A stretch of DNA of 64,000 nt from Bacillus sp. ISL-41 (GTDB lineage: Bacteria; Bacillota; Bacilli; Bacillales; Cytobacillaceae). Where the stretch lies: assembly GCF_018613235.1 (NCBI RefSeq), contig NZ_JAGGQP010000016.1, forward strand, positions 124,001 to 188,000. The letters are read 5' to 3'. The translations under genes were made by a program, and so were the position numbers. The notes beneath the pieces were generated by a model that had not been told where the DNA came from, ran no database searches, and saw only the letters and a program-made list of their open reading frames with translations. Shown one piece after another: positions 1-64,000 of the stretch (position 1 is the stretch's first letter; every line of letters starts with the position of its first letter).

Positions 1-201
1 ATCACCCTTCTCTCCCCCTGTCTTGAAGTACTCCTGGTAGATGCCATATCTTGTGACCACACCTGCATATTGATCGCCGTCCAGTACGGGTACGCCATCA
101 ATTTCATTTCCATCCAGCTTTTCAAGAACACTTTGCAATGTTTCATCCAATTGTGCGGTTATACATTTATACTTCGGAATCATGATACTTTTAACAAACA
201 T
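1..201 (-). CDS. CBS-domain protein, 3' end cut off by window edge
   Basis: The 67 visible codons read as the N-terminal half of a CBS-domain protein: an MFVKSIMIP opening, then an LDETLQSVLEKLDG helix and a GVPVLDGDQYAGVVTRY strand-turn-strand, the usual CBS core. CBS pairs bind adenosyl nucleotides and act as regulatory modules. The ATG lies downstream of an AGGTGAG ribosome-binding site. The reading frame is still open at base 1, so total length and any further domains are unknown. It is divergent from cotJA. The family call is fairly secure; its role here is not known. Confidence 0.8.
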   Translation of the reverse strand, partial: MFVKSIMIPKYKCITAQLDETLQSVLEKLDGNEIDGVPVLDGDQYAGVVTRYGIYQEYFKTGGEKGD

Positions 202-286
202 TCCACTCACCTCGAATTTTTAAGTACTGCCCTGTCTTATATATTTCTGCATTTCTGCAAAAATCCCTTCTTTCCTAGATAAATTT

Positions 287-315
287 AACATGAAATAAAA
301 TTTTGCTCATAAAAT
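287..315 (+). promoter_or_regulatory. candidate SigE promoter of cotJABC
   Basis: AACATGA, 14 bases, then CATAAAAT resembles the mother-cell SigE pattern (ATA-rich -35, CATACAAT-like -10). It lies about 30 bases before the cotJA TTG start. In B. subtilis cotJ is SigE-dependent, which supports the reading, but the -35 match is loose. Confidence 0.4.
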
Positions 316-346
316 GAAATGAAGTTTATATAGAGGAGGGCTTAGC

Positions 347-577
347 TTGTCAACATACAGAAGAGTTTGGTATCCGTACGCCAGTCCCTTCGACCCTTGT
401 CCGCCGATCAAGGCGAAAACGTATTCCACGCCACCAAATTTATTCCTAGGCTTTCAGCCGCCCAATCTAGAACAGTTTACGCCAATGCAGGCATTAAGGA
501 CAGGAACGCTGTGGAAGGTTTTCTATGATCCTTGGTATTCACCTTATGAGGCTCCAAGGGAGGATGATCATTCATGA
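347..577 (+). CDS. cotJA: Spore coat-associated protein CotJA
   Basis: A 76-residue protein rich in Pro, Tyr and Phe (N-terminal YRRVWYPYASPFDPCPP), typical of CotJA, a small mother-cell protein associated with the spore coat. TTG is the start because a strong GAGGAGGG site lies just upstream and no ATG precedes the conserved N-terminus. The last codons overlap the cotJB ATG by 4 bases, indicating translational coupling in a cotJABC operon. Length is close to that of the B. subtilis protein. Molecular function is unknown; the proteins may help load or anchor the CotJC catalase-like protein. Confidence 0.9.
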   Translation: MSTYRRVWYPYASPFDPCPPIKAKTYSTPPNLFLGFQPPNLEQFTPMQALRTGTLWKVFYDPWYSPYEAPREDDHS

Positions 578-834
578 AACAATTACCGAAAGAGTTCTAT
601 GCAGCCATGGAAGAACTCCAGGCAGTAGATTTTGTTCTTGTCGAACTCACCTTGTACCTTGATACCCACCCAGAGGATTATGAAGCCATCAATCAGTTTA
701 ACCAGTTCGCAAAAGAAAGACGACGATTGAAGAAAGTCGTTGAAAGTATGTATGGACCTCTCCAGCAATTCGGCAACAGCTACTCTGGTTATCCATGGAA
801 CTGGGATGACGGTCCTTGGCCTTGGCAGATCTAA
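574..834 (+). CDS. cotJB: Spore coat-associated protein CotJB
   Basis: 86 residues. An acidic helical N-terminal part (FYAAMEELQAVDFVLVELTL) and a heptad-like middle are followed by an aromatic Gly/Pro/Trp tail (SYSGYPWNWDDGPWPW), the signature of CotJB. It overlaps cotJA by four bases (ATGA) and is followed 26 bases later by cotJC with its own AGGAGGGGG site. Known from B. subtilis as part of the spore coat operon cotJABC, made in the mother cell. No enzymatic motif is visible. Confidence 0.92.
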   Translation: MKQLPKEFYAAMEELQAVDFVLVELTLYLDTHPEDYEAINQFNQFAKERRRLKKVVESMYGPLQQFGNSYSGYPWNWDDGPWPWQI

Positions 835-860
835 ACTCAAATTAGGAGGGGGTAAGGAAA

Positions 861-1430
861 ATGTGGCTTTATGAAAAAAAACTGCAATATCCCGTAAAAG
901 TAAGCACTTGTAATCCCATGCTTGCCAAATTCCTGGTTGAGCAATATGGCGGAGCTGACGGAGAATTAGCTGCGGCACTCAGATACTTAAACCAGCGCTA
1001 TACGATTCCTGATAAAGTAATCGGCTTATTGACCGATATTGGCACAGAAGAATTCGCCCACCTGGAAATGATAGCAACGATGATTTACAAATTAACAAAA
1101 GATGCCACTCCGGAACAAATGAAACAGGCTGGACTAGATGCACATTATGCGAATCATGATAGTGCCCTTTTCTACCATAATGCTGCAGGTGTTCCGTGGA
1201 CCGCATCCTATATTCAGGCAAAAGGCGACCCAATCGCTGATTTATATGAAGACATTGCGGCTGAAGAAAAGGCGAGAGCAACATATCAGTGGATTATTAA
1301 CATGAGCGACGACCCTGATCTAAACGACGGATTAAGATTCCTCCGCGAACGGGAAATCATCCATTCCCAGCGCTTCCGTGAAGCAGTGGAGATTTTAAAG
1401 GATGAACAAGGGAAAAAGAGAATATTTTAA
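861..1430 (+). CDS. cotJC: Manganese-catalase-like spore coat protein CotJC
   Basis: 189 residues of the ferritin-like manganese catalase family. Conserved metal-ligand helices include ELAAALRYLNQRY, IGTEEFAHLEMIATMIY and the later EEKARATYQWI and EIIHSQRF segments, supplying Glu and His for a di-manganese centre. CotJC is a spore coat component thought to handle peroxide or act as a manganese-binding protein. It is the last gene of the cotJABC operon and ends at a hairpin shared with the convergent ypbF. Catalase activity is inferred from the family. Confidence 0.93.
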   Translation: MWLYEKKLQYPVKVSTCNPMLAKFLVEQYGGADGELAAALRYLNQRYTIPDKVIGLLTDIGTEEFAHLEMIATMIYKLTKDATPEQMKQAGLDAHYANHDSALFYHNAAGVPWTASYIQAKGDPIADLYEDIAAEEKARATYQWIINMSDDPDLNDGLRFLREREIIHSQRFREAVEILKDEQGKKRIF

Positions 1431-1432
1431 AA

Positions 1433-1470
1433 AAATAGAAGCGTCCCTTTTGGATGCTTCTATTTATTTT
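1433..1470. terminator. bidirectional terminator between cotJC and ypbF
   Basis: A 10-bp perfect stem (AAATAGAAGC / GCTTCTATTT) with a 13-base loop lies between the convergent genes, with T-rich sequence on the plus strand and an A-run (T-run on the minus strand) on the other side. Confidence 0.8.
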
Positions 1471-1918
1471 CATGAAACAGATTGATATCAAACTTCTTCT
1501 TCATCATGTCAAATACAATATGGCGATTTTTCCATTCCTCTTCTTTTTTCCATAAATCCTTACTTCTGTCCACAATTTCACACCTTAGTGCCTGGTATTC
1601 TTTCTCTGCCTTTTCGCGCTTCTCTTTTAACAGAATCATCAATCCATAGGTCCCTACCGTTAAAATGAGGAAATATAAATTTGCAGAATTCTGGACATAC
1701 ACGGAAAAAATCTCAGCGAATGAATACGAATAAGGCTGCAGCACCGTTACATAGAGATAATAGAAGTAGATTGAAATAAATCCAATCGTCACCCATACTG
1801 ACAAAAGATGTCTGGATTTAAACCGGTCAAACTTTCGCTTTCGCTCAATTAAGTTCTGCAGCATCCTTTTAGTCGCAGGGTCCGTCCGATTATCAAGGTT
1901 CTCGATTTCCTGTTCCAT
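1460..1918 (-). CDS. ypbF: YpbF-like membrane protein (DUF2663)
   Basis: 152 residues. A basic N-terminal region (residues 1-36) is followed by two hydrophobic spans (about 40-62 and 78-97) and a charged, probably coiled C-terminal half (EKREKAEKEYQAL). This layout and position match B. subtilis YpbF, an uncharacterised membrane protein near ypbE and recS. In B. subtilis gudB lies between ypbE and ypbF; here the gap is only about 190 bases and holds no gudB. Function unknown. Confidence 0.8.
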   Translation of the reverse strand: MEQEIENLDNRTDPATKRMLQNLIERKRKFDRFKSRHLLSVWVTIGFISIYFYYLYVTVLQPYSYSFAEIFSVYVQNSANLYFLILTVGTYGLMILLKEKREKAEKEYQALRCEIVDRSKDLWKKEEEWKNRHIVFDMMKKKFDINLFHENK

Positions 1919-2080
1919 GCCAAGCCCTCCCCTTTATATCATTTTTATGAACTTGTCCTTGGAGTTATGATATTGCCTTATAAAAAAGAAAAAGAATCTA
2001 GTTCGACTCCCATACTTCTCATAGGAGCAAGACGTCCAATTCTCTGACTAAAATGCACGCTCCATTAAAGGCAAACAATC

Positions 2081-2113
2081 AAAAAAAGCCAGGAGTTTTT
2101 CACTCTCCGGCTA
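2081..2113 (-). terminator. terminator after ypbE
   Basis: On the minus strand AGCCGGAG pairs with CTCCTGGCT (one bulge) and is followed by seven T residues; it overlaps the ypbE stop and closes the ypbB-recS-ypbD-ypbE operon. Confidence 0.8.
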
Positions 2114-2830
2114 ATTTTTAATAGGTATCTTCAATACTTGTCCTGCTTGAATCTCATTTCCCTGAATGTTGTTTGCTTTTTTAATGATTGGAATTCCATC
2201 CTGGGATTTATAGTAGGTCATTGCTACTCTGAACAATGTTTCATTTGGTTTTACAGTATGATAGATGACCTTTTCACTATTTTCTGGTACTTCTTCATCT
2301 GCAGTTGTGTCTTCTGCAGCTGCAGATTCATTTACGGGCTCAGCTGAGGCTGGAGCGGTTATTTTTCCGCTATCTTTTTCTCCATCTGCTTCTTCCGCAG
2401 TATTTTTGTCCCCGCTGCTTGACGGAGCAGGTCCAGCTGTCACAACATCGATTCCATCTGGATCGGCAATTTCTTCATAGGATGGCGCTTCCTGGTCTGC
2501 TTCTTCCTGGTCCTTACTGTTACGTTCATCCTGGCCTTCAACATTGATCATTTCCACCCCTGCACGTTCCTGTGACTTATTCAAAGGCGTTTTCACACCA
2601 TCCAGGTATGAGATAATGCTGAAAAAAGAAATAGGCAGCAGGATGAAAAACAGAGCCATCAGCCTGATTACAGGGTACTTTACTTTAACCTTAGTTTTTT
2701 TCTGTTTTTGCCTGTGCATCTCACTTCTTGGCGGGAGGGATTCCTTTTTTTCAGTAGTATGCTCAGTTTTGCGCTCCACTCTTTTTCTCAGCCGCTCAGC
2801 CTGGTCCCTTATAGGTTTTTCCTTATTCAC
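2111..2830 (-). CDS. ypbE: LysM-domain membrane protein YpbE
   Basis: 239 residues: a charged cytoplasmic N-terminus, one membrane span near residues 60-80, a long acidic low-complexity linker rich in Glu/Ala/Ser, and a C-terminal LysM module (VIYHTVKPNETLFRVAMTYY ... IPIIKKANNI) that binds peptidoglycan glycan. GTG was chosen as start because it overlaps the ypbD stop (GTGAATAA) and follows a GGGGG site at proper distance; a TTG 15 bases upstream is less likely. It is the last gene of the ypbB operon. Probably a cell-wall-facing protein of unknown role. Confidence 0.85.
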   Translation of the reverse strand: MNKEKPIRDQAERLRKRVERKTEHTTEKKESLPPRSEMHRQKQKKTKVKVKYPVIRLMALFFILLPISFFSIISYLDGVKTPLNKSQERAGVEMINVEGQDERNSKDQEEADQEAPSYEEIADPDGIDVVTAGPAPSSSGDKNTAEEADGEKDSGKITAPASAEPVNESAAAEDTTADEEVPENSEKVIYHTVKPNETLFRVAMTYYKSQDGIPIIKKANNIQGNEIQAGQVLKIPIKN

Positions 2831-3425
2831 TGCCTGTACCCCCAATTGTTGCTTGAGTCCTGAATTTAATGATCAAACCTAAGATAAAATCAATGAAAAA
2901 ATGCATCACGATTGTGACAACAAGATTATTTGTCACCATATAAATATAGCCAATCAAGAAACTCAATAAAATTATATTAGTAAACAAAAACCAATTGAAC
3001 AGATAGCGATAATGGACGACTGCGAAAATTATGCTCGATATGATTAACCCGGTATTTGTCTGAATGACACCTCTAAAAAGAATTTCTTCACTAATTGCTA
3101 CCATAGCGGCAATCAGCATAATCTGGACTACACTTCTATTCTTAAATATCCTTTCGTTCAAGCCTCCATCGTCATAGTAGGACTTCGGCAGATATTTCAT
3201 GAAGATGAAGTCCATAACAATGACTGCAGCTCCCGCAGTGAGACCAACCAACAAAATATTCCAGTCTCTCCAAATAAATAATCCTTCAAACTCATTGAAG
3301 CTATCAAACAATATCATACCTAATATTGCTGATATCGTTAATAGTAAAATTTGCGTAGCGATTAAATGGAACAGCAGTTCTTTTTCAGTAAGCCCTGCCA
3401 CGGTTTCCTTATATCGATCTTTCAT
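2823..3425 (-). CDS. ypbD: CPBP-family intramembrane protease YpbD
   Basis: 200 residues with about six hydrophobic segments. It carries the CPBP/Abi (CaaX-like) protease motifs: SEEILFRG (paired Glu and Arg, about residues 112-119), FAVVHYRY (catalytic His) and HFFIDF near the end. Such proteins cleave or process membrane substrates, but the YpbD substrate is unknown. Its ATG overlaps the recS stop codon (TAATG arrangement) and its stop overlaps the ypbE start, so the four genes are translationally coupled. Confidence 0.9.
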   Translation of the reverse strand: MKDRYKETVAGLTEKELLFHLIATQILLLTISAILGMILFDSFNEFEGLFIWRDWNILLVGLTAGAAVIVMDFIFMKYLPKSYYDDGGLNERIFKNRSVVQIMLIAAMVAISEEILFRGVIQTNTGLIISSIIFAVVHYRYLFNWFLFTNIILLSFLIGYIYMVTNNLVVTIVMHFFIDFILGLIIKFRTQATIGGTGSE

Positions 3426-4924
3426 TATATCCGCTCTCTCATCAATAGAATTGAAGCCAATTCCTGCTTCCAGTCCAACGCAGCGTCACATTGCCCGCCG
3501 GCTGGTTCGGTTTCTTCAAAATGATCTATATTTATACCACAATTACTGCAGCAATTACGGGGCCGATCCTGGATTTCTTCGCCAAACATACCTAAAATAA
3601 AAGCCCTCTTGCATTCCTGTGTATGAATCCATTCAAGCATCTTCTTAATTTGCTTATTTTTTACCTGCAGACGATTTTCGATTAATTGTCCGAGGCTCCT
3701 TTTATCCTTGTTATAATCTATCGTTTCAATACTAGAGAGGTAATCCTCGACAATCCTCCATTGGATCTCAGTGAAGCCGCATATCATTGACAGCTCTTCA
3801 GCACGTCCGTCAAGATCATGATAATGGAGCTGGTTATCAATTATAAAGGCAAACAGCCTTTCAATCTGGTATTGATCAGGGAGCTCACCTTCAGCGAGCT
3901 GGTACGCCAGCTGTTCGTCTCCTGGAGTGTAAATCAAGACGGCAATTGAATCGCGGCCATCCCTTGCCGCCCTTCCTATTTCCTGAAGGTATGATTCAAT
4001 TTGCATTGGCATATGAAAATGAATCACATAACGGACGTTTTCTTTATTAATACCCATTCCAAAAGCGCTTGTAGCACAAACCACATCAAGCTGGCCATTG
4101 ATGAATTGCTGCTGGATAAGGATCCGGCTTTCCGGATCCAGGCCCCCATGATAGGCCATGGCATTCGTGATTCCTTTTTCCCTCATATGCGCCGCTGTTT
4201 GCTCAGCGACTTTCTTGCTGGAAAAATAAATGATCCCGGGTCCTTTAAAAAATTTCACCAGCTCAACTGTCCGGTCCAGCTTATCCTGAAAGGCAGATGC
4301 GAATTCCAAGGCAAGAGAAATAGCGGGCCTGTCCACAGAATAAACCACTTCATTCCAATCTCCTAAATGGAGCTTTTCAGCTATATCCCTTCGGACTTCC
4401 TCTGAGGCCGTGGCTGTCAGTGCAAGCGTCAAAGGATGGCCCAGCTTCTCCCTGAACTCCCCAAGCTTGAGATAGTCCGGCCTAAAATCATATCCCCATT
4501 GAGAAATACAATGGGCCTCATCTACAACGAAAAGCGAGACAGACAATTTTTTAATCCGCTTTAATACAGAATCAATTCCCAGCATCTCTGGAGAAATGAA
4601 AATAAAACGAAACCTTTCGAGTTCTTCCATTGCTTTGCCTTTTTGCTGTGGTGACAAAAAGGAATTCAAGGCAATAACTCTCTTTTCACCCATCGCCATC
4701 ATCTGCTCAACCTGATCCTGCATAAGGGACAGCAACGGTGAAACAATCAAGACTGGCCCGTCCACCAGGTAACCTGGAAGCTGGTAGCACAGGGACTTAC
4801 CCGTTCCAGTTGGCAGCATGGAAATCGTATGTTTTTTTCCTACAACCGATTGGATCGTTTCTTCCTGCCCTGGACGGAAATCCTCGAACCCAAAATACCT
4901 TTTTAAATAGTTTTTTAATTCCAT
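3425..4924 (-). CDS. recS: RecQ-family DNA helicase RecS
   Basis: 499 residues, a short RecQ helicase. Motif I PTGTGKS at residues 38-44, DEAH box at 135-138 followed by CISQWG, the QEIGRAARDG motif VI, and a C-terminal zinc-binding cysteine cluster (CCSNCG). The length and genomic position match B. subtilis RecS (YpbC), not the longer RecQ with an HRDC domain. It unwinds DNA 3' to 5' during recombinational repair and replication restart. The start overlaps the end of ypbB by 10 bases. Often annotated simply as RecQ. Confidence 0.93.
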   Translation of the reverse strand: MELKNYLKRYFGFEDFRPGQEETIQSVVGKKHTISMLPTGTGKSLCYQLPGYLVDGPVLIVSPLLSLMQDQVEQMMAMGEKRVIALNSFLSPQQKGKAMEELERFRFIFISPEMLGIDSVLKRIKKLSVSLFVVDEAHCISQWGYDFRPDYLKLGEFREKLGHPLTLALTATASEEVRRDIAEKLHLGDWNEVVYSVDRPAISLALEFASAFQDKLDRTVELVKFFKGPGIIYFSSKKVAEQTAAHMREKGITNAMAYHGGLDPESRILIQQQFINGQLDVVCATSAFGMGINKENVRYVIHFHMPMQIESYLQEIGRAARDGRDSIAVLIYTPGDEQLAYQLAEGELPDQYQIERLFAFIIDNQLHYHDLDGRAEELSMICGFTEIQWRIVEDYLSSIETIDYNKDKRSLGQLIENRLQVKNKQIKKMLEWIHTQECKRAFILGMFGEEIQDRPRNCCSNCGINIDHFEETEPAGGQCDAALDWKQELASILLMRERI

Positions 4925-5976
4925 TCCATATCACCATATTTAGCCAGAACAAGCCTGATTTCAAAATAGGAGGCATCAGCCACTTGTTCCTTGATTTGCT
5001 TTAGTTTTTTTGCGGAATTCTGCTGAGCTGCGAGAAGGATCCTTTCCCTTTTGTCATTAGGAACATAGTGATCTATATTAAAGTCCTTGATGGAAAGAGC
5101 AATTTCCACAACATGATCTTCTATTGTGCTTTGCTTAAGGTTTCGGACAGCTGCAATCTCTTCCAGGGTATAACCCCTTTGCATTAATCTATAGGTTTTG
5201 TCAGTTGAAATCGTCAAGGGAACGCTGCGCTCCGCCTTTATGATCAACCCACTAAGCAATGGATAGGCATGTTCGTTCTCTATCACCCTGTCAAACATTG
5301 CATGTAAGCAATTTAAGAATTCGTAATGATAGTGAGCCGGTTCCAGACCAGTCTTTTCAGCAGCCTGCAGAGTGGTTAATCCAATTTTCTTAAAGCCAGT
5401 CAGTCTAATAACAACCAATTCGGGTCTCGTATTTTCATTATCAAGAGCAGAGATCAGCTCATGATAAAGCCTTTCAGAAAGCTTGTAACGATCTTCATTT
5501 TGCTGCTTGATGTAATGTTTAACCCAAATAAGGGTTTCTCGCTTATTTCTTACCGGGATAAAGGAGCGTTGGTGATTGATCAGATTAGAACTCACCTGGA
5601 TCAGCAACGTCAACCTTTCCCAAAAAGAGTCCGTCACCTGATGATATTTCCAGCCATTCAGATAATCAGGAAGCTTGTATTCAGCTAACTGTTGGTCAAG
5701 CGCTTTCTCTCCCTTGCCCGTTAATATTACCTTCGTTTCCGCAATTTCCTCTGCCATTCCCCTTTGCTTCAGCCTATCAATCATTTTTTCGAGTCCTGCA
5801 CGGGTAACTGAAGGGTATGTATGGAAATATGGGGTGATTTTATACAAATGCGCGTCTTGTATCGTCTGCGAAGAACGTTTGCCCTGAAGAAGATGAAATA
5901 GCGAATAAATGGTTCTTTCGCCATTGATTTTTTTCAATATAGACAAAACAACTGTTTCCAAATATGTTATCTCCAT
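4915..5976 (-). CDS. ypbB: YpbB, helix-turn-helix protein upstream of recS
   Basis: 353 residues, matching the B. subtilis YpbB length. The N-terminal half is mixed helical; the C-terminal part contains an MQRGYTLEEIAAVRNLKQST segment that reads as a helix-turn-helix of the type found next to RecQ helicases. The ATG at 5976 is preferred to a TTG 30 bases upstream because it follows AGGGTGA at good spacing. First gene of the ypbB-recS-ypbD-ypbE operon, divergent from fer. Possibly an accessory DNA-binding factor for RecS; no experimental role is known to me. Confidence 0.85.
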   Translation of the reverse strand: MEITYLETVVLSILKKINGERTIYSLFHLLQGKRSSQTIQDAHLYKITPYFHTYPSVTRAGLEKMIDRLKQRGMAEEIAETKVILTGKGEKALDQQLAEYKLPDYLNGWKYHQVTDSFWERLTLLIQVSSNLINHQRSFIPVRNKRETLIWVKHYIKQQNEDRYKLSERLYHELISALDNENTRPELVVIRLTGFKKIGLTTLQAAEKTGLEPAHYHYEFLNCLHAMFDRVIENEHAYPLLSGLIIKAERSVPLTISTDKTYRLMQRGYTLEEIAAVRNLKQSTIEDHVVEIALSIKDFNIDHYVPNDKRERILLAAQQNSAKKLKQIKEQVADASYFEIRLVLAKYGDMEWN

Positions 5977-6123
5977 AAAATCACCCTGGAATGAAAAATT
6001 AAGCAAAGGGCACGATAATATTCGGCGCCCACTATAGCAGAAAAATAATCTAACATTATTTTAACATGAAAATATCTAGTAAAATGTTTTATTTTCAACG
6101 GAAAAACCATTCAACGCCTTGTG

Positions 6124-6138
6124 TGATAAGCATTCTCA
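6124..6138. promoter_or_regulatory. possible Fur box between ypbB and fer
   Basis: TGATAAGCATTCTCA matches the 7-1-7 Fur consensus TGATAATNATTATCA at 12 of 14 defined positions. It lies 13 bases upstream of the fer -35 element and could affect either divergent transcript. Confidence 0.4.
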
Positions 6139-6150
6139 ATACTTTTTTTA

Positions 6151-6179
6151 TTGAAATGTTGGCGATACAGTTTTACAAT
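6151..6179 (+). promoter_or_regulatory. SigA promoter of fer
   Basis: TTGAAA, a 17-base spacer, then TACAAT, about 75 bases upstream of the fer ATG. Good match to the vegetative consensus. Confidence 0.75.
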
Positions 6180-6233
6180 AGGTATGAGGAATACGTTTTC
6201 ACTGTTTCGGTGGAAACAGCATATTATTGTTAA

Positions 6234-6503
<270 letters not shown>

Positions 6504-6513
6504 GAAAATACAT

Positions 6514-6543
6514 AATTCCCGCTTACAGGCGGGAATTTTTTTT
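6514..6543 (+). terminator. fer terminator
   Basis: AATTCCCGC / GCGGGAATT perfect 9-bp stem with a 6-base loop, followed by a run of T. Confidence 0.9.
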
Positions 6544-6621
6544 GAAGTTATTACGTTGGATTATCACTTTTATTTGCTGTCTATCCGTGTATGAATGATG
6601 ACCTCTGTACATCGCATTTAA

Positions 6622-6659
6622 AAAATTAAAAAGCAACGGTGCAGCAGACCGTTGCTTTT
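6622..6659 (-). terminator. ribU terminator
   Basis: AAAAGCAACGGT pairs with ACCGTTGCTTTT around a 7-base loop; on the minus strand the stem is followed by T-rich sequence. Confidence 0.85.
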
Positions 6660-6680
6660 GTATTAGAATTCATAATGAAT

Positions 6681-7262
6681 TTATGCACTTTTTAAAGCTT
6701 GCTGTCTCTCGATCCATGTTTTCATCCTTGTGAAGATCAGCATGAATATGACAGACATCAGTAAGCCTTTAACGAAATTGAATGGTAAAATCCCTGCGAC
6801 TATCATGGCTCGCGTTTCCGGTCCAGACATTGCCGGCATATTCAAGAACAATGTGTAGGCAGGAAGGAACACGTAATAGTTCAGGACACTCATCAGGATG
6901 GCCATACTTGTTGTACCAGCCACCAACGCGAACGTCATTCCCTTATTGGATTTCATCCGCTGATAGATATAATAGGTTGGAAGGATGAATAAAACACCTG
7001 CAACAAAGTTGGCAACATGCCCAACAGGAACACCCGTATCACTGCCTGTCATAAAATAATCAAGCGTATTCTTCAAGAATTCTACTAAAATACCGGCAGC
7101 CGGACCAAAAATCAACGCAGCAATCAATGCAGGTATATCACTGAAATCGACCATTAAGAATTTTGGAAACGGCGGCAGCGGAAAATTCAGCAGCATCAAT
7201 ACATACGAGATACTGCTCAGCATACCAATTGAGACCATTGCTTTGACACTAAATTTTTTCAT
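6681..7262 (-). CDS. ribU: Riboflavin ECF-transporter substrate-binding subunit RibU
   Basis: 193 residues with six hydrophobic segments and the RibU pattern: an N-terminal SVKAMVSIGMLSSISYVLML helix and the PFPKFLMVDFSDIPALIAAL loop that lines the flavin pocket. It is the S component that binds riboflavin and docks to the EcfT/EcfA energy-coupling module. The FMN riboswitch directly upstream, with a terminator about 75 bases before the ATG, confirms substrate and control. In B. subtilis the gene (fmnP/ypaA) sits in the same place. Confidence 0.95.
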   Translation of the reverse strand: MKKFSVKAMVSIGMLSSISYVLMLLNFPLPPFPKFLMVDFSDIPALIAALIFGPAAGILVEFLKNTLDYFMTGSDTGVPVGHVANFVAGVLFILPTYYIYQRMKSNKGMTFALVAGTTSMAILMSVLNYYVFLPAYTLFLNMPAMSGPETRAMIVAGILPFNFVKGLLMSVIFMLIFTRMKTWIERQQALKSA

Positions 7263-7330
7263 TTTCCTCTCTCCTTATAGAGATCCATCTCACATAAAGA
7301 AGAAAGATTCGGCAATCACATACCCATAAC

Positions 7331-7363
7331 AAATAAAACCCTCAAGTTTTCTTAACTTGAGGG
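7331..7363 (-). terminator. riboswitch-controlled terminator of ribU
   Basis: CCCTCAAGTT pairs with AACTTGAGGG around a 5-base loop and is followed on the minus strand by TTTTATTT. It lies between the FMN aptamer and ribU and is the likely expression platform, forming when FMN is bound. A second hairpin (CGTTCGAAA / TTTCGAACG, about 7391-7416) lies between it and the aptamer. Confidence 0.85.
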
Positions 7364-7429
7364 AGAATTGTGAAGGGTATGCCAAATAACCGTTCGAAAC
7401 CTGCAATTTCGAACGTCTGCAGAACCTCC

Positions 7430-7552
7430 ATCTTCTCCCATCCAGACTATACTGTCGGCTTTGGAATCGCACCAAATCCTGCCCTTAGGCTCGCGGGCTT
7501 AGAGAATGTATCTCATTACCGCCGATCGGGAATTTCACCCTGCCCCGAAGAT
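7430..7552 (-). ncRNA. FMN riboswitch (RFN element)
   Basis: Read on the minus strand this has the conserved RFN blocks in order: ATCTTCGGGGCAGGGTGAAA, TTCCCGATCGGCGGTAAT, AGCCCGCGAGCC, GGCAGGATTTGGTGCGATTC, CCGACAGTATAGTCTGGAT and GGGAGAAGAT. The first and last blocks pair as P1. It senses FMN and controls ribU by transcription termination. Confidence 0.97.
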
Positions 7553-7775
7553 AGACCATATTTAATTTAACAAGTTTATTATACTGAAAAAAAGATATTT
7601 TGTGAAGGTGTATGCTTGTGACGATTTTTTGTCTGAAATACTTTAAATGTATTTTGGTCAAAAAGAGGTTAATGATTGAAAAAAATTCTGCTAAATTCGG
7701 ATTAACAGAATATATTTAGAATAATTCAATTGAATTTGGCAGCGCTTGCATTGTATTCATGAACAATTTGAGAGT

Positions 7776-7804
7776 TTGACAAAAGAATATTCGTTTTGTA
7801 AAAT
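7776..7804 (+). promoter_or_regulatory. SigA promoter of serA
   Basis: TTGACA, 17-base spacer, TAAAAT; a near-consensus vegetative promoter about 47 bases upstream of the serA ATG. The rest of the 280-base gap between the riboswitch and serA is AT-rich with no other recognisable feature. Confidence 0.85.
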
Positions 7805-7850
7805 AATCAGAAAATTACTACTTTATTTCTTAATAAGGAGTGAGCAAAAA

Positions 7851-9425
7851 ATGTTTCAGGTTCTGGCGGCAGATTCAATAAAGGAAAAAGGCTTACAGCC
7901 ATTATTAGAACACGAAGGAATCCAGGTACATATCGGGGGTGTTGACTCAGGGATAACCGATTTACAAGAGGTTGATGCCCTGTTAGTCAGGAGCGCAACG
8001 AAAGTCACCAAAGAGCTGCTCGATCGTATGCCAGCACTAAAAATCGTGGGCCGGGCAGGTGTCGGTGTAGACAATATCGATATCAACGAAGCGACAAAGA
8101 GAGGAATTATCGTCGTAAACGCTCCGGATGGAAACACCATTTCTACCGCAGAACATACCTTTGCGATGATGTCTGCTTTAATGCGGAACATCCCGCAGGC
8201 ACACTCCACTGTAAAAAATGGAGAATGGAAGAGAAATAAGTTTATTGGAAATGAACTTTATGGAAAAATCCTAGGCATTATCGGTTTGGGAAGGATTGGT
8301 TCTGAGCTCGCAAAAAGAGCCCGAGCTTTTGGGATGTCTGTAAAGGTATATGACCCATTCCTGACTAAAGAGCGGGCAGATGTTTTGGGAGTTCAATTAT
8401 CCTCCTTTGACGAGGTCCTCGCAGAAACTGATATTATCTCGGTCCACACACCTTTGACGAAAGAAACGAAAGGACTTCTCAATGAAAAAACATTGAGCCA
8501 AACTAAAAAAGGCGTCTATCTCCTCAACTGTGCGAGAGGAGGAATCATTGATGAGATGGCTCTCGCTCATTATATTGAGAACGGTCATGTTGCCGGCGCT
8601 GCACTGGATGTATTCGAAGTTGAACCCCCAGAGGATCACCCTTTACTTAAGTTTGATTCAGTTATTGCCACCCCACATCTCGGAGCTTCTACAAAAGAAG
8701 CACAGCTGAATGTTGCAACCCAGGTCGCCAGAGAAATCAGGACTTATTTTGAGAATAAACCTGTGGCCAACTCGATTAATCTCCCGGCAATGTCTAAAGA
8801 AATCTATGAAAAAATCCAACCCTACCACCAGCTTGCGAAGGAAATGGGGAAGATTGTCTCAGAATGCCATAACAAAGGAATCAGCGAGCTGACAGCCACC
8901 TATTCAGGTACTGCAGCGGATCTCGAGACCTCTTTTTTAACTAAGGCGCTCCTTGCCGGATTTTTCGAAAACCGCATTGATGTGAAAGTAAACGAAGTAA
9001 ATGCAATTCACATTGCAAAAGAGCGCGGAATCATGGTTGGGGAAAAAGTGACAGGAAATTCCTTTGGCTACGCAAATACCATAACAGTAACAGCAAGCGG
9101 AGACGGAGAAACTTTTACAGCCAGAGGAACCTACATTGACCATTACGGGCCAAGGATTGTCAATCTGGACGGTTTTAACATTGATTTCCACCCTGCAGGG
9201 AACCTCCTGTATATCCAGCACATGGACCGTCCTGGGGTTATCGGGCATGTAGGAAAGGTCCTGGGTGACCATGGCGTGAACATTGCGACCATGCAGGTCG
9301 GAAGAAAAGAGGCCGGCGGCGAAGCCATCATGGTCCTTTCGTTTGACAAGCCCCTTTCAAATGAGATGATCGGCAAGCTTGAGTCGCTGCAGGACATTGT
9401 CACGATCAATAGCATATTGCTCTAA
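7851..9425 (+). CDS. serA: D-3-phosphoglycerate dehydrogenase
   Basis: 524 residues. It oxidises 3-phosphoglycerate with NAD+ as the first step of serine synthesis. The N-terminal D-2-hydroxyacid dehydrogenase domain has the Rossmann GLGRIGSELAKRA loop and the catalytic NCARGGIIDE (Arg), EVEPPEDHP (Glu) and ATPHLGAST (His) segments; an intervening ASB domain follows, and a C-terminal ACT domain (HMDRPGVIGHVGKVLGDHGV) is the likely serine-sensing site. The ATG at 7851 follows AAGGAGTGA; an upstream in-frame ATG-like extension lacks a ribosome site and conserved residues. Confidence 0.96.
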   Translation: MFQVLAADSIKEKGLQPLLEHEGIQVHIGGVDSGITDLQEVDALLVRSATKVTKELLDRMPALKIVGRAGVGVDNIDINEATKRGIIVVNAPDGNTISTAEHTFAMMSALMRNIPQAHSTVKNGEWKRNKFIGNELYGKILGIIGLGRIGSELAKRARAFGMSVKVYDPFLTKERADVLGVQLSSFDEVLAETDIISVHTPLTKETKGLLNEKTLSQTKKGVYLLNCARGGIIDEMALAHYIENGHVAGAALDVFEVEPPEDHPLLKFDSVIATPHLGASTKEAQLNVATQVAREIRTYFENKPVANSINLPAMSKEIYEKIQPYHQLAKEMGKIVSECHNKGISELTATYSGTAADLETSFLTKALLAGFFENRIDVKVNEVNAIHIAKERGIMVGEKVTGNSFGYANTITVTASGDGETFTARGTYIDHYGPRIVNLDGFNIDFHPAGNLLYIQHMDRPGVIGHVGKVLGDHGVNIATMQVGRKEAGGEAIMVLSFDKPLSNEMIGKLESLQDIVTINSILL

Positions 9426-9502
9426 GCACAGCAAACAGGCCTCCAGTTAACGAAGCCACTGAAAATCCTCCCATTTTTTAGCTGTACTTGAGAACCAAAA
9501 TT

Positions 9503-9551
9503 AAAAAAGCCGGTCCAATTCCATATTTTTGAAATTGGACCGGCTTTTTTT
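9503..9551. terminator. strong hairpin terminator downstream of serA
   Basis: An 18-base arm (9503-9520) is perfectly complementary to 9533-9550, giving AAAAAAGCCGGTCC...TTTTTT on both strands. It would end serA transcription, although it lies within the boundaries of the inserted element. Confidence 0.85.
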
Positions 9552-9604
9552 CTTGTATTTGTCCTTTTCCCTCTATGGTTGCCCTATCAGTTTTAGAATT
9601 CTTT

Positions 9605-9858
9605 TTAAATTGCCGTAAATATGGCCATGGCACCTTGCATTTGCATGCCAATTAGACCCGAGGAAGTGGCTACATCATACCCGTGTCTGTGTTTTAACTC
9701 GCTATTCTTTGCCTCTATTTTATAGCGTTCCTTGGATTTCTCCTTGAAGTGAAGTCGACAAGATCATTTAACTGGCGCAACATATTATCCTTTGGCACGA
9801 TAAGGTCATAGAGACCCATATAAGGACTTAGCTTAATTGATTGTTGTATTGGCATCAT
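9605..9858 (-). pseudogene. IS1182-family transposase, internally deleted
   Basis: Reading on the minus strand from 9858, MMPIQQSIKLSPYMGLYDL followed by IVPKDNMLRQLNDLVDF matches the start of IS1182-family transposases. The frame then shifts to KERYKIEAKNSELKHRHGYD and GLIGMQMQGAMAIF, the family C-terminus, ending in TAA at 9605. The whole catalytic centre between the two is missing, with a frameshift at the junction. No function is expected; it marks an old insertion. Confidence 0.8.
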
Positions 9859-9979
9859 TGGAACCACCCATTTTAAAAAGATTACCTTCATTAGAAAGCA
9901 AAGTACGTCCAAATCCGTTAAAAAAGTCAGGGATTTGGACGTTCTATAGTTTGATAAAGAATCTCGATTTAAGCACCAG

Positions 9980-10109
9980 GTTGATTGGAACGGAAGGTGC
10001 GCAGACTCCTGCGGGATCAGCGGGACAGGTGAGAACCCGCAGGCGCTTTAGCGCTGAGGAGGCACCGCACGCCCCGCGGAAAGCGAAGCATCCTGGAATG
10101 GAAATCAAC
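9980..10109 (-). repeat. GC-rich palindromic interspersed repeat, copy 1
   Basis: A 130-base element with GTTGATT / AATCAAC ends. On the minus strand it contains CTTCGCTTTCCGCGGGG, AAAGCGCCTGCGGG and GATCCCGCAGGAGTCTGCGC, shared with the copies at 37048-37179 and 48705-48954. It is more GC-rich than its surroundings and lies inside the decayed IS1182 element. Confidence 0.8.
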
Positions 10110-10236
10110 CGGCCAATTTACTAAAGGCTACCTTTATGAACTTTTTCAGTGGCCTCCAGTTAACGTGGCCTGTTTTTTTGAACAGTAAGGTGTTTAGTAT
10201 GAGTTTGTTTATCTCCAGCACTTTTCATTTCCCATT

Positions 10237-11049
10237 TTATCCCAACGGAAAAGATTTTCTTTCACCTTTGGAGAATGTCATGATTTCTTCATAGCCAACC
10301 TCTCGTGCTAGTTCCAGGGCCTTGCCAAAATCAGCACCGACATGCTCAGGTACATGGGCATCGGAAGACAAAACAATCGGTATATTCTTATCAAAGCACA
10401 TCTGCAATAGTCTTTTGTCTGGATACAATGTCTGAGTAGGCTTCCGCAATCCTGCAGTGCTTATTTCCACACAGGTCTTGGATTGTGCTAGCGCTGATGT
10501 CGAGCGATCGTACTGTTCCAAAAGGAAGCTTTCATCTTCAGGGACATATTTAAAAATCTTCACAAGATCAATGTGCCCTATGATATCGAAAAGATTAGAT
10601 TCAGCCAGTGTTACCACCTGGTCAAAATAACTTTTATAAACTTCATATAAATCTCTTCTGTCCCATTCTTTACGATATTCAGCCAGGTCAATCCCGAAAT
10701 CGCCAATCCAATGGATCGATCCTATCACATAATCAAACTCATAGCTGTTGATGAACTGTTCCATTTCCCTATGCTTGCCAGGAGTGTAATCCATCTCAAT
10801 TGACATTTTAACGTCAATTTCATTTTTCCATGCTTCCTTAAAAAGATTAACGTAATCAGCCATATCATAGAATCTGCGTTCATCCACCCAGCTGTTGCGC
10901 AGGATATCTGCAGTCTGGTAGAAGTGATATGCATGCTCAGAAATCCCGAAATGCTGGATTCCCCTTTTATTGGCCATATCAGTAAACTGCTTCAAATAGT
11001 CCAGCGTCAAAGTGCCTCTTTCCAGGTGGTTGTGGTAATCCGTCAGCAT
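10237..11049 (-). CDS. PHP-domain phosphoesterase (histidinol-phosphatase HisJ-like)
   Basis: 270 residues of the PHP superfamily. Metal-ligand motifs are visible: DYHNHLE near the N-terminus, SEHAYHF, EMDY, GSIHWIG, GHIDLVK and SSDAHVPEHVG near the C-terminus, together forming the trinuclear metal site. The family includes HisJ histidinol-phosphate phosphatases, but no his genes are nearby, so the substrate is uncertain. The ATG at 11049 is preferred because AAAGGGG lies 9 bases upstream; the ATG at 11058 would be too close to it. Confidence 0.8.
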   Translation of the reverse strand: MLTDYHNHLERGTLTLDYLKQFTDMANKRGIQHFGISEHAYHFYQTADILRNSWVDERRFYDMADYVNLFKEAWKNEIDVKMSIEMDYTPGKHREMEQFINSYEFDYVIGSIHWIGDFGIDLAEYRKEWDRRDLYEVYKSYFDQVVTLAESNLFDIIGHIDLVKIFKYVPEDESFLLEQYDRSTSALAQSKTCVEISTAGLRKPTQTLYPDKRLLQMCFDKNIPIVLSSDAHVPEHVGADFGKALELAREVGYEEIMTFSKGERKSFPLG

Positions 11050-11117
11050 AGTATCCATCCCCTTTGTGACCGTTTTACCTATTATACTTTCAGATAACAG
11101 CGGGGGACAAGGATTGA

Positions 11118-12080
11118 TTATCGGGTAATTAATATTTGCTGCGGCTGGATTGTATCAGATGTCAAATTGTTCAAAGCTTTTAATTTTTCAACAGAAGTGT
11201 TTGTCTTTCTTGCAATAGAGATTAGTGTATCCCCAGATGAAACCACATAACTCTCTTCAGCTGAGCGCTCGATTATTAAAACGTCTCCTGTAGAAATCTG
11301 GTCGCTGTTCATATTATTTTCTTTCTTGATTTTTTCTACAGAAGTGTCATATTGTCCAGCGATTGACCAAAGCGTCTCGCCTCTTTGGACGGTATGCTTT
11401 GCTAGAGGCTGATGCTCAGCAGCAGCTAGTTTTTCTGAATTTGCGTTTGCATTGTCAACATGGTAGCTACCGCCTTTATTGCCAATATCAATATTATCCA
11501 TCAAGCGAAGCTTGGCAATTGTCTCTACCGTCACTTCACTTCCTTTTTTCTCCATAGCTAAAATAGGCTGTCCTACAGCTGCTTCACCTAAAGCCAATAC
11601 AGGATCTACAGCATTTTCTTTTTCGTATGTCCAGTTATCCTTGTGGATTTCAAAATGGAGATGAACTCCAGAGGAATCCCCTGTGTTCCCCATCAGGCCG
11701 ATCACAGCTCCCTGCTTAACAACCTGCCCCTCTTTCACATTCCTTTTATTCAAATGGGCGTATACAGTTTCCAGGTTATTCTCATGCTTAATGAACACTA
11801 CATGTCCGTATGAGCCCGAATAATATGATTTTGTAACTACCCCTTTATCAACGCTATGTATTGGTGTTTTGAATTCACCAGCAATGTCAATTCCCTTATG
11901 GTGGCCATGTCGGGTTCCATATAAATCCGTTACAACTCCATCGGCAGGCCAAATCCAATCTGAAGTCAATTCTGTTAAATCGAGCATTTCTGCCTGAGAG
12001 TGCTTTCCGCCAAGAAATAATAAGCTGATACAGAGTGCCATGATCCCGGCAATGAGTAAACGCTTTATGTAATCCTGCAT
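11118..12080 (-). CDS. Secreted M23 peptidase with two LysM domains
   Basis: 320 residues. An N-terminal signal peptide (about 1-30, hydrophobic LLIAGIMALCISLLFL) precedes an M23 zinc endopeptidase domain (about 45-165) with GHHKGIDIAG, YAHLNKRNV and HLHFEIH motifs that hold the zinc and catalytic histidines. Two LysM modules follow (HTVQRGETLWSIAGQY and YVVSSGDTLISIARK). It should bind and cut cell-wall peptide cross-bridges outside the membrane. It resembles LytH-type enzymes, but ortholog assignment is not certain. Transcribed separately from the PHP gene downstream. Confidence 0.88.
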   Translation of the reverse strand: MQDYIKRLLIAGIMALCISLLFLGGKHSQAEMLDLTELTSDWIWPADGVVTDLYGTRHGHHKGIDIAGEFKTPIHSVDKGVVTKSYYSGSYGHVVFIKHENNLETVYAHLNKRNVKEGQVVKQGAVIGLMGNTGDSSGVHLHFEIHKDNWTYEKENAVDPVLALGEAAVGQPILAMEKKGSEVTVETIAKLRLMDNIDIGNKGGSYHVDNANANSEKLAAAEHQPLAKHTVQRGETLWSIAGQYDTSVEKIKKENNMNSDQISTGDVLIIERSAEESYVVSSGDTLISIARKTNTSVEKLKALNNLTSDTIQPQQILITR

Positions 12081-12272
12081 TTTCTTCCTCCTTAACTTTT
12101 TACATCCCTTTCCATCCCTATGACAGCCTGTACAAAAATAGAACTGTTTGGTTGGAAAAATCAGCAGCTAAAAAAAGCACATTCGTTATAATTGGTGGGA
12201 AACTGCTTTTTTATGCAAAAGAAGGAAAATTTGTTTTTGTTTCGGTATTGAGGTCCCACTTCCCTCCAGAAC

Positions 12273-12387
12273 AAAAAGCGCAAGCGCCTCGTTCAGCCCC
12301 GACAAGCGCTGGATGGCCGAACATTGAAGTCGTTCTTTGACTTCATTGGGCCGACCGAAGCGACTCGAGGGGCTAGGCGCTGGAGCT
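12273..12387. repeat. imperfect palindromic repeat with GCGC ends
   Basis: Starts with AAAAAGCGCAAGCGCC and ends with GGGGCTAGGCGCTGGAGCT; inside, GAAGTCGTTCTTTGACTTC forms a hairpin and AGCCCCGACAAGCG faces CGACTCGAGGGGCT. It looks like a mobile palindromic element in the 397-base gap between the M23 gene and rsiX. The rest of the gap is AT-rich and featureless. Confidence 0.65.
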
Positions 12388-12446
12388 GGATTAAGAATAC
12401 TACATGTAGTTATCCACAAATAAATAATTTTATAATTTACTAAGAA

Positions 12447-12479
12447 ACAAAAAAAGAAAGACCTGATGGCCTTTCTTTT
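12447..12479 (-). terminator. rsiX terminator
   Basis: AAAGAAAG pairs with CTTTCTTT, with an inner GGCC/GACC region, followed by a run of seven T on the minus strand. Confidence 0.75.
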
Positions 12480-13719
12480 AGTTGATATTTTTCTTGTTTG
12501 GAGCGAGTGGCAGCGGGAGGACTTCGTTCAGATTGAAAGGTCCAAGCTGATCAATATTCGCATTTGTGAACCTGACACCTGAGTAATCAAACTCGCTTGC
12601 AGTCATTAGGATCGCCTCGAGATTCGGCAGGAAACTTTCGTCTAAAGTTGTATCCTCATCAAGAGTAATCTCTAAAACTTTATCTTCATTTTGTTCCGTT
12701 TGGGCCAGCTTGAAACTATCCGGAAGAGAAGGTGAAAGGTAGCCTATTTCATCACCTTTTATCATCTGCAAAAATGCTTCACCAATTGTTTTGTGCTGTT
12801 CTTTAGTCGGTACAAGGTATGGGTTAGGCATGCCTTCCACTGGCAAGAACAAGTAAGCTCTTCTATTAGAAGTTCCCGTGTTGATTGGCAGCTCCTTCAT
12901 AGCGCCATAGTTGCCCATGTCTATCCCAGGTTTGCTCTCTGTAGTCAGTACCATTTTATCGATCCCTGCTTGCGAAAAATTCTGTGTCATGGAATCAACA
13001 AAAATAACGTTTGCAGCACTTCCATATTGATACGGGTGAGTTTGTTTTACATCCATTGTCAATGCCTTCTTCGCTTCATCGTAACTCCATGATGCATCCA
13101 TTGGATAGTACTCGGTTAATCCCCATTCCTCTTCTTTTAACATCGGCATTGTTTCCGTATAGCTGTCAATCCAGCTTTTTCCTTCTTGCTTGGGTATTGT
13201 AACAGTAACTGGGACAACAGTCATAACCTGCTGGTCGGGAATGGCATAGGTAAGGAGTTCCGTAGTCTCGGTGTCTACTTCTTCTGCATATATAGAAATC
13301 AGGCCGTCATAAGGGTCTGCTTGATCCAATGCAGCGAAATCCGCCTTTTTTTGCTCACCATCTGCTGACTCCGCCATGAATGTGTTTTCCTGTTCCCCAG
13401 TACTTTTTTCATTTGCCGAATCATCCCTGGCAGCTGTATCCATCTCCATTGAAGATTCGGCTCCAGTTGCGGAGTTGCGATCCATGCTTTCATGAGATGA
13501 CTGGTTGACACCCAGCAAGCCCGGAGAAAGAATAAAGGCGAGGAAGAGCACAGCGGCAAGAGCTGCGCCTGGAATAACCCAGGCTGGCATTTTCTTTCTT
13601 TTTTCTACACGATGGGCGATATTCTGATAAATGTCACGAGAGTCGCGATGATCTTTTATCTTAGGCATTTGGCCGAGGATTTCTTCTAGCTGCTTATCGC
13701 TTAGCTGTGACTTTTTCAC
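12478..13719 (-). CDS. rsiX: Anti-sigma factor RsiX
   Basis: 413 residues. A cytoplasmic N-terminal domain (residues 1-45) is followed by one membrane span (about 46-66, WVIPGAALAAVLFLAFILSP) and a large extracytoplasmic domain rich in acidic and Ser residues at first. Its position directly after sigX, with a 26-base overlap, and its topology match RsiX, which holds SigX at the membrane until envelope stress. The GTG start follows GGAAGGGATG. Somewhat longer than the B. subtilis protein because of the linker. Confidence 0.9.
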   Translation of the reverse strand: MKKSQLSDKQLEEILGQMPKIKDHRDSRDIYQNIAHRVEKRKKMPAWVIPGAALAAVLFLAFILSPGLLGVNQSSHESMDRNSATGAESSMEMDTAARDDSANEKSTGEQENTFMAESADGEQKKADFAALDQADPYDGLISIYAEEVDTETTELLTYAIPDQQVMTVVPVTVTIPKQEGKSWIDSYTETMPMLKEEEWGLTEYYPMDASWSYDEAKKALTMDVKQTHPYQYGSAANVIFVDSMTQNFSQAGIDKMVLTTESKPGIDMGNYGAMKELPINTGTSNRRAYLFLPVEGMPNPYLVPTKEQHKTIGEAFLQMIKGDEIGYLSPSLPDSFKLAQTEQNEDKVLEITLDEDTTLDESFLPNLEAILMTASEFDYSGVRFTNANIDQLGPFNLNEVLPLPLAPNKKNIN

Positions 13720-14245
13720 TAGTCATCCCTTCCTTTTCAATCATTTCTTCCATCAGCTTTTTCAATGTCTTTAAAGCACGGTGCTGAGTCGTCTTTACCT
13801 TGCTTTCCGTCCATGATAAAGCTTCTGCTGTTTCGCTTATCGTTAATTCATGTATATAGCGCATGATGATGACCATTCTCTGGTCAACCGTGCATTGGTC
13901 AAGGCACTTGTACATCAGTTGGATCTCTTCACTTTGAAGTGCCATTTCTTCAGGAAGGGGCTGATCGTCCCTTACCTGGCGTGCAGACATATCAAAGGAT
14001 TCAAGCAATCGCTGCTTCCAGCCCTTCTGTTTGCGGAAATGATCAATCGCGACATTTTTGGCAATCGAAAACAGCCATGTCTTTTCACTGCTCTTTCCCT
14101 CAAACCGATCATACGCCTTTAATACGCGGATGTAGACTTCCTGTACAAGGTCTTCAGCCAGCTCCCTGCTTTTTACCATATAAAATAAAAATTGAAAAAC
14201 GTCATGATGATATTTTTGATACAATTCATCAAAAACGGAGTTCAT
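13694..14245 (-). CDS. sigX: ECF RNA polymerase sigma factor SigX
   Basis: 183 residues. Sigma region 2 (DVFQFLFYMVKSRELAEDLV, then EVYIRVLKAYDRFEG and the TWLFSIAKNVAIDHFRKQ core) and region 4 (RMVIIMRYIHELTISETAEA with helix-turn-helix TESKVKTTQHRALKTLK) are clear. It directs cell-envelope modification genes. The ATG at 14245 corresponds to the conserved start; an upstream in-frame ATG at 14269 lacks a ribosome site. A typical ECF promoter precedes the gene, indicating autoregulation. Order resE-sigX-rsiX is as in B. subtilis. Confidence 0.94.
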   Translation of the reverse strand: MNSVFDELYQKYHHDVFQFLFYMVKSRELAEDLVQEVYIRVLKAYDRFEGKSSEKTWLFSIAKNVAIDHFRKQKGWKQRLLESFDMSARQVRDDQPLPEEMALQSEEIQLMYKCLDQCTVDQRMVIIMRYIHELTISETAEALSWTESKVKTTQHRALKTLKKLMEEMIEKEGMTSEKVTAKR

Positions 14246-14274
14246 AGCTCTATTCGCCTCCGTATTCATTAGAT

Positions 14275-14302
14275 TAGTCGTAAAGTATTAATAAAAGTTT
14301 CA
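14275..14302 (-). promoter_or_regulatory. ECF (SigX-type) autoregulatory promoter
   Basis: On the minus strand TGAAAC, 16 bases, CGACTA, about 30 bases upstream of the sigX start. This fits the TGtAAC...CGaC pattern of SigX/SigW promoters. Confidence 0.8.
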
Positions 14303-14417
14303 TATTAACTATATTATTTTTAGAATGGAAATGGAAGGAATTTTCGCGGACAAAATATTCGATGAAGTTACGTAAAATTATAATGGTTTTCCAAAATGAA
14401 GCAGGCTATAGAATAAA

Positions 14418-14600
14418 TAAATCTGTTGGAAGGGTACTAATGAACAATTTTCTCCTGATTTTCTTTAGATTTGTCCGATTGAGGAGTTCTTATGGACACT
14501 TTTTCCTTGTTGCCACTCGCATTTGTCCGATAGAGGTGCTCTAACGGACACTTTCCCCTAAGTTCCACTTCAGTTTGTCCGATAGAGCCATATTAACGAT
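14418..14600. repeat. 52-bp tandem hairpin repeat, array A
   Basis: TTTGTCCGAT recurs at 14470, 14522 and 14574, exactly 52 bases apart, with a decayed unit before (about 14418). The best unit has arms TGTCCGATAGAG / CTCTAACGGACA around a 3-base loop, then a pyrimidine-rich spacer. It fills most of the 440-base gap between sigX and resE, and shares arm sequence with the array near 54.1 kb. Confidence 0.8.
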
Positions 14601-14611
14601 TTTTCGTTTCC

Positions 14612-14649
14612 AAAAGACAAAGAAGCCCATCCCAAAAACGGAATGGACT
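14612..14649 (-). terminator. probable resE terminator
   Basis: On the minus strand AGTCCATTCC pairs with GGGATGGGCT (with G-U pairs) around a short loop, followed by an interrupted T-rich run. Confidence 0.5.
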
Positions 14650-14687
14650 CGTTAATTGTTCCTTGTGAATCAAGAATAGTCGGCAAG

Positions 14688-16475
14688 TTATTCAATATTT
14701 CGAGGGATGAAAAAGGAAAATGTCGTACCTTGTCCGAGTTTGCTTTTTACCGAGATATTCCCTCGATGTGCGTCGATAATATTCTTGGCGATGGCTAGTC
14801 CAAGACCCGTACCCGATACGCCTCGAGTTCTTGACTTATCGCCTTTATAGAATCTCTCGAATAAGAATGGCAAGTCTTCCTCAGAAATACCAGGCCCCTG
14901 GTCGCTCACCTCAAAATATAAGCCGCGTTCATCGGTTTTACCGCTGATTACAACAGATGCAGAATCCGGGACATGCCTGATTGCATTATCAATCAAATTG
15001 GTAAGGACCTGTTCGATGCGGTCTGGATCAAATCGAAAATCAATTTCTTCTGAATCGAAGTGGACAGTTAACTCAATCCCCTTCTCCTTCGCAAGGCCAT
15101 GGAATTTACGGATGATCCGATTGACATAAGGACTAATCTCGACGGTTTCAACGTTAAGAAGAATATGTCCTGCTTCCATACGGGCTAAATCGAGCAGTTC
15201 ATTAACAAGTCGGCCCATCCTTAGGGATTCATCGTAAATGACTTTGGCCATTTCCTTCTTTTCTTCATCTGTTTGCGCGATGTCATCGACGATTGCTTCA
15301 CTATATCCTTGCATCATCGAAATCGGCGTCCTTAATTCGTGTGAAACATTTGCGATGAAGTCTTCTCTCATTTTGTCGAGCTTTCGTTCCTCTGTCATAT
15401 CGCGGACAACAGCTACAGCTCCTCGGATGAATCTCTTATTATAAAGCGGGCTGACGATGATTACCCATGTCCTTCCCTGGGCCGTAATCTCCCCAACCTG
15501 CTCTTTCTCCGTATTGACGGCAAGCTGGAATAACTCCATGACTTCAGATGGCACGGCATCTGTATTTTCGGAAGCCAGACCCTGCTCATAATACCAGTAT
15601 CTCAGGAAGATTTCGGCAGGCGGATTGGTAATCAAAATTGTACCATCACGATTGAATGTGATCACACCATCTGCCATGCTGCTGAGGATGCTTGTCAGCT
15701 GTTCTTTTTCCTGACTCAATGCGTTCATGTTGAATTTCAGCTGCCTGCCCATCTGATTGAAGGCAGTCGCTAATTCCCCTATTTCATCATGGGTGAGGAT
15801 TGGCACCTTTGTATCAAACTTACCTCTGGCAACTTCAAAGGCTGCTTCCCTCATTTTTCGCAATGGAGCAGTAATCCTTGTGGACAGGAAAAATGCAAAA
15901 ATTGTCGTCAGGACTATTGCAACGCCGGCAGCGAGCAAGATGAACTTGGTGGTCAGCCTGGTCGTCTCTTCCATTACCTCTAGTGACTGATAAATGAAGA
16001 CTGCGCCATTTTCATTTTCAAACTGGTGCAACGGAACACCGATCATTAAATATTGGGTATCATCAACATCGTTTGAAATACCTGGCATGGAAGTAATGAT
16101 ATCTACCGTTTTGTCATTCTTAAAAACAGCAGAGAGATCCTCGTCATTCATAAAAAATGATATGGGTACATGTGTCGTGTCTTCTCCACCAGGTGAGTAA
16201 AAATACGTATTCTGATCTTTAATGACCGTTACCCTGGAGTCATCGTCGACCATTTCCCATGCAATTTCAAGACCTAATTGTTCCTCCTGGCCGGGATGAT
16301 CTTCCAGTACCCTTGCTATTTTTTCTGCAGTATTGGTCATTCCTTTCCTGGTTTCATTAATGTGATAATTTTCAAAGAATTCCATCAGCATAACTGTCAG
16401 GATGAACAATACAAATGAAACCAGCAAAAGGATGGTAATCCAAAGCTTACCTACTACACTGCGCCAAAACATCAT
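14688..16475 (-). CDS. resE: Redox-sensing histidine kinase ResE
   Basis: 595 residues. Two membrane spans (about 10-32 and 172-195) frame an extracytoplasmic sensor; then HAMP, a PAS domain (LTSILSSMADGVITFNRDGT onward), HisKA with the phospho-accepting His in NVSHELRTPI, and an HATPase domain with NLIDNAIRH, DQGPGISEEDLPFLFERFYK and GTGLGLAI boxes. It phosphorylates ResD in response to oxygen limitation and nitric oxide. The start overlaps the resD stop (ATGA). Last gene of the res cluster. Confidence 0.95.
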   Translation of the reverse strand: MMFWRSVVGKLWITILLLVSFVLFILTVMLMEFFENYHINETRKGMTNTAEKIARVLEDHPGQEEQLGLEIAWEMVDDDSRVTVIKDQNTYFYSPGGEDTTHVPISFFMNDEDLSAVFKNDKTVDIITSMPGISNDVDDTQYLMIGVPLHQFENENGAVFIYQSLEVMEETTRLTTKFILLAAGVAIVLTTIFAFFLSTRITAPLRKMREAAFEVARGKFDTKVPILTHDEIGELATAFNQMGRQLKFNMNALSQEKEQLTSILSSMADGVITFNRDGTILITNPPAEIFLRYWYYEQGLASENTDAVPSEVMELFQLAVNTEKEQVGEITAQGRTWVIIVSPLYNKRFIRGAVAVVRDMTEERKLDKMREDFIANVSHELRTPISMMQGYSEAIVDDIAQTDEEKKEMAKVIYDESLRMGRLVNELLDLARMEAGHILLNVETVEISPYVNRIIRKFHGLAKEKGIELTVHFDSEEIDFRFDPDRIEQVLTNLIDNAIRHVPDSASVVISGKTDERGLYFEVSDQGPGISEEDLPFLFERFYKGDKSRTRGVSGTGLGLAIAKNIIDAHRGNISVKSKLGQGTTFSFFIPRNIE

Positions 16476-17188
16476 TCATTGACTACCTCGAACTTGTAGC
16501 CAACACCCCAGACTGTCACAATCATCTTTGCTGCCTGTTCAGATACTTTGTTCAGCTTTTCGCGCAATCTTTTAACATGAGTATCTACCGTACGCAAATC
16601 GCCGAAAAATTCATAATGCCAAACTTCCTTCAATAATTGCTCGCGATCAAAAACCTTATCAGGGGCTTTCGCAAGGAAGTAGAGCAATTCATATTCCTTA
16701 GGCGTCAGGCTGACTTCTTTGCCATCAGCTAAAACCCTATGGGCATCATTATCAATGGTTAAATGAGGGAAAACAATCACGTCTTTTGCAGTCGTCTCAG
16801 TCTGCAGGTAACTTGTGCTCGATGAGCGTCGAAGCATTGCTTTTACGCGCAGCACAACTTCACGAGGGCTGAACGGTTTAACGATGTAATCATCAGTCCC
16901 TACCTCGAAGCCTTGTACCCTGTTCACTTCCTCACCTTTCGCGGTAAGCATGATCACAGGTGTTGACTTCTTTTCACGAAGGTCACGGCAAACCTCGATT
17001 CCGTCTTTCCCAGGCATCATCAAATCTAGAAGGATTACGTCATAATCGTTGGCAAGCGATTTTGCCAGCGCTTCATTTCCATCTTCGGCTTCATCAATTA
17101 TATAATTCTCTCTTTCAAGATACATCTTCAATAATCGTCTGATTCTTTCTTCATCATCCACTACTAAAATCTTCACGTCTTTTTCCAT
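16472..17188 (-). CDS. resD: Response regulator ResD
   Basis: 238 residues, OmpR/PhoB type. The receiver domain has the acidic pair D11/D12, phospho-acceptor D55 in VILLDLMMPGKDG, and Lys in YIVKPFSPREV; the C-terminal winged helix includes LTPKEYELLYFLAK and RTVDTHVKRLREKL. It activates resA, cytochrome caa3 and nitrate/anaerobic respiration genes. Preceded by a terminator that separates it from resC, so it is probably served both by read-through and by its own promoter, as in B. subtilis. Confidence 0.97.
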   Translation of the reverse strand: MEKDVKILVVDDEERIRRLLKMYLERENYIIDEAEDGNEALAKSLANDYDVILLDLMMPGKDGIEVCRDLREKKSTPVIMLTAKGEEVNRVQGFEVGTDDYIVKPFSPREVVLRVKAMLRRSSSTSYLQTETTAKDVIVFPHLTIDNDAHRVLADGKEVSLTPKEYELLYFLAKAPDKVFDREQLLKEVWHYEFFGDLRTVDTHVKRLREKLNKVSEQAAKMIVTVWGVGYKFEVVNE

Positions 17189-17247
17189 AAGGTATATCCC
17201 TCCCTGCGATTATTTTACATAAACATGCGTCTACTTGCCATGATTTT

Positions 17248-17280
17248 TTAAAAAAGGCCTTCACTTAAGACAGTGAAGGC
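17248..17280 (-). terminator. terminator between resC and resD
   Basis: GCCTTCACT pairs with AGTGAAGGC around a 6-base loop, followed by CTTTTTT on the minus strand. It probably lowers resDE transcription relative to resABC. Confidence 0.9.
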
Positions 17281-17300
17281 AGTCATAAAATTGACACAAA

Positions 17301-18488
17301 TTAGGAACCTGCATAAGAATGCAGACCTGCAATTACAAGGTTAACTGCTACCAGGTTGAACATGATAATGATAAAACCAATGACCGCAAGCCATGCGGAT
17401 TTTTCTCCATGCCACCCTTTTGAAAGGCGCAGATGCAGGAAGGCCGCATAGAAAAGCCAGGTTATCAATGCCCAAACTTCCTTTGGGTCCCAGCCCCAGA
17501 AGCGAGTCCAGGCAATCTGAGCCCAGATCATCGCAAAAATCAGTCCGCCAAGCGTGAATACCGGGAAGCCGATCAATACAGAACGATAGCCAATCTCATC
17601 AACGAGATCCATATTGATGTTCTTCGTCCATGGCTGCAATGCCGCAGCAATTCGCTTCCGCAGGATGAGTCTTAGTAATACATATAATACTATACCCGCT
17701 GCGAGCGACCAAATAACAGTATTCAGCTTCTTTGCACTGATGATTGCAGGTGTCTCGAATAATGGTTTAAAACGGTCTTTATCAGTCAGCTCAAATTGAT
17801 GCGGTCCCACTAAAGCTGGAATTGTATATTCCTCTGTGGCAGGCTGGCCATCCTTGTTGATATAGTTAAAATTCGCTGTATAATCTGTTGCTGCGAAGAA
17901 ACTTGAAACAAACACGAAGCCAAGCGTGCTGATCAAGCCAAACAAGACAACTTCAAGCCATAATGTACTTTTTGTTTTCTTCGTCTGGTCAACACTTTTA
18001 ACGAGATAAATCAAACCAGCAGCAAAACTGATCGCCAGGATTGCTTGTCCGATCGCTGTCGTCGTTACGTGAATATGGAGCCAGTAGCTTTGAAGCGCCG
18101 GAATCAATGGAGTGACTTCCCTTGGGAACATGCTTCCATAGGCGATGATCAAAGCAGCCACAGGCAATGTGAACAGTCCCAGCAATGGAGTTTTATACAT
18201 GAAATAAATGAAGATAAATGCTCCTACCAATGACATGCCGAAGAATGTCGTAAATTCAAACAGGTTGCTGACCGGTGCGTGACCGGAAGCAATCCATCTT
18301 AAGATAAAAAATGTCAATTGGGAAAGGAAACCCGCAATAGTTACAATGACTCCAATATTCGCCCATTTATTTGGGGCATTTTTTTTATCAGCATGCCTTT
18401 TATCCTTAATAGCTCCCCCGAAAAACAAGATGCCGACTAGATAGAGGATAAACGCTGCAAACAGAAAATTAGAACTCAACTCAACCAT
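17301..18488 (-). CDS. resC: Cytochrome c biogenesis protein ResC (CcsA family)
   Basis: 395 residues with about eight or more membrane spans. It contains the Trp-rich heme-handling WWD-type region ([17 protein letters not shown], about residues 330-346) and flanking conserved histidines ([21 protein letters not shown]). With ResB it forms the System II complex that carries heme across the membrane and attaches it to apocytochrome c. Spaced 12 bases after resB in the resABC operon. Confidence 0.95.
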
Positions 18489-18500
18489 TATTTTCCCTCC

Positions 18501-20126
18501 TTACTCCTTCTTTTCTTCTGCCACCTGGTCCTCAGGAGCCTCTATTCCGGAATCGGAAAAGACTTCTTCTAGCTCTCTTTTTAAACCATGCCAGTTTTTA
18601 TTTGTATGTGCCGCAGTCCATACCTGGTTATTTATTCTTCTTAACCATACACGTCGATGGTTCCAATATGCCCCCTGGATGACACCAATCATGAATATTA
18701 ATCCACCAAGACCAATGATCCAAAGGGTATGGTCTTTTCTGACAGTAAGGGCCGTTACATTCTTCGTTTCAATCCCTGCGAATGTCATCTTGTAGTCATT
18801 TTCACCCAAAGGCTCGAGATTCTGCCTGATGGCTACGAAACTGACTTCACCTTCTGTATTCTCAGGAGAGAACATTTTAAAAATAAAAGCAGGGTTATTG
18901 GGAATTCGGGACTTCGTTGCCGGTTCCCCATCTTCATTGAACTCAAAATCCGGGAAATAGCTCATCACTTCGACTTTGTACCCATTTCCTAAATCGTACT
19001 TCATTTCTGGGTCATATAAGTCTACAGTCACATCACCAAACATTTTCCCTGTCTCTTTATTTTCGAGTGTAAAAGCCATTTTGCTCATTTCATCAAGTTT
19101 GTAATCGACCTGGTACAAGGCAAAGCCATCGATTTTCAGAGGCTTGTTCACCTGGATAGCCTGGTCACGAATCTTTTCAAGCTCAGGTTTTTCACCCGGG
19201 ACAATTTCTCCCTGTCTCTTGTATAAAGTAGCGTCAGTCTGATAGTTTTTAACTACAGTTCCTGCTTTGTTGATTGCATCCTGAAAGACTTCCTCATCTT
19301 TATCTTTATCATAGACTTCGAAGATAAATTGATTGTTTTCAAGATAATAGCGGCCTTCTGTGCCAGGAATTGCTTTTGTTTCGCCTTCCCTCAGCCACAG
19401 GATTTCATCCACGTACATTCCAGGAACGAATCTGAGCATGCCGCCAATCAAAAAGATAATCAAGCCTAGGTGGTTTACATATGGGCCCCAGCGTGAAAAA
19501 CGGTTTTTTTCGGCGAGGATATCGCCATTTTCCTCGCGCAGCTTATAGCGTTTTTTCGTCAGATTTTCCTTGATTTTTCCTAATGCTTCATCTGTTAGGA
19601 CCGCATCTGAAGCGCTGAACATTCTCTGGCGCTTCAAAAAGCTCTCATGTCTTGAAACCCTTTGGTTTTTCAATGACCTGTATAAGGGAACCACCCTGTC
19701 AAGGCTTGCGATAACAAGTGATATACCTAAAGCTGCGATCAAAAGCAGATACCACCAGGAACTGTAGAGGTTGTGGAAGCCAAGATCATAGTAAAGCTTT
19801 CCCATCCAACCGTATTGCTCTTCATAGTATTCCCATGGAGGCATGACGGGCGGAATGTACATTTCCTGTGGAAAAATCGTTCCTAAAGAAGATGCAATTA
19901 AGAGGATGACGATTAGCCAAACCCCAACTTTCACTGAAGAAAAGAAATTCCAGATTTTATCGATGAATGTCTTGTTATAGGTTTGTGATCGGCGCGCACT
20001 TCCTTCATAGCGCATATCAACGAGCTGCTTTTCTTTCTCTTTTTCTTCCAGCACTCTTCCGCAAGATTCACATAGGATCGTTCCCTGCGGATTTACATGG
20101 CCGCACTCACATTTTACTTCGTTCAT
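18501..20126 (-). CDS. resB: Cytochrome c biogenesis protein ResB (CcsB/Ccs1 family)
   Basis: 541 residues. A short N-terminal zinc ribbon (CECGHVNPQGTILCESCG) precedes three closely spaced membrane spans (about 65-85, 120-140 and 210-230), a large extracytoplasmic domain, and a final span near residue 470 with a following WNHRRVW. It is the partner of ResC in System II heme ligation, membrane-bound and acting outside. Lies between resA and resC in an operon. Length matches the B. subtilis protein. Confidence 0.95.
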   Translation of the reverse strand: MNEVKCECGHVNPQGTILCESCGRVLEEKEKEKQLVDMRYEGSARRSQTYNKTFIDKIWNFFSSVKVGVWLIVILLIASSLGTIFPQEMYIPPVMPPWEYYEEQYGWMGKLYYDLGFHNLYSSWWYLLLIAALGISLVIASLDRVVPLYRSLKNQRVSRHESFLKRQRMFSASDAVLTDEALGKIKENLTKKRYKLREENGDILAEKNRFSRWGPYVNHLGLIIFLIGGMLRFVPGMYVDEILWLREGETKAIPGTEGRYYLENNQFIFEVYDKDKDEEVFQDAINKAGTVVKNYQTDATLYKRQGEIVPGEKPELEKIRDQAIQVNKPLKIDGFALYQVDYKLDEMSKMAFTLENKETGKMFGDVTVDLYDPEMKYDLGNGYKVEVMSYFPDFEFNEDGEPATKSRIPNNPAFIFKMFSPENTEGEVSFVAIRQNLEPLGENDYKMTFAGIETKNVTALTVRKDHTLWIIGLGGLIFMIGVIQGAYWNHRRVWLRRINNQVWTAAHTNKNWHGLKRELEEVFSDSGIEAPEDQVAEEKKE

Positions 20127-20154
20127 AGTAAAAACTCCCTGTTCCCCTTACTTT

Positions 20155-20676
20155 TTAAGGTTTAATCTGTTCCATGAATTCACGGACTGTTTCTTCAGAT
20201 AATTCCCCAGTATGGCTTTTTACGACATTTCCTTCTTTATCAATCAAGAAGGTTATTGGCAACGGGTTGATTCCATACGCTGCCTGTACTGGTCCCTCGT
20301 CGATCAGAACTGGAAAAGTCATGCCTTTTCGCTCAATAAACCTATTAACGGCAAGTTCTGATTCACCGGAGTCAATTGCCAGCACCTGGACACCCTGATC
20401 CTTGAACTGCTGGTACTGATTTTCGATATAAGGCATCTCCCGCTCGCATGGCTTGCACCATGTTGCCCAAAAATTAAGGAAAACTCCTTGCCCTTTATAA
20501 TCAGAAAGCCTGTGTTTATTCCCTTCCATATCAACAAGGACAAAATCAGGAGCAGGTTTTCCAATCACAATCTTCTGGTTTTTATCTTTATTCATGTTAG
20601 CGTACAAAGTATAGCCAACTGCCAGAGCCATAACCGCGAGAATAATTGTTCTAGTGATTAGACGTTTATTTTTCAT
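20155..20676 (-). CDS. resA: Thiol-disulfide oxidoreductase ResA
   Basis: 173 residues. An N-terminal signal anchor (about 6-25) and a thioredoxin fold with active site C74-K-P-C77 and the neighbouring Glu80 characteristic of ResA. It reduces the CXXCH cysteines of apocytochrome c on the outer face so heme can be attached. The ATG at 20676 follows GGGAGG; a GTG 15 bases upstream would overlap that site. First gene of resABC. Confidence 0.95.
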   Translation of the reverse strand: MKNKRLITRTIILAVMALAVGYTLYANMNKDKNQKIVIGKPAPDFVLVDMEGNKHRLSDYKGQGVFLNFWATWCKPCEREMPYIENQYQQFKDQGVQVLAIDSGESELAVNRFIERKGMTFPVLIDEGPVQAAYGINPLPITFLIDKEGNVVKSHTGELSEETVREFMEQIKP

Positions 20677-20705
20677 TCCTAAACCTCCCACCGTATTTCT
20701 CCCTC

Positions 20706-20734
20706 ATTATAACATTCTAACTACATCCATGTTA
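20706..20734 (-). promoter_or_regulatory. candidate promoter of resABC
   Basis: A consensus TATAAT -10 with a 17-base spacer from a weak TAACAT -35, about 30 bases upstream of resA. A weak -35 suits an activator-dependent (ResD-controlled) promoter; the activator site itself was not identified. Confidence 0.45.
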
Positions 20735-20740
20735 GTAAGT

Positions 20741-21466
20741 CTAAGACTTTTTCATAGCCAGGACACGGAGCTGTTTCACTTCATGATGTGTAAGCTCCCT
20801 GATTTCCCCCGTCCGTAAGCCATTTAGCGTCAGGAATCCATACTTTTCCCTTTTCAGCTTTAATACCGGGTGCCCGATTGCGTCGAACATCCTTCTGACC
20901 TGCCGATTACGGCCCTCGTGGATGGTTATTTCAACAATGGCGGAATCTTTCTTTTTATCAACACTCAGCAATTTTGTCCTCGCCGGCGCAGTTTTCCCAT
21001 CCTCCAGCATGACTCCTCTAGCCAGGCTTGTCAGCTTTTCCTTTGAAGGGATTCCTTTAACCTTTGCAACATACACCTTATCAATTTCATTGCTTGGGTG
21101 CATGAGCAGATTCGCGAATTCTCCATCATTCGTCAACAATAGCAGCCCTGATGTATCATAATCCAGCCGCCCTACAGGATAGATGCGCTGCTCGATTGTC
21201 TGGAAAAAATCCGTAACCACTTTGCGCCCTTTATCATCCTGTACACTCGAAATAACACCGCGGGGTTTATAAAACAGGAAATATACCGGTTCTTCCCCCT
21301 CGATCTGGACTCCATCCACTTCGACTCTGTCAGATGAAGTCACCTTCCGGCCAAGTTCTTTGACAACACTGCCATTTACCTTGACCCTTCCTTCGAGGAT
21401 CATTTCCTCAGCTTTTCGTCTCGATGCTATTCCTGCATGAGCAATCACTTTTTGCAGTCTTTCCAT
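20741..21466 (-). CDS. rluB: 23S rRNA pseudouridine synthase RluB
   Basis: 241 residues. An N-terminal S4 RNA-binding domain (MERLQKVIAHAGIASRRKAE) is followed by the RsuA/RluB catalytic domain, with catalytic Asp in VGRLDYDTSGLLLLTNDG and the late EGRNRQVRRMF motif. It makes pseudouridine in 23S rRNA. The ATG at 21466 follows TAGGAG; the GTG at 21475 overlaps that site. It lies just upstream of resA, as ypuL in B. subtilis. Confidence 0.93.
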   Translation of the reverse strand: MERLQKVIAHAGIASRRKAEEMILEGRVKVNGSVVKELGRKVTSSDRVEVDGVQIEGEEPVYFLFYKPRGVISSVQDDKGRKVVTDFFQTIEQRIYPVGRLDYDTSGLLLLTNDGEFANLLMHPSNEIDKVYVAKVKGIPSKEKLTSLARGVMLEDGKTAPARTKLLSVDKKKDSAIVEITIHEGRNRQVRRMFDAIGHPVLKLKREKYGFLTLNGLRTGEIRELTHHEVKQLRVLAMKKS

Positions 21467-21739
21467 TAAGGTCACTCCTAGTTAATATCAATTACCTATG
21501 GTTAATATTAATATCTAATCCATCCTTATGAATTATGACATAACTCTCGCTGTTTTCAAAGTAAGCAATGGTGTAAAAAGCGAAAAATAAATAGGGAATG
21601 TTAATTGTTTTTTAACATTGTTTCGTTACGCTCTCCTGCTAAACGGATGTTTTTCTTATATAATAATGTTTTTCTGTCCATTAGAATAGGCTCTATTATT
21701 ATTCAGTGTTGATATTCTTGTAGGCATGAGAATTCATTC

Positions 21740-21855
21740 GCGGATAATTTCCGGCTATTGTATATAGAGGGTGATTGAACGGCAGAAATAAGTGGAGATA
21801 TTCCGGTTAATTGCTTTAAATAGGATAAATTCCAACGATTTGAATGAAATAGACG
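21740..21855. repeat. possible degenerate 52-bp repeat, array D
   Basis: GCGGATAATTTCCGGCTATT (21740) and GTGGAGATATTCCGGTTAAT (21792) are imperfect copies exactly 52 bases apart, each with TTCCGG followed by TTAAT-like sequence. They lie in the 510-base gap between rluB and spmB, which otherwise holds only AT-rich sequence and a terminator. Only two units are recognisable. Confidence 0.5.
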
Positions 21856-21892
21856 GAAAAACGACCCTTATTTTTAATGAAATAAGGGTCGT
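21855..21892 (-). terminator. terminator of dacB-spmA-spmB
   Basis: ACGACCCTTATTT pairs perfectly with AAATAAGGGTCGT around a 6-base loop; on the minus strand it is followed by TTTTTCC. Confidence 0.85.
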
Positions 21893-21977
21893 TACCAATT
21901 TAAACGGAATATTTCAGTTTATTGTCCCACACTATGAAACAAACTTTCAGTTATCGTACCCGCTTAAGGTATCTTCT

Positions 21978-22511
21978 TTATTTTGAGAACATGAACGTGA
22001 CTACGATAATAGCTGTTATGATGGCAACTGCGTCAGCAAGGAGACCGACTTTGAGTGCGTCTCCCATTTTTTTAATCCCGACGGCTCCGAAATAAACGGT
22101 GAGGACATAGAACGTAGTGTCCGTACTTCCCTGAAGGGTGGCTGCAAGAGTTCCGATAAAAGAATCAGGCCCATGGACACCAATCAGGTCGCTGGTAATT
22201 CCGAGTGCCGCTGTACCAGAGATCGGCCTGATCAGCGCAAGCGGAACTATTTCTGCCGGTATCCCCACCATCTCAAGTCCAGGCCGCATCCAATTCACCA
22301 TGACATCAAGTGCGCCTGACGCCCTGAAAACCGCAATGGCGACCATCATCCCCACCAGGAAGGGCATGATGGAAACAGCCATTTTGATCCCTTCTTTGCC
22401 GCCTTCTACAAAGCTTTCATATGTGGGAACTTTTTTATACGTGCCATAAATCAAGATAAAAGCGATCAAAACAGGGATGAACCATAGTGATATCGCAGAT
22501 ACAATTTCCAT
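21978..22511 (-). CDS. spmB: Spore maturation protein SpmB
   Basis: 177 residues, nucleoside-recognition (Gate) domain membrane protein with four or five spans; the conserved region RPISGTAALGITSDLIGVHG lies mid-protein. With SpmA it is needed for normal core dehydration of spores, affecting heat resistance. It follows spmA after 6 bases and closes the dacB-spmA-spmB mother-cell operon, as in B. subtilis. Confidence 0.94.
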   Translation of the reverse strand: MEIVSAISLWFIPVLIAFILIYGTYKKVPTYESFVEGGKEGIKMAVSIMPFLVGMMVAIAVFRASGALDVMVNWMRPGLEMVGIPAEIVPLALIRPISGTAALGITSDLIGVHGPDSFIGTLAATLQGSTDTTFYVLTVYFGAVGIKKMGDALKVGLLADAVAIITAIIVVTFMFSK

Positions 22512-22517
22512 TTTGAT

Positions 22518-23105
22518 TTACCCCTTCTTGCTTCTTCTATAGTAAAAGAAACGGTCTATTAATATCGCTGCAAAAGCAGAGACAGCAGTTGCCACAAGAG
22601 TCGGCCCAACTATATCTGTCGGGTTGGCGGAATCATAATTCATCCTTATCGCGATAACAGTGGTTGGAATGAGGGTGATGCTTGCTGTGTTGATCGCAAG
22701 GAAAGTGATCATCGACCTGCTGGCTTCGTTTTTCCCATCATTCAACTTCTTTAGTTCTTCCATTGCCTTGATTCCCAGAGGTGTAGCAGCATTCCCAAGC
22801 CCAAACATATTCGCAATCATATTCGACAGTATGTAGCCCATCGCCGGGTGGCTGGCTGGGACTTCGGGAAACAACTTTGAAATCAAAGGCTTAAATAAAG
22901 ATGAAAGCTTTGATAAAAGTCCAGAATCTTCCGCAATCCTCATCATCCCGAGCCAAAAAACAAGGATGCTGATCAATCCGATACTAAGTGTGATTGCTTC
23001 CTTAGCACCCGTAAAAACAGCCTCGTTCACCTCAGCCATTGTGCCATTCACCATCGCAAAGCCAAGGCCAATTAAGATCATTACCACCCAGATATAGTTA
23101 ACCAT
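22518..23105 (-). CDS. spmA: Spore maturation protein SpmA
   Basis: 195 residues, membrane protein with the Gate domain pattern (LSIGLISILVFWLGMMRIAE; SNMIANMFGLGNAATPLGIK; FLAINTASITLIPTTVIAIR). Works with SpmB and the DacB carboxypeptidase in late spore-core dehydration. Its ATG lies inside the dacB stop region (8-base overlap), so the two are translationally coupled. Confidence 0.95.
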   Translation of the reverse strand: MVNYIWVVMILIGLGFAMVNGTMAEVNEAVFTGAKEAITLSIGLISILVFWLGMMRIAEDSGLLSKLSSLFKPLISKLFPEVPASHPAMGYILSNMIANMFGLGNAATPLGIKAMEELKKLNDGKNEASRSMITFLAINTASITLIPTTVIAIRMNYDSANPTDIVGPTLVATAVSAFAAILIDRFFYYRRSKKG

Positions 23106-24234
23106 GATCCTGGACCCCTGCTATTGAGGTAAAAATATTTTTAAAAAGGTCGAAGAAGGAGTTTTTCTCTTTTTCCTCCACTTGGTAATAAACAGGTAAA
23201 CTTGCAATCTGTTTACCATCTATAAAGACATTTGCCCGGCCTGCGATAGGAGTTCGAGTGTCCTCTCCGACTGGTGCCGCTTTTTTCAATCTATATTCCA
23301 CTTTGACCAGGTCCTCTTCTTCTGAAGTGAGCGGGTATACAAATGAATGGTCCAGATAAACTTTATTTTTATAATCCGAACCCTTTATCCCTTTCACTTT
23401 ACCTTTAGAAAGAATTTCCACGATGTCATAATTTGAAAATGCCGTTTCAAACATCTGGATGTGGTCATTCCAATCGTCAGGCGCATTGAGAGTGACTGCG
23501 ATTAACTCAAAATCATCCTTTTGGGCGGTTGAGACCAAAGTTCTTTTCGCCCGTTTTGTATAACCAGTCTTTCCACCGGTGCTATATTTATATTTCTCTG
23601 TCAGAAGGCGGTTCTTATTTTTCCATACCCTGTCCCATGTTTCTGTTGGATTAGGAGCCCTGTGAATTTTTGTACCGGAAATCTCCTTATAAACCTCATT
23701 TTCCATTGCATACCGTGTAAGAAGAGCCATGTCATATGCTGTGGAAATGTGGTCCTCATGGTCATCCAACCCGTGGGGATTGGAGAAATGGGTATTTTCC
23801 ATACCGATTTGCTGCGCTTTTTCGTTCATCAAGTAAGCAAATCCATCCAGACTGCCGCCAACATATTCCGCGATTGCAACAGCAGCATCATTACCCGATC
23901 TCAGCATCAAACCATACACTAGATCCTCCAGCCTGATCTTTTCTCCCGGCTTCAAGTAAATGGAAGATCCTTCAGCACGAACAGCATTCTCGCTCACTTT
24001 CACCTTTTCATCCAATTTACCAGATTCTATCGCAAGAATGGCAGTCATGATTTTAGTGATACTGGCAATCCTGCTTACTCTGTGCGCATCTTTCTCAAAT
24101 AACACCCTGCCAGATTCCTGTTCTATCAAAATAGCGCTTCGGGCACTTACCGACACAGAAGCCTGCGCTGTTTGAGGAATGCTGTAGATCAACAGAGTGA
24201 CAATTAACAATAACTTCATCCCAATCCTTTTCAT
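23098..24234 (-). CDS. dacB: Sporulation D-alanyl-D-alanine carboxypeptidase DacB (PBP5*)
   Basis: 378 residues. Signal peptide (1-26, ending near QTAQA), then a class S11 carboxypeptidase with S58-I-T-K61, the SGN motif in LRSGNDAAVA and KTG in GGKTGYTK, and a C-terminal beta domain. It trims cortex peptidoglycan stem peptides in the mother cell, setting cross-linking. The ATG at 24234 is chosen because it follows GAGGG and gives a normal signal peptide; a 46-codon upstream extension is unlikely. Confidence 0.94.
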   Translation of the reverse strand: MKRIGMKLLLIVTLLIYSIPQTAQASVSVSARSAILIEQESGRVLFEKDAHRVSRIASITKIMTAILAIESGKLDEKVKVSENAVRAEGSSIYLKPGEKIRLEDLVYGLMLRSGNDAAVAIAEYVGGSLDGFAYLMNEKAQQIGMENTHFSNPHGLDDHEDHISTAYDMALLTRYAMENEVYKEISGTKIHRAPNPTETWDRVWKNKNRLLTEKYKYSTGGKTGYTKRAKRTLVSTAQKDDFELIAVTLNAPDDWNDHIQMFETAFSNYDIVEILSKGKVKGIKGSDYKNKVYLDHSFVYPLTSEEEDLVKVEYRLKKAAPVGEDTRTPIAGRANVFIDGKQIASLPVYYQVEEKEKNSFFDLFKNIFTSIAGVQDHG

Positions 24235-24268
24235 TGACAGACCCTCGTCTCCTTTGGCAGTTTGTACA

Positions 24269-24297
24269 AGTTTATGCAGGACAAGGAGTGTTATGAC
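24269..24297 (-). promoter_or_regulatory. candidate SigE promoter of dacB
   Basis: On the minus strand GTCATAA, 14 bases, CATAAACT, close to the SigE pattern and similar to the candidate upstream of spoIIM. dacB is SigE-dependent in B. subtilis. Confidence 0.55.
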
Positions 24298-24370
24298 ACA
24301 AATTGGAGGACGAGAACAGCGGCGAGTTGAATATTTCCCTGAATTTGAGCAAGCCAGACAGCCAATTTCC

Positions 24371-24407
24371 AAATAAAAAGGGAACAGCCAGTTAAATAGC
24401 TGTTCCC
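24371..24407 (-). terminator. ypuI terminator
   Basis: GGGAACAGC pairs with GCTGTTCCC around a 10-base loop, followed by TTTTTATTT on the minus strand. Confidence 0.85.
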
Positions 24408-24417
24408 GTGGTAATCA

Positions 24418-24906
24418 TTATCTTGATTGAAGCATTTTTGTCCGATAATCTGTTTCGTAATATTCAAGTTCTTCGCGGGCTCTCTGAAAACCACTTTCAA
24501 GGCTGACCATAAGTTCGTTTAATTCAGCCGGCACTTGCTGCCTGAACTTGATTGCATTTTTTCCAGTATAAGCAGCTCTGCTGTCCTCATACCATGCATC
24601 GTTTTTAGGAGAGAAGAATTCTTCAATGCACTGATAGTAGATTCGGTAGAGCGTCTTCTCAGCTGCCGGCTTTGAAAAGACTTCTGCCTGCAGAATCACC
24701 CTGCACGCATCCAGGCCTTCATCACAGTATACAGCAAGCTTTCGAAGGCTTGAAAGAATCGTTTTATTGTATTCTTCATCTGATGGCTGCCCTTGTTTTA
24801 GTTTTTCAAGGGTTGTTTGATTCAGGTAGTTCTCCAGCTTCATTACGGTATCCGCCAGAAATCCCCTTACTTCCTCGATTTGTGTTTTTACGATTGTATT
24901 TCCCAA
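24418..24906 (-). CDS. ypuI: YpuI-like conserved protein (DUF3907)
   Basis: 162 residues, soluble and mainly helical, rich in Glu and Lys (TQIEEVRGFLADTVMKLENY; GFQRAREELEYYETDYRTK). It sits between dacB and the scpAB genes as YpuI does in B. subtilis. A TTG at 24906 is taken as the start because a GGGGGTG site precedes it and the conserved GNTIVKTQ begins there; an open frame extends 96 bases upstream without another good start. Function unknown. Confidence 0.75.
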   Translation of the reverse strand: MGNTIVKTQIEEVRGFLADTVMKLENYLNQTTLEKLKQGQPSDEEYNKTILSSLRKLAVYCDEGLDACRVILQAEVFSKPAAEKTLYRIYYQCIEEFFSPKNDAWYEDSRAAYTGKNAIKFRQQVPAELNELMVSLESGFQRAREELEYYETDYRTKMLQSR

Positions 24907-25067
24907 ATTGACACCCCCACTGGATTTTAACCATTTCACCTTCGACGTTGCTTCTTTGCGACGGACTTTCCTAGTCGATTCAATTCTGGAATTGGGTTTC
25001 ATTAAAGTGAATTCCCGCGACCACGAATCTTAAAAGTCTGAGAGTAAAGACAACAAAGTTAACGAAA

Positions 25068-25487
25068 CTATATCGGCTGGATAATATAATCCAAGGGAGA
25101 GCGCACTTCAAAGCTGCCTTTTTGCTCGATGCCTTCGTATATCCCAGGTACCTTGCTATAATCCAGACCTTTGAAAATATCCGCGAACTCTCTCTGTTCA
25201 TTTATATATACCCTTTTACGATGGCGATATCCCGGATTTTTCAATAAGGCAGCTAATGCCACCAAATCCCTCATATATACTTCCTTGCTTCCGGTGTTGA
25301 AGATTGGATCCTGTTCAAATGGAGTGACACTTCCAGCTAACTCATCAAAATACCTCACATAAAGGACATGCAGGGTTTTCTCCTTGCCTTCTTCCACAAA
25401 TGTTACTTCGCTTCGGTTGAAAAAATCCTCCGAGGTGTTTGATTTTTCTTTTTCAAGTTCATAACCAATACATTGCTTTATAAGCAT
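25068..25487 (-). CDS. Uncharacterised protein between ypuI and scpB
   Basis: 139 residues that I do not recognise. The protein is soluble with mixed charge, no signal peptide and one or two beta-rich stretches (KTLHVLYVRYFDELAGSV; GSFEVRSPLDYIIQP). The ATG at 25487 follows GGGAGG. It has its own ribosome site and a gap of about 145 bases to scpB, so it may be separately transcribed. No counterpart occurs at this spot in B. subtilis as I recall that map, which makes it a possible lineage-specific insertion. Confidence 0.7.
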   Translation of the reverse strand: MLIKQCIGYELEKEKSNTSEDFFNRSEVTFVEEGKEKTLHVLYVRYFDELAGSVTPFEQDPIFNTGSKEVYMRDLVALAALLKNPGYRHRKRVYINEQREFADIFKGLDYSKVPGIYEGIEQKGSFEVRSPLDYIIQPI

Positions 25488-25632
25488 GGTATTCCTCCCG
25501 TTGGACATTCATTCTAAAATTGTTATGTAGAAAGAAATGCTTTTGAAAGATGCCAGCATTCTGGCACTCGTCCTGCATTTCTCAAATAATTATTTTGATT
25601 TTATCATAAATTCCAAACTTTGTGCACAAAAG

Positions 25633-26226
25633 CTATTGATCCGTCTCCATTGTTTCCTGGAATTTCTCAAAGAATAAATCTGCGTCGTCCTGCAATTCGT
25701 CATCCTCAATATGATCAGGAAGCGGAGGCAGTTCACTTATATTTTTCAATCCGAAATAATCGAGAAATTCTTTAGTCGTTCCATATAAAATGGCCCGTCC
25801 CGTTCCTTCTGCTCTTCCAACTTCTTTTATCAAAGCCCTTGATGACAGAGTATGAAGAGGTCTTTCCGTTTTTACCCCGCGGATCTCCTCGATTTCAGCC
25901 CTTGTAATTGGCTGCTTATAGGCTACAATCGCCAAAGTTTCAAGTGCTGCTTGTGACAAGTGCGCGGTTCCAGGAGATTCCACAAGCTTTTTTAAGTAAT
26001 CGGCATGTTCTTTTTTCGTGGCCAGCTGGTATACTCCAGCGAGCTGAACGACTGTTATTCCGCGGTTTTCGTCATCTTCATAATCCTGCTGAAGTCCGGT
26101 AACAATTTCATTTGCCTGGATTTCATCTACTTCAAGTACAGCTGTTATTTGCTTCATGCTCAATCCTTCATCACCTGCGGCAAACAGGAGGCTCTCCAAT
26201 ATTCCTTTCCACTTCACTATTCCCAC
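25633..26226 (-). CDS. scpB: Segregation and condensation protein ScpB
   Basis: 197 residues. It contains the two winged-helix domains of ScpB, with [20 protein letters not shown] at the start and [20 protein letters not shown] in the middle, and an acidic tail. It dimerises and binds ScpA, completing the SMC-ScpAB condensin that organises and segregates the chromosome. GTG start, aligned with the conserved [10 protein letters not shown]-terminus. Four bases after scpA. Confidence 0.95.
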
Positions 26227-26230
26227 GCCC

Positions 26231-26974
26231 TTACTCCTTTCTGGCTGTCATATATATTTCTGCAAAGTTCTGCTCTTGTTCTATGTCGATTTCTTTCCGT
26301 TTGATCAACTCTAGAATTGCCAGGAATGTAACAACAATATGCTCTCGGTCAGATTCAGGAAACAAGTCATAGAACTTTTTCCTTTCGCCGCTTTCTTTCA
26401 GGAAGCTGAGTACCTCGTCCATCCTTTTTTCAATGGAAATTTCCTGACGGGCAATTTTGGTTGAAATGGGCCTTTGCAGCTTCTTCCTTCTTAAAAGTTT
26501 TTGAAATGCACCTAGCATGTCATACAAAGAGATATTCAAGTCGGTATTTTCACCCTTAATTTCATGGGCATATTCAGTTAGGTCACTAGGAGGTTTGGTG
26601 TACATAAGACCCCGTTCCTCCTCAAGGGATTTAAGATCACTTGCTGCCTCTTTGAATTTTTTATATTCAATCAATCTCTCCACGAGTTCATTTCGCGGAT
26701 CCCCATCATCATCAAATTCAAAATCATCTTCCAGTTCTTCTTCATGCTTAGGGAGAAGCATCTTGCTTTTAATTGCTAACAGCGTCGCTGCCATCACGAG
26801 ATATTCACTTGCGACATCAAGCTGCAATTCCTTCATCGCATGGATGTACATTAAATATTGTTCCGTTATTTCCGCTACCGGTATATCGTAAATATCAATC
26901 TCCAAACGATTGATCAAGTGCAGAAGTAAATCCAAAGGACCCTCAAAGGCCTCGATTTTCACGTTATATTGCAT
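26231..26974 (-). CDS. scpA: Segregation and condensation protein ScpA (kleisin)
   Basis: 247 residues. The kleisin N-terminal domain ([20 protein letters not shown] and [14 protein letters not shown]) binds the SMC neck; an acidic middle stretch ([15 protein letters not shown]) and a C-terminal winged helix ([18 protein letters not shown]) binds the SMC head. Two adjacent ATGs exist; the one at 26974 has better spacing from GGTGGG. Operon with scpB. Confidence 0.96.
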
Positions 26975-27174
26975 CATTTCCCACCAAAATTCCTATATTG
27001 AACTGCATCATTATATAAGTATAGTAGATAAACTTCATGTTATCCATTACTAATTTACATCGTTAAAACTGAAGTCTTTATTATAAATAGCACAACCGCC
27101 CAAACCTTTCCCCCTGTTGCTGCATATGCTGAAAATGAATACTAGGCTATTTCACTATTAGGAGGTTATGTTAA

Positions 27175-27270
27175 ATGTCTGATGGAAAAGGTTATGGATA
27201 CGGAGCAGGCTTCGCATTAATTGTCGTGCTTTTCATTTTGCTCATCATCGTTGGTGCTGCCTGGTTATAA
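27175..27270 (+). CDS. YjcZ-like small sporulation membrane peptide
   Basis: 31 residues: MSDGKGYGYGAGFALIVVLF followed by ILLIIVGAAWL. The Gly/Tyr-rich head and single hydrophobic span ending in a short tail are typical of the YjcZ family of tiny spore-associated peptides. A strong AGGAGG lies 7 bases upstream and a terminator directly downstream, so it is a self-contained transcript between scpA and ypuF. Function unknown. Confidence 0.8.
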   Translation: MSDGKGYGYGAGFALIVVLFILLIIVGAAWL

Positions 27271-27290
27271 GCCAGTACCAAAGACGAAGA

Positions 27291-27316
27291 TGCCCGGCAC
27301 CAGCCGGGCATTTTTA
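27291..27316 (+). terminator. terminator after the YjcZ-like gene
   Basis: TGCCCGGC pairs with GCCGGGCA around a 4-base loop, followed by TTTTTAT. Confidence 0.85.
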
Positions 27317-27398
27317 TATTTGGCTGATTGCAACCGCTGCTTTTTATCTTTTAATTGAATATATGCTAAGCTAGTAGTACTTGATAGGGGGTAATTTC

Positions 27399-27924
27399 AT
27401 GACAAAATATCCAATATCCTATATACAATATCTCGCTCATTTCCACGGAGACAGGGATTATTTTGAATGTCACGAAATCCTGGAAGAATATTGGAAAGCG
27501 ACAGATTCCGGCAATAAAAAATCCATCTGGGTTGCATTGATCCTGTTGGCAGTATCAAATTACCACCATCGCCGTAAAAATTTTTCCGGTGCAACAAGGA
27601 CTTTAATTAAAGCGATGGAGATCTTTGCAGATGACAAGGAAGCGACAAGCCGTTTGGGGATCGATCCTGAACTTTTGTATGGCACACTTGATAAAAGAAA
27701 GGAAGACTTGCTAAACAGACTTCCATACACCAGCTTTAACCTGCCTGTATGTGATTCCGAGCTTAAAAAGCTTTGCCATGAAGAATGCAGGAAAAATGGT
27801 TTTACATGGGGAGCAAGCAGCGATCTGCAAAATCCCGATTTAATCCATCGACACTCAACACGTGACCGAACTGATGTGATTTCAGACCGGCGGATGGCTC
27901 TCGAGGAAAGGAAAAACAGAGAAT

Positions 27925-27926
<2 letters not shown>
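27399..27926 (+). CDS. ypuF: DUF309-family protein YpuF
   Basis: 175 residues. The N-terminal domain carries the DUF309 signature (YLAHFHGDRDYFECHEILEE) and a helix with HHRRKNFSGATRTL; the tail is basic and polar. B. subtilis YpuF lies in the same scpA-ribT neighbourhood and is uncharacterised. The ATG at 27399 follows AGGGGG; the upstream TTG at 27381 would place that site inside the gene. Convergent with ribT. Confidence 0.85.
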
Positions 27927-28328
<402 letters not shown>

Positions 28329-28549
28329 TCATTGTGGTTTGACAATAATAATGGAATGAAAACAGAACTATTTTTCCCATATCCCATTTAATTTAAACCC
28401 TATCTTCCCTTAAAATGGAATCGAAGAAAATTACATGTAAAAACCCTATTTTGATACTATATGTTTTTCCTCAATTTATGGTTCTTCATTTAATTCAATT
28501 GATAATATCATACATAATCTCTAACGATACTTCAAATTTTTTCAGAAAC

Positions 28550-28645
28550 CTATTGTCCTGGTACGATAAAAAACCAGTAATAAGCTCCCCAGCCAATAGA
28601 CATTAAAAGTAATAATGCGAATAACAGCCAGTTGTTCTTTCTCAA
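28550..28645 (-). CDS. Small single-span membrane peptide
   Basis: 31 residues, MRKNNWLLFALLLLMSIGWG followed by AYYWFFIVPGQ. Positive start, one long hydrophobic helix with many aromatics, stop TAG. TTG start preceded by GGGAGGG at 7 bases, which is the main evidence that it is translated. It lies between lysA and ribT. The sequence is not one I recognise. The 230 bases between it and ribT are AT-rich with nothing else visible. Confidence 0.6.
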   Translation of the reverse strand: MRKNNWLLFALLLLMSIGWGAYYWFFIVPGQ

Positions 28646-28723
28646 ACGGAATCCCTCCCAATCTGTAATTTTACAACAAGACCGGGTTTTTAGCCAACGA
28701 AGTAGATTTTCACTTCTTATCTT

Positions 28724-28752
28724 GTAAAAAAAGCTGCGGGAGAGCAGCTTTA
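28724..28752 (-). terminator. lysA terminator
   Basis: AAAGCTGC pairs with GCAGCTTT around a 6-base loop, followed by a T run on the minus strand. Confidence 0.88.
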
Positions 28753-30069
28753 ATTTTTCACCTTTTCTTTGAAAGGAAGATCTAATTTTACCATATCTTC
28801 AAATGTTTCACGGCGAACGACGAGGGTATCCTTTGAATCTTCCAGGAAAACCACCGCTGGTCTTGGAAGGCGATTATAATTATTCGCCATTGAATACCCA
28901 TAGGCACCTGTACAAAAAACAGCCAGAAGGTCACGGTCTCCAGCCTTTGGCAGCGGGAGGTCCCAAATCAGCATATCTCCAGATTCACAGCATTTCCCGG
29001 CAATCGATACAGTCTCTTCAGGTTTGTCCATGACTCTGTTTGCAAGCACTGCTTCATATTTAGCCTGGTACAAGGCTGGGCGAATATTATCGCTCATCCC
29101 TCCATCGACAGCTACGTACTGACGAATATTCGGTACGTCCTTTCGTGAACCAACGCGGTAAAGGGTCGTACCAGCATCCCCGACAAGAGAACGACCGGGC
29201 TCTATCCAAATTTCCGGCATATTCATCGAATAGTGAGAAGCTTGCTTTTTCACTTCCGCAATGATTTCTTCAACATATTGAGCTGCCGGTATTGGGTCAT
29301 CTTCGTCTGTATAGCGAATTCCAAATCCACCGCCAAGATTGAGGACTTTGGACTCGAAAGACAGATCCGTTTTCCACTGATTAAGCTTTTCAAAAATTTT
29401 CTGTGCCGCCAGGATGAATCCTGTTGTTTCGAAAATCTGTGAACCAATATGGCAATGCAGTCCAAGAACTTCGAAATTTTTGTTATCAAGACAAAGTTTC
29501 AAAGCCGCTTCAGCCTGTCCGTTCTGTAAATCAAATCCAAACTTCGAATCTTCCTGTCCTGTTAAAATATAGTCATGTGTATGGGCTTCAATGCCAGGTG
29601 TCACTCGTAATAAAACCTTGATCACCGCAGTCTTTTCTTTGCAAATATCCTTGAGCATGTCCAATTCATAAAAGTTATCGACAACGATGCAGCCAATATT
29701 ATGTTCTATGGCCATGATCAGCTCATCCCGGCTTTTGTTGTTGCCATGGAAATGAATTTTTTCTGTCGGGAAGCCAGCAGCAAGTGCCGTATAAAGCTCT
29801 CCGCCAGAAACGACGTCTAGTGAAAGATCTTCTTCAGCTGCCAATTGCACCATTGCCACTGTTGAGAAAGCTTTACTCGCATACGCTACTTGAGCAGTTA
29901 TACCAGCATTCTCGAATGTTTTTTTAAACGCTCTTGCCCGTTCCCTGATCAAGGCAACGTCATAAACGTACAGCGGGGTTCCATACTTTTCAGCCAATTG
30001 GATTGTATCAACACCGCCAATTTCCAAGTGCCCCAGTCGATTAACTTTTGCAGTTCCATGAAATTCCAT
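28750..30069 (-). CDS. lysA: Diaminopimelate decarboxylase
   Basis: 439 residues, PLP-dependent fold III decarboxylase. The PLP-lysine lies in AQVAYASKAFST; HCHIGSQIF, LGGGFGIRY and EPGRSLVGDAGTT bind phosphate; the CESGDMLIWD motif near the C-terminus supplies the active-site Cys from the other subunit. It converts meso-diaminopimelate to lysine. Next to spoVAF as in B. subtilis, with its own transcript. Confidence 0.96.
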   Translation of the reverse strand: MEFHGTAKVNRLGHLEIGGVDTIQLAEKYGTPLYVYDVALIRERARAFKKTFENAGITAQVAYASKAFSTVAMVQLAAEEDLSLDVVSGGELYTALAAGFPTEKIHFHGNNKSRDELIMAIEHNIGCIVVDNFYELDMLKDICKEKTAVIKVLLRVTPGIEAHTHDYILTGQEDSKFGFDLQNGQAEAALKLCLDNKNFEVLGLHCHIGSQIFETTGFILAAQKIFEKLNQWKTDLSFESKVLNLGGGFGIRYTDEDDPIPAAQYVEEIIAEVKKQASHYSMNMPEIWIEPGRSLVGDAGTTLYRVGSRKDVPNIRQYVAVDGGMSDNIRPALYQAKYEAVLANRVMDKPEETVSIAGKCCESGDMLIWDLPLPKAGDRDLLAVFCTGAYGYSMANNYNRLPRPAVVFLEDSKDTLVVRRETFEDMVKLDLPFKEKVKN

Positions 30070-30191
30070 GTTGTCCCCTCATCCCTTGCCAATTAAAATC
30101 ATTGTTCAAATATAATTTTTCATTGTTCAGTTAATTCAGCCATAATTTGTCCTATGGCTGTGTGAAACCCTGAAATCCTGTCCCGAAAAAT

Positions 30192-30238
30192 GATAAATAA
30201 ATAGACAGTTCATCTGATGAACTGTCTATTTATTTTTC
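30192..30238. terminator. bidirectional terminator between spoVAF and lysA
   Basis: AAATAAATAGACAGTTCATC pairs with GATGAACTGTCTATTTAT across a very short loop; A- and T-runs on both sides allow termination in either direction. It ends the spoVA operon. Confidence 0.9.
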
Positions 30239-30305
30239 GCTTTAAGTCTTTAGTAAATTAAAAACACTTTACCATAATCTGAGGGAACGTGCAATTGCAA
30301 CCTTG

Positions 30306-31784
30306 TCATGATTTTGATGGCTGCTTGTAGCGGTTTCGGGCATGGACAATGCTAGGCCTGATTTTCGAACCTGGCACAGCCCTCCTGATCAATATCTGCA
30401 TAAAGGCGATAGGGTGAAAAGGAATGAATGGCCACAGATAAGGAGTGTTCAAGGACTTGATACTGGCAAGCAGCAGCAGCCAGGCCGTGGTTCCTGCCAC
30501 AAACCCCGGAACATGGAATATAGCAGTCGAAATCAACAGGAATACCCTTCCTATTTTGTTCGCTATACTAAGTTCATAACTTGGTGTCGCATAAGTTCCG
30601 ATTGCCGCAACAGCCACATAAAGAATGACTTCTGGCACGAACAACCCTACATCGATGGCGATTTGCCCGATCAGGACTGCAGCGATTAAACCCATTGCAG
30701 TGGAAAGCGGTGTCGGCGTATGAATGGCCGCCATCCTCAGGAACTCAATCCCTCCATCTGCTAGCATGATTTGCAAAAAGATCGGGATGTTGGAGTCTTC
30801 ATTAGGCCCGATAAATGAAATTTTATCAGGCAGAAGATCGGGATTCTGAACAAATAAGTACCATAACGGCAAAAGTAATAGTGATGCGAGCACCCCAAGG
30901 AATCGTATCCAGCGTACCATTGTCCCGACACCAGGTGATTGCCTGTACTCTTCGGCATGCTGAAGATGGTGGAAATAGGTCGTTGGTGTAATGATGACGC
31001 TTGGAGATGTATCAACATAAATAAGGACATGTCCTTCTAGCAGATGGGTCGCCGCTACATCGGCACGCTCCGTATACCTTACCAGCGGGTATGGGTTATA
31101 GCCTTGTTTCACCAAAAATTCTTCAATTGTTTTATCGGCCATCGTGATGCCATCGATCTTAATAGCCTGCAGTTCTTTTTTGATGACTTTGATCAAATCA
31201 GGGTTAGCGATATCTTTTATATAGCCAATCGCAACGTCTGATTTCGACCTTTCGCCTACCTTCATCATTTCAAAGCGCAGATTCTCATCCCTGATCCGCC
31301 TTCTTGTCAACGCTGTATTGACGATGATATTTTCAACAAAGCCGTCACGGGATCCGCGCACAACCTTTTCTGTATCAGGCTCCTGTGGCTGTCTACCAGG
31401 GTAGCTTCTGACATCAACCACTAATCCTATGCGTTCACCCTCAACCAATATAACAATGAGTCCCGAGAGAACTTGATCAACTAGCTCATCCATCGTTTTG
31501 ATCTTGTCTACAGACTGGTGGGTAATCCGATTCTCGACAATCTCTTGCAAATGTGTAGAAAGTTTCTCGTTATCATTGATGTCCACCAATTCTTCAACAA
31601 TATGTACGATGAAGCTAGTATCGCACAAACCATTCACATAATAAAAATGGACATTCTTTTTAAGGATTTTCAGTTTCCTGACTCCAAGGTCAAAACTGGC
31701 TTCCAGGCCAACGTGTTCTTTCATATATTTTTCAGCGTCGTCCAATGATTGCGGGATGGGCAGCTTGTCATTGTTCTTTGGCAT
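30306..31784 (-). CDS. spoVAF: Stage V sporulation protein AF
   Basis: 492 residues, related to the GerA A-subunit family: a large soluble N-terminal domain (about 1-300) with [12 protein letters not shown]-like basic helices, then four or five C-terminal membrane spans and a basic tail. It is a spore inner-membrane protein that supports germination signalling through the SpoVA/GerA complexes. The ATG at 31784 follows AAAGGAG and overlaps the end of spoVAEA by 17 bases. Confidence 0.93.
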
Positions 31785-32346
31785 AGAATCCGCTCCTTTC
31801 AAGGATGATTTCCACTGCTTTCTTCGTTATTGGCGAACCGATTTTATAGTGGTCGCGGCGTGCCATTTTACCGATATCCCCTATTCCGATTATTAATGGG
31901 ACATCAAGCGTATCCAAACAGTACACTGTATCTCCGTTAATTCTCCCCATTTCCAGTTCTGGAATTCCATGTTTGTCCACTCCATAGGGGGTGAGTTCAC
32001 CTTCCCGGTCTATGCAAAAATCCACGCGGCTCCATTCCGCCATATGAGTTTTCGAAGCGACAGCAATCGCTCCAAGCACCTCAATATCTTCATGCTCAGC
32101 CACGTATTTAAGAGCTTTCTCTCCTGCTCCCTCTCCAAGAAAGCCACTATCATCGAACATAACTAATACAGGATCCTTTGCAGCTTTTTTGATTAATTTA
32201 ACAAGGTGCGGCCCCGAAAGGACAGAAGGATTGCCATGTGAAAGAGAGATGCACCGCCCGCCTACTTCTGCAGCCACATGCTCAACTGCACGCCGGGCAT
32301 AATCATCACCATCTGTAATTAAGATTACCTTCCTTTTTTCGGCCAT
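31768..32346 (-). CDS. spoVAEA: Stage V sporulation protein AEa
   Basis: 192 residues, soluble protein with [20 protein letters not shown] at the start, the [15 protein letters not shown] motif and [15 protein letters not shown], all typical of SpoVAEa. It is produced in the forespore within the spoVA operon and takes part in dipicolinic-acid handling and germination, with no known catalytic activity. Here it follows spoVAB after a 104-base gap in which spoVAC, spoVAD and spoVAEB would normally be. Confidence 0.92.
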
Positions 32347-32450
32347 TCTCTGCCGTCCTTTCTGCCATTCATTTTTTCCGGATTTATTATCGTTGCAGGT
32401 GTAGGCAGGGCAACTACTCCAGTCAAACTACCTATAGCTGCATTCAAAAA

Positions 32451-32873
32451 TCAACGTCCTACGAAATAAATCCAATGGAATAATGATCCGAATATTTTGC
32501 CCAGCACGATTGCCATCAACAATGTCTCAAGCTTGTCATCTACCCTGACTCTTTTAGCGAGGATCGGGAGTACATTCAGGACCTCTGTCAACGCAGCTGC
32601 CAGCATACCGACAAAGACGCCCCCTGCCAACCCAAGCGGAATAGTCACGTAAGGAGAGAAATTCATCACAGGATCTCTCAAGCTTCCTGCCGTTCCAAGC
32701 AGAGCTCCGAGTACCACTGCCCACTCATACCAGGAAATCAGTTTCATTGTCTTCGTCAGCTGTGTTAGCCTGGGAATCACTCCAAGAACCGATAAGAAAG
32801 CAACAAAACCAGACCCTACAGCAAGCCCGCTTGCCAGCCCGATAAGAACAATGAACAAGACACTAATCGTCAT
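32451..32873 (-). CDS. spoVAB: Stage V sporulation protein AB
   Basis: 140 residues, four hydrophobic spans, with LASGLAVGSGFVAFLSVLGV and a C-terminal ILAKRVRVDDKLETLL loop followed by a final span. It belongs to the SpoVAB family, an inner-membrane protein made under SigG control. Its start overlaps the spoVAA end by 11 bases. Function inferred from the operon: movement of Ca-dipicolinate in or out of the spore core. Confidence 0.92.
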   Translation of the reverse strand: MTISVLFIVLIGLASGLAVGSGFVAFLSVLGVIPRLTQLTKTMKLISWYEWAVVLGALLGTAGSLRDPVMNFSPYVTIPLGLAGGVFVGMLAAALTEVLNVLPILAKRVRVDDKLETLLMAIVLGKIFGSLFHWIYFVGR

Positions 32874-33480
32874 TAAGATGTTTCACGCTTTCCTTGTTTT
32901 CATGCAGGATGACGTATTGATCAAGAGATTGCTGGTAATTGAACATTTCTACTTCAAGCGGGCTCGGCTCTTCATTTAGCCTCTTTTTGAATACATGGTT
33001 AAAGAACAGGATCATGCCCAGACCAATGCCGATTGAATAGGGAATCTGGAATAACAGCGGCTTCGCAACTTCCTTTCCTGTCATAATAAAATAAAGCCGC
33101 TGATGCACCGACTGCATGCTGACATCTTCGTGGAAGTTCATGATAGTCAACGCTGCACCGAAAAATAGCAGGAACCACACAAGGATAAAGAAGGGAACCG
33201 ACATCCCCTTTTTCTTGTAAATCACTTCGATGATCGTTTGAGGAGGCCCAACAGTCTGGATTTCATGATCAGGATATATCCCAGCAATGAAACGAATGAC
33301 CTTCATGACATCGATAATGTGAATATGGTCCTTCGGCATAATCTTTTTAACTTGAAGAGAGGCCAGTTCCTGAAATATATCTTCGCTGGCAATGATCTGC
33401 GCAATATCCTTTAACAAAAGTGATTGCTCAGGTTTGACCTGAACGCGATTCCGCATACGGATATAAATCGTTTTTTCCAT
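32863..33480 (-). CDS. spoVAA: Stage V sporulation protein AA
   Basis: 205 residues: an N-terminal soluble domain with YIRMRNRVQVKPEQSLLLKD, then two membrane spans (about 95-117 and 140-165) and a charged tail. First gene of the spoVA operon, expressed in the forespore. The ATG at 33480 follows GGAAGTGA; a TTG 18 bases upstream is less likely. A good SigG promoter lies 38-66 bases upstream. Confidence 0.92.
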   Translation of the reverse strand: MEKTIYIRMRNRVQVKPEQSLLLKDIAQIIASEDIFQELASLQVKKIMPKDHIHIIDVMKVIRFIAGIYPDHEIQTVGPPQTIIEVIYKKKGMSVPFFILVWFLLFFGAALTIMNFHEDVSMQSVHQRLYFIMTGKEVAKPLLFQIPYSIGIGLGMILFFNHVFKKRLNEEPSPLEVEMFNYQQSLDQYVILHENKESVKHLNDD

Positions 33481-33517
33481 CAGATTCACTTCCAACACAG
33501 TGTTTTCCTCGTATATT

Positions 33518-33546
33518 TAGTATGGATTCCTGCAGTTATTTCATGA
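33518..33546 (-). promoter_or_regulatory. SigG promoter of the spoVA operon
   Basis: On the minus strand TCATG, 17 bases, CATACTA, matching the forespore SigG pattern (gHATR / CATNNTA). spoVA is SigG-dependent in B. subtilis. Confidence 0.65.
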
Positions 33547-33627
33547 AGTCCAATAATTGGTTAAGATGGGATGCGCATTAGAGAGAAAGACGATGATTAG
33601 GTTATTGTGGAAGGACTAGTTGGGTTT

Positions 33628-33940
33628 ATTGGTGACCTGTTTTTTCAGATTCTTGATTTTTTGGCCACCAATATGCCTCATTGGTGACCTCTTTTTCCAG
33701 AATTTTGATTTTTCGGGCGCCAATACGCTTCATTGGTGACCTATTTTTCCAGTATCTTGATTTTCTGGGCACCAATATGCTTCATTGGTGACCTATTTTT
33801 CCAGTATCTTGATTTTCCGGGCACCAATATGCCTTATTGGTGACCTATTTTTCCAGAATTTTGATTTTTCGGGTGCCATACGCTATATTGGTGATCTCTT
33901 TTCCTAGTAACTGGGATTTCCGAGCATTATTACGCCTCTT
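33628..33940. repeat. 52-bp tandem hairpin repeat, array B (six units)
   Basis: ATTGGTGACC-like motifs start at 33628, 33680, 33732, 33784, 33836 and 33887, spaced 52, 52, 52, 52 and 51 bases. Each unit pairs CACCAAT with ATTGGTG around a 7-base loop (ATGCTTC-type), then has a pyrimidine-rich spacer of about 30 bases (CTATTTTTCCAGTATCTTGA). The last unit is degenerate. The array fills the gap between sigF and spoVAA. Confidence 0.95.
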
Positions 33941-33952
33941 TTTCCTGCAGAC

Positions 33953-33986
33953 AAAAAAGCCATATGGATTCAAAGATCCATACGGC
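33953..33986 (-). terminator. sigF operon terminator
   Basis: GCCGTATGGAT pairs with ATCCATATGGC around a 6-base loop, followed by TTTTTTG on the minus strand; it overlaps the sigF stop. Confidence 0.9.
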
Positions 33987-34728
33987 CTTTCATTTGCTGC
34001 AGTATTTTCTTTTCGAGACGTGAAACCTGGACTTGGGATATTCCCAGGCGGACTGCGACCTCGGACTGAGTCTGATCCTTATAGTACCTCAAATACACGA
34101 TCAGTCTTTCCCGTTCGTCGAGCTCGTTAATTGCCTCTTTTAATGCAATTTTATCAAACCAGCGGCCTTCTTCCCCGTTGTCAATCTGGTCTAGCAGGGT
34201 AATTGGGTCGCCGTCGTTTTCGTACACCGTTTCATGGATGGATGCCGGACTGCGGCTTGCTTCCTGTGCCATGATCACATCTTCAGGCGAGAGTTCCAGA
34301 AACTCGGCAATTTCATTGACAGTTGGTACCCTGCCCAATGTTTTGGAAAGCTCATCCTTCGCTTTCCTTATCTTATTTCCGGTTTCTTTTAGTGACCTGC
34401 TTACCTTCACGGTGCCGTCATCCCTGATGAAACGCTGGATTTCACCAATGATCATTGGAACGGCATACGTCGAAAACTTTACGTCATACGAGAGGTCAAA
34501 TTTATCAACTGATTTCAAGAGGCCGATGCTGCCAATCTGGAACAGGTCGTCAGGTTCATATCCCCTGTTGAGGAAGCGCTGGACGACAGACCATACGAGT
34601 CGCATATTTTTCTGGACGATTAAGTCCCTGGCCCCCTGGTCACCCTGCTGGCTTCTCAAAATCAGTTCTTTGACTTCATGGTCCTTAAGATACGTTTGGC
34701 TATTATCCTTTTTTACCTCCACATCCAT
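33970..34728 (-). CDS. sigF: Forespore sigma factor SigF
   Basis: 252 residues. Region 2 (NMRLVWSVVQRFLNRGYEPD then DLFQIGSIGLLKSVDKFDLS), region 3 (SLKETGNKIRKAKDELSKTL) and region 4 with the helix-turn-helix QSEVAVRLGISQVQVSRLEK are all intact. It directs early forespore transcription after asymmetric division. SpoIIAB holds it inactive until SpoIIAA is dephosphorylated. Last gene of the spoIIA operon, 13 bases after spoIIAB. Confidence 0.98.
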   Translation of the reverse strand: MDVEVKKDNSQTYLKDHEVKELILRSQQGDQGARDLIVQKNMRLVWSVVQRFLNRGYEPDDLFQIGSIGLLKSVDKFDLSYDVKFSTYAVPMIIGEIQRFIRDDGTVKVSRSLKETGNKIRKAKDELSKTLGRVPTVNEIAEFLELSPEDVIMAQEASRSPASIHETVYENDGDPITLLDQIDNGEEGRWFDKIALKEAINELDERERLIVYLRYYKDQTQSEVAVRLGISQVQVSRLEKKILQQMKGRMDL

Positions 34729-34741
34729 AGGCAGAACTCCC

Positions 34742-35182
34742 TTAATTGCACAGCGCTTTGCTCTTTGACAGGTGCTTTTTCAAACGAATCTCTGTCCCAA
34801 AGCCGGGCTCTGATCTCACTTGTACTTCGTCCATGAAATTTTCCATAATCGTAAAGCCCATACCGGACCTTTCAAGTTCAGGCTTGGATGTAAACAGAGG
34901 CTGCATGGCTTCATCGATATCTGGAATCCCAATTCCTTCGTCCTTAATCAGCATTTCCACAGTTCCATCCTGAATCATCACAGAAATAAACACTTTCCCA
35001 TCTGGATTACTTTCATATCCATGAATGATCGCGTTCGTTACCGCTTCCGATACTACCGTCTTTATTTCGGTCAGTTCATCCATCGTTGGGTCCAGCTGGG
35101 CGATGAATGCAGCAACCGTCACACGGGCGAAAGATTCATTTTGGCTTAGTGCGCTAAAATGAAGATTCATTTCATTCTTCAT
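34742..35182 (-). CDS. spoIIAB: Anti-sigma factor and kinase SpoIIAB
   Basis: 146 residues, GHKL-type ATPase of the serine-kinase anti-sigma family. [15 protein letters not shown] supplies the metal-binding Asn, and [14 protein letters not shown] plus [16 protein letters not shown] bind ATP. It binds SigF in predivisional cells and phosphorylates SpoIIAA. Overall identity to the B. subtilis protein is high across the first 60 residues by eye. Placed 3 bases after spoIIAA. Confidence 0.98.
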
Positions 35183-35185
35183 GTA

Positions 35186-35536
35186 TCAAGCAACCCCCAA
35201 TCTCTCTAATGCATATTCTTCTGACGGTTCAAGACGGATAATCTTGAATAAACCCGACATGTCAAATAACCTCTTGATTGGCGGAGAAATTGCACAAACG
35301 ACCATCTCTCCATGAAGCTGCTTGATTTGTTTATACCTTCCTAAAACTACCCCTAGACCCGAACTATCCATAAAGGTGAGGTGTTCAAGGTTCAAGACAA
35401 TGTGGCGGACTTCTTCGTTTTCAAGGGCTTTTGTTGCCTGCTCGCGAAGCTGGTCTGCAGTATGATGATCTAATTCACCGCTAACTCGAATCAATAAGAC
35501 GTCATGCTTCACTTCAATATCAATGTTAAGACTCAC
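35186..35536 (-). CDS. spoIIAA: Anti-anti-sigma factor SpoIIAA
   Basis: 116 residues, STAS domain. The phosphorylated serine is S58 in [14 protein letters not shown]. Dephosphorylated by SpoIIE in the forespore, it binds SpoIIAB and frees SigF. GTG start with AAGGAGG at 10 bases. First gene of the spoIIA operon behind a SigH promoter. Confidence 0.98.
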
Positions 35537-35571
35537 TATCCAAAGCCTCCTTATCTGGTATAGTGAGTCAA

Positions 35572-35599
35572 ATTCTCCATTGATTAAGACAAATCCTTC
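35572..35599 (-). promoter_or_regulatory. SigH promoter of spoIIA operon
   Basis: On the minus strand GAAGGATTT and GGAGAAT, the SigH -35 (RNAGGAWWW) and -10 (RNNGAAT) elements, with 12 bases between them. spoIIA is SigH-driven and Spo0A-activated in B. subtilis. Confidence 0.75.
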
Positions 35600-35651
35600 T
35601 TAAGAACAAAACTAGTGCCTATTCGCTAAAACTAGATGGAATGGCAGAGTT

Positions 35652-35658
35652 TTCGACA
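35652..35658 (-). promoter_or_regulatory. 0A box upstream of spoIIA
   Basis: TGTCGAA on the minus strand, a perfect Spo0A binding heptamer, about 55 bases upstream of the SigH -35 element. Confidence 0.65.
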
Positions 35659-35678
35659 ATTCTAGTTGAAAATTTGGA

Positions 35679-36857
35679 TTATTGCTGGCTTCCTGCTCTT
35701 GTAAACATCCCGAACGAGCGTTTATACAGGATCCACCAGCTGGCTTTCTCCACCTTTGCATCGGCAACTAGAGGTGTTTCTGCAAGGGTTTTTCCGTCTT
35801 TGACCAGCTTCAAAGTACCTACTCTGTCACCCTTTTCGACAGGTGCTTTAAGACTTTTATTCAAAGTGATTTTCTGTTTTACATCCTTTACGTCTGCTCC
35901 CTTTTTGGTCAATAGAGATACACTTTCAGATGTAACAGCGTTTATTGTCTTCTGGTCTCCTTTGCTAATGGCCGCTTTCCCAAGTGCATGTCCTTTCTTG
36001 AACATAGGATGCGTCTGGTACTGGCTGAAGGCATAATCCAGCATTTTCGTTACCTGTGCATTCCTGGCCTTGGAAGTAGGCGCCCCAAACACGACTGCAA
36101 TCGCACGCATGCCATCCTTTTGAGCAGTAGCCGTCAAGCAATATTTGGCTTCATTTGTGAAACCTGTTTTCAGCCCATCCACTCCAGGATAAAAGCGCAC
36201 GAGCTTATTCGTATTGACCAGCCAGAATTTTTTATCAGAGTCCTCACGGAGATAATCTTCATACGTTCCGGTGAACTTGGTGATTTTTTCGTACTTCAGC
36301 AATTCTTTCGCCATCATGGCCATGTCATACGCCGAGCTGTAATGCCCATCAACAGGCAATCCGGTCGTGTTCTTGAATACTGTATTCTTCAGTCCGAGCT
36401 CTTTTACTTTTTCATTCATCATTTTGACGAATGCTTCTTCAGAGCCGCCAATTCGCTCAGCCATCGCCACAGACGCATCATTGCCAGAGCCGATTGCGAT
36501 TCCTTTCAGCAATTGCTCAACTGTCATTTCTTCTCCTGGCTCAAGGAAGATTTGAGAACCTCCCATTGAAGCTGCATATTCACTGGCACGGACCTTTTCG
36601 TCCATCTTCAGCCTTCCTTCATCGAGCGCTTCCATGATCAAAAGCATCGTCATGATTTTGGTCATGCTCGCAGGCGGCAGCTTTTCATGACTGTTCTTAT
36701 CAAATAGAACCTGACCAGTATCACGTTCAATTAAAATAGCTGAACTGGCGTCATCGGCCAGTCCCGAGTCTCCTTCATTTGCATATCCTTTTGGGGAGAT
36801 CATTGCAGCGCCCATCATAAAAACAAGCAGTAAACTCGTCAACTTTTTCAGATTCAT
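35679..36857 (-). CDS. dacF: D-alanyl-D-alanine carboxypeptidase DacF
   Basis: 392 residues. Signal peptide 1-27 (ending near KGYAN), class S11 carboxypeptidase with S64-M-T-K67, SGN in IAIGSGNDASVAMAE, and KTG in DGLKTGFTNEAKY; a C-terminal beta domain follows. A forespore enzyme that sets cortex cross-linking, paralogous to dacB in this window. The start follows AGGAGGG; a long in-frame upstream extension through the IS region is spurious. It has its own SigF-type promoter and precedes the spoIIA operon as in B. subtilis. Confidence 0.94.
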   Translation of the reverse strand: MNLKKLTSLLLVFMMGAAMISPKGYANEGDSGLADDASSAILIERDTGQVLFDKNSHEKLPPASMTKIMTMLLIMEALDEGRLKMDEKVRASEYAASMGGSQIFLEPGEEMTVEQLLKGIAIGSGNDASVAMAERIGGSEEAFVKMMNEKVKELGLKNTVFKNTTGLPVDGHYSSAYDMAMMAKELLKYEKITKFTGTYEDYLREDSDKKFWLVNTNKLVRFYPGVDGLKTGFTNEAKYCLTATAQKDGMRAIAVVFGAPTSKARNAQVTKMLDYAFSQYQTHPMFKKGHALGKAAISKGDQKTINAVTSESVSLLTKKGADVKDVKQKITLNKSLKAPVEKGDRVGTLKLVKDGKTLAETPLVADAKVEKASWWILYKRSFGMFTRAGSQQ

Positions 36858-36886
36858 GGCCATAACCCTCCTATCTTTATAGGGTC

Positions 36887-36915
36887 TATTTTTTCCAATG
36901 AATCCATTTTTATAC
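36887..36915 (-). promoter_or_regulatory. SigF-type promoter of dacF
   Basis: On the minus strand GTATA, 14 bases, GGAAAAAATA, matching the forespore SigF pattern (GYATA / GGnnAnAnTR). Confidence 0.65.
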
Positions 36916-37047
36916 AAACAAGGTATATAAATCCGATATTTTGCACAGAAAAAAGCGAAGAGTTGCCTCTTCGCATCAGACTGTAGACAAACTCGATGGA
37001 AATCGAACTTGCCTACAGTCTTTTTTGTTTGGTGGAAAATGGGAGCT

Positions 37048-37179
37048 GTTGATTTCCGTTCCAGGCGCTTCGCTTTCCGCGGGGCCGGCGGTGAGCCTCT
37101 TCGACGCCGTTGGCGCCTGCGGGGTCTCACCTGTCCGTCTGATCCCGCAGGAGTCTACGCGCCTTCCACTCCAATCAAC
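37048..37179 (+). repeat. GC-rich palindromic interspersed repeat, copy 2
   Basis: 132 bases from GTTGATT to AATCAAC, with CTTCGCTTTCCGCGGGG, TTGGCGCCTGCGGGGTCTCA and GATCCCGCAGGAGTCTACGC blocks shared with the copies at 9980-10109 and 48705-48954. It lies within the second IS1182 remnant. Confidence 0.85.
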
Positions 37180-37226
37180 AGGAGTTTCTATACTTAGCGT
37201 GGAACTAAATATAAGTCAATTTTAAA

Positions 37227-37508
37227 ATGAACCATATAACGCTTGAGGTGGTAACCCGCCATATCTGGCAAGAGTATGCGGAAGAAGCGGACCACTTGAG
37301 GCACAATCAGGAAGAAGTAAAAGAAATCTATGCGAAGCGTAAGGAAACCATTGAGCGTGTATTCGCAGATGCAATAGAAAAGCATGGTATGCGTTGGACA
37401 ACACTAAGGGGACTTAAAAAATTGTCGATGCAGGCGATGCTTACTTTCGCTGCACTGAACCTGAAGAAGATGGCCAACTGGACTTGGAGAAGTCCAGTAA
37501 GGGCCTAG
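37227..37508 (+). pseudogene. IS1182-family transposase, C-terminal fragment
   Basis: About 93 codons of an IS1182 transposase end: VVTRHIWQEYAEEADHLRHN, IYAKRKETIERVFADAIEKH, GMRWTTLRGLKKLSMQAML and NLKKMANWTW. The conserved ERVFAD...HG.RWT..RG motif carries the late catalytic region. The first two thirds of the protein, with the rest of the DDE centre, are absent, so it is inactive. The family differs in its C-terminus from the remnant at 9.6 kb, indicating a different IS1182 subgroup. Confidence 0.85.
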
Positions 37509-37644
37509 AAGTATAGCGAAGAGAGTCTATTTTCCTTGAAAAATCAGATGAAATCCCAAAAGGGGTTCGGAATGAGACCATTCCGAACTTCTTCTGTCTA
37601 CAAACTGAAGCGAAGAGTTGCCTCTTCGCTTCCAGTGATCTTAT

Positions 37645-38949
37645 CTACTCTGTAATTTCTTCATGAACCAAAATCGGTGCATCAACATGTTCGTCTGTCA
37701 CCTTAATATTTTCATAAAGCATTTCTTTCACTTCGTTTACATCCTCGAAGTTGCTGTAAATTGTTAGAAGTGATTCTCCTTTTTCTACCTTGTCACCAAT
37801 TTTCTTGCGAAGCACAAGGCCGACTGCCAGGTCGATAACAGATTCCTTTGTAGCTCTTCCTGCACCTAGCAGCATGGCTGCTGTTCCTACTTCATCAGCG
37901 ACGATTTCAGATACATAGCCTGCTGCTTTGGCTTCAAGCTCGAAGGTGTATTTTGCCTGAGGAAGCCTGCTTGGATCATCGACTACGGATGCATCACCGC
38001 CCTGGGATGCCAGGAATACTTTGAATGTTTCAAGTGCAGTTCCGTTCTTGATCACTTCTTCCAGCTTGCTGCGTGCCTCTCCAAGGGACTCAGCCTTCCC
38101 AGCGAGGAATACCATATGGCTTCCGAGCGTCAAGCAAAGTTCAGTCAGGTCTTCTGGACCTTCACCCTTCAATGTATCAATCGCTTCCTTCACCTCTAAA
38201 GCGTTTCCGATCGCATAGCCAAGCGGTTGGCTCATATCGGAAATGACAGCCATTGTCCTGCGGCCGACATTATTTCCGATGCGGACCATCGCCTTAGCCA
38301 GATCACGTGAATCGTCAAGAGTCTTCATGAATGCTCCAGCACCTGTTTTAACATCCAGGACGATTGCATCAGCACCTGCGGCAATCTTCTTGCTCATGAT
38401 GGAGCTTGCAATCAAGGGAATGCTGTCCACTGTTGCCGTTACATCACGCAAAGAATAAAGCTTTTTATCAGCCGGAGTCAGGTTTCCACTCTGGCCGATG
38501 ACTGCGATTTTATTTTTATTGACAAGATCGATGAATTCTTCATTGTCGATTTCAACATGGAATCCTTCAACAGCCTCCAGCTTGTCGATGGTTCCTCCTG
38601 TGTGGCCAAGTCCGCGTCCGGACATTTTTGCAACCGGGACACCCAAAGCTGCCACTAAAGGCCCTAGAACAAGAGTCGTTGTATCACCTACACCACCTGT
38701 AGAATGCTTATCGACTTTCACGCCTTCAATCGCTGATAGGTCAATCTGGTCACCAGACTTCACCATTGCCATTGTAAGGTCTGCGCGTTCTTTTTCCGTC
38801 ATACCCTGGAAAAAAATCGCCATTGTCAGCGCACTTACCTGGTAGTCAGGAATCGAGCCTTCTGTATATCCATCCACAAAAAACTGGATTTCTTCAGTTG
38901 ATAATTCATGTCCGTCTCGCTTTTTTTCGATAACGTCAACCATTCTCAT
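37645..38949 (-). CDS. pdp: Pyrimidine-nucleoside phosphorylase
   Basis: 434 residues, the same length as B. subtilis Pdp. Family motifs: [38 protein letters not shown] (the thymidine phosphorylase signature) and [18 protein letters not shown]. It splits uridine, thymidine and deoxyuridine with phosphate. The ATG at 38949 opens the conserved MRMVDVI; an adjacent ATG at 38952 is also possible. Probably the last gene of drm-pupG-pdp. Its terminator was the target of an insertion. Confidence 0.95.
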
Positions 38950-38990
38950 CATTATCACCACTTATTATTATTTAGCCGATAAGCTATTAA

Positions 38991-39815
38991 TTATTTCTGT
39001 CCCAGCGTTTTTACGATTTCATTTACAAGCAAAAGGAAGCTTGACTTCACCTTTTCAGTTGTTTCGATTACCTCATCATGGCTCAATGGCTGGTCAAGAA
39101 TTCCAGCAGCCATATTAGAAATGCAAGAGATTCCCAAGACTTCCAAACCAGAATGTCTTGCTACCATGACTTCAGGAACGGTCGACATACCAACTGCATC
39201 TCCGCCCATTGTACGAATCATCCGTACCTCAGCAGGTGTTTCGTAAACTGGCCCAGGGTTGCCAAAATATACTCCCTCTTTCACTTGAAGGTTGTTCTTG
39301 TCAGCAACCTCTTTAGCGACTGCTCTTAATTTCTTTGAGTATGCTTCGCTCATATCAGGGAAACGCACGCCGAAACGTGAATCGTTTGGTCCAATCAACG
39401 GATTTGTTCCCATATTGTTGATATGGTCTGTAATGATCACCAAATCGCCTGGCTCAAAGCTCTCGTTGACGCCGCCAGCTGCGTTCGTAACGACCAGTTT
39501 TTCAATTCCAAGTTCTTTCATGACGCGCACCGGAAAAGTTACCTTATCCATGCTATAGCCTTCGTAAAAATGGAAACGCCCCTGCATGGCGATTACTTCA
39601 ACACCGCTAAGCTGTCCGCAAACAAGCTGGCCAGCGTGGCCTTCTACAGTCGAAACCGGAAAGCCTGGAATCTCGTTGTAAGGAATCTTAACCGGGTTTT
39701 CGATGTCATCAGCAAGAACACCAAGTCCAGAACCGAGAATCAACCCGATTTTCGGCTGTTGCTTAAGCTTATCATTTATAAAAGATGCTGCATTTTGAAT
39801 TTGATTGTAATCCAT
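38991..39815 (-). CDS. pupG: Purine-nucleoside phosphorylase (PNP class I)
   Basis: 274 residues. GSGLGVLAD phosphate loop, the [12 protein letters not shown]-type segment ([16 protein letters not shown]), [30 protein letters not shown] and [16 protein letters not shown]. It releases guanine and hypoxanthine from their (deoxy)nucleosides by phosphorolysis. The ATG at 39815 follows AAGGAG. Lies 12 bases after drm; together they feed ribose-5-phosphate into central metabolism. Confidence 0.95.
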
Positions 39816-39827
39816 GTAATCCACTCC

Positions 39828-41009
39828 TTATTTCAATTCATTTAGGAAGCTTGTTCCGTGGTCTGGCATTTTCACATTAAAGTTTTCTGCAACAGTTGCA
39901 CCGATATCTGCAAAAGTTTTACGGACAGGCAGTTCTTTCCCTTCAGTCATTCCTTTTGAATAGACGAGGAGCGGCACATATTCACGTGTATGGTCTGTTC
40001 CGTAATGGACCGGATCATTTCCGTGGTCCGCAGTAATGATGAGAAGGTCATCTTCATTCAATTTTTCGAATACCTCAGGAAGGCGGGCATCGTATTCCTC
40101 TAGTGCTTTGCCATAACCTTCAGGATCTCGGCGGTGTCCGAACAAAGCATCAAAATCTACAAGGTTCAGGAAGCTCAAGCCTGTAAAATCCTGATCGAGG
40201 GTTTGCAGCAATTTATCCATTCCGTCCATATTGGACACAGTGCGAAGAGATTCAGTTACGCCTTCTCCGTCATATATATCTGAGATTTTACCGATAGCCA
40301 AAACGTCAAGGCCTGAATCCTTCAGTTCGTTCATAACTGTTCTGCCGAATGGCTTCAGAGCATAGTCATGGCGGTTAGATGTACGTTTGAAGTCCCCTGG
40401 TTCACCGATAAATGGTCTTGCGATGACCCTTCCGACCATGTATTTTTCATCCAGCGTCAGTTCTCTGGCAATTTTACAAATATCATAAAGTTCTTCTATA
40501 GGAATGATTTCTTCGTGAGCAGCGATCTGCAGTACTGAATCTGCAGATGTATAGACGATCAGAGCCCCCGTCTTCATATGCTCTTCACCAAGCTCTACAA
40601 GGATTTCCGTTCCGCTTGCCGGTTTGTTTCCGATGACCTTTCTGCCGGTACGTGTTTCGAGCTCAGCAATCAATTCATCCGGGAATCCATCAGGGAATGC
40701 CTGGAATGGTGTCTGGATATTCAGACCCATGATCTCCCAGTGTCCTGTCATTGTGTCCTTGCCGTTAGAAGCTTCTTCCATCTTTGTATAGTAGGCCAGT
40801 GGCTTTTCAACTGGTGTGATGCCTTGGATTTCCTCGATGTTGCTGAGGCCGAGTTTGCCCATGTTCGGCATTTTCAAGCCATTCATTCTTTCTCCGATAT
40901 GGCCAAGTGTGTGGGATCCTTTATCACCAAACTCTTCGGCATCTGGAGCTTCTCCGATTCCTACTGAATCCATGACGATTAAAAATACTCTTTTATATGT
41001 ATTCGACAT
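39828..41009 (-). CDS. drm: Phosphopentomutase
   Basis: 393 residues, alkaline-phosphatase superfamily. [20 protein letters not shown] provides the first metal site, [13 protein letters not shown] the nucleophilic Thr, and [20 protein letters not shown] the C-terminal metal ligands. It interconverts (deoxy)ribose 1- and 5-phosphates. Preceded by AAGGAGG and, farther up, a perfect cre site, so carbon catabolite control of the operon is likely. Confidence 0.96.
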
Positions 41010-41090
41010 TCCTTCTCCTCCTTAAAAGTGTGAATGCGTTACTAACCTTTTTACAATTTTATGTTACCCTTTTTTGTTTCAGTTAATCGA

Positions 41091-41106
41091 ATGCTTGCGT
41101 TTTCAT
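41091..41106 (-). promoter_or_regulatory. cre site (CcpA) upstream of drm
   Basis: On the minus strand ATGAAAACGCAAGCAT matches the cre consensus WTGNAARCGNWWNCAW at every position. Located 82-97 bases upstream of the drm start. Confidence 0.75.
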
Positions 41107-41107
41107 T

Positions 41108-41123
41108 TGTCAGAAGTCTGACA
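41108..41123. promoter_or_regulatory. inverted repeat upstream of drm, possible operator
   Basis: TGTCAGA-AG-TCTGACA, a perfect 7-bp inverted repeat adjoining the cre site. It could bind a nucleoside-responsive regulator; no such protein can be named from this window. Confidence 0.4.
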
Positions 41124-41154
41124 TCTCCATTGTACTAAATAAAAATAAAAAAAC

Positions 41155-41184
41155 AAGAAAAAAAGCCGGCTTTTGGCCGGTCTT
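41155..41184 (-). terminator. xerD terminator
   Basis: On the minus strand CCGGC pairs with GCCGG around a small loop, followed by a TTTTTTT run. Confidence 0.7.
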
Positions 41185-41269
41185 TTATGACAATTCTATG
41201 AAACTATTATCCTTTTGAGTAGACATGCCGATTTTAACATCTTGGGTGAATACATAAACTCAGCTGCTA

Positions 41270-42163
41270 CTAGGCGCGCGGATGAAATTTTGTATAAACG
41301 TCCTTTAACCTTGTCTTTGTCACGTGGGTATAGATTTGGGTCGTCGAGATGTCCGCATGGCCCAGCATTTCTTGTACGGCGCGAAGGTCGGCTCCATTTT
41401 CAAGCAGATGGGTGGCAAATGAGTGGCGCATTGTGTGCGGAGTCAACTCTTTCTCAATCCCCGCTTCTGTCGCAAGCCGTTTGAGAATTTTCCAGAAACC
41501 CTGTCTTGACAGGCCTTTGCCATGGTGATTCAAAAATAAAGAGTCATCCTTATGTTTTTTCGATACAAGCTTCGGACGGCCTTTTTCAAGGTATTGTTCA
41601 ATCGCATCAGAAGCCGTTTTGCCAATCGGTATGATTCTTTCCTTGCTCCCTTTCCCCATACAGCGGACAAATCCCATTGTCAGGTGGACATCAGATAATG
41701 TCAGTCCGATCAGCTCGCTCACCCGGATCCCGGTGGCATACATCATTTCCAGCATCGCCTTATCACGATAGCCAAAATGGTCCGTCAGCTTTGGACTGTC
41801 GAGAAGTGTCTCTACCTCTTCCATACTCAAAACTTTAGGCAGGGATCGTTCATGCTGAGGGCTCTCGATGTGGACAGTCGGATCATGGCCGACCGCCTTT
41901 TCCCGCAGCAGGAAATGGTGGAAAGCCCTAATAGAGGCAATATGCCTTGCCAGTGTTTTTGAAGATTTCCCTGTGTCTTTCAAATGTCCTAAAAAATGGA
42001 CAATCTGCGGTCGCTGCACACCATTTAAGTCCCCAAGCTGTTCAACATTTTTAAGATATGTGATATAACTGTTCAAGTCACGTTTATAAGATACGATTGT
42101 GTTCTTAGAAAGTCCCTTTTCAACTACTAAAAAGTGAATAAAGTCGTCGAGCCTGTCTTCCAT
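41270..42163 (-). CDS. xerD: Tyrosine recombinase XerD
   Basis: 297 residues. SAM-like N-terminal domain ([20 protein letters not shown]) and catalytic domain with ATGIRVSEL (Arg), [15 protein letters not shown] (His-x-x-Arg), and [14 protein letters not shown] (His and nucleophilic Tyr). With a XerC-type partner (CodV in B. subtilis) it resolves chromosome dimers at dif before division. Follows yqzK closely; order drm-xerD-yqzK-fur is as in B. subtilis (ripX). Confidence 0.95.
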
Positions 42164-42168
42164 TTTTA

Positions 42169-42396
42169 TTACTCCCCATTCAGATAAAACAGTATCAGCC
42201 TTTCAAACATACTTCCCTTTTCTTCATCAAAGGTTCCTGATACCTTTATAGCCGCTCCCTCTGGTGCGTCATAACGATGATAGCTTTCATACTCTTCGTT
42301 AATCCACATGATACCATAATAAAATAAGATTGTGCATCCAGTGAATAATATAAATACCTTTAATGTATGCAGGACCAACCCAAGCCACGATTTCAT
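42169..42396 (-). CDS. yqzK: YqzK-like small membrane protein (DUF4227)
   Basis: 75 residues: one N-terminal membrane span (about 5-27, [20 protein letters not shown]) and an outside-facing tail ([19 protein letters not shown]-like). The ATG at 42396 follows GGAGG; the longer frame upstream lacks a ribosome site. In B. subtilis yqzK lies between xerD and fur, as here. Function unknown. Confidence 0.85.
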
Positions 42397-42540
42397 TTTT
42401 CTTGCCTCCAAACTCGACACATCGAACAATTGACGGCGCCTGTTTAAAGGCGCATCCTGTTCTATTCGACTTTACTTATTTACTAATCTGTATGCCAATT
42501 TGGACAAGAATTATACCTGAACCTCGTGCAATTTTAATAA

Positions 42541-42577
42541 AATAAAAAACCCTTTCTCCAATGGAAAAAGGGTTTTG
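42541..42577 (-). terminator. fur terminator
   Basis: AAAACCCTTT pairs with AAAGGGTTTT, followed by TTATTTT on the minus strand. Confidence 0.85.
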
Positions 42578-42580
42578 AAA

Positions 42581-43042
42581 TCATTCATCAGTTTGGGTTG
42601 TTTCTTTTTCCTGGCATCTATGGCAAATGCCATGGAAGGTCAGGCGGTGATCCTTGATTTTAAATTTCCAGTCTCTTTCAACGATTTCTTCCACATCTTC
42701 AAGAAGGTCGTCCTGGATTTCATCCACTGCTCCGCATTCGATGCAGACTAGATGATGGTGGAAATGGGCAGCGCCTTCCTGGCGGAGATCGTAACGGGAT
42801 ACACCATCGCCGAAGTTGATTTTATCGACAATTTTCAGTTCAGTCAGCAGTTCAAGTGTCCGGTATACTGTTGCCAGGCCGATCTCAGGAGATTTCTCTT
42901 TGACAAGCAAATAGACATCTTCCGCACTTAAGTGGTCTTCTTCATGTTCAAGCAACACGCGAACAGTAGCTTCACGCTGAGGCGTTAATTTATAGCTGGA
43001 CGAATGCAGCTGTTTCTTGATTCTCTCAATTCTGTTTTCCAT
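42581..43042 (-). CDS. fur: Ferric uptake regulator Fur
   Basis: 153 residues. A winged-helix DNA-binding domain (SSYKLTPQREATVRVLLEHE, VYLLVKEKSPEIGLATVYRT) and a metal-binding dimer domain with AAHFHHHLVCIECGAVDEI and a C-terminal HGICHRC cysteine pair that binds structural zinc. It represses iron-uptake genes when iron is sufficient. The MENRIERIKKQLH start is conserved in Bacillus. A PerR-like site upstream suggests peroxide control. Confidence 0.97.
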   Translation of the reverse strand: MENRIERIKKQLHSSSYKLTPQREATVRVLLEHEEDHLSAEDVYLLVKEKSPEIGLATVYRTLELLTELKIVDKINFGDGVSRYDLRQEGAAHFHHHLVCIECGAVDEIQDDLLEDVEEIVERDWKFKIKDHRLTFHGICHRCQEKETTQTDE

Positions 43043-43106
43043 TTCGATAACTCTCACTCCCCCGCCACTATTCTTATATTATATCAGAAGCGGATTGAGA
43101 TTCAAA

Positions 43107-43121
43107 ATAAAATTATTACAA
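43107..43121. promoter_or_regulatory. possible PerR box upstream of fur
   Basis: Minus strand TTGTAATAATTTTAT matches the PerR consensus TTATAATNATTATAA at 11 of 14 positions, about 65 bases upstream of fur. B. subtilis fur is PerR-regulated. Confidence 0.4.
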
Positions 43122-43157
43122 ATAAGAAACAATAGTTATTTTTATTTAGTAATGATT

Positions 43158-43799
43158 TTAATTTATTGAGTTTATGACTGCTTTCAATAGTGCCGGAGAT
43201 AAATATGCCTCCACTCCTGCCGCCAGGGCAAGGAATATAAGTGCAGCGACAAACGAAAAGATATATCTAAAAAACTGCGGCATGATCGGCTGGTTGATTT
43301 TCTTCATGAACTGGTTCCGAATCATTTTCAATGAAAAAGTCACCGCCATTGCCGCTGTGATAATGAATACCGGTATAATGATGAAGTTTTGCGGAAGGAT
43401 GGAAACAAAGGATAAGAGGAATCCGTCCCACTGCATTTGGTTAACGAGAAAGCCTACCGTGAAACCGACAACCATCCCCTTCATGAAAAGCAGGATCAGA
43501 ATGACGGGAAGCCCTATGATTGAAACCCCGAGAATCCAGATGAGCCCAATGAATTTTCCATTGTGCAGAAAGCTCTGTAAAAATAAATCCTTTCCGTCCG
43601 CCACTTTCCCGGATGCTGCCTGGCCGAAAAACTGTGATAAGTAATAAAATAAATCTTCTTTTTGAGTGAAGCTTAGGCTGTTTACTATTATTGCCCCAAA
43701 GATGACTCCCATCAAAAACAGGACAATGACAAAAAGATAGATTGAGGAATATTCTCTTAAATGGGTTACTGCGACGTCCTGGTACCTTCGTTTCTTCAT
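43158..43799 (-). CDS. spoIIM: Stage II sporulation protein M
   Basis: 213 residues with five membrane spans, beginning MKKRRYQDVAVTHLREYSSI and including QSFLHNGKFIGLIWILGVSI. It is part of the SpoIID-SpoIIM-SpoIIP machine that degrades septal peptidoglycan and drives engulfment of the forespore. The ATG at 43799 follows GGAGG and gives the expected length; the upstream frame is non-conserved. A SigE-type promoter precedes it. Confidence 0.95.
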   Translation of the reverse strand: MKKRRYQDVAVTHLREYSSIYLFVIVLFLMGVIFGAIIVNSLSFTQKEDLFYYLSQFFGQAASGKVADGKDLFLQSFLHNGKFIGLIWILGVSIIGLPVILILLFMKGMVVGFTVGFLVNQMQWDGFLLSFVSILPQNFIIIPVFIITAAMAVTFSLKMIRNQFMKKINQPIMPQFFRYIFSFVAALIFLALAAGVEAYLSPALLKAVINSIN

Positions 43800-43829
43800 C
43801 TCTTTTCCTCCTGCATATTGGTTACTACC

Positions 43830-43858
43830 ATCATATGCAAGGACAGAGAGTCTATGAC
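43830..43858 (-). promoter_or_regulatory. candidate SigE promoter of spoIIM
   Basis: On the minus strand GTCATAG, 14 bases, CATATGAT, the same layout as the dacB candidate. spoIIM is a SigE gene in B. subtilis. Confidence 0.55.
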
Positions 43859-43888
43859 TGCAAAGCTTCCAATTTGGTTTAATAGAGA

Positions 43889-43920
43889 CCAAAAATCCGG
43901 CCAATTGACCGGATTTTTTT
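43889..43920. terminator. terminator after nudF-yqxK
   Basis: AAATCCGG pairs with CCGGATTT around an 8-base loop, with T runs on both strands. Confidence 0.75.
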
Positions 43921-45082
43921 AATCTGTTATTTTCCCGTATTTGCCTCCTCCGCCTGCGTGGAAGGCGAGAAGTCCTTTTCTTGCCCTATCTATCGTTATG
44001 GCTGTCTTTTCAGGAATAACTTGTTTTAAAGAATCGAGAGGCACTGAGTGAAGGACGGCCATTTCTGTACCAAAATGATCCATCAGCTTTTCTAGCATTT
44101 TCGGTCCAAGGCCTGGAATAAATTCGAGCGGCACCTGGTGGATATAAGGCGGTCTCACAAATTGATTTCCCTCTGAGGTTCTTAATTCCTGAATCCTGTC
44201 GGCGACACCTTTTATTTGTTTGGCAGATCCGCATTCTGGGCACGCTGCACCATATGCTGGATTGTAAGCCAGGCATTCTGCACAGACTGTCCGATGATAC
44301 TTTCCAAGCTGCGGATCCAGACCAAAATTTGCTTTGATACCCCGGCCTTCCGCTTGTTTTAATGCAAGTTCCAGTTCCCGGAAAGATGGCTCAGCCATTT
44401 CTATTTTCTGATATTCCCTCGCGATTTTTGCAAGTGAATGAGCATCGGAATTCGTTACAAACGAATAGCGGTGAAGCTCAGCCAGCTGGTCCGCCATTTT
44501 CGTATCCGAGCTTAAGCCTAATTCAATGCCATCGATCAGGTCCGCATCAAAAACCTCAGCAAAAGAATTCTTGACTCCTTTGCCGTATAGGCTTTTGAAT
44601 GGTGTAAATACATGAGCAGGAATGAAAATACCACCTAGTTCCTTAACCTTCTTCTGCAAAACAAGTCCAGAAATATAGACTCTTTGGGAGCTTAGATGAA
44701 TATTTTTCATGTGGTTTTCAAGCCATCTTGAAAAAGCTCTCATCGTCTGCAGGGTGGGCAGATAACATAAAACATGAATTGGCCCCTGGGTGCTTTCATC
44801 ATTGATCTCAAGCTCGGAACCAAGGATGATACTCATCCCGCCATAATGAAGTCCACCTTCTGGATGTTCCTGCAGTTCACCTGCTGCAAGCAAATCTTCC
44901 ATTTCATCAAGCACTTCCGGTGAATGGCTGTCTATGACTCCAATCATATTCAATCCTTTATAATCCCTTGCATGGCGGATGATATTGCTGAACGTCAGTG
45001 ATTTTGCTCCGGTGATTTTAACAGCCCTGCCTGATTTAGTCCTGCCAATATGGATGTGCAGATCAACGAAGTAATCATTCAT
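43919..45082 (-). CDS. yqxK: YqxK, PHP-domain/zinc-finger/HhH protein
   Basis: 387 residues. An N-terminal PHP-like metal-dependent domain (YFVDLHIHIGRT, VIDSHSPEV, PAHVFTPFKSLYG, TNSDAHSLAK), a four-cysteine zinc ribbon (CAECLAYNPAYGAACPECG) and a C-terminal helix-hairpin-helix (FIPGLGPKMLEKLMDHFG) that should contact DNA. Annotated in other Bacillus as a putative helicase or nuclease-like protein; the sequence supports a DNA-related hydrolase without a helicase domain. Directly follows nudF with no gap. Confidence 0.85.
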   Translation of the reverse strand: MNDYFVDLHIHIGRTKSGRAVKITGAKSLTFSNIIRHARDYKGLNMIGVIDSHSPEVLDEMEDLLAAGELQEHPEGGLHYGGMSIILGSELEINDESTQGPIHVLCYLPTLQTMRAFSRWLENHMKNIHLSSQRVYISGLVLQKKVKELGGIFIPAHVFTPFKSLYGKGVKNSFAEVFDADLIDGIELGLSSDTKMADQLAELHRYSFVTNSDAHSLAKIAREYQKIEMAEPSFRELELALKQAEGRGIKANFGLDPQLGKYHRTVCAECLAYNPAYGAACPECGSAKQIKGVADRIQELRTSEGNQFVRPPYIHQVPLEFIPGLGPKMLEKLMDHFGTEMAVLHSVPLDSLKQVIPEKTAITIDRARKGLLAFHAGGGGKYGKITD

Positions 45083-45634
45083 TTACTTTTCTAATGCCTC
45101 CTGCAATTGCAGATGCTGTACGGCATAAGCTGTTTTAGCATCGTAAATTTTCTGTTCTTTCACAAGCTGGATTGCCTCTTCAAGGGTAATTTCCAGCAAG
45201 TTGACAAACTCATCCTCGTCGGCTGCCGCTGGATTGGCTTTTTTAGCAAGCCCAGTTGCTTTATAGACATGGATAATCTCATCCGCGAACCCCGGGGACG
45301 TGTAGAAGGAGATCAGCCATTCCATATTGGCACACTCATAACCCGTCTCTTCTTCCAGCTCACGCGCAGCACACACTTCCGGCTTCTCACCTGCCTCAAG
45401 CTTTCCCGCAGGAATCTCAATGATCGTCCTCTCAAGCGCCTTTCTATATTGTTCCACCATGATAATTTTATTGTCAGCTGTGACAGGAATGACCGCGACA
45501 GCACCTGGATGCTTGACGATCTCCCTTTTTGATGTTTTTCCATTCGGCAATTCTACATCGTCTACCTGCAGGCTAATGACCTTTCCTGTAAAAATCTGCT
45601 CTGTCTTCAATGTTTTTTCTTCAAGAGATTTCAT
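45083..45634 (-). CDS. nudF: ADP-ribose pyrophosphatase NudF
   Basis: 183 residues. The Nudix box lies about residues 77-99 (AGKLEAGEKPEVCAARELEE then ETG). It hydrolyses ADP-ribose to AMP and ribose-5-phosphate, limiting toxic protein ADP-ribosylation. First gene of nudF-yqxK and divergent from mciZ across a 75-base gap, the same arrangement as B. subtilis. Confidence 0.93.
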   Translation of the reverse strand: MKSLEEKTLKTEQIFTGKVISLQVDDVELPNGKTSKREIVKHPGAVAVIPVTADNKIIMVEQYRKALERTIIEIPAGKLEAGEKPEVCAARELEEETGYECANMEWLISFYTSPGFADEIIHVYKATGLAKKANPAAADEDEFVNLLEITLEEAIQLVKEQKIYDAKTAYAVQHLQLQEALEK

Positions 45635-45671
45635 GCATGTCCACTCCTGTTCTAATCCGATATCAAATGCT

Positions 45672-45679
45672 CATACATT
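45672..45679 (+). promoter_or_regulatory. candidate SigE -10 element of mciZ
   Basis: CATACATT is a close match to the SigE -10 (CATACAAT) 31 bases before the mciZ ATG. The -35 is not clear. mciZ is a SigE gene in B. subtilis. Confidence 0.4.
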
Positions 45680-45709
45680 TTATCATACTTATCCGAAAGG
45701 AGTAGACGG

Positions 45710-45856
45710 ATGAAAATTTACGTCCATGGCCAGGGAATCACTCTAGCCGGTAAAGCATGGGAAATCAAACACACGTTAAAAGAGTATGGCAAAAAGCATG
45801 AACTTGTAAAAGATTGGGTTGAGACTGTCAACCAGCATGATCGCCGTCCAGAATAG
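45710..45856 (+). CDS. mciZ: FtsZ inhibitor MciZ
   Basis: 48 residues, MKIYVHGQGITLAGKAWEIK then HTLKEYGKKHELVKDWVETV and a polar tail. The GKAWEI...LKEYG...VKDW core is the same as in B. subtilis MciZ, a mother-cell peptide that caps FtsZ filaments and blocks division during sporulation. This copy is about eight residues longer, with an extra basic/acidic C-terminus. AAAGGAG lies 8 bases before the ATG. Position next to nudF agrees. Confidence 0.88.
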   Translation: MKIYVHGQGITLAGKAWEIKHTLKEYGKKHELVKDWVETVNQHDRRPE

Positions 45857-45886
45857 TTGATTGCACTCCTTTCCTTTCGTTAAAAT
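45857..45886 (+). promoter_or_regulatory. SigA promoter of yqkF
   Basis: TTGATT, 18 bases, TAAAAT, about 30 bases upstream of the yqkF ATG. Confidence 0.6.
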
Positions 45887-45916
45887 AAAACCAACATTGG
45901 ATCGGAGTGATTTCTT

Positions 45917-46828
45917 ATGAAGAGACGTAAACTGGGTACATCTAATTTGTTTGTCAGTGAAATCGGCCTTGGCTGTATGTCGCTTGGAACGGATTATTCG
46001 AAGGCACAGGCGGTGATTGACGCTGCCTTGGAAGAAGGGATCAACTATTTTGATACCGCTGACTTGTATGATTTCGGGGAGAATGAAAAGACTGTCGGGC
46101 AAGCCTTGAAGAAAGTCAGGGATCAGGTCATCATCTCTACGAAAGCCGGCAATCGTTGGACCGACGCGAAAGACAGCTGGACCTGGGATCCATCGAAGGC
46201 ATACATTAAAGAAGCCGTGAAGCAGAGTTTGAAAAGACTCAATACCGATTATATTGACCTTTATCAGCTGCACGGGGGGACAATCGAAGACAATATTGAC
46301 GAAACAATTGAGGCTTTTGAAGAATTGAAAGATGAAGGCTATATTAAGTATTACGGCATTTCGTCCATTAGGCCGAATGTCATTCGTGAATACGGTCAAA
46401 AATCAAACATCATCTCCGTCATGATGCAATACAGCATACTTGACCGCCGACCTGAAGAAGAAGCACTCCCGTTCCTTCATGATCACAACATCAGTGTGGT
46501 AACGAGAGGCACGGTCGCTAAAGGCATGCTGAGTGACAGAATGCTCGAGAAGGCAGCTTCCAAAGGGTATCTTGATTACAGCTATGAGGAATTGGAAGAA
46601 GTTCTTCCTTTATTGAAAGAGAAGCTCGCCTCATCCAGGTCCCTTGCCGAAGTCGCCATTCAGTATAATTTAGCCAACCCTGCAGTAGCTTCAGTTGTCG
46701 CTGGGGCAAGCACCCCGGAACAAATCAAGGAAAATGCCAGGGCTGCGAGTTCCGCTTCCCTGTCCGCTGAAGAAATCAAGTTGATTAAGTCCATTACGAA
46801 GGCAAATAAATACGACCAGCACAGATAA
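45917..46828 (+). CDS. yqkF: Aldo/keto reductase YqkF
   Basis: 303 residues, TIM-barrel aldo/keto reductase. Catalytic Asp-Tyr appear in YFDTADLYDFGENEKTVG, Lys in VIISTKAGNRW and His in DLYQLHGGTIEDN; the NADPH site includes AGASTPEQIKEN. It should reduce aldehydes or ketones with NADPH, the natural substrate being unknown. Monocistronic, with SigA promoter and terminator. Corresponds to B. subtilis yqkF next to nudF. Confidence 0.92.
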   Translation: MKRRKLGTSNLFVSEIGLGCMSLGTDYSKAQAVIDAALEEGINYFDTADLYDFGENEKTVGQALKKVRDQVIISTKAGNRWTDAKDSWTWDPSKAYIKEAVKQSLKRLNTDYIDLYQLHGGTIEDNIDETIEAFEELKDEGYIKYYGISSIRPNVIREYGQKSNIISVMMQYSILDRRPEEEALPFLHDHNISVVTRGTVAKGMLSDRMLEKAASKGYLDYSYEELEEVLPLLKEKLASSRSLAEVAIQYNLANPAVASVVAGASTPEQIKENARAASSASLSAEEIKLIKSITKANKYDQHR

Positions 46829-46842
46829 TAACTGGAAACCTA

Positions 46843-46888
46843 AAAAAGGAACACTTTGGCATTTCTCATGCGAAAGTGTTCCTTTTTT
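46843..46888 (+). terminator. yqkF terminator
   Basis: AAAAAAGGAACACTTTGGC pairs with GCGAAAGTGTTCCTTTTTT around a 9-base loop (one mismatch), with a T tail. It can also serve the convergent 46913-47647 gene. Confidence 0.9.
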
Positions 46889-46912
46889 GCAAGTCTATTC
46901 CACTTCAAAACC

Positions 46913-47647
46913 TTATGCCAGCATCAACAAGAGTGTATAGCCGGCCAATCCAGCGGCAAAGGCCCAGAAGTTGCTCTCCCTCTCCTCCGGGAGCTCTTCT
47001 TTCATTACATTTAAGATAACTCCACCTGCAAGAAGGGCAAAAAGCAAGGCTATAATGTTTTCATTCACCTGCCAGGTGATGCCGATTGCCCAGCCTGCCA
47101 AAATCGCGGCAGCAAGCAACCATCTCCCTACACGATCATACATTTCCTTATGCGCTTCCCTCAGTGCATGGTCGCTGGTGATGAAATGGACGGAAAGTGC
47201 AATAAAGTAAAAGACCAGTCCCGTTACCGTTTCCTGTTCTCCATGAAGCAATAAATAGCCTATCAAACTGTTATAAAGAAAAAACGAAACGATATGGATC
47301 CAAAATACACCTTTGGAAGCCCGGTCCATATTGTTTTCCCTTTGCTGTTTTTTCTTAGAGGTCTTTACCATCCGCTCCAATCCATAAAAAATGGCCAAAC
47401 CAATCATAGCAACAATATATGTATGATTTTCGAAGAACTTCAAGCCACCTGATTGAATACTCCTGTCAAGGACCTCGTTATGTTTATTCAACTCTGGGAG
47501 CAGGTGAATGAATACATAGGCTACAGAAATGCCTCCTGCAGCTGAAAGCAGTCTGCTTCGAGGGACGTTGTCGAGGAAAGGTAAAAATCTAGAAAACAAA
47601 TGGATGAACACGAATCCGGCTGCGAGTAAAAATGTTATAAGTAACAA
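46913..47647 (-). CDS. ZIP-like integral membrane protein
   Basis: 244 residues with about seven to eight membrane spans. IHLLPELNKH near residue 47 resembles the ZIP metal-transporter HLLPE motif, and HFITSDHALREAHKEMYD later carries clustered histidines. A zinc or other divalent-metal carrier role is possible, but the full ZIP metal site is not evident. TTG start after AAAGGAG. I know no characterised ortholog. Confidence 0.7.
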   Translation of the reverse strand: MLLITFLLAAGFVFIHLFSRFLPFLDNVPRSRLLSAAGGISVAYVFIHLLPELNKHNEVLDRSIQSGGLKFFENHTYIVAMIGLAIFYGLERMVKTSKKKQQRENNMDRASKGVFWIHIVSFFLYNSLIGYLLLHGEQETVTGLVFYFIALSVHFITSDHALREAHKEMYDRVGRWLLAAAILAGWAIGITWQVNENIIALLFALLAGGVILNVMKEELPEERESNFWAFAAGLAGYTLLLMLA

Positions 47648-47714
47648 CGCTTTGCTCCTTTGCTTTTTTTACCTTATTGCCCTTTCGCACAGGACGCAAA
47701 ACGTTTGTTATTTA

Positions 47715-47798
47715 GGCTCTTTTCGAAAACTTGTTATTTTCTCAACGAAAGGTATTACGAGTATGCACGCTATGTTAAGAAGTTCCTCGAAAAGAGCC
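47715..47798. repeat. 84-bp element with 12-bp inverted ends
   Basis: GGCTCTTTTCGA (47715-47726) and TCGAAAAGAGCC (47787-47798) are perfect inverted repeats around an AT-rich centre with a second inverted pair. It lies in the 213-base gap between the ZIP-like and GrpB genes. No ORF inside. Probably a miniature element or a processing structure. Confidence 0.7.
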
Positions 47799-47860
47799 CC
47801 GATACTTTTTTTAGAGAATTATAAGTGCATGTAGGCTCAGCAACAATCATTCGGAAACCT

Positions 47861-48388
47861 TTATCTTGCTGGCCTCCATTGCATTGCTTTTTGCTCAAGC
47901 TCCTTCACCGTCGGAGACTTTTCCGCTATATAAGACTCGATGTCATATTCATATTTTTGGGCAGCTGTTTCTTTTACAGCAGCGTACTTGCTGGCTTCAC
48001 TTAGGTGGGCTCTTAAATAATCACGGAACACAAGATGCCTGTATAATTGATGGCTGCCTTTTTCAAACGAATGCAAATGAACTTTTCGAATGCCACTTTC
48101 ATCATGTTTTTGAAAATAGCGCCTCCCAGGGATGCCATTTTCCCCCTTCGCCTCGTAGCCGGCTGCCTCTATGGCAGGTGTTGCTTTTTCAACTTGTTCA
48201 AGGCTATCAGCTGCTAACATAATGTCTATGATCGGCTTGGCGCTAAGTCCGGGGACAGATGTACTGCCGATATGGTGTATTTCAATGTTTGCCGGTTCAA
48301 AGATGGATTCAAGAACCTGCTTCTCTTTTTCAAAAAGAGTTTTCCACTCAGGATTGTATGGAACTACTTCCACTCTTCTTCGGGTCAT
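47861..48388 (-). CDS. GrpB-family (UPF0157) nucleotidyltransferase-like protein
   Basis: 175 residues. The GrpB pattern is clear: VEVVPYNPEWKTLFEKEK, HIGSTSVPGLSAKPIIDIM and HLHSFEKGSHQLYRHLVFRD. This family has a nucleotidyltransferase-like fold (GS then D-x-D) but no proven substrate. The ATG overlaps the yqkC stop codon (ATGA), so the genes are coupled. In B. subtilis YqkA near yqkC contains a domain of the same family. Confidence 0.88.
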   Translation of the reverse strand: MTRRRVEVVPYNPEWKTLFEKEKQVLESIFEPANIEIHHIGSTSVPGLSAKPIIDIMLAADSLEQVEKATPAIEAAGYEAKGENGIPGRRYFQKHDESGIRKVHLHSFEKGSHQLYRHLVFRDYLRAHLSEASKYAAVKETAAQKYEYDIESYIAEKSPTVKELEQKAMQWRPAR

Positions 48389-48633
48389 TTGAATTTCTTC
48401 CAATCCATGTCGCTTTCGGAAAGCAATTCTTCGAAAGATTTGTTCTTTTCCCTTAAACGCTTCTCTTCTTTTTTGCGCTTCAGTTCAGCCTGTTTTTTCT
48501 GTTCTTCCTCATCCTTTAATTGCTGTTGTTGGGCTTTTAGCTTTTGCATGATATCTTGATTGAGAAGATCGCCGAGTGTTGCAGGCTTTTCCTCTTTTTT
48601 AACGGGTTGCTGGCGTTTTTGTTTCTTTTTCAT
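48385..48633 (-). CDS. yqkC: YqkC-like charged small protein (DUF3886)
   Basis: 82 residues, extremely rich in Lys, Glu and Gln (KAQQQQLKDEEEQKKQAELK), probably one long coiled coil between residues 28 and 62. Ends SESDMDWKKFK. Matches B. subtilis YqkC in character and place. Upstream of the GrpB gene with a 4-base overlap. Function unknown. Confidence 0.85.
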   Translation of the reverse strand: MKKKQKRQQPVKKEEKPATLGDLLNQDIMQKLKAQQQQLKDEEEQKKQAELKRKKEEKRLREKNKSFEELLSESDMDWKKFK

Positions 48634-48686
48634 GTTTGATCCCTCTTTTTTACTCAGCTGAAGCAGAGTTGCTTAGCCTATTTTTT

Positions 48687-48987
48687 GCTTTGTTAAACCA
48701 GGCAGTTGATTTTCGTTCCAGGCGCTTCGCTTTTCCGCGGGGAAGAATTATGAAAAAGCCCTACTGCCGGCTTTTTCAAAGATCAAATTCTTCCTTGAAG
48801 TCCGGGAGCCTCCTCGGAGCTTTAGCGCCTGCGGGGTCTCACGTGACTTTCTCATCCCGCAGGACATTGAATTAGCTTCCCAGAAACTGCCCACGCATGA
48901 TGAAAATGCGTCAGCATTTTCGGAGGAGTCTGCGCGCCTTCCACTACAATCAACAGGAGTAAAAACATCATTGAACTTTAACAAAGC
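48687..48987. mobile_element. MITE-like element containing palindromic repeat copy 3
   Basis: GCTTTGTTAAA (48687-48697) and TTTAACAAAGC (48977-48987) are perfect 11-base inverted ends. Between them lies copy 3 of the GTTGATT...AATCAAC repeat (48705-48954), enlarged by two extra hairpin-forming inserts (around GAAGAATT...AATTCTTC and GAAAATGC-GTCA-GCATTTTC). No transposase. It explains the 448-base gap between yqkC and scoB. Confidence 0.7.
48705..48954 (+). repeat. GC-rich palindromic interspersed repeat, copy 3
   Basis: Shares the end and internal blocks (CGTTCCAGGCGCTTCGCTTT, TAGCGCCTGCGGGGTCTCAC, CATCCCGCAGGA, GAGTCTGCGCGCCTTCCACT) with copies 1 and 2 but is about 118 bases longer because of two inserted hairpins. 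Confidence 0.85.
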
Positions 48988-49044
48988 CATTTTTTAAAAG
49001 ATTATATCACGAAATCTCTCAAGTTAAACAAGTTGAGATTTGAT

Positions 49045-49074
49045 GAAAAAGGAACGCCTTTTTAAGGACGTTCC
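49045..49074 (-). terminator. scoB terminator
   Basis: GGGAACGTCCTT pairs with AAGGCGTTCC (one bulge), followed by TTTTTC on the minus strand. Confidence 0.75.
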
Positions 49075-49081
49075 CGGTTTA

Positions 49082-49750
49082 TCAATATGCGTCTAACACA
49101 ACAGATTCGTCTACCTGTAATTCAGGTTCTGTTGATTTGATGACATCGTCGACTGTGTAGCCGGATGCTACTTCAACAAGCTTCAGCCCGAAAGGCGTTA
49201 CGTCAATGACCGCCATATCGGTGATGATCCGATTGACGACACCTTTTCCTGTCAATGGCAGGCTGCACTCCTTAAGGATTTTCGCTTCACCGCTCTTGTT
49301 CACATGCTCCATGATGACAATGATTTTCTGGGCACCGTGGACAAGGTCCATCGCTCCGCCCATGCCTTTAATCATCTTGCCTGGAATCATCCAGTTCGCC
49401 AGATCACCAGATTCTGCGACCTCCATGCCGCCCAGGATCGCTATATTAATATGACCGCCGCGGATCATGGCAAAGGACTCTGCAGAATCGAAATAAGCTG
49501 CTCCAGGAATGGCCGTGACGGTTTCCTTTCCTGCATTGATCAAGTCGGGATCGACACTTTCTTCCGTTGGGTACGGACCGATACCGAGCAGGCCGTTTTC
49601 TGATTGGAGGACGACCTGCTTGTCATCAGAAATGAAGTTTGCCACGAGTGTCGGCATGCCGATTCCAAGGTTTACGTAAAAACCATTTTCAATTTCTTTT
49701 TCAGCCCGGCGCGCGATTTTCTCCCGGACATTCCCTTTGTTTTTAATCAT
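49082..49750 (-). CDS. scoB: 3-oxoacid CoA-transferase subunit B
   Basis: 222 residues. The catalytic Glu lies in [16 protein letters not shown]; the start [19 protein letters not shown] and [18 protein letters not shown] are typical of SCOT beta subunits. With ScoA it moves CoA from succinyl-CoA to acetoacetate, giving acetoacetyl-CoA for thiolase. Last gene of the thiolase-scoA-scoB operon. Confidence 0.93.
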
Positions 49751-49779
49751 ATGCCTTCTCCTTTCATGTTCAGCCAGAG

Positions 49780-50469
49780 TTAACTTCTCACCGTCAGCCT
49801 TTCAATCCGCTTCTCCTGATTTCCCTCAATCAGTGTCTGGACATAGATGCTTGGAGTATGGATACTGTTCGGGTCTAATTCTCCCACTTCATATAGATTT
49901 TCAACTTCGGCAATCGTGACCCTGCCAGCTGCTGCAATCATCGGATTGAAGTTCCTTGCCGTTTTATGATAGACGAGATTGCCCATCTTATCGCCCTTCC
50001 ACGCCCTGACAATGCTGAAATCCGCTGTCAGCGACTCTTCAAGGAGATACTCTTTGCCATTGAACATGCGTGTTTCTTTGCCCTCTGCAATCGGCGTACC
50101 TACTCCTGCTGGTGTATAGAAAGCCGGAATGCCAGCACCGCCGGCCCTGATTTTTTCCGCCAGCGTTCCTTGAGGAATCAATTCGACTTCGACCTCACCG
50201 GATAATACCTGTCTTTCGAACTCCTTGTTTTCCCCAACATAGGAACCTACCATTTTCTTGATCTGCTTATTTTTCAGCAGCAGGCCAAGTCCCCAATCGT
50301 CAACACCGCAGTTATTTGAAATGACGGTCAGGTCTTTTACTCCTTTTTCGACAAGTGCGAGGATTACATTTTCAGGAATCCCGCAGAGGCCAAAGCCGCC
50401 AACCATCAGGGTTGCGCCATCATGGATTTCCGCTACGGCATCTTGGAAGGATGTGCAAATTGTTTTCAT
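49780..50469 (-). CDS. scoA: 3-oxoacid CoA-transferase subunit A
   Basis: 229 residues. [20 protein letters not shown] (phosphate-loop region), [16 protein letters not shown] and [20 protein letters not shown] are typical of the alpha subunit. The ATG at 50469 follows AAAGGGGG; an upstream frame lacks family similarity. It lies 29 bases upstream of scoB and 91 downstream of the thiolase. Confidence 0.93.
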
Positions 50470-50560
50470 CGTTATTCCCCCTTTGACTATGGATAGCACA
50501 GGCGCAGCCGCCTAAATGACAGCCTGCCAGAGTTGCTAGAAGTTTTTCAGATTAATAGCT

Positions 50561-51748
50561 TTATGCAAGTTCCACAACAGTGGCGACACCCTGTCCGCCC
50601 CCGATACAAAGTGTGGCAAGGCCTTTCTTCGCTTGTCTCCGCTTCATTTCATGAATCAGCGTAACAAGGATCCTCGCTCCGCTGGCTCCAATCGGATGGC
50701 CAAGCGCTATTGCCCCGCCATTAACATTCAGGATTTCCTTGTTGAATTTCAGTTCGCGGTCGACAGCCAGTGACTGTGCGGCAAAAGCTTCATTCGCCTC
50801 GATCAGTTCCATCTCATCCATCGTCATGCCCGCTTTATTCAAAGCTTTCTTAACTGCGTCAACCGGTCCGATGCCCATGATGCTCGGGTCAACACCAGCA
50901 CTGGCATTTGCTTTGATGACGACAAGCGGTTTCAGGCCAAGTTCTTCAGCCTTTGCCCGGCTCATGACAACGAGTGCAGCTGCTCCGTCATTGATTCCTG
51001 AGGCGTTGCCTGCTGTTACGCTACCATCCTTTTTGAATGCAGGACGCAGTCCGCCAAGCTTTTCTGCTGTTGTGCCTTTTTTCGGATATTCATCAGTATC
51101 GAAAACGACTGGTTCACCTTTTCGCTGCGGGATTTCAATCGGCACGATTTCATCCTTGAACTTGCCTTCTTCAATTGCTTTTACAGCCTTTTCCTGGCTG
51201 GATGCTGCAAATTCGTCTTGTTCTCCGCGGCCGATGTCATATTTCGAACAAAGGTTTTCTGCCGTCACACCCATATGATAGTCATTGAACGCACACCACA
51301 GACCGTCTGAAATCATGCTGTCCACGAGCTTCTGGTCACCCATCTTGAAGCCATCACGCGCATTTTTTAATAAATATGGAGCCTGGCTCATATTCTCCAT
51401 TCCGCCGGCCACAACAACCTCGGCATCTCCGGCAATAATCGCCTGTGCTGCCAGATGGACAGCCTTCAGGCCTGATCCACATACTTTATTGATGGTCATA
51501 GAGGAAGCGCTTTCAGGAATACCCGCCTTAATCGCTGCCTGTCTTGCAGGGTTTTGCCCAACACCTGCCTGGAGGACGTTCCCCATGATAATTTCATCCA
51601 CTTGATCAGGCTGGACACCTGCCTGCTTCAAGGCATCTTTAATTACTGCGGCACCTAAATCTGGTGCGGAAATATTTTTCAAGCTTCCATTAAAGCTGCC
51701 AATAGCCGTTCTTACTGCAGCTACGATTACTGCTTCAGTCTTGCTCAA
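50561..51748 (-). CDS. Acetyl-CoA C-acetyltransferase (thiolase)
   Basis: 395 residues. Catalytic Cys in [17 protein letters not shown], the [11 protein letters not shown] His/Glu region, [20 protein letters not shown] and final CIGGGQG Cys site. It cleaves acetoacetyl-CoA to two acetyl-CoA or condenses them. TTG at 51748 is taken as start before [13 protein letters not shown]; a GTG upstream is less likely. First gene of the operon with scoAB; resembles MmgA and AtoB-type enzymes. Confidence 0.93.
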
Positions 51749-51795
51749 ACCTCTCACCCTTTCTCTAGTTCTCACCTTTTTATTACTTCTATTGC

Positions 51796-51826
51796 TTTTG
51801 ATAAAATCCCTTTTATTTTATCAAAA
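51796..51826. promoter_or_regulatory. 12-bp inverted repeat between thiolase and HMG-CoA lyase genes
   Basis: TTTTGATAAAAT, 7 bases, ATTTTATCAAAA, a perfect dyad in the divergent promoter region; it contains a TAAAAT that could be the -10 of the thiolase operon. A likely operator for a regulator of this catabolic cluster; the protein is not in the window. Confidence 0.5.
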
Positions 51827-51838
51827 TTTTATTTATTC

Positions 51839-51868
51839 TTGCATTTTTAAAAATATTCTATTTACAAT
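51839..51868 (+). promoter_or_regulatory. candidate SigA promoter of the HMG-CoA lyase gene
   Basis: TTGCAT, 18 bases, TACAAT, about 30 bases before the ATG at 51899. Confidence 0.55.
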
Positions 51869-51898
51869 TAAGATAACTTAAGAGGAGGGGTATATCAA

Positions 51899-52801
51899 AT
51901 GCTGCAGCTTCCCGAGAAGGTTGAAATAATTGAAGTTGGCCCGAGAGACGGGCTTCAAAATGAAAAAAGTTTTGTCCCTACAGAAGTAAAAAAAGAGTTT
52001 ATCCGTTCATTGAAGGACGCTGGCATCAAAGAGATGGAGCTTACTTCCTTCGTCTCTCCAAAATGGGTTCCGCAGATGGGAGATGCCGCAGAAATTGTAG
52101 CTGACTGCCTTGACAGCGACACGAGGAATATCGTCCTCGCTCCTAATAAAAAGGGAATTGAACGCGTCTATATGACAGATTGCAAAGCGGTCGCTGTCTT
52201 CGTTGGTGTCAGCAATACTTTCAACCAGAAAAATATTAATAAAACGACTGCCGAAAGCCTTGCCGAGGTTCTGCCCTTGATTGCGGAGCTTAAGTCGAAG
52301 GAGTACTTTGTCCGTGCGTGCATCTCAACTTCTTTTTATTGCCCATATGAAGGCAAGGTTGACGAGGATGAAGTCCTTGCGCTATGCGGTGAATTTGTTG
52401 ATGCCGGGGTCGATGAACTGAGTGTCGCCGATACAATTGGCATGGCTGCACCTCATGAGTCCTATTCCTTATTTTCGAAATTGAAGGATGCTTACCCGGA
52501 TGTGCTGCTGACTGCGCATTTCCATGATACAAGAAAGCTGGCTCTTTCGAATATTTTGGCTTCACTTCAGGCTGGTGTCACCCGCTTTGATACGTCAGCC
52601 GGCGGTCTTGGCGGCTGTCCATTCGCCCCAGGTGCTGCAGGCAACGCCGCTACCGAGGATGTCGTCTATATGCTTCACAGGATGGGAATCGACACCGGTG
52701 TCGACCTTGACAAGATGCTCAAGGCCATTGAAGTGATCCAGCCTCATATCTCAAGGCAAATTGAAAGCACTTATTTCAAGCTAAATTCTGTTACCGTTTA
52801 A
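51899..52801 (+). CDS. Hydroxymethylglutaryl-CoA lyase
   Basis: 300 residues, DRE-TIM metallolyase. EVGPRDGLQNEK (metal and catalytic Arg/Asp), HFHDTRKLALSN (metal His) and GGLGGCPFAPGAAGN (catalytic Cys loop). It splits HMG-CoA into acetoacetate and acetyl-CoA in leucine catabolism. Acetoacetate can then pass to ScoAB and the thiolase, encoded divergently next door, which explains the cluster. Related to B. subtilis YngG. The ATG follows AGGAGGGG. Confidence 0.93.
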   Translation: MLQLPEKVEIIEVGPRDGLQNEKSFVPTEVKKEFIRSLKDAGIKEMELTSFVSPKWVPQMGDAAEIVADCLDSDTRNIVLAPNKKGIERVYMTDCKAVAVFVGVSNTFNQKNINKTTAESLAEVLPLIAELKSKEYFVRACISTSFYCPYEGKVDEDEVLALCGEFVDAGVDELSVADTIGMAAPHESYSLFSKLKDAYPDVLLTAHFHDTRKLALSNILASLQAGVTRFDTSAGGLGGCPFAPGAAGNAATEDVVYMLHRMGIDTGVDLDKMLKAIEVIQPHISRQIESTYFKLNSVTV

Positions 52802-52873
52802 CTTTTTGCATAAGCTCCTGAGTATAAATCCATCTTATTAAATGAGGTAATTTTGAAGAAGGGAGCATGTTGC

Positions 52874-53005
52874 ATGAGCCAAAAACGTGACAAAGGCTAC
52901 AGCCAGCAAGGCAAGCCAAACGCAGATACAGTAAAACAGCAAATTGCCGCCGAGGATCTTGAAAAAGCGCTTCACCCGACAAAGCGCCAAAACTCAGAGC
53001 AATAA
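52874..53005 (+). CDS. Small hydrophilic protein of unknown function
   Basis: 43 residues, MSQKRDKGYSQQGKPNADTV followed by KQQIAAEDLEKALHPTKRQN and SEQ. Strongly polar with no hydrophobic span. A GAAGGGAG site precedes the ATG by about 10 bases and a clear terminator follows the stop, so it is probably real. It might be a spore or stress peptide, but I do not recognise the family. Confidence 0.6.
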   Translation: MSQKRDKGYSQQGKPNADTVKQQIAAEDLEKALHPTKRQNSEQ

Positions 53006-53013
53006 TTTATGGT

Positions 53014-53039
53014 GGACCGCCTGATTCGGCGGTCCTTTT
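53014..53039 (+). terminator. terminator after the small hydrophilic gene
   Basis: GGACCGCC pairs with GGCGGTCC around a 6-base loop, followed by TTTTC. Confidence 0.85.
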
Positions 53040-53100
53040 CATGTTTGTATTACCCAGACTAATGGTAAAATAAAGAAAACAGATTATCGGAGGGTTGAGC

Positions 53101-54039
53101 TTGAGAAGAGCGTTCCGCGTGCTATTTTCTTTTTTGTTTGTCCTAACCTCGCTCGGGGTTTTTATATCCAATAAAGTCATGTTCTTAAAAAGGAAAGATG
53201 ACGAAGAAATTTTCAACCGAGAAGCGAAAGCCGGGCACCTGGTGCCTGATGAATATGATTCTCTGCCAAAAACGGAAGTCACCATTCCTTCATCCTTTGG
53301 CTACTCATTGAAGGCTGTCCTCGTTGAACCGTACGACACAAACCGTTACATCATCATTGCCCATGGAGTTACCCAAAGCAAGACCAATTCGGTAAAATAT
53401 ATGAACCTTTTCTTGAATCGCGGCTTCAATGCCGTTATCTACGACCACCGCCGCCACGGGGAGTCCGGCGGGAAGACCACCAGCTATGGATATTATGAGA
53501 AGTTTGACCTTAAATCAGTGGTAGACTGGCTAAGGAATGAAAAGGGTCCGGATTTGCTTCTTGGCATCCACGGAGAGTCAATGGGAGCCGCAACTCTGCT
53601 CCTTTATGCAGGCATGCTTGAGGATGGTGCGGACTTCTATGTGGCAGATTGCCCTTTCTCTGACTTCAGTGAACAGCTCGCTTACCGCATCAAGGAAGAG
53701 GTCAAGTTTTTGCCGCCAAAACTATTGCTGCCTGTTGCCAGCATGTTCGTCCGCATCCGTGATAAATATTCTTTGAGTCAGGTATCCCCGATTGCGGTTA
53801 TCGAAAATATTAAAAACCCCATCCTGTTCATCCATAGCCGCAAGGACGACTTCATCCTGCCATCGATGACCGAGGCCTTGTTTGAACAGAAACAAGGACC
53901 TAAGAAGCTATACATGGCAGAAAACGGGCTTCATGCTCAATCGTACAGCGAGAACCGGGAGCAATACGAGAAGGTGCTCGATGAATTTCTTGAGGAATAT
54001 GTCTTTGCCGATCATGGAAGGACGGACGGAGACCATTAA
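53101..54039 (+). CDS. yqkD: Membrane-anchored alpha/beta hydrolase YqkD
   Basis: 312 residues. An N-terminal hydrophobic anchor (about 5-23), then an alpha/beta hydrolase: IIIAHGVTQSKTNS (oxyanion region), IYDHRRHGESGGKTTSYGYY, the nucleophile elbow GIHGESMGA (Ser), late Asp in HSRKDDF and His in NGLHAQSY. The substrate is unknown. TTG at 53101 follows GGAGGG at 7 bases. Strong residue-level similarity to B. subtilis YqkD as I recall it. Confidence 0.9.
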   Translation: MRRAFRVLFSFLFVLTSLGVFISNKVMFLKRKDDEEIFNREAKAGHLVPDEYDSLPKTEVTIPSSFGYSLKAVLVEPYDTNRYIIIAHGVTQSKTNSVKYMNLFLNRGFNAVIYDHRRHGESGGKTTSYGYYEKFDLKSVVDWLRNEKGPDLLLGIHGESMGAATLLLYAGMLEDGADFYVADCPFSDFSEQLAYRIKEEVKFLPPKLLLPVASMFVRIRDKYSLSQVSPIAVIENIKNPILFIHSRKDDFILPSMTEALFEQKQGPKKLYMAENGLHAQSYSENREQYEKVLDEFLEEYVFADHGRTDGDH

Positions 54040-54084
54040 TACAGGTTGAGCGAGGTTGTATTTTACGCTTAGCTCGTTATCAGT

Positions 54085-54262
54085 CGTATGTTTCCAATAA
54101 GGCTTTTCGGACACTTTTCTCTTGTTCCAGCTTCTGTTTGGCCGATAAAGCCCTTCTATCGGACACTTTTTTCTTATTCCGGCTTTTGTTTGTCCGATAG
54201 AGACTTTCTATTGGACATTTTCTCATCCCTCGTATCATGTTTGGCCGTAAAGGTCGAGCCCC
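54085..54262. repeat. 52-bp tandem hairpin repeat, array C
   Basis: TTTGGCCGAT (54137), TTTGTCCGAT (54189) and TTTGGCCGTA (54240) are spaced 52 and 51 bases, with a decayed unit before. The clearest unit pairs TGTCCGATAGA with TTCTATTGGACA, followed by a T/C-rich spacer. The arms are those of array A at 14.5 kb. Lies between convergent yqkD and the lipoprotein gene. Confidence 0.8.
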
Positions 54263-54263
54263 A

Positions 54264-54295
54264 ATAAAAAAAAATCGGCTCATCCCTGAGCCAAT
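54264..54295 (-). terminator. terminator of the lipoprotein gene
   Basis: GGCTCA pairs with TGAGCC around a 4-base loop, followed on the minus strand by a long T run. Confidence 0.85.
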
Positions 54296-54298
54296 CTT

Positions 54299-54844
54299 TT
54301 ACTGTTTTTCTCCCTGGCGATCCATTTCTTTGCCGGCGCCGTCCAGTGCTCGGACTTCTTTATAATCGCCAATTGCGTAATAATAGCGTTCGTTTTCCTT
54401 TTCAAAGATTTCTATTTTGGTAAACTTGCCATCCGGTCCTGCAGCTTCTATTGTTTTGATATCCGGATTCACGACTTTCCCGAAAATCACTGGAATCTTC
54501 GTATCCAATTTTCCGTCTTCCTTAAAGGTTGTGAAAGTGTCGGCATACAGGATCATGAAATCATTCTTATAATAAGTCCAGTGGTTATGCCCCGCATTTT
54601 CCCAGCCTTCTTTTTCGCTGCCTTTGATATAGGCGACCGCCAGCGCGTCGAATGTGTCTGAGCCTTCTTTTTGCTCTGTTGTGTAAAAGATGAGATATCC
54701 ATCCTCCACCTTTTCCTTGTGGACGATTTGTTTGATGTTGAACGGAATATCGTTTTGGATTGCTTCTCCCGCAGTCTTATAAGCGCATGCCGATAGCACA
54801 AGCACACATAAAATGGTTATGGCTGACCTCCACAATTTTCCCAT
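54299..54844 (-). CDS. Putative lipoprotein
   Basis: 181 residues. Signal peptide with lipobox LSAC (Cys about residue 20; WRSAITILCVLVLSACAYKT), so it should be lipid-anchored outside the membrane. The rest is a charged beta-rich domain with no recognised motif (NAGHNHWTYYKNDFMILYAD). Monocistronic, with a ribosome site GGGGGAGA and its own terminator. Function unknown. Confidence 0.75.
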   Translation of the reverse strand: MGKLWRSAITILCVLVLSACAYKTAGEAIQNDIPFNIKQIVHKEKVEDGYLIFYTTEQKEGSDTFDALAVAYIKGSEKEGWENAGHNHWTYYKNDFMILYADTFTTFKEDGKLDTKIPVIFGKVVNPDIKTIEAAGPDGKFTKIEIFEKENERYYYAIGDYKEVRALDGAGKEMDRQGEKQ

Positions 54845-54930
54845 CTTTCTCCCCCTGCCTTCGCTTCAAACTTCTATGTATTTGCACATTCCTCTTTCTT
54901 ATTTAACTCTTTTTCCAGTTTTTTGTAAAC

Positions 54931-55260
54931 TCATAACCCTCTTTTGTCATAAAAGCTCATTCTTGGATTAAGATATTCATTCGGGCTCTTTAACTGGAAA
55001 CATCCATTGCTATCTTTATAATCCAGCGTCATTTCCTCATCAAAAAAGACCTCTTTGGCTTTTTCAATATAAATCGGAATGCCGTCCGTTTCTAGTTGAT
55101 GCTCTTCCACATTCTTTTCGCTTTCAAACCAGAGGGCCGCTACTCCATTTACTGCACAGCCGCAGCCATCTATATCGTATTTCAATTTTATATAGCCTTG
55201 CTTGCCTGACATTTTTTCGTTCAGTTTATTTGATGCTGCTTCGGTGATTTTCAGCTTCAT
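54931..55260 (-). CDS. yqkB: HesB/IscA-like protein (YqkB family)
   Basis: 109 residues. GYIKLKYDIDGCGCAVNGVA contains the paired Cys of this HesB-like family, and FFDEEMTLDYKDSNGCFQLK the third Cys. It resembles B. subtilis YqkB, in the iron-sulfur biosynthesis-like superfamily; whether it carries a cluster is not shown. The ATG at 55260 follows AAGGGGAGAG. Confidence 0.8.
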   Translation of the reverse strand: MKLKITEAASNKLNEKMSGKQGYIKLKYDIDGCGCAVNGVAALWFESEKNVEEHQLETDGIPIYIEKAKEVFFDEEMTLDYKDSNGCFQLKSPNEYLNPRMSFYDKRGL

Positions 55261-55405
55261 GATCGCTCTCCCCTTCCGATGCTTCATTTTACCATACAGA
55301 GGATTTTTTTACGTTTCAGAACCCTTTGGCGAAATGTCTTGCAATTTTTCTGTTTAACTCTTACTATCAAAGATAATTCTGACAATTTGGAAAGGGGTGC
55401 TTTTT

Positions 55406-55621
55406 TTGTCAAAAGTAACGATTAAAGTGAATGATAATGGTTCATTAAGGATTACGGGTGATGTTGAATTGCTGGATGGTGCCGGCAATAAGTATGAAAC
55501 AAAGCCTGTTTTCTCGCTTTGCCGCTGTGGCATGAGCAAGAATATGCCATTCTGCGATGCTTCCCATAAAGGGAAATTTGAATCGGTTGTCCGTGCTCCG
55601 CAAGCTGATGAAACGGAATAA
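55406..55621 (+). CDS. CDGSH iron-sulfur protein
   Basis: 71 residues. CRCGMSKNMPFCDASHK (Cys-x-Cys, Cys and His ligands of a [2Fe-2S] cluster) defines the CDGSH family. The preceding strand region VKVNDNGSLRITGDVELLDG is also typical. Small soluble electron-transfer or Fe-S transfer protein. TTG start, with AAAGGGG 8 bases upstream. Confidence 0.88.
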   Translation: MSKVTIKVNDNGSLRITGDVELLDGAGNKYETKPVFSLCRCGMSKNMPFCDASHKGKFESVVRAPQADETE

Positions 55622-55720
55622 CTATCGAGGGCAATGGGGAATCCATTGCTCTTTTTTTACGGGGATCTTTCCAGTGACCTTTATTAAACAGGGTGGCTGA
55701 GATTTTTCCGGTGCATCAAA

Positions 55721-56059
55721 CTACCATTCATCCGTTAGCCTGACATCAGCAATATGGGAAATCCCGATCCGATGGATTTCCTCGAATCTGTCAACGATAT
55801 GGAGCTTCTGCCCGAGTTCATTCCAATAATGAATTTTCCCAATCACCAATTCATATTTTCTTTGCCTGTAATAAGTGATGCTGAGCGGGCGGTTATACTC
55901 CATCGCTTCGAGGATCGTTTCATTCAGTTGTTCAAGCTGTTGTTCGTCCAGCTGCTTTTCCTTTTCATATTCGTCCTCCTGTGACCAGTCACGCAGCATC
56001 TTGACATGCTCAGGAAGCATCATTGATGTCCATTTAATTCTTCCGCGGTCGCGAATCAT
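55721..56059 (-). CDS. yqjX: YolD-like protein preceding the Y-family polymerase
   Basis: 112 residues, charged and Glu/Gln-rich (QLDEQQLEQLNETILEAMEY), with ITYYRQRKYELVIGKIHYWN in the second half, typical of YolD-like proteins that accompany UvrX-type polymerases in Bacillus and phages. It follows yqjW by 21 bases. It may regulate or accompany the polymerase, but direct evidence is lacking. Confidence 0.85.
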   Translation of the reverse strand: MIRDRGRIKWTSMMLPEHVKMLRDWSQEDEYEKEKQLDEQQLEQLNETILEAMEYNRPLSITYYRQRKYELVIGKIHYWNELGQKLHIVDRFEEIHRIGISHIADVRLTDEW

Positions 56060-56080
56060 CTTGCTCTCCTCCTCCTTTCA

Positions 56081-57340
56081 TCAACCCTTATGCCCGCCAA
56101 CGAGTGCGGCACGATGTCTTGCTGTTCCGGCTGCCGTATATGATACGGCTCTTAGGAGTGCTGTCGAGCCGTAACGGCTGCGGATCCGGTCCATTGCGTA
56201 GCCAAGCTCTTTCTTTTTCCAGCCGTTTTTTTCAAACAAATTCAATTGGAATTCACTGTCGGTGACGAGGTTCCCGAGCGAAATCGAGATGCTTCGCACC
56301 GTCTTTCCCATGTAGTTCTCGGCGAAAAGCTCGAGGCAGACGCGATAAAGATCCATCGTGATATTGGTCGGCTCTTCAATTGTCCTTGAGCGATGGAAGC
56401 CTCCGCCGAATTCATCCTGGCTGTAGCCAACTCCGAAGCTGATGGTCCGGCCTGCCTTCCCATGGCTTCTTGCCCTGCGCGCGACTTCCTCGCACATTTC
56501 GAGGATGACATGCTTGATTTCCTCTTCTTCTTTATAGTCGCGAAGCAGGATCTGGCTTTTTCCAAAGCTGACCTGCCCTTCCATGATTGGGGCGCCGATA
56601 TCCGAAAAATCGATCCCCCATGCATGCCAGTACAGCTGATTCCCCATGATGCCAAATTTTTTCTCTAATTTCTCGAGGTCATAGCGGGCCAGCTGGCCGA
56701 CTGTAAAAATGCCCATGCTGTTCAGTGTTTTCTCGACGCGGCGGCCGATTCCCCACATTTCCCTTAGCGGTGAGACGTTCCACAACTTCGTCTGGACATC
56801 ATCATAGGTCCATTCTGCAATACCCTTCTTTTTTGCATCAAGGTCAAGGCAGAGCTTCGACATCAGCATGTTCGGCCCGATTCCGATTGCACAGGGGAGC
56901 TGGAATTCGCGCTCAATATCGTCTTTGATTTTTTTGGCGATGGAAGCAGCGTCTCCCCAAAGCTTTGAAGCTCCGTCAACCTTTATGAAGCTTTCGTCGA
57001 CGCTGTAGGTGTGAATCGCTTCCTTCGGGACATAGCGATTGAATACACGGGAGATTTCTGTCGAGATTCGCAGGTAGGTGGACATCTGCGGATCAACGAC
57101 CACAATCCGCGGATCATCGGGAATTTCAAATTTCCGTGATCCAGTCTTGATGCCAAACTCCTTTTTCAAACGCGGTGAGGCTGCGAGGACGACGCTTCCT
57201 GGGCGGTCAAGATTCCCGACGACGGCCAGGTAGCAGTCAAGAGGATCAAGGCCAAGCATCACGGCGGAACAACTCGCATAAAAACTCTTCATATCCACAC
57301 ATAAAATTTTATTTTGCGGCATTTCGCTGTAATCGACCAT
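56081..57340 (-). CDS. yqjW: Y-family DNA polymerase YqjW (UvrX/UmuC-like)
   Basis: 419 residues. Catalytic motifs LCVDMKSFYASCSAV and SVDESFIKVDGASKLWGDA, the PolY helix-hairpin region (MWGIGRRVEKTLNSMGIFTV) and a little-finger domain. It should replicate past DNA lesions with low fidelity. ATG at 57340 after AAAGGAGAGAG. Two LexA boxes upstream place it in the SOS response; yqjX follows. Confidence 0.92.
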   Translation of the reverse strand: MVDYSEMPQNKILCVDMKSFYASCSAVMLGLDPLDCYLAVVGNLDRPGSVVLAASPRLKKEFGIKTGSRKFEIPDDPRIVVVDPQMSTYLRISTEISRVFNRYVPKEAIHTYSVDESFIKVDGASKLWGDAASIAKKIKDDIEREFQLPCAIGIGPNMLMSKLCLDLDAKKKGIAEWTYDDVQTKLWNVSPLREMWGIGRRVEKTLNSMGIFTVGQLARYDLEKLEKKFGIMGNQLYWHAWGIDFSDIGAPIMEGQVSFGKSQILLRDYKEEEEIKHVILEMCEEVARRARSHGKAGRTISFGVGYSQDEFGGGFHRSRTIEEPTNITMDLYRVCLELFAENYMGKTVRSISISLGNLVTDSEFQLNLFEKNGWKKKELGYAMDRIRSRYGSTALLRAVSYTAAGTARHRAALVGGHKG

Positions 57341-57379
57341 CTTTCTCTCTCCTTTCTGCATGATATCTGCCAATAACGA

Positions 57380-57391
57380 GAACATCTGTTC
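57380..57391. promoter_or_regulatory. LexA (SOS) box 1 of yqjW
   Basis: GAACATCTGTTC, a perfect GAAC-N4-GTTC dyad about 40 bases upstream of the start. Confidence 0.7.
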
Positions 57392-57417
57392 CGTTTCATT
57401 ATACCCATTATATTAAG

Positions 57418-57431
57418 CGAATATGCGTTCG
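57418..57431. promoter_or_regulatory. LexA (SOS) box 2 of yqjW
   Basis: CGAATATGCGTTCG matches CGAACRNRYGTTYG at all but one position. It lies between divergent yqjW and yqzH. Confidence 0.7.
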
Positions 57432-57566
57432 GTTTCAATGGTAATTTTCCGGGTGACTGACTTAATTAAGGTGTAAATGGCGAGTGATGCCAGGACTGGA
57501 GATTTTTACGTAAGGGTGTTTTCAGAGCGAGCTCCGGAGTATAATCAGGTTGAGAGGTGCTATTTT

Positions 57567-57758
57567 ATGGATAAAAAACTCATTCGCAAAATGGTCCAGA
57601 AATGCTTCGTACAGTACCGGCATGATGATTCTCTGCCGTTCGGCGAGGTGGAGTTCGAAGAGATATATGGAAAGATTGTGGCACTGAAAAACGAGGAGCC
57701 TGAGACGGATTTGCATGACATCATCAATGATGCGGTGTATGAATTTTTGGCTACATAA
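57567..57758 (+). CDS. yqzH: YqzH-like small protein
   Basis: 63 residues, MDKKLIRKMVQKCFVQYRHD then acidic FGEVEFEEIYGKIVALKNEE and DLHDIINDAVYEFLAT. Similar in size, character and position to B. subtilis YqzH. ATG after GAGAGG. It starts divergent from yqjW, so the LexA boxes may affect it. Function unknown. Confidence 0.75.
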   Translation: MDKKLIRKMVQKCFVQYRHDDSLPFGEVEFEEIYGKIVALKNEEPETDLHDIINDAVYEFLAT

Positions 57759-57762
57759 GAGT

Positions 57763-57797
57763 AAAGGCTGCCCTGCATAACAGGACAGCCTTTGATT
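57763..57797. terminator. bidirectional terminator after yqzH
   Basis: AAAGGCTGCCCTG pairs with CAGGACAGCCTTT around a 5-base loop; convergent genes on both sides. Confidence 0.75.
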
Positions 57798-59142
57798 ATT
57801 TTAATCGGATATTTGCTTCGCCTTTGATTGTTGCGGGATAATCATTCAACTTTAAGGTAATCGGGCCAGGCGCTGCTCCTTCACCAAAATAAGGGATTAA
57901 AATATCAACCGGCAGTTCATTCGTGCTCCATCTGAAAGAAGCAGAGCCGTCACCAATTTCATCTCCATTCGAATCGACTGCCTGTTCAAATGAAATGTTT
58001 GTATGTCCTTCCTTCGAATCCCTTTGAAAAGTGAGCATCAATAGATTCTCTTCCCTGTCGATCTTCAGCAATCTGCCATCACTTGGAGCCTTCAGCACTT
58101 TCATTTTCTCAGGATCGACAATGATTTCTACCTCATCTTTATCAACTGCACGCAAGGAATTGAAGCGAAGATACAGCTCTTTTGGTTTTTTGAAATAATT
58201 GCTTTGCAGAAAAAATTCCTTTGTTGAATCGTCTTTATGGCTGGCAATGGTCCCATTGTTAATTGCCGCCCACTCTTCACCTGTTTCATCTACAATTCTC
58301 AAATCATTGAAACCGAAAATATGCCTGGTATTCTCCTTATCAAAATGAGCAGTAATCCCAATTCTCGTTGGATAGATCGACACTTTTTCAACAGTGATTT
58401 TCTGGCCTTCGAACTCAACTGTTTCATTAACTTCATATATTTCTTTTTTATCCTTAAAGGCATCCTTGTCTATTGAGAACGGAAGCACCCAGGTATGATC
58501 AAGCTTATTTGAGGGCTTACTATCATCTATTCTTCCTTCCGCCAGTTCAATGCTTAGCTCGAGATCTTCAGGGAGGTTATCCTTATAGAATTCATATGTG
58601 GCCGTAAACATCTGTTCCTGATTGTGTGCCTCGAACGAGTCGTAATAAGAAAAAACAGTTTCTTCAATATTCTGCCCTTCACTGTCGGTCAGCAAAAACT
58701 TTTCAATTTTAAGATCTTTTTTTGTTCCAGAAGATTCTAGCTTATAAAACAGCACCATCATCTGCTCATCGACAATCACCGAGTCAAGCGTGACCTTAAT
58801 ACCGTCATGTTCATCAGATACATCGATTTTTTGCGCAAAGTCATTTTCAACTGCTGCTGTCAGTCCTTTATCAAACCGGACAAGCTCTACAATTTTCTCC
58901 ATGCCAGGTACCAACGTCACATACGAAGCAAAAGTTTCTGACGTCCTGAGCATCGCTGTAAAAGCAAAAATCAAGATTGCTGCTGACGCAAAGGTCCTCA
59001 TATATAAAAGTTTTTTCTTCCGTTTCCTTTTTCCTTTGCTGATCCCGGCTGCAATCGCCTCGTCCAGCTGGAGTTCAGGAACTTCGATATTTTCAAGCGC
59101 GGCCTGTGCCTTGCTCAGCTTTTTCTCCTCGGCATTAAGCAT
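57796..59142 (-). CDS. DUF4179-type anti-sigma factor
   Basis: 448 residues: a basic cytoplasmic N-terminus (to about residue 47), one membrane span (about 48-66, FASAAILIFAFTAMLRT), a DUF4179 domain and beta-rich outer domains. It overlaps the preceding ECF sigma gene by 8 bases, as anti-sigma factors normally do. Thus it probably senses an envelope signal and holds the sigma factor. Similar pairs are common in Bacillus; this exact pair is not one I can name. Confidence 0.85.
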   Translation of the reverse strand: MLNAEEKKLSKAQAALENIEVPELQLDEAIAAGISKGKRKRKKKLLYMRTFASAAILIFAFTAMLRTSETFASYVTLVPGMEKIVELVRFDKGLTAAVENDFAQKIDVSDEHDGIKVTLDSVIVDEQMMVLFYKLESSGTKKDLKIEKFLLTDSEGQNIEETVFSYYDSFEAHNQEQMFTATYEFYKDNLPEDLELSIELAEGRIDDSKPSNKLDHTWVLPFSIDKDAFKDKKEIYEVNETVEFEGQKITVEKVSIYPTRIGITAHFDKENTRHIFGFNDLRIVDETGEEWAAINNGTIASHKDDSTKEFFLQSNYFKKPKELYLRFNSLRAVDKDEVEIIVDPEKMKVLKAPSDGRLLKIDREENLLMLTFQRDSKEGHTNISFEQAVDSNGDEIGDGSASFRWSTNELPVDILIPYFGEGAAPGPITLKLNDYPATIKGEANIRLK

Positions 59143-59656
59143 AGCCCAATCCCCCCTTTTCCTCGAGCTGTCCGCGCAGTTCTTTCAACCCTTTGTTTAG
59201 CCAAGTCTTCACTGTACCTTCAGGACATTCGAGAATCTCGGCAATTTCCTTTATTTTAAAATCATGAACGTATTTTAATTCGATGACCTGCCTTGTTTTG
59301 GAATCAAGCTTGCCGATGACTTCCTCGACCTCAAGCCAGCTGGACTGGTGATCGGCGCCCATCAAACTGATGAGATCATCGCTGATGAGGATTCTTTTCC
59401 TCTTTTTTAATTCATCATTGCAGTAGTTGATCAGAATCCTTGTCAGCCATGTCGTAAAATACTGCGGTTCCTTCACCTTCCGGATTGAACGGAACGCTCT
59501 GTAGGTTACCTCCTGCAGCGCTTCGACCGCATCCTCGCTATTTTTCAGATAGCTGAGAGCAATCCGGTACAGGCGCACTTTATGAAGCTGCATCAATTCG
59601 TAAAATGCCGCTTCATTGCCTTTTTTAGCTCTCTGTACGAGTTCTTGAAGCTCCAA
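59135..59656 (-). CDS. ECF-type RNA polymerase sigma factor
   Basis: 173 residues. Region 2 (RLYRIALSYLKNSEDAVEAL then EVTYRAFRSIRKVKEPQYFT) and region 4 (RQVIELKYVHDFKIKEIAEI, ECPEGTVKTWLNKGLKELRG) are intact. Close to the SigV-like group. TTG at 59656 follows AGGGGGAGA. A weak ECF-like promoter upstream suggests autoregulation with its partner anti-sigma. Confidence 0.9.
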   Translation of the reverse strand: MELQELVQRAKKGNEAAFYELMQLHKVRLYRIALSYLKNSEDAVEALQEVTYRAFRSIRKVKEPQYFTTWLTRILINYCNDELKKRKRILISDDLISLMGADHQSSWLEVEEVIGKLDSKTRQVIELKYVHDFKIKEIAEILECPEGTVKTWLNKGLKELRGQLEEKGGLGYA

Positions 59657-59687
59657 AATGTCTCCCCCTGACTTTGTCTCTATCAAT

Positions 59688-59715
59688 TAGACATCGAACG
59701 CAGAAAAAAGTTTTA
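59688..59715 (-). promoter_or_regulatory. candidate ECF autoregulatory promoter
   Basis: On the minus strand TAAAAC, 16 bases, TGTCTA, similar in layout to ECF promoters (AAAC / CGTC). Confidence 0.45.
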
Positions 59716-59722
59716 AAAAATT

Positions 59723-59753
59723 GAAAAAACCGCCAAAATTTTTACAAGGCGGT
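59723..59753 (-). terminator. yqjP-yqjQ terminator
   Basis: ACCGCC pairs with GGCGGT around a 13-base loop, followed by a TTTTTT run on the minus strand. Confidence 0.8.
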
Positions 59754-59790
59754 CATCAAAGGTATTCTTTTAGAACAGATAATCGACGGC

Positions 59791-60582
59791 TTATTTCTGA
59801 TTGAAAACTCTTTTGCCAAAAAGTTCAAACGTGCGAGGAAACAGCGAGTAAACAATGCTGCCAGGACTCATCCAGCGCGGCAGGTTGATTTCACGTGTTC
59901 TCGTCATCATGCGATTGACCACTTGTTTCGCCACGTATTCAGGCTGCAGCATAAAACGTTTTACATTTTTGACGTAGGTTCCCTGTTTATCAGCGACCTC
60001 AAAGAAGTTCGTAGCGATTGGACCCGGATTGACTGAAGTGACAAAGATGTTGTCATCAGCAACCTCCATTCGCAGGCTGTTCGTGTAGCCAAGAACGGCA
60101 TGCTTTGTAGCCGAATAAACACTCGACTTAGGTGTGGCAATCTTGCCCGCCTGGGAAGCGATATTGATAATATGGCCGCTTCTCCTCTGCTTCATTGCAG
60201 GCAGTACCATCGAGGTACAGGCCATCAAGCCGACGACATTGACATCAAACATCGTTTTGATATCATCAATCTTCGCTTCATGAGCATAATCAAAAATACC
60301 AAACCCAGCATTGTTGACCAATATATCAACGTAGCGGATATCAGTAAGCACTTCTGAAAAAACCCGCTTGATTGCTTCAGGATCAGCTACATCCAGCTGC
60401 TGGGCATGGACATTGATCGCATACTTTGATTGTAATTCTTTTTTTAAACTTTCAAGTTTATCGATACTCCGGGCCAGAAGGACAAGATTCGCTCCGCGCG
60501 CAGCGCAAAGCCTCGCAATCTCGGCACCGATCCCCCCGGAGGCACCAGTAATAATAATATTTTTTCCTTTCAAGGATGACAT
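59791..60582 (-). CDS. yqjQ: Short-chain dehydrogenase YqjQ
   Basis: 263 residues, classical SDR: TGASGGIGAEIARLCAARGA (cofactor site), NNAGFGIFDYAHE, catalytic Ser in INIASQAGKIATPKSSVYSA and YSATKHAVLGYTNSLR (Tyr-x3-Lys). It would oxidise or reduce an unknown alcohol or ketone with NAD(P)H. Follows yqjP by 11 bases with AGGTGAAAG. Confidence 0.9.
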   Translation of the reverse strand: MSSLKGKNIIITGASGGIGAEIARLCAARGANLVLLARSIDKLESLKKELQSKYAINVHAQQLDVADPEAIKRVFSEVLTDIRYVDILVNNAGFGIFDYAHEAKIDDIKTMFDVNVVGLMACTSMVLPAMKQRRSGHIINIASQAGKIATPKSSVYSATKHAVLGYTNSLRMEVADDNIFVTSVNPGPIATNFFEVADKQGTYVKNVKRFMLQPEYVAKQVVNRMMTRTREINLPRWMSPGSIVYSLFPRTFELFGKRVFNQK

Positions 60583-60593
60583 CGTCTTTCACC

Positions 60594-61559
60594 TCATTTT
60601 GCTGTATAAACGAAGGATGTACCTTCTTCCCTGACTGAAATGGCTTCCAGGGATTGTAAATAATCAAGCTGCCCAACTGTTTCCGAAATGGTCAGATTCA
60701 GTTCACGCTCATACACTGTCGGGAAGAGCAATTTACAAATCTCAAAAACAGTGAGTTCCCTGCCTTCAAGCATCCCCCTTACCTGCAATGCCCTGTCATG
60801 CTGGCGGGACAGCCTTTTTTCGATCAGGCTATGTAATTCTGTTATCTCCGTCCCATGTCCGGTGTATACTAGCCCAATCGGGTACTCCTGCAGCTTTTTT
60901 AGTGTTGAATTATATTGGACCAGCGGCTTTGGCCTTTCACTTTCGCCTGGCAGCGGCGGCTCAAGCAATGGATTCGGCGAGATTCCCGCGAGGATGGTGT
61001 CACCAGCAATCATTGTCCCATCTTTTTCACGAAAGAGCACAATATGGCTCTGGGCATGTCCCGGTGTCTCGAACACCCTCCATCCTGGCAGTGCCGGCGG
61101 AACGTCATTTTCCGAAATAGGCCCTGTCAATGAACGATCGCAAGAAAATACTAATGTCTTTTTCATCACTTTCATCGAGGGCACAAAATATTGCTCTGGT
61201 ATTGCTGATTGCAAAAAGAATTTCTCATAGAATTCTTTATGCTCCTTTTCAAATTCTGGAGTCCTGTTGATCCACCTTTCATTCAGCTGATGTCCAAATA
61301 CGCTGAGACCTGGCGAAAAATAATCCAGCATTCCAACATGATCCGGATGATCGTGAGTCAGGATGACCTGCTCTATATCCTCCGGCTTCAGTTTCAAATC
61401 GGCAAGCTGGGATTTGAACGACTCCCAGGACTGCTCCGTCTTCGTTCCAGCGTCAACAAGTGTCAACCTGTCCCCTTTTATTAAATATGCGTTCACATCA
61501 CCGACCGGGAAAGGCGTCGGCAAAGTCAGTTTGGCAATTCCATCTTTCCATTCTGCCAT
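60594..61559 (-). CDS. yqjP: MBL-fold hydrolase YqjP
   Basis: 321 residues, metallo-beta-lactamase fold. HDHPDHVGMLDYF (the HxHxDH metal site), ETPGHAQSHIVLF, IAGDTILAGISPNPLLEPPL and YTGHGTEITELHSLIEKR complete the binuclear site. A C-terminal winged-helix-like part follows. Hydrolase of unknown substrate, probably a thioester or nucleic-acid-like molecule. ATG at 61559 after GGGGTG. In an operon with yqjQ. Confidence 0.88.
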   Translation of the reverse strand: MAEWKDGIAKLTLPTPFPVGDVNAYLIKGDRLTLVDAGTKTEQSWESFKSQLADLKLKPEDIEQVILTHDHPDHVGMLDYFSPGLSVFGHQLNERWINRTPEFEKEHKEFYEKFFLQSAIPEQYFVPSMKVMKKTLVFSCDRSLTGPISENDVPPALPGWRVFETPGHAQSHIVLFREKDGTMIAGDTILAGISPNPLLEPPLPGESERPKPLVQYNSTLKKLQEYPIGLVYTGHGTEITELHSLIEKRLSRQHDRALQVRGMLEGRELTVFEICKLLFPTVYERELNLTISETVGQLDYLQSLEAISVREEGTSFVYTAK

Positions 61560-61743
61560 TTTTCTATACACCCCAAAACATTATTTTTCTATAAGGTAAA
61601 CGGATTGTTTGTTCAAGAAATGATTCAACTTTAATGATCCTGGTATTTTTTCAATATAAAATTAAGTTTACCTTTAAAGCGGAAAAATGTCATTATTTTC
61701 AGATTGTATTTTCAGAAAAAACTAAAAATTATTCAAATACTAC

Positions 61744-61773
61744 TTGACATAAGGGTTGTCTTTCTTGCATAAT
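61744..61773 (+). promoter_or_regulatory. SigA promoter of the proI leader
   Basis: TTGACA, 18 bases, CATAAT, about 340 bases before proI, just ahead of the T-box leader. The 180 bases between it and yqjP hold nothing else recognised. Confidence 0.75.
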
Positions 61774-61779
61774 CACTAT

Positions 61780-62040
61780 TAAAATTTCGTAAAACTTTTT
61801 AAAAGCATTCGAGCAAGACGAGTAAACAAGAATGGTGTCAGAGAGTGGAGTCCACCGGCTGAAAGGCTCCGCCGCCCTCTTCATGTTGAACCCTACCTTG
61901 CGAGCTGCCAGGCAAACCTGGACGTATACCGGCGTTAACGGATGTTGAGCTGCACTTTTTCGGCACTGGCTGAAGAAGTGAATGAGGGTGGTACCACGGA
62001 AGCATGGCCTTTCGTCCTTTTTTGGATGAAGGGTCTTTTT
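61780..62040 (+). ncRNA. T-box leader (proline) of proI
   Basis: A stem I-like region carries GAACCCTACC, where the specifier is probably CCU (61892-61894, proline) followed by the usual A. The T-box AGGGTGGTACCACGG is at 61985-61999 and the terminator arm pair GGCCTTTCGTCC / GGATGAAGGGTC with a T run ends at about 62040. Uncharged tRNA-Pro would stop termination and permit proI expression. The exact 5' end is an estimate. Confidence 0.88.
62006..62040 (+). terminator. T-box-controlled terminator
   Basis: GGCCTTTCGTCC pairs with GGATGAAGGGTC (G-U pairs) around a T-rich loop, followed by TTTTTGTTTTTT. Confidence 0.85.
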
Positions 62041-62113
62041 GTTTTTTCGGTGTAAGCACCGGGCTCTCTTTGAGTGGCAAAATAGAACATCAAATTTTTT
62101 GGAGGCGATCTTG

Positions 62114-62959
62114 ATGAAGAAGCTTGTTTTTGTTGGGGCAGGTTCGATGGCAGAAGCGATGATTTCCGGAGTAGGGGCAAGCGGGCTTCTTCCGGGAGAG
62201 CAAATTTGGGTCACAAATAAACAAGATACTGACAGATTGAAAACTCTGGAGCAGAAATATGGAATCAAAACGACATATGACTCAGGAATGCTTTTTAAAG
62301 ACGCGGATGCAGTCGTCCTGGCGATGAAACCAAAGGATGCAGCAGCGGCGATCGAGGAGATCAAATCTTATTTGTCTGAAGGTATGCTTGTCATTTCCAT
62401 CCTTGCTGGTGTTTCGATTGACGCTATTGAAACTGCTGCTGATAAATCATTGGCCGTGGTAAGGGCAATGCCGAACACCTCGGCCGCGATTGGCAAATCG
62501 GCAACTGCGCTAGCAGTGAATTCCCATGTGAGTGAAGCGCAAAAGATGCTGGTGCAGGAGCTTTTTAACACAGTTGGCCTGACGACAGTCGTTGAGGAAT
62601 ATCAGCTTGACGCCGTCACAGGACTATCTGGAAGCGGGCCAGCCTATATTTATTACCTGGTCGAAGCAATGGAGAAAAGCGCAGCCGAAATTGGTCTTGA
62701 AAAGCAAACAGCGAAGCAGCTGATTATCCAGACGCTGCTGGGTGCAGCGGAAATGCTGACGAAGTCGGATAAGGAGCCTGCCCAGCTCCGCTTTGAGGTG
62801 ACCAGCCCGGGAGGTACGACCGAAGCAGGAATCAGCATTCTTGAGCAGCATGGCGTCCAATCTGCTTTCGTATCCTGCATCAAGGAAGCCACAGCTCAAT
62901 CAAGAAGGCTGGGCCATCTGCTGGGAAATGAACTTGCAGCAGCAAACCGTCCGCTTTAA
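62114..62959 (+). CDS. proI: Pyrroline-5-carboxylate reductase
   Basis: 281 residues. NAD(P)-binding FVGAGSMAEAMISG, AVVLAMKPKDAAAAIEEI, RAMPNTSAAIGKSATALAV and GLSGSGPAYIYYLVEAME with C-terminal SPGGTTEAGISILE, all P5C reductase signatures. It makes proline from pyrroline-5-carboxylate with NADPH. The T-box leader gives proline-starvation control, as for B. subtilis proI (yqjO). ATG at 62114 after GGAGG. Confidence 0.96.
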   Translation: MKKLVFVGAGSMAEAMISGVGASGLLPGEQIWVTNKQDTDRLKTLEQKYGIKTTYDSGMLFKDADAVVLAMKPKDAAAAIEEIKSYLSEGMLVISILAGVSIDAIETAADKSLAVVRAMPNTSAAIGKSATALAVNSHVSEAQKMLVQELFNTVGLTTVVEEYQLDAVTGLSGSGPAYIYYLVEAMEKSAAEIGLEKQTAKQLIIQTLLGAAEMLTKSDKEPAQLRFEVTSPGGTTEAGISILEQHGVQSAFVSCIKEATAQSRRLGHLLGNELAAANRPL

Positions 62960-63017
62960 AAATTGCAAATGCCCTCCCTGTTTCTCTACAATGGAGAAAA
63001 ACAACAGGGACGTGTAG

Positions 63018-64000
63018 ATGTTGCTTCTAACCTTACTGTCTTTAACTTTAATCATCTGGATTTTGGCGACAATCGATGCCTTGATTGGTTTTAGGAAAAT
63101 GGATTCCCTCGAAAAGGCTGAGGTTGCCGGCCAGGGACAAAAGCTTAGCGTCATCGTTGCTGCCAGGAATGAAGAAGAACATATTTCCCAAAGCATTCGC
63201 ACCCAGCTGAACCAAACCTACAAAAATACCGAGTGGATCCTGGTCAATGACCGTTCCGAGGATGATACTGGCAAAATGATGGAACACCTGAAAAGTTCTG
63301 ATTCGAGAATCAGAGTAATCCATATCGAAAGTTTGCCAGAAGGGTGGCTCGGCAAGAACTACGCACTCTATAAAGGCTGCCAGCGCGCGACAGGGAACCT
63401 GCTCTTATTTACAGATGCTGATGTTTTGTACCATACCGAGGCTTTTTCAAAAGCGGTTGGCTATTTTGAGAAACATGATCTCGATCATTTGACCGCGGCC
63501 CCGAACCTTAGTGCAAAGCCATTCTGGCTAAAAGCCTTTGTTGCGTTCTTTTTGTTTGGCTTTTCGTATTACAAACGGCCGTGGCTCGGCAATAATCCGC
63601 GTTCGAAGACTGGGGTCGGCATCGGGGCGTTCAATATGATCACTCGGTCGGCCTATGAAAAAGTCGGCACACATGAATATATAAGGATGAGGCCCGATGA
63701 TGACTTGCAGCTGGGAATGATGATTAAGCGAATAGGTCTCAAGCAGCGGATTGTCACGGCTATGACACTCATTGAAGTGGAATGGTACCAAAGCCTGAAG
63801 GAAGCTTTAGCGGGACTGGAGAAGAACACCTTTGCCGGCCTCCACTATCGGATCAGCATGGTACTATTTTCGGTGTTCGGTGTCTTTGTATCCCAGGTCG
63901 TGCCGTTCTTCACTCTTTTTTCAAATAATCAGGCAGTCGCCATTTTAAGTGCTGTCAATCTTATATTCCTGGCTTTCCTTTATGTGATGGTAACAAAGAA
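63018..64000 (+). CDS. GT2-family glycosyltransferase, 3' end cut off
   Basis: At least 327 residues before the window edge. A membrane span (residues 1-20), then KLSVIVAARNEEEHISQSIR (GT-A start), LLLFTDADVLYHTEAF (metal Asp-x-Asp) and RMRPDDDLQLGMMIKRIG, followed by two membrane spans. The layout resembles HpnB-type glycosyltransferases that act on lipids at the membrane. Acceptor unknown. ATG follows CAGGGACG-type weak ribosome site; separately placed after proI by about 58 bases. Confidence 0.85.
   Translation, partial: MLLLTLLSLTLIIWILATIDALIGFRKMDSLEKAEVAGQGQKLSVIVAARNEEEHISQSIRTQLNQTYKNTEWILVNDRSEDDTGKMMEHLKSSDSRIRVIHIESLPEGWLGKNYALYKGCQRATGNLLLFTDADVLYHTEAFSKAVGYFEKHDLDHLTAAPNLSAKPFWLKAFVAFFLFGFSYYKRPWLGNNPRSKTGVGIGAFNMITRSAYEKVGTHEYIRMRPDDDLQLGMMIKRIGLKQRIVTAMTLIEVEWYQSLKEALAGLEKNTFAGLHYRISMVLFSVFGVFVSQVVPFFTLFSNNQAVAILSAVNLIFLAFLYVMVTK

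Follow-up and report, generated by a model that had tools for sequence, protein, structure and literature searches.

A shared dyad and a helical phase in the 52-bp tandem arrays of Mesobacillus suggest sites for a putative DNA-bending protein

Why do tandem arrays of unrelated sequence keep the same 52-bp period within one bacterial genome? The question is raised by a six-unit array between sigF and spoVAA in a stretch of 64,000 nucleotides of DNA (hereafter the window) from Bacillus sp. ISL-41. An earlier note, made from the sequence alone, proposed that a periodic hairpin layout, and not the primary sequence, is what is maintained there. SpoVAA of this genome is 98% identical to that of Bacillus sp. 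ISL-45 and 93, 89 and 86% identical to those of Mesobacillus selenatarsenatis, M. boroniphilus and M. subterraneus MITOT1, so that the window genome is a Mesobacillus.

Five of the six units start with ATTGGTGACC (at 33628, 33680, 33732, 33784 and 33836) and the sixth with ATTGGTGATC (at 33887). The sequence and Tandem Repeats Finder (period 52, 88% match) both bear out the six copies described earlier, spaced by 52, 52, 52, 52 and 51 bp. Four dyads are clear (Table 1). The last two units depart from the pattern: in the fifth, the right arm is shortened by a 1-bp deletion, and the sixth is decayed, starts one base early and has lost its right arm. A hairpin similar to the terminator-like one of Table 1 occurs 3' of sigF in three relatives (loci L033, L036 and L042). 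When the whole window was scanned for lags of 15 to 150, lag 52 was unique in having more than one site, at 14.46, 33.6 and 54.1 kb; the remaining lags with any site were 51, 103 and 104 at the 33.6-kb array and 147 elsewhere. Tandem Repeats Finder likewise placed period 52 at three places in the window, along with short weak repeats of other periods, and the further arrays of equal period reported earlier at 14.4 and 54.1 kb are thereby verified. The window also contains an FMN riboswitch at 7426-7556 (minus strand, 120.9 bits).

Table 1. Coordinates of the sigF-spoVAA array, its dyads and neighbouring genes, and the two other 52-bp arrays of the window
Feature	Position	Strand	Basis or remark
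Six-unit 52-bp tandem array, family A, GGTC variant	33628..33937	-	Sequence, Tandem Repeats Finder, lag scan
sigF	33970-34728	-	Array lies downstream of sigF; gene name from the earlier note
spoVAA	32863-33498	-	Array lies upstream of spoVAA; gene name from the earlier note, SpoVAA relatives found
27-bp dyad GGTCACCAAT-N7-ATTGGTGGCC, first of four clear dyads	33663..33689	-	Contig 157663-157689
Second 27-bp dyad, GGTCACCAAT-N7-ATTGGCGCCC	33715..33741	-	Genome dyad search
Third 27-bp dyad, GGTCACCAAT-N7-ATTGGTGCCC	33767..33793	-	Genome dyad search
Fourth 27-bp dyad, GGTCACCAAT-N7-ATTGGTGCCC	33819..33845	-	Genome dyad search
Terminator-like hairpin overlapping the sigF end, reached immediately before the array when sigF is transcribed	33953..33987, approximate	-	Read from the sequence
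Second 52-bp array, family B	14462..14598	.	Exact TGTC-N19-GACA at 14472-14498 and 14524-14550; third TGTC at 14576
Third 52-bp array, family B	54096..54231	.	GACA at 54110; TGGC..GACA at 54139-54165; exact TGTC-N19-GACA at 54191-54217

The earlier note knew of no described family with this design; the class has in fact been published by Subirana & Messeguer in 2021 (PMC8161180). Repeats of 51-53 nt made up 1886 of the 4029 tandem repeats found in 176 Bacillus genomes, and those of 20-21 nt another 781; a 40-41 period class is mentioned as well (PMC8161180). The 52-nt class, present in some Bacillus lineages and also abundant in Paenibacillus, was described as noncoding, strict in length, variable in copy number between strains and divided into many sequence families per genome, with B. 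selenatarsenatis, B. boroniphilus and B. subterraneus, relatives that we found at the sigF-spoVAA locus, named as carriers (PMC8161180). Its authors reported no sequence conservation between families, left the number 52 without explanation and suggested as roles either a protein polymerising on the DNA or a small RNA; their Table 2 lists species-specific signals that often occur with their reverse in the same repeat (PMC8161180). The text discusses helix turns for the 20-21 class only and contains neither 'curv' nor 'intergenic' (PMC8161180). The 52-nt repeats of B. coagulans are reported as transcribed in a companion paper (PMC8625621). The window array belongs to this constant-size 52-nt class: it has at least four repeats of a length within 51-53, its genome harbors several families of equal length and different sequence, and the arrays are noncoding, the other frequent periods being 20-21 and 40-41.

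To establish how prevalent the period is, tandem arrays were surveyed in 1.264 Mb of Mesobacillus DNA, namely 400 kb of the window's own genome, 400 kb of genome G003, 200 kb each of G005 and G007, and the 64-kb window. Apart from the window, where the observation had been made, the stretches were evenly placed or arbitrary to avoid selection by sequence, and four 20-kb stretches chosen for their family-A matches (L163, L165, L166 and L167) were left out. Genes were defined by a simple open-frame rule, and arrays overlapping frames by at least 35% were set aside as coding; these included four Mesobacillus arrays with periods of 51-52 bp and a single 52-bp array from other genera. Among the 50 noncoding arrays of the Mesobacillus survey, 26 have a period of 52, four of 53, seven of 20-21 and six of 40-42, with one array each at 25, 56, 61, 81, 89, 123 and 156; without the window, 23 of 47 are at 52 and four at 53. 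An excess of the 52-bp period in other intergenic regions, which the earlier note had proposed as a check, is thus present. The own-genome sample held nine noncoding arrays at 52 and two at 53, and extrapolation of the Mesobacillus survey to 4.6 Mb suggests about 100 arrays of 52-53 bp per genome. Across all samples, the 31 units of 52 bp represent 21 families under 62% identity; the period is indeed kept while most of the sequence changes, both within the genome and across genera. Other genera gave seven noncoding arrays of 51-53 bp out of 17 (1.066 Mb), and no 52-bp array was seen in the outgroup, for which just 100 kb from 10 genomes of the class were sampled, too little for inference. A TTATTGGCGA-type repeat recurs at L115, L116 and L131 (G003), L197 (own genome) and L221 (G005); its periods of 41, 61 and 81 bp are all multiples of roughly 20.4 bp.

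The consensus units of 37 arrays of 51-53 bp (30 from Mesobacillus and seven from elsewhere) were then compared, and a common element emerged. Sixteen of the 37 units, all of them from Mesobacillus, carry TGTC-N19-GACA without a mismatch, a dyad that measures 27 bp from end to end; shuffling the units gives an expectation of 0.01. When one mismatch is tolerated, the count rises to 20 (0.48 expected), and the motif is missing from the other 17. The window array is among the latter, with three mismatches, the arrays at 14.4 and 54.1 kb having 0 and 1. The published consensuses also carry the motif: in the 20 of 27 Table 1 entries of PMC8161180 retained for this test (the 51s and the SG-1 entry being dropped), five units have it exactly (0.01 expected) and seven at no more than one mismatch (0.24 expected). 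The half-site can further be recognized within two of the published species-specific signals, AARGACA of B. coagulans and AAAGCTGTC of alkalitelluris (PMC8161180), and an array-weighted matrix extends it to AANNTGTC(C/A)(G/A), with the span again 27.

In a search of the 1.264 Mb over periods 40-65 and spans 12-45, exact double TGTC/GACA pairs numbered 86 at period 52 and span 27, the next combination reaching 6. With one mismatch allowed, this double pattern gave 96 matches in 17 arrays of the same DNA against 0 in the reversed-letter control, and 330 against 0 in the complete own genome. It is present in 84 of 121 genomes of the bacterial family and in 17 of its 24 sampled genera, at least 10 times in 66 genomes and not at all in 37, the total being 11065 matches (up to 736 per genome) against 13 in the control. 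The 118 genomes of the class outside the family yielded 2 matches against 2 in the control, which is chance level; the TGTC pattern is restricted to one bacterial family among those sampled. No double pattern was found in the Mesobacillus genome G012 or in any of the 13 sampled genomes of genus g2, and hundreds occur in most other Mesobacillus. About half of the arrays are covered by the motif. It does not suffice for the published class in its entirety, because it falls to control level outside the family although 52-nt repeats are reported as abundant in Paenibacillus (PMC8161180); the 20-21 and 41-42 bp classes are likewise unexplained by a 27-bp dyad. The absence of sequence conservation between families does not hold for these units, about half of which have TGTC-N19-GACA in common, and the shared dyad thus revises the published description rather than excluding membership of the 52-nt class. 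In the literature searched, which included PMC8161180, no report of the shared dyad pattern came up.

The array between sigF and spoVAA follows the same layout with other letters. Its geometry is a 27-bp dyad, GGTCACCAAT-N7-ATTGGTG[N]CC, together with a 25-bp linker, which matches the TGTC arrays and makes it a GGTC variant of the TGTC-N19-GACA geometry. Seven arrays of its family (family A), aligned in one orientation, share the register ATTGGTGCCC...GGTCACCAAT with a 7-base spacer, and the GGTC 27-bp dyad with at most one mismatch was found at 57 forward places in the genome, against 0 in the control. A search of the own genome with the window array matched many intergenic places; the 63 matches at E<=10 include overlapping and weak ones. 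Family A is present in 18 of 21 genomes of the genus (E<=1e-12) and in five of the 24 genera of the 121-genome family sample (E<=1e-10).

A second common property is a helical phase. In 31 consensus units of 52 bp (26 from Mesobacillus, five from other genera), the fifth harmonic of AA/TT dinucleotides, corresponding to 10.4 bp, accounts for 12.4% of spectral power, compared with 5.7% for equal draws from 2569 noncoding 52-mers outside arrays, none of 2000 such draws being as high. Reduced to the 21 families under 62% identity, the same harmonic has a z of 8.5 against shuffles, its neighbours having -2.0 and 1.3. Table 1 of PMC8161180 served as an independent set for replication; 23 of its 27 entries were used, with lengths of 51-53 and two of the three 51s among them. 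The harmonic recurred in 15 non-redundant 52-nt consensuses (0 of 1000 shuffles as high) and in three of 53 nt (5 of 1000), and was absent from two of 51 nt (461 of 1000 as high); it is weak in the 20-21 and 41-42 bp arrays, of which there are few. In the 26 units bearing the motif with at most one mismatch, AA/TT peaks lie about 5, 16 and 26 bp to either side of the dyad centre, and the phase is locked to the dyad (R 0.88, 0 of 1000 shuffles as high, the units not all being independent families). Dyad symmetry alone favours 0 or 180 degrees; the informative observation is that all but one of these units lie within 50 degrees of 180. Relative to PMC8161180, the additions made here are a dyad that is shared across species and always spans 27 bp, the phasing at 10.4 bp and the lock between the two.

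Adjacent array units differ by 45 gaps and 1190 substitutions, against 1954 gaps and 12462 substitutions in other noncoding DNA of the compared Mesobacillus loci (overlapping pairs being counted more than once); indels per substitution are thus about fourfold rarer in arrays, part of which may be selection by the method, as ungapped lag matching favours low indel counts. The arrays lie between tandem genes in 13 cases, convergent genes in eight and divergent genes in five, against 156, 38 and 67 in other spacers of at least 250 bp. Convergent placement has a Fisher P of 0.046; the arrangement departs only mildly from that of other spacers, and strict placement at operon ends is not supported. 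On the leading strand, the mean purine share of 18 arrays is 0.565, with 11 of them reaching at least 0.55 and three not exceeding 0.45; in 273 other spacers the share is 0.516. In 20 family-A regions, partly chosen to include exceptions, arrays near the terminus (L233-L236, L238 and L250, at 0.43-0.57 of the chromosome) are nearly strand-neutral, with purine shares of 0.44-0.50, and most of those away from it have a purine-rich leading strand, L237 and L239 being exceptions. That the purine strand follows replication direction rather than genes is a weak tendency and suggestive only.

The sigF-spoVAA spacer itself could be followed through relatives. The C-terminal motif of sigF was found upstream of spoVAA at 77 of 80 relatives' loci, and nine of these 77 spacers contain a lag-51/52 array, most relatives having none. 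Within Mesobacillus, ISL-45 (L033) has a single unit in this spacer and M. boroniphilus (L036) about two; L041 has none, and several units are present in L034, L035, L037, L039, L040 and L042. Arrays of other sequence occupy the same spacer, each between the sigF end and the spoVAA start, in Robertmurraya kyonggiensis (L098), Bacillus sp. SG-1 (L086) and P14.5 (L090), all with period 52, and in Neobacillus sp. DY30 (L060) with period 51. The Robertmurraya array carries an exact TGTC-N19-GACA; those of SG-1, P14.5 and DY30 are without it, at 3, 2 and 4 mismatches. About 3.2-3.4 kb upstream of spoVAA, tandem arrays with periods 52, 57, 81 and 41 occur in L041, L091, L092, L096 and L099. Two of the loci, L034 (titled Chryseobacterium sp. 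ISL-80) and L059 (titled Pseudomonas sp. ISL-84), encode a Bacillaceae-type SpoVAA with 93% and 64% identity and are probably mislabelled or contaminated.

We propose that the array is probably a row of sites for a putative dimeric, sequence-specific, DNA-bending protein, set five helical turns apart. Each unit comprises a 27-bp dyad with half-sites at its ends and a linker of about 25 bp, the half-sites being TGTC-N19-GACA in the largest group of arrays and GGTC-N19-G[AC]CC in most units of the window family. A repeat of 52 bp amounts to five turns and would place successive dimers on the same face of the DNA, and AA/TT every 10.4 bp, at about 5, 16 and 26 bp on both sides of the dyad centre, would give every site a bend in the same direction. 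Under such a row of dimers, intergenic DNA would follow a curved or coiled path and form a compact nucleoprotein block between genes. We infer that the protein would bind, and that it would bend the DNA or polymerise on it, with a role in nucleoid structure or in the insulation of transcription units. The conserved feature points to recognition of double-stranded DNA by a protein rather than to a folded strand, because the arms covary no more than in shuffles, arm and loop lengths vary between families while the total stays 52, and TGTC and GACA keep a fixed 27-bp span.

This last point bears on a very unlikely alternative, in which the arrays are transcribed and their hairpins act as RNA, be it as small RNAs, protein sponges or terminators; both the hairpin layout proposed in the earlier note and one of the published suggestions would lead to it. 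The window array comes directly after a terminator-like hairpin, the B. coagulans repeats are reported as transcribed (PMC8625621), and dyads reach a shuffle P<=0.05 in 22 of the 37 surveyed arrays and 14 of 23 published consensuses. Folded as single-stranded DNA, an idealised family-A unit is stable (z -5.1) and the natural unit of L008 moderately so (z -2.6), whereas three other natural units fold little or no better than shuffles with DNA parameters (z -0.6 for the window, 0.2 for L005 and -1.2 for L004). Covariation was assessed on 31 family-A units from several genome places, six of 37 rows (L016, L037 and L042) being dropped. In the outer stem, six of ten pairs are invariant and none is changed on both sides; in the inner stem, three of five pairs are changed on both sides, in four cells, fewer than the shuffle mean of 6.8. 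A structured RNA with covarying stems was accordingly rejected, the covariation score of the units being equalled or exceeded by 496 of 500 shuffles, and Rfam gave no match over the arrays at gathering score. The arms had been called conserved or compensated: their positions are mostly invariant, and compensation does not go beyond chance. Nor is it evident why an RNA should preserve a phase of 10.4 bp, or a period of exactly 52 nt in which arm, loop and spacer lengths compensate one another. The earlier observation is confirmed in part and its interpretation supported in part, the maintained feature appearing to be something other than a hairpin layout in itself.

Two further explanations dispense with a host function or with selection on the period. 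A mobile or amplifying recombinase or transposase might recognise TGTC-N19-GACA-like ends and add units by a 52-bp ruler, leaving arrays as by-products without host function; we consider this unlikely, although several observations would suit it, namely the dispersal of family A over many places of the own genome, its presence in 18 of 21 genomes of the genus, copy numbers at sigF-spoVAA that run from zero (L041) through one (L033) and two (L036) to several (L037, L042), and a purine-rich strand that weakly follows replication. It also has a familiar parallel. Small serine resolvases use TGTC-ended half-sites within 28-bp sites; the serine-recombinase half-site, TGTCYR, occurs as an inverted pair that spans about 28 bp, and in gamma-delta res, whose subsites are helically phased, some 53 bp separate the first site from the second. 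The arrays appear to resemble such res sites in half-site type, dyad length and phased spacing, and differ from them in forming tandem series at roughly 100 places per genome, by extrapolation. On account of these likenesses, a resolvase-like protein of the own genome, P0002 (L263:1057-1641, plus strand, contig C23), was tried as general reader of the arrays and rejected, having no match at 1e-5 in seven array-rich Mesobacillus genomes (G002, G003, G004, G006, G007, G011 and G013), which also speaks against the recombinase. P0002 contains an HTH_7 domain, matches to which occur in 14 of 14 control genomes; its aligned catalytic serine and DRLGR stretch are changed, and relatives with 48-61% identity exist in several other genera, with several matches in some genomes. 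To judge from its sequence, it possibly represents a non-catalytic resolvase family. A ruler alone, finally, leaves the dyad-locked AA/TT phasing unexplained. Neutral descent, in which an old 52-bp array drifts, unequal exchange keeps its copies alike and the period is merely inherited, appears highly improbable: arrays of unrelated sequence and equal period do share the sigF-spoVAA spacer in Mesobacillus, L098, L086 and L090 (51 in L060), but drift is not expected to keep TGTC-N19-GACA, or a helical phase in 21 families that differ in sequence. Relative to substitutions, indels in the arrays are only about a quarter as frequent as elsewhere in noncoding DNA, a figure subject to the ungapped-detection bias.

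The REP/BIME elements of enterobacteria cluster in tandem. They are likewise intergenic and palindromic, and links to DNA supercoiling and termination have been proposed for them; the arrays here differ in being head-to-tail with fixed helical spacing and another motif. The genome encodes two Y1_Tnp (RAYT-like) genes, L031 (C4) and L032 (C23), each with its own GC-rich palindromes nearby. An origin by RAYT/REP was rejected, as both genes are flanked by palindromes that by eye are unrelated to the arrays, an observation that also weighs against a transposase as the source of the units. CRISPR arrays share the regular repeats with a partly palindromic portion, but here the segments that separate the dyads of one array are similar to one another instead of forming unique spacers, and the period is 52.

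On the scale of the family, the arrays may tentatively be regarded as a 'satellite chromatin': some 100 intergenic blocks per genome in which a putative protein would read TGTC-N19-GACA dyads, GGTC and other variants included, every five turns on AA/TT-phased DNA, the rest of the sequence being free. If this is true, the puzzle of the constant size would be solved, for the family sampled, by helical geometry together with two four-base half-sites. The shared dyad and helical phase turn the published enigma of length into a concrete question of protein binding. If the protein is found, it would reveal an architectural DNA-binding system in many members of the family, 66 of the 121 genomes having at least 10 doubled sites, and an unusual case in which the geometry of DNA, more than its sequence, is the selected feature.
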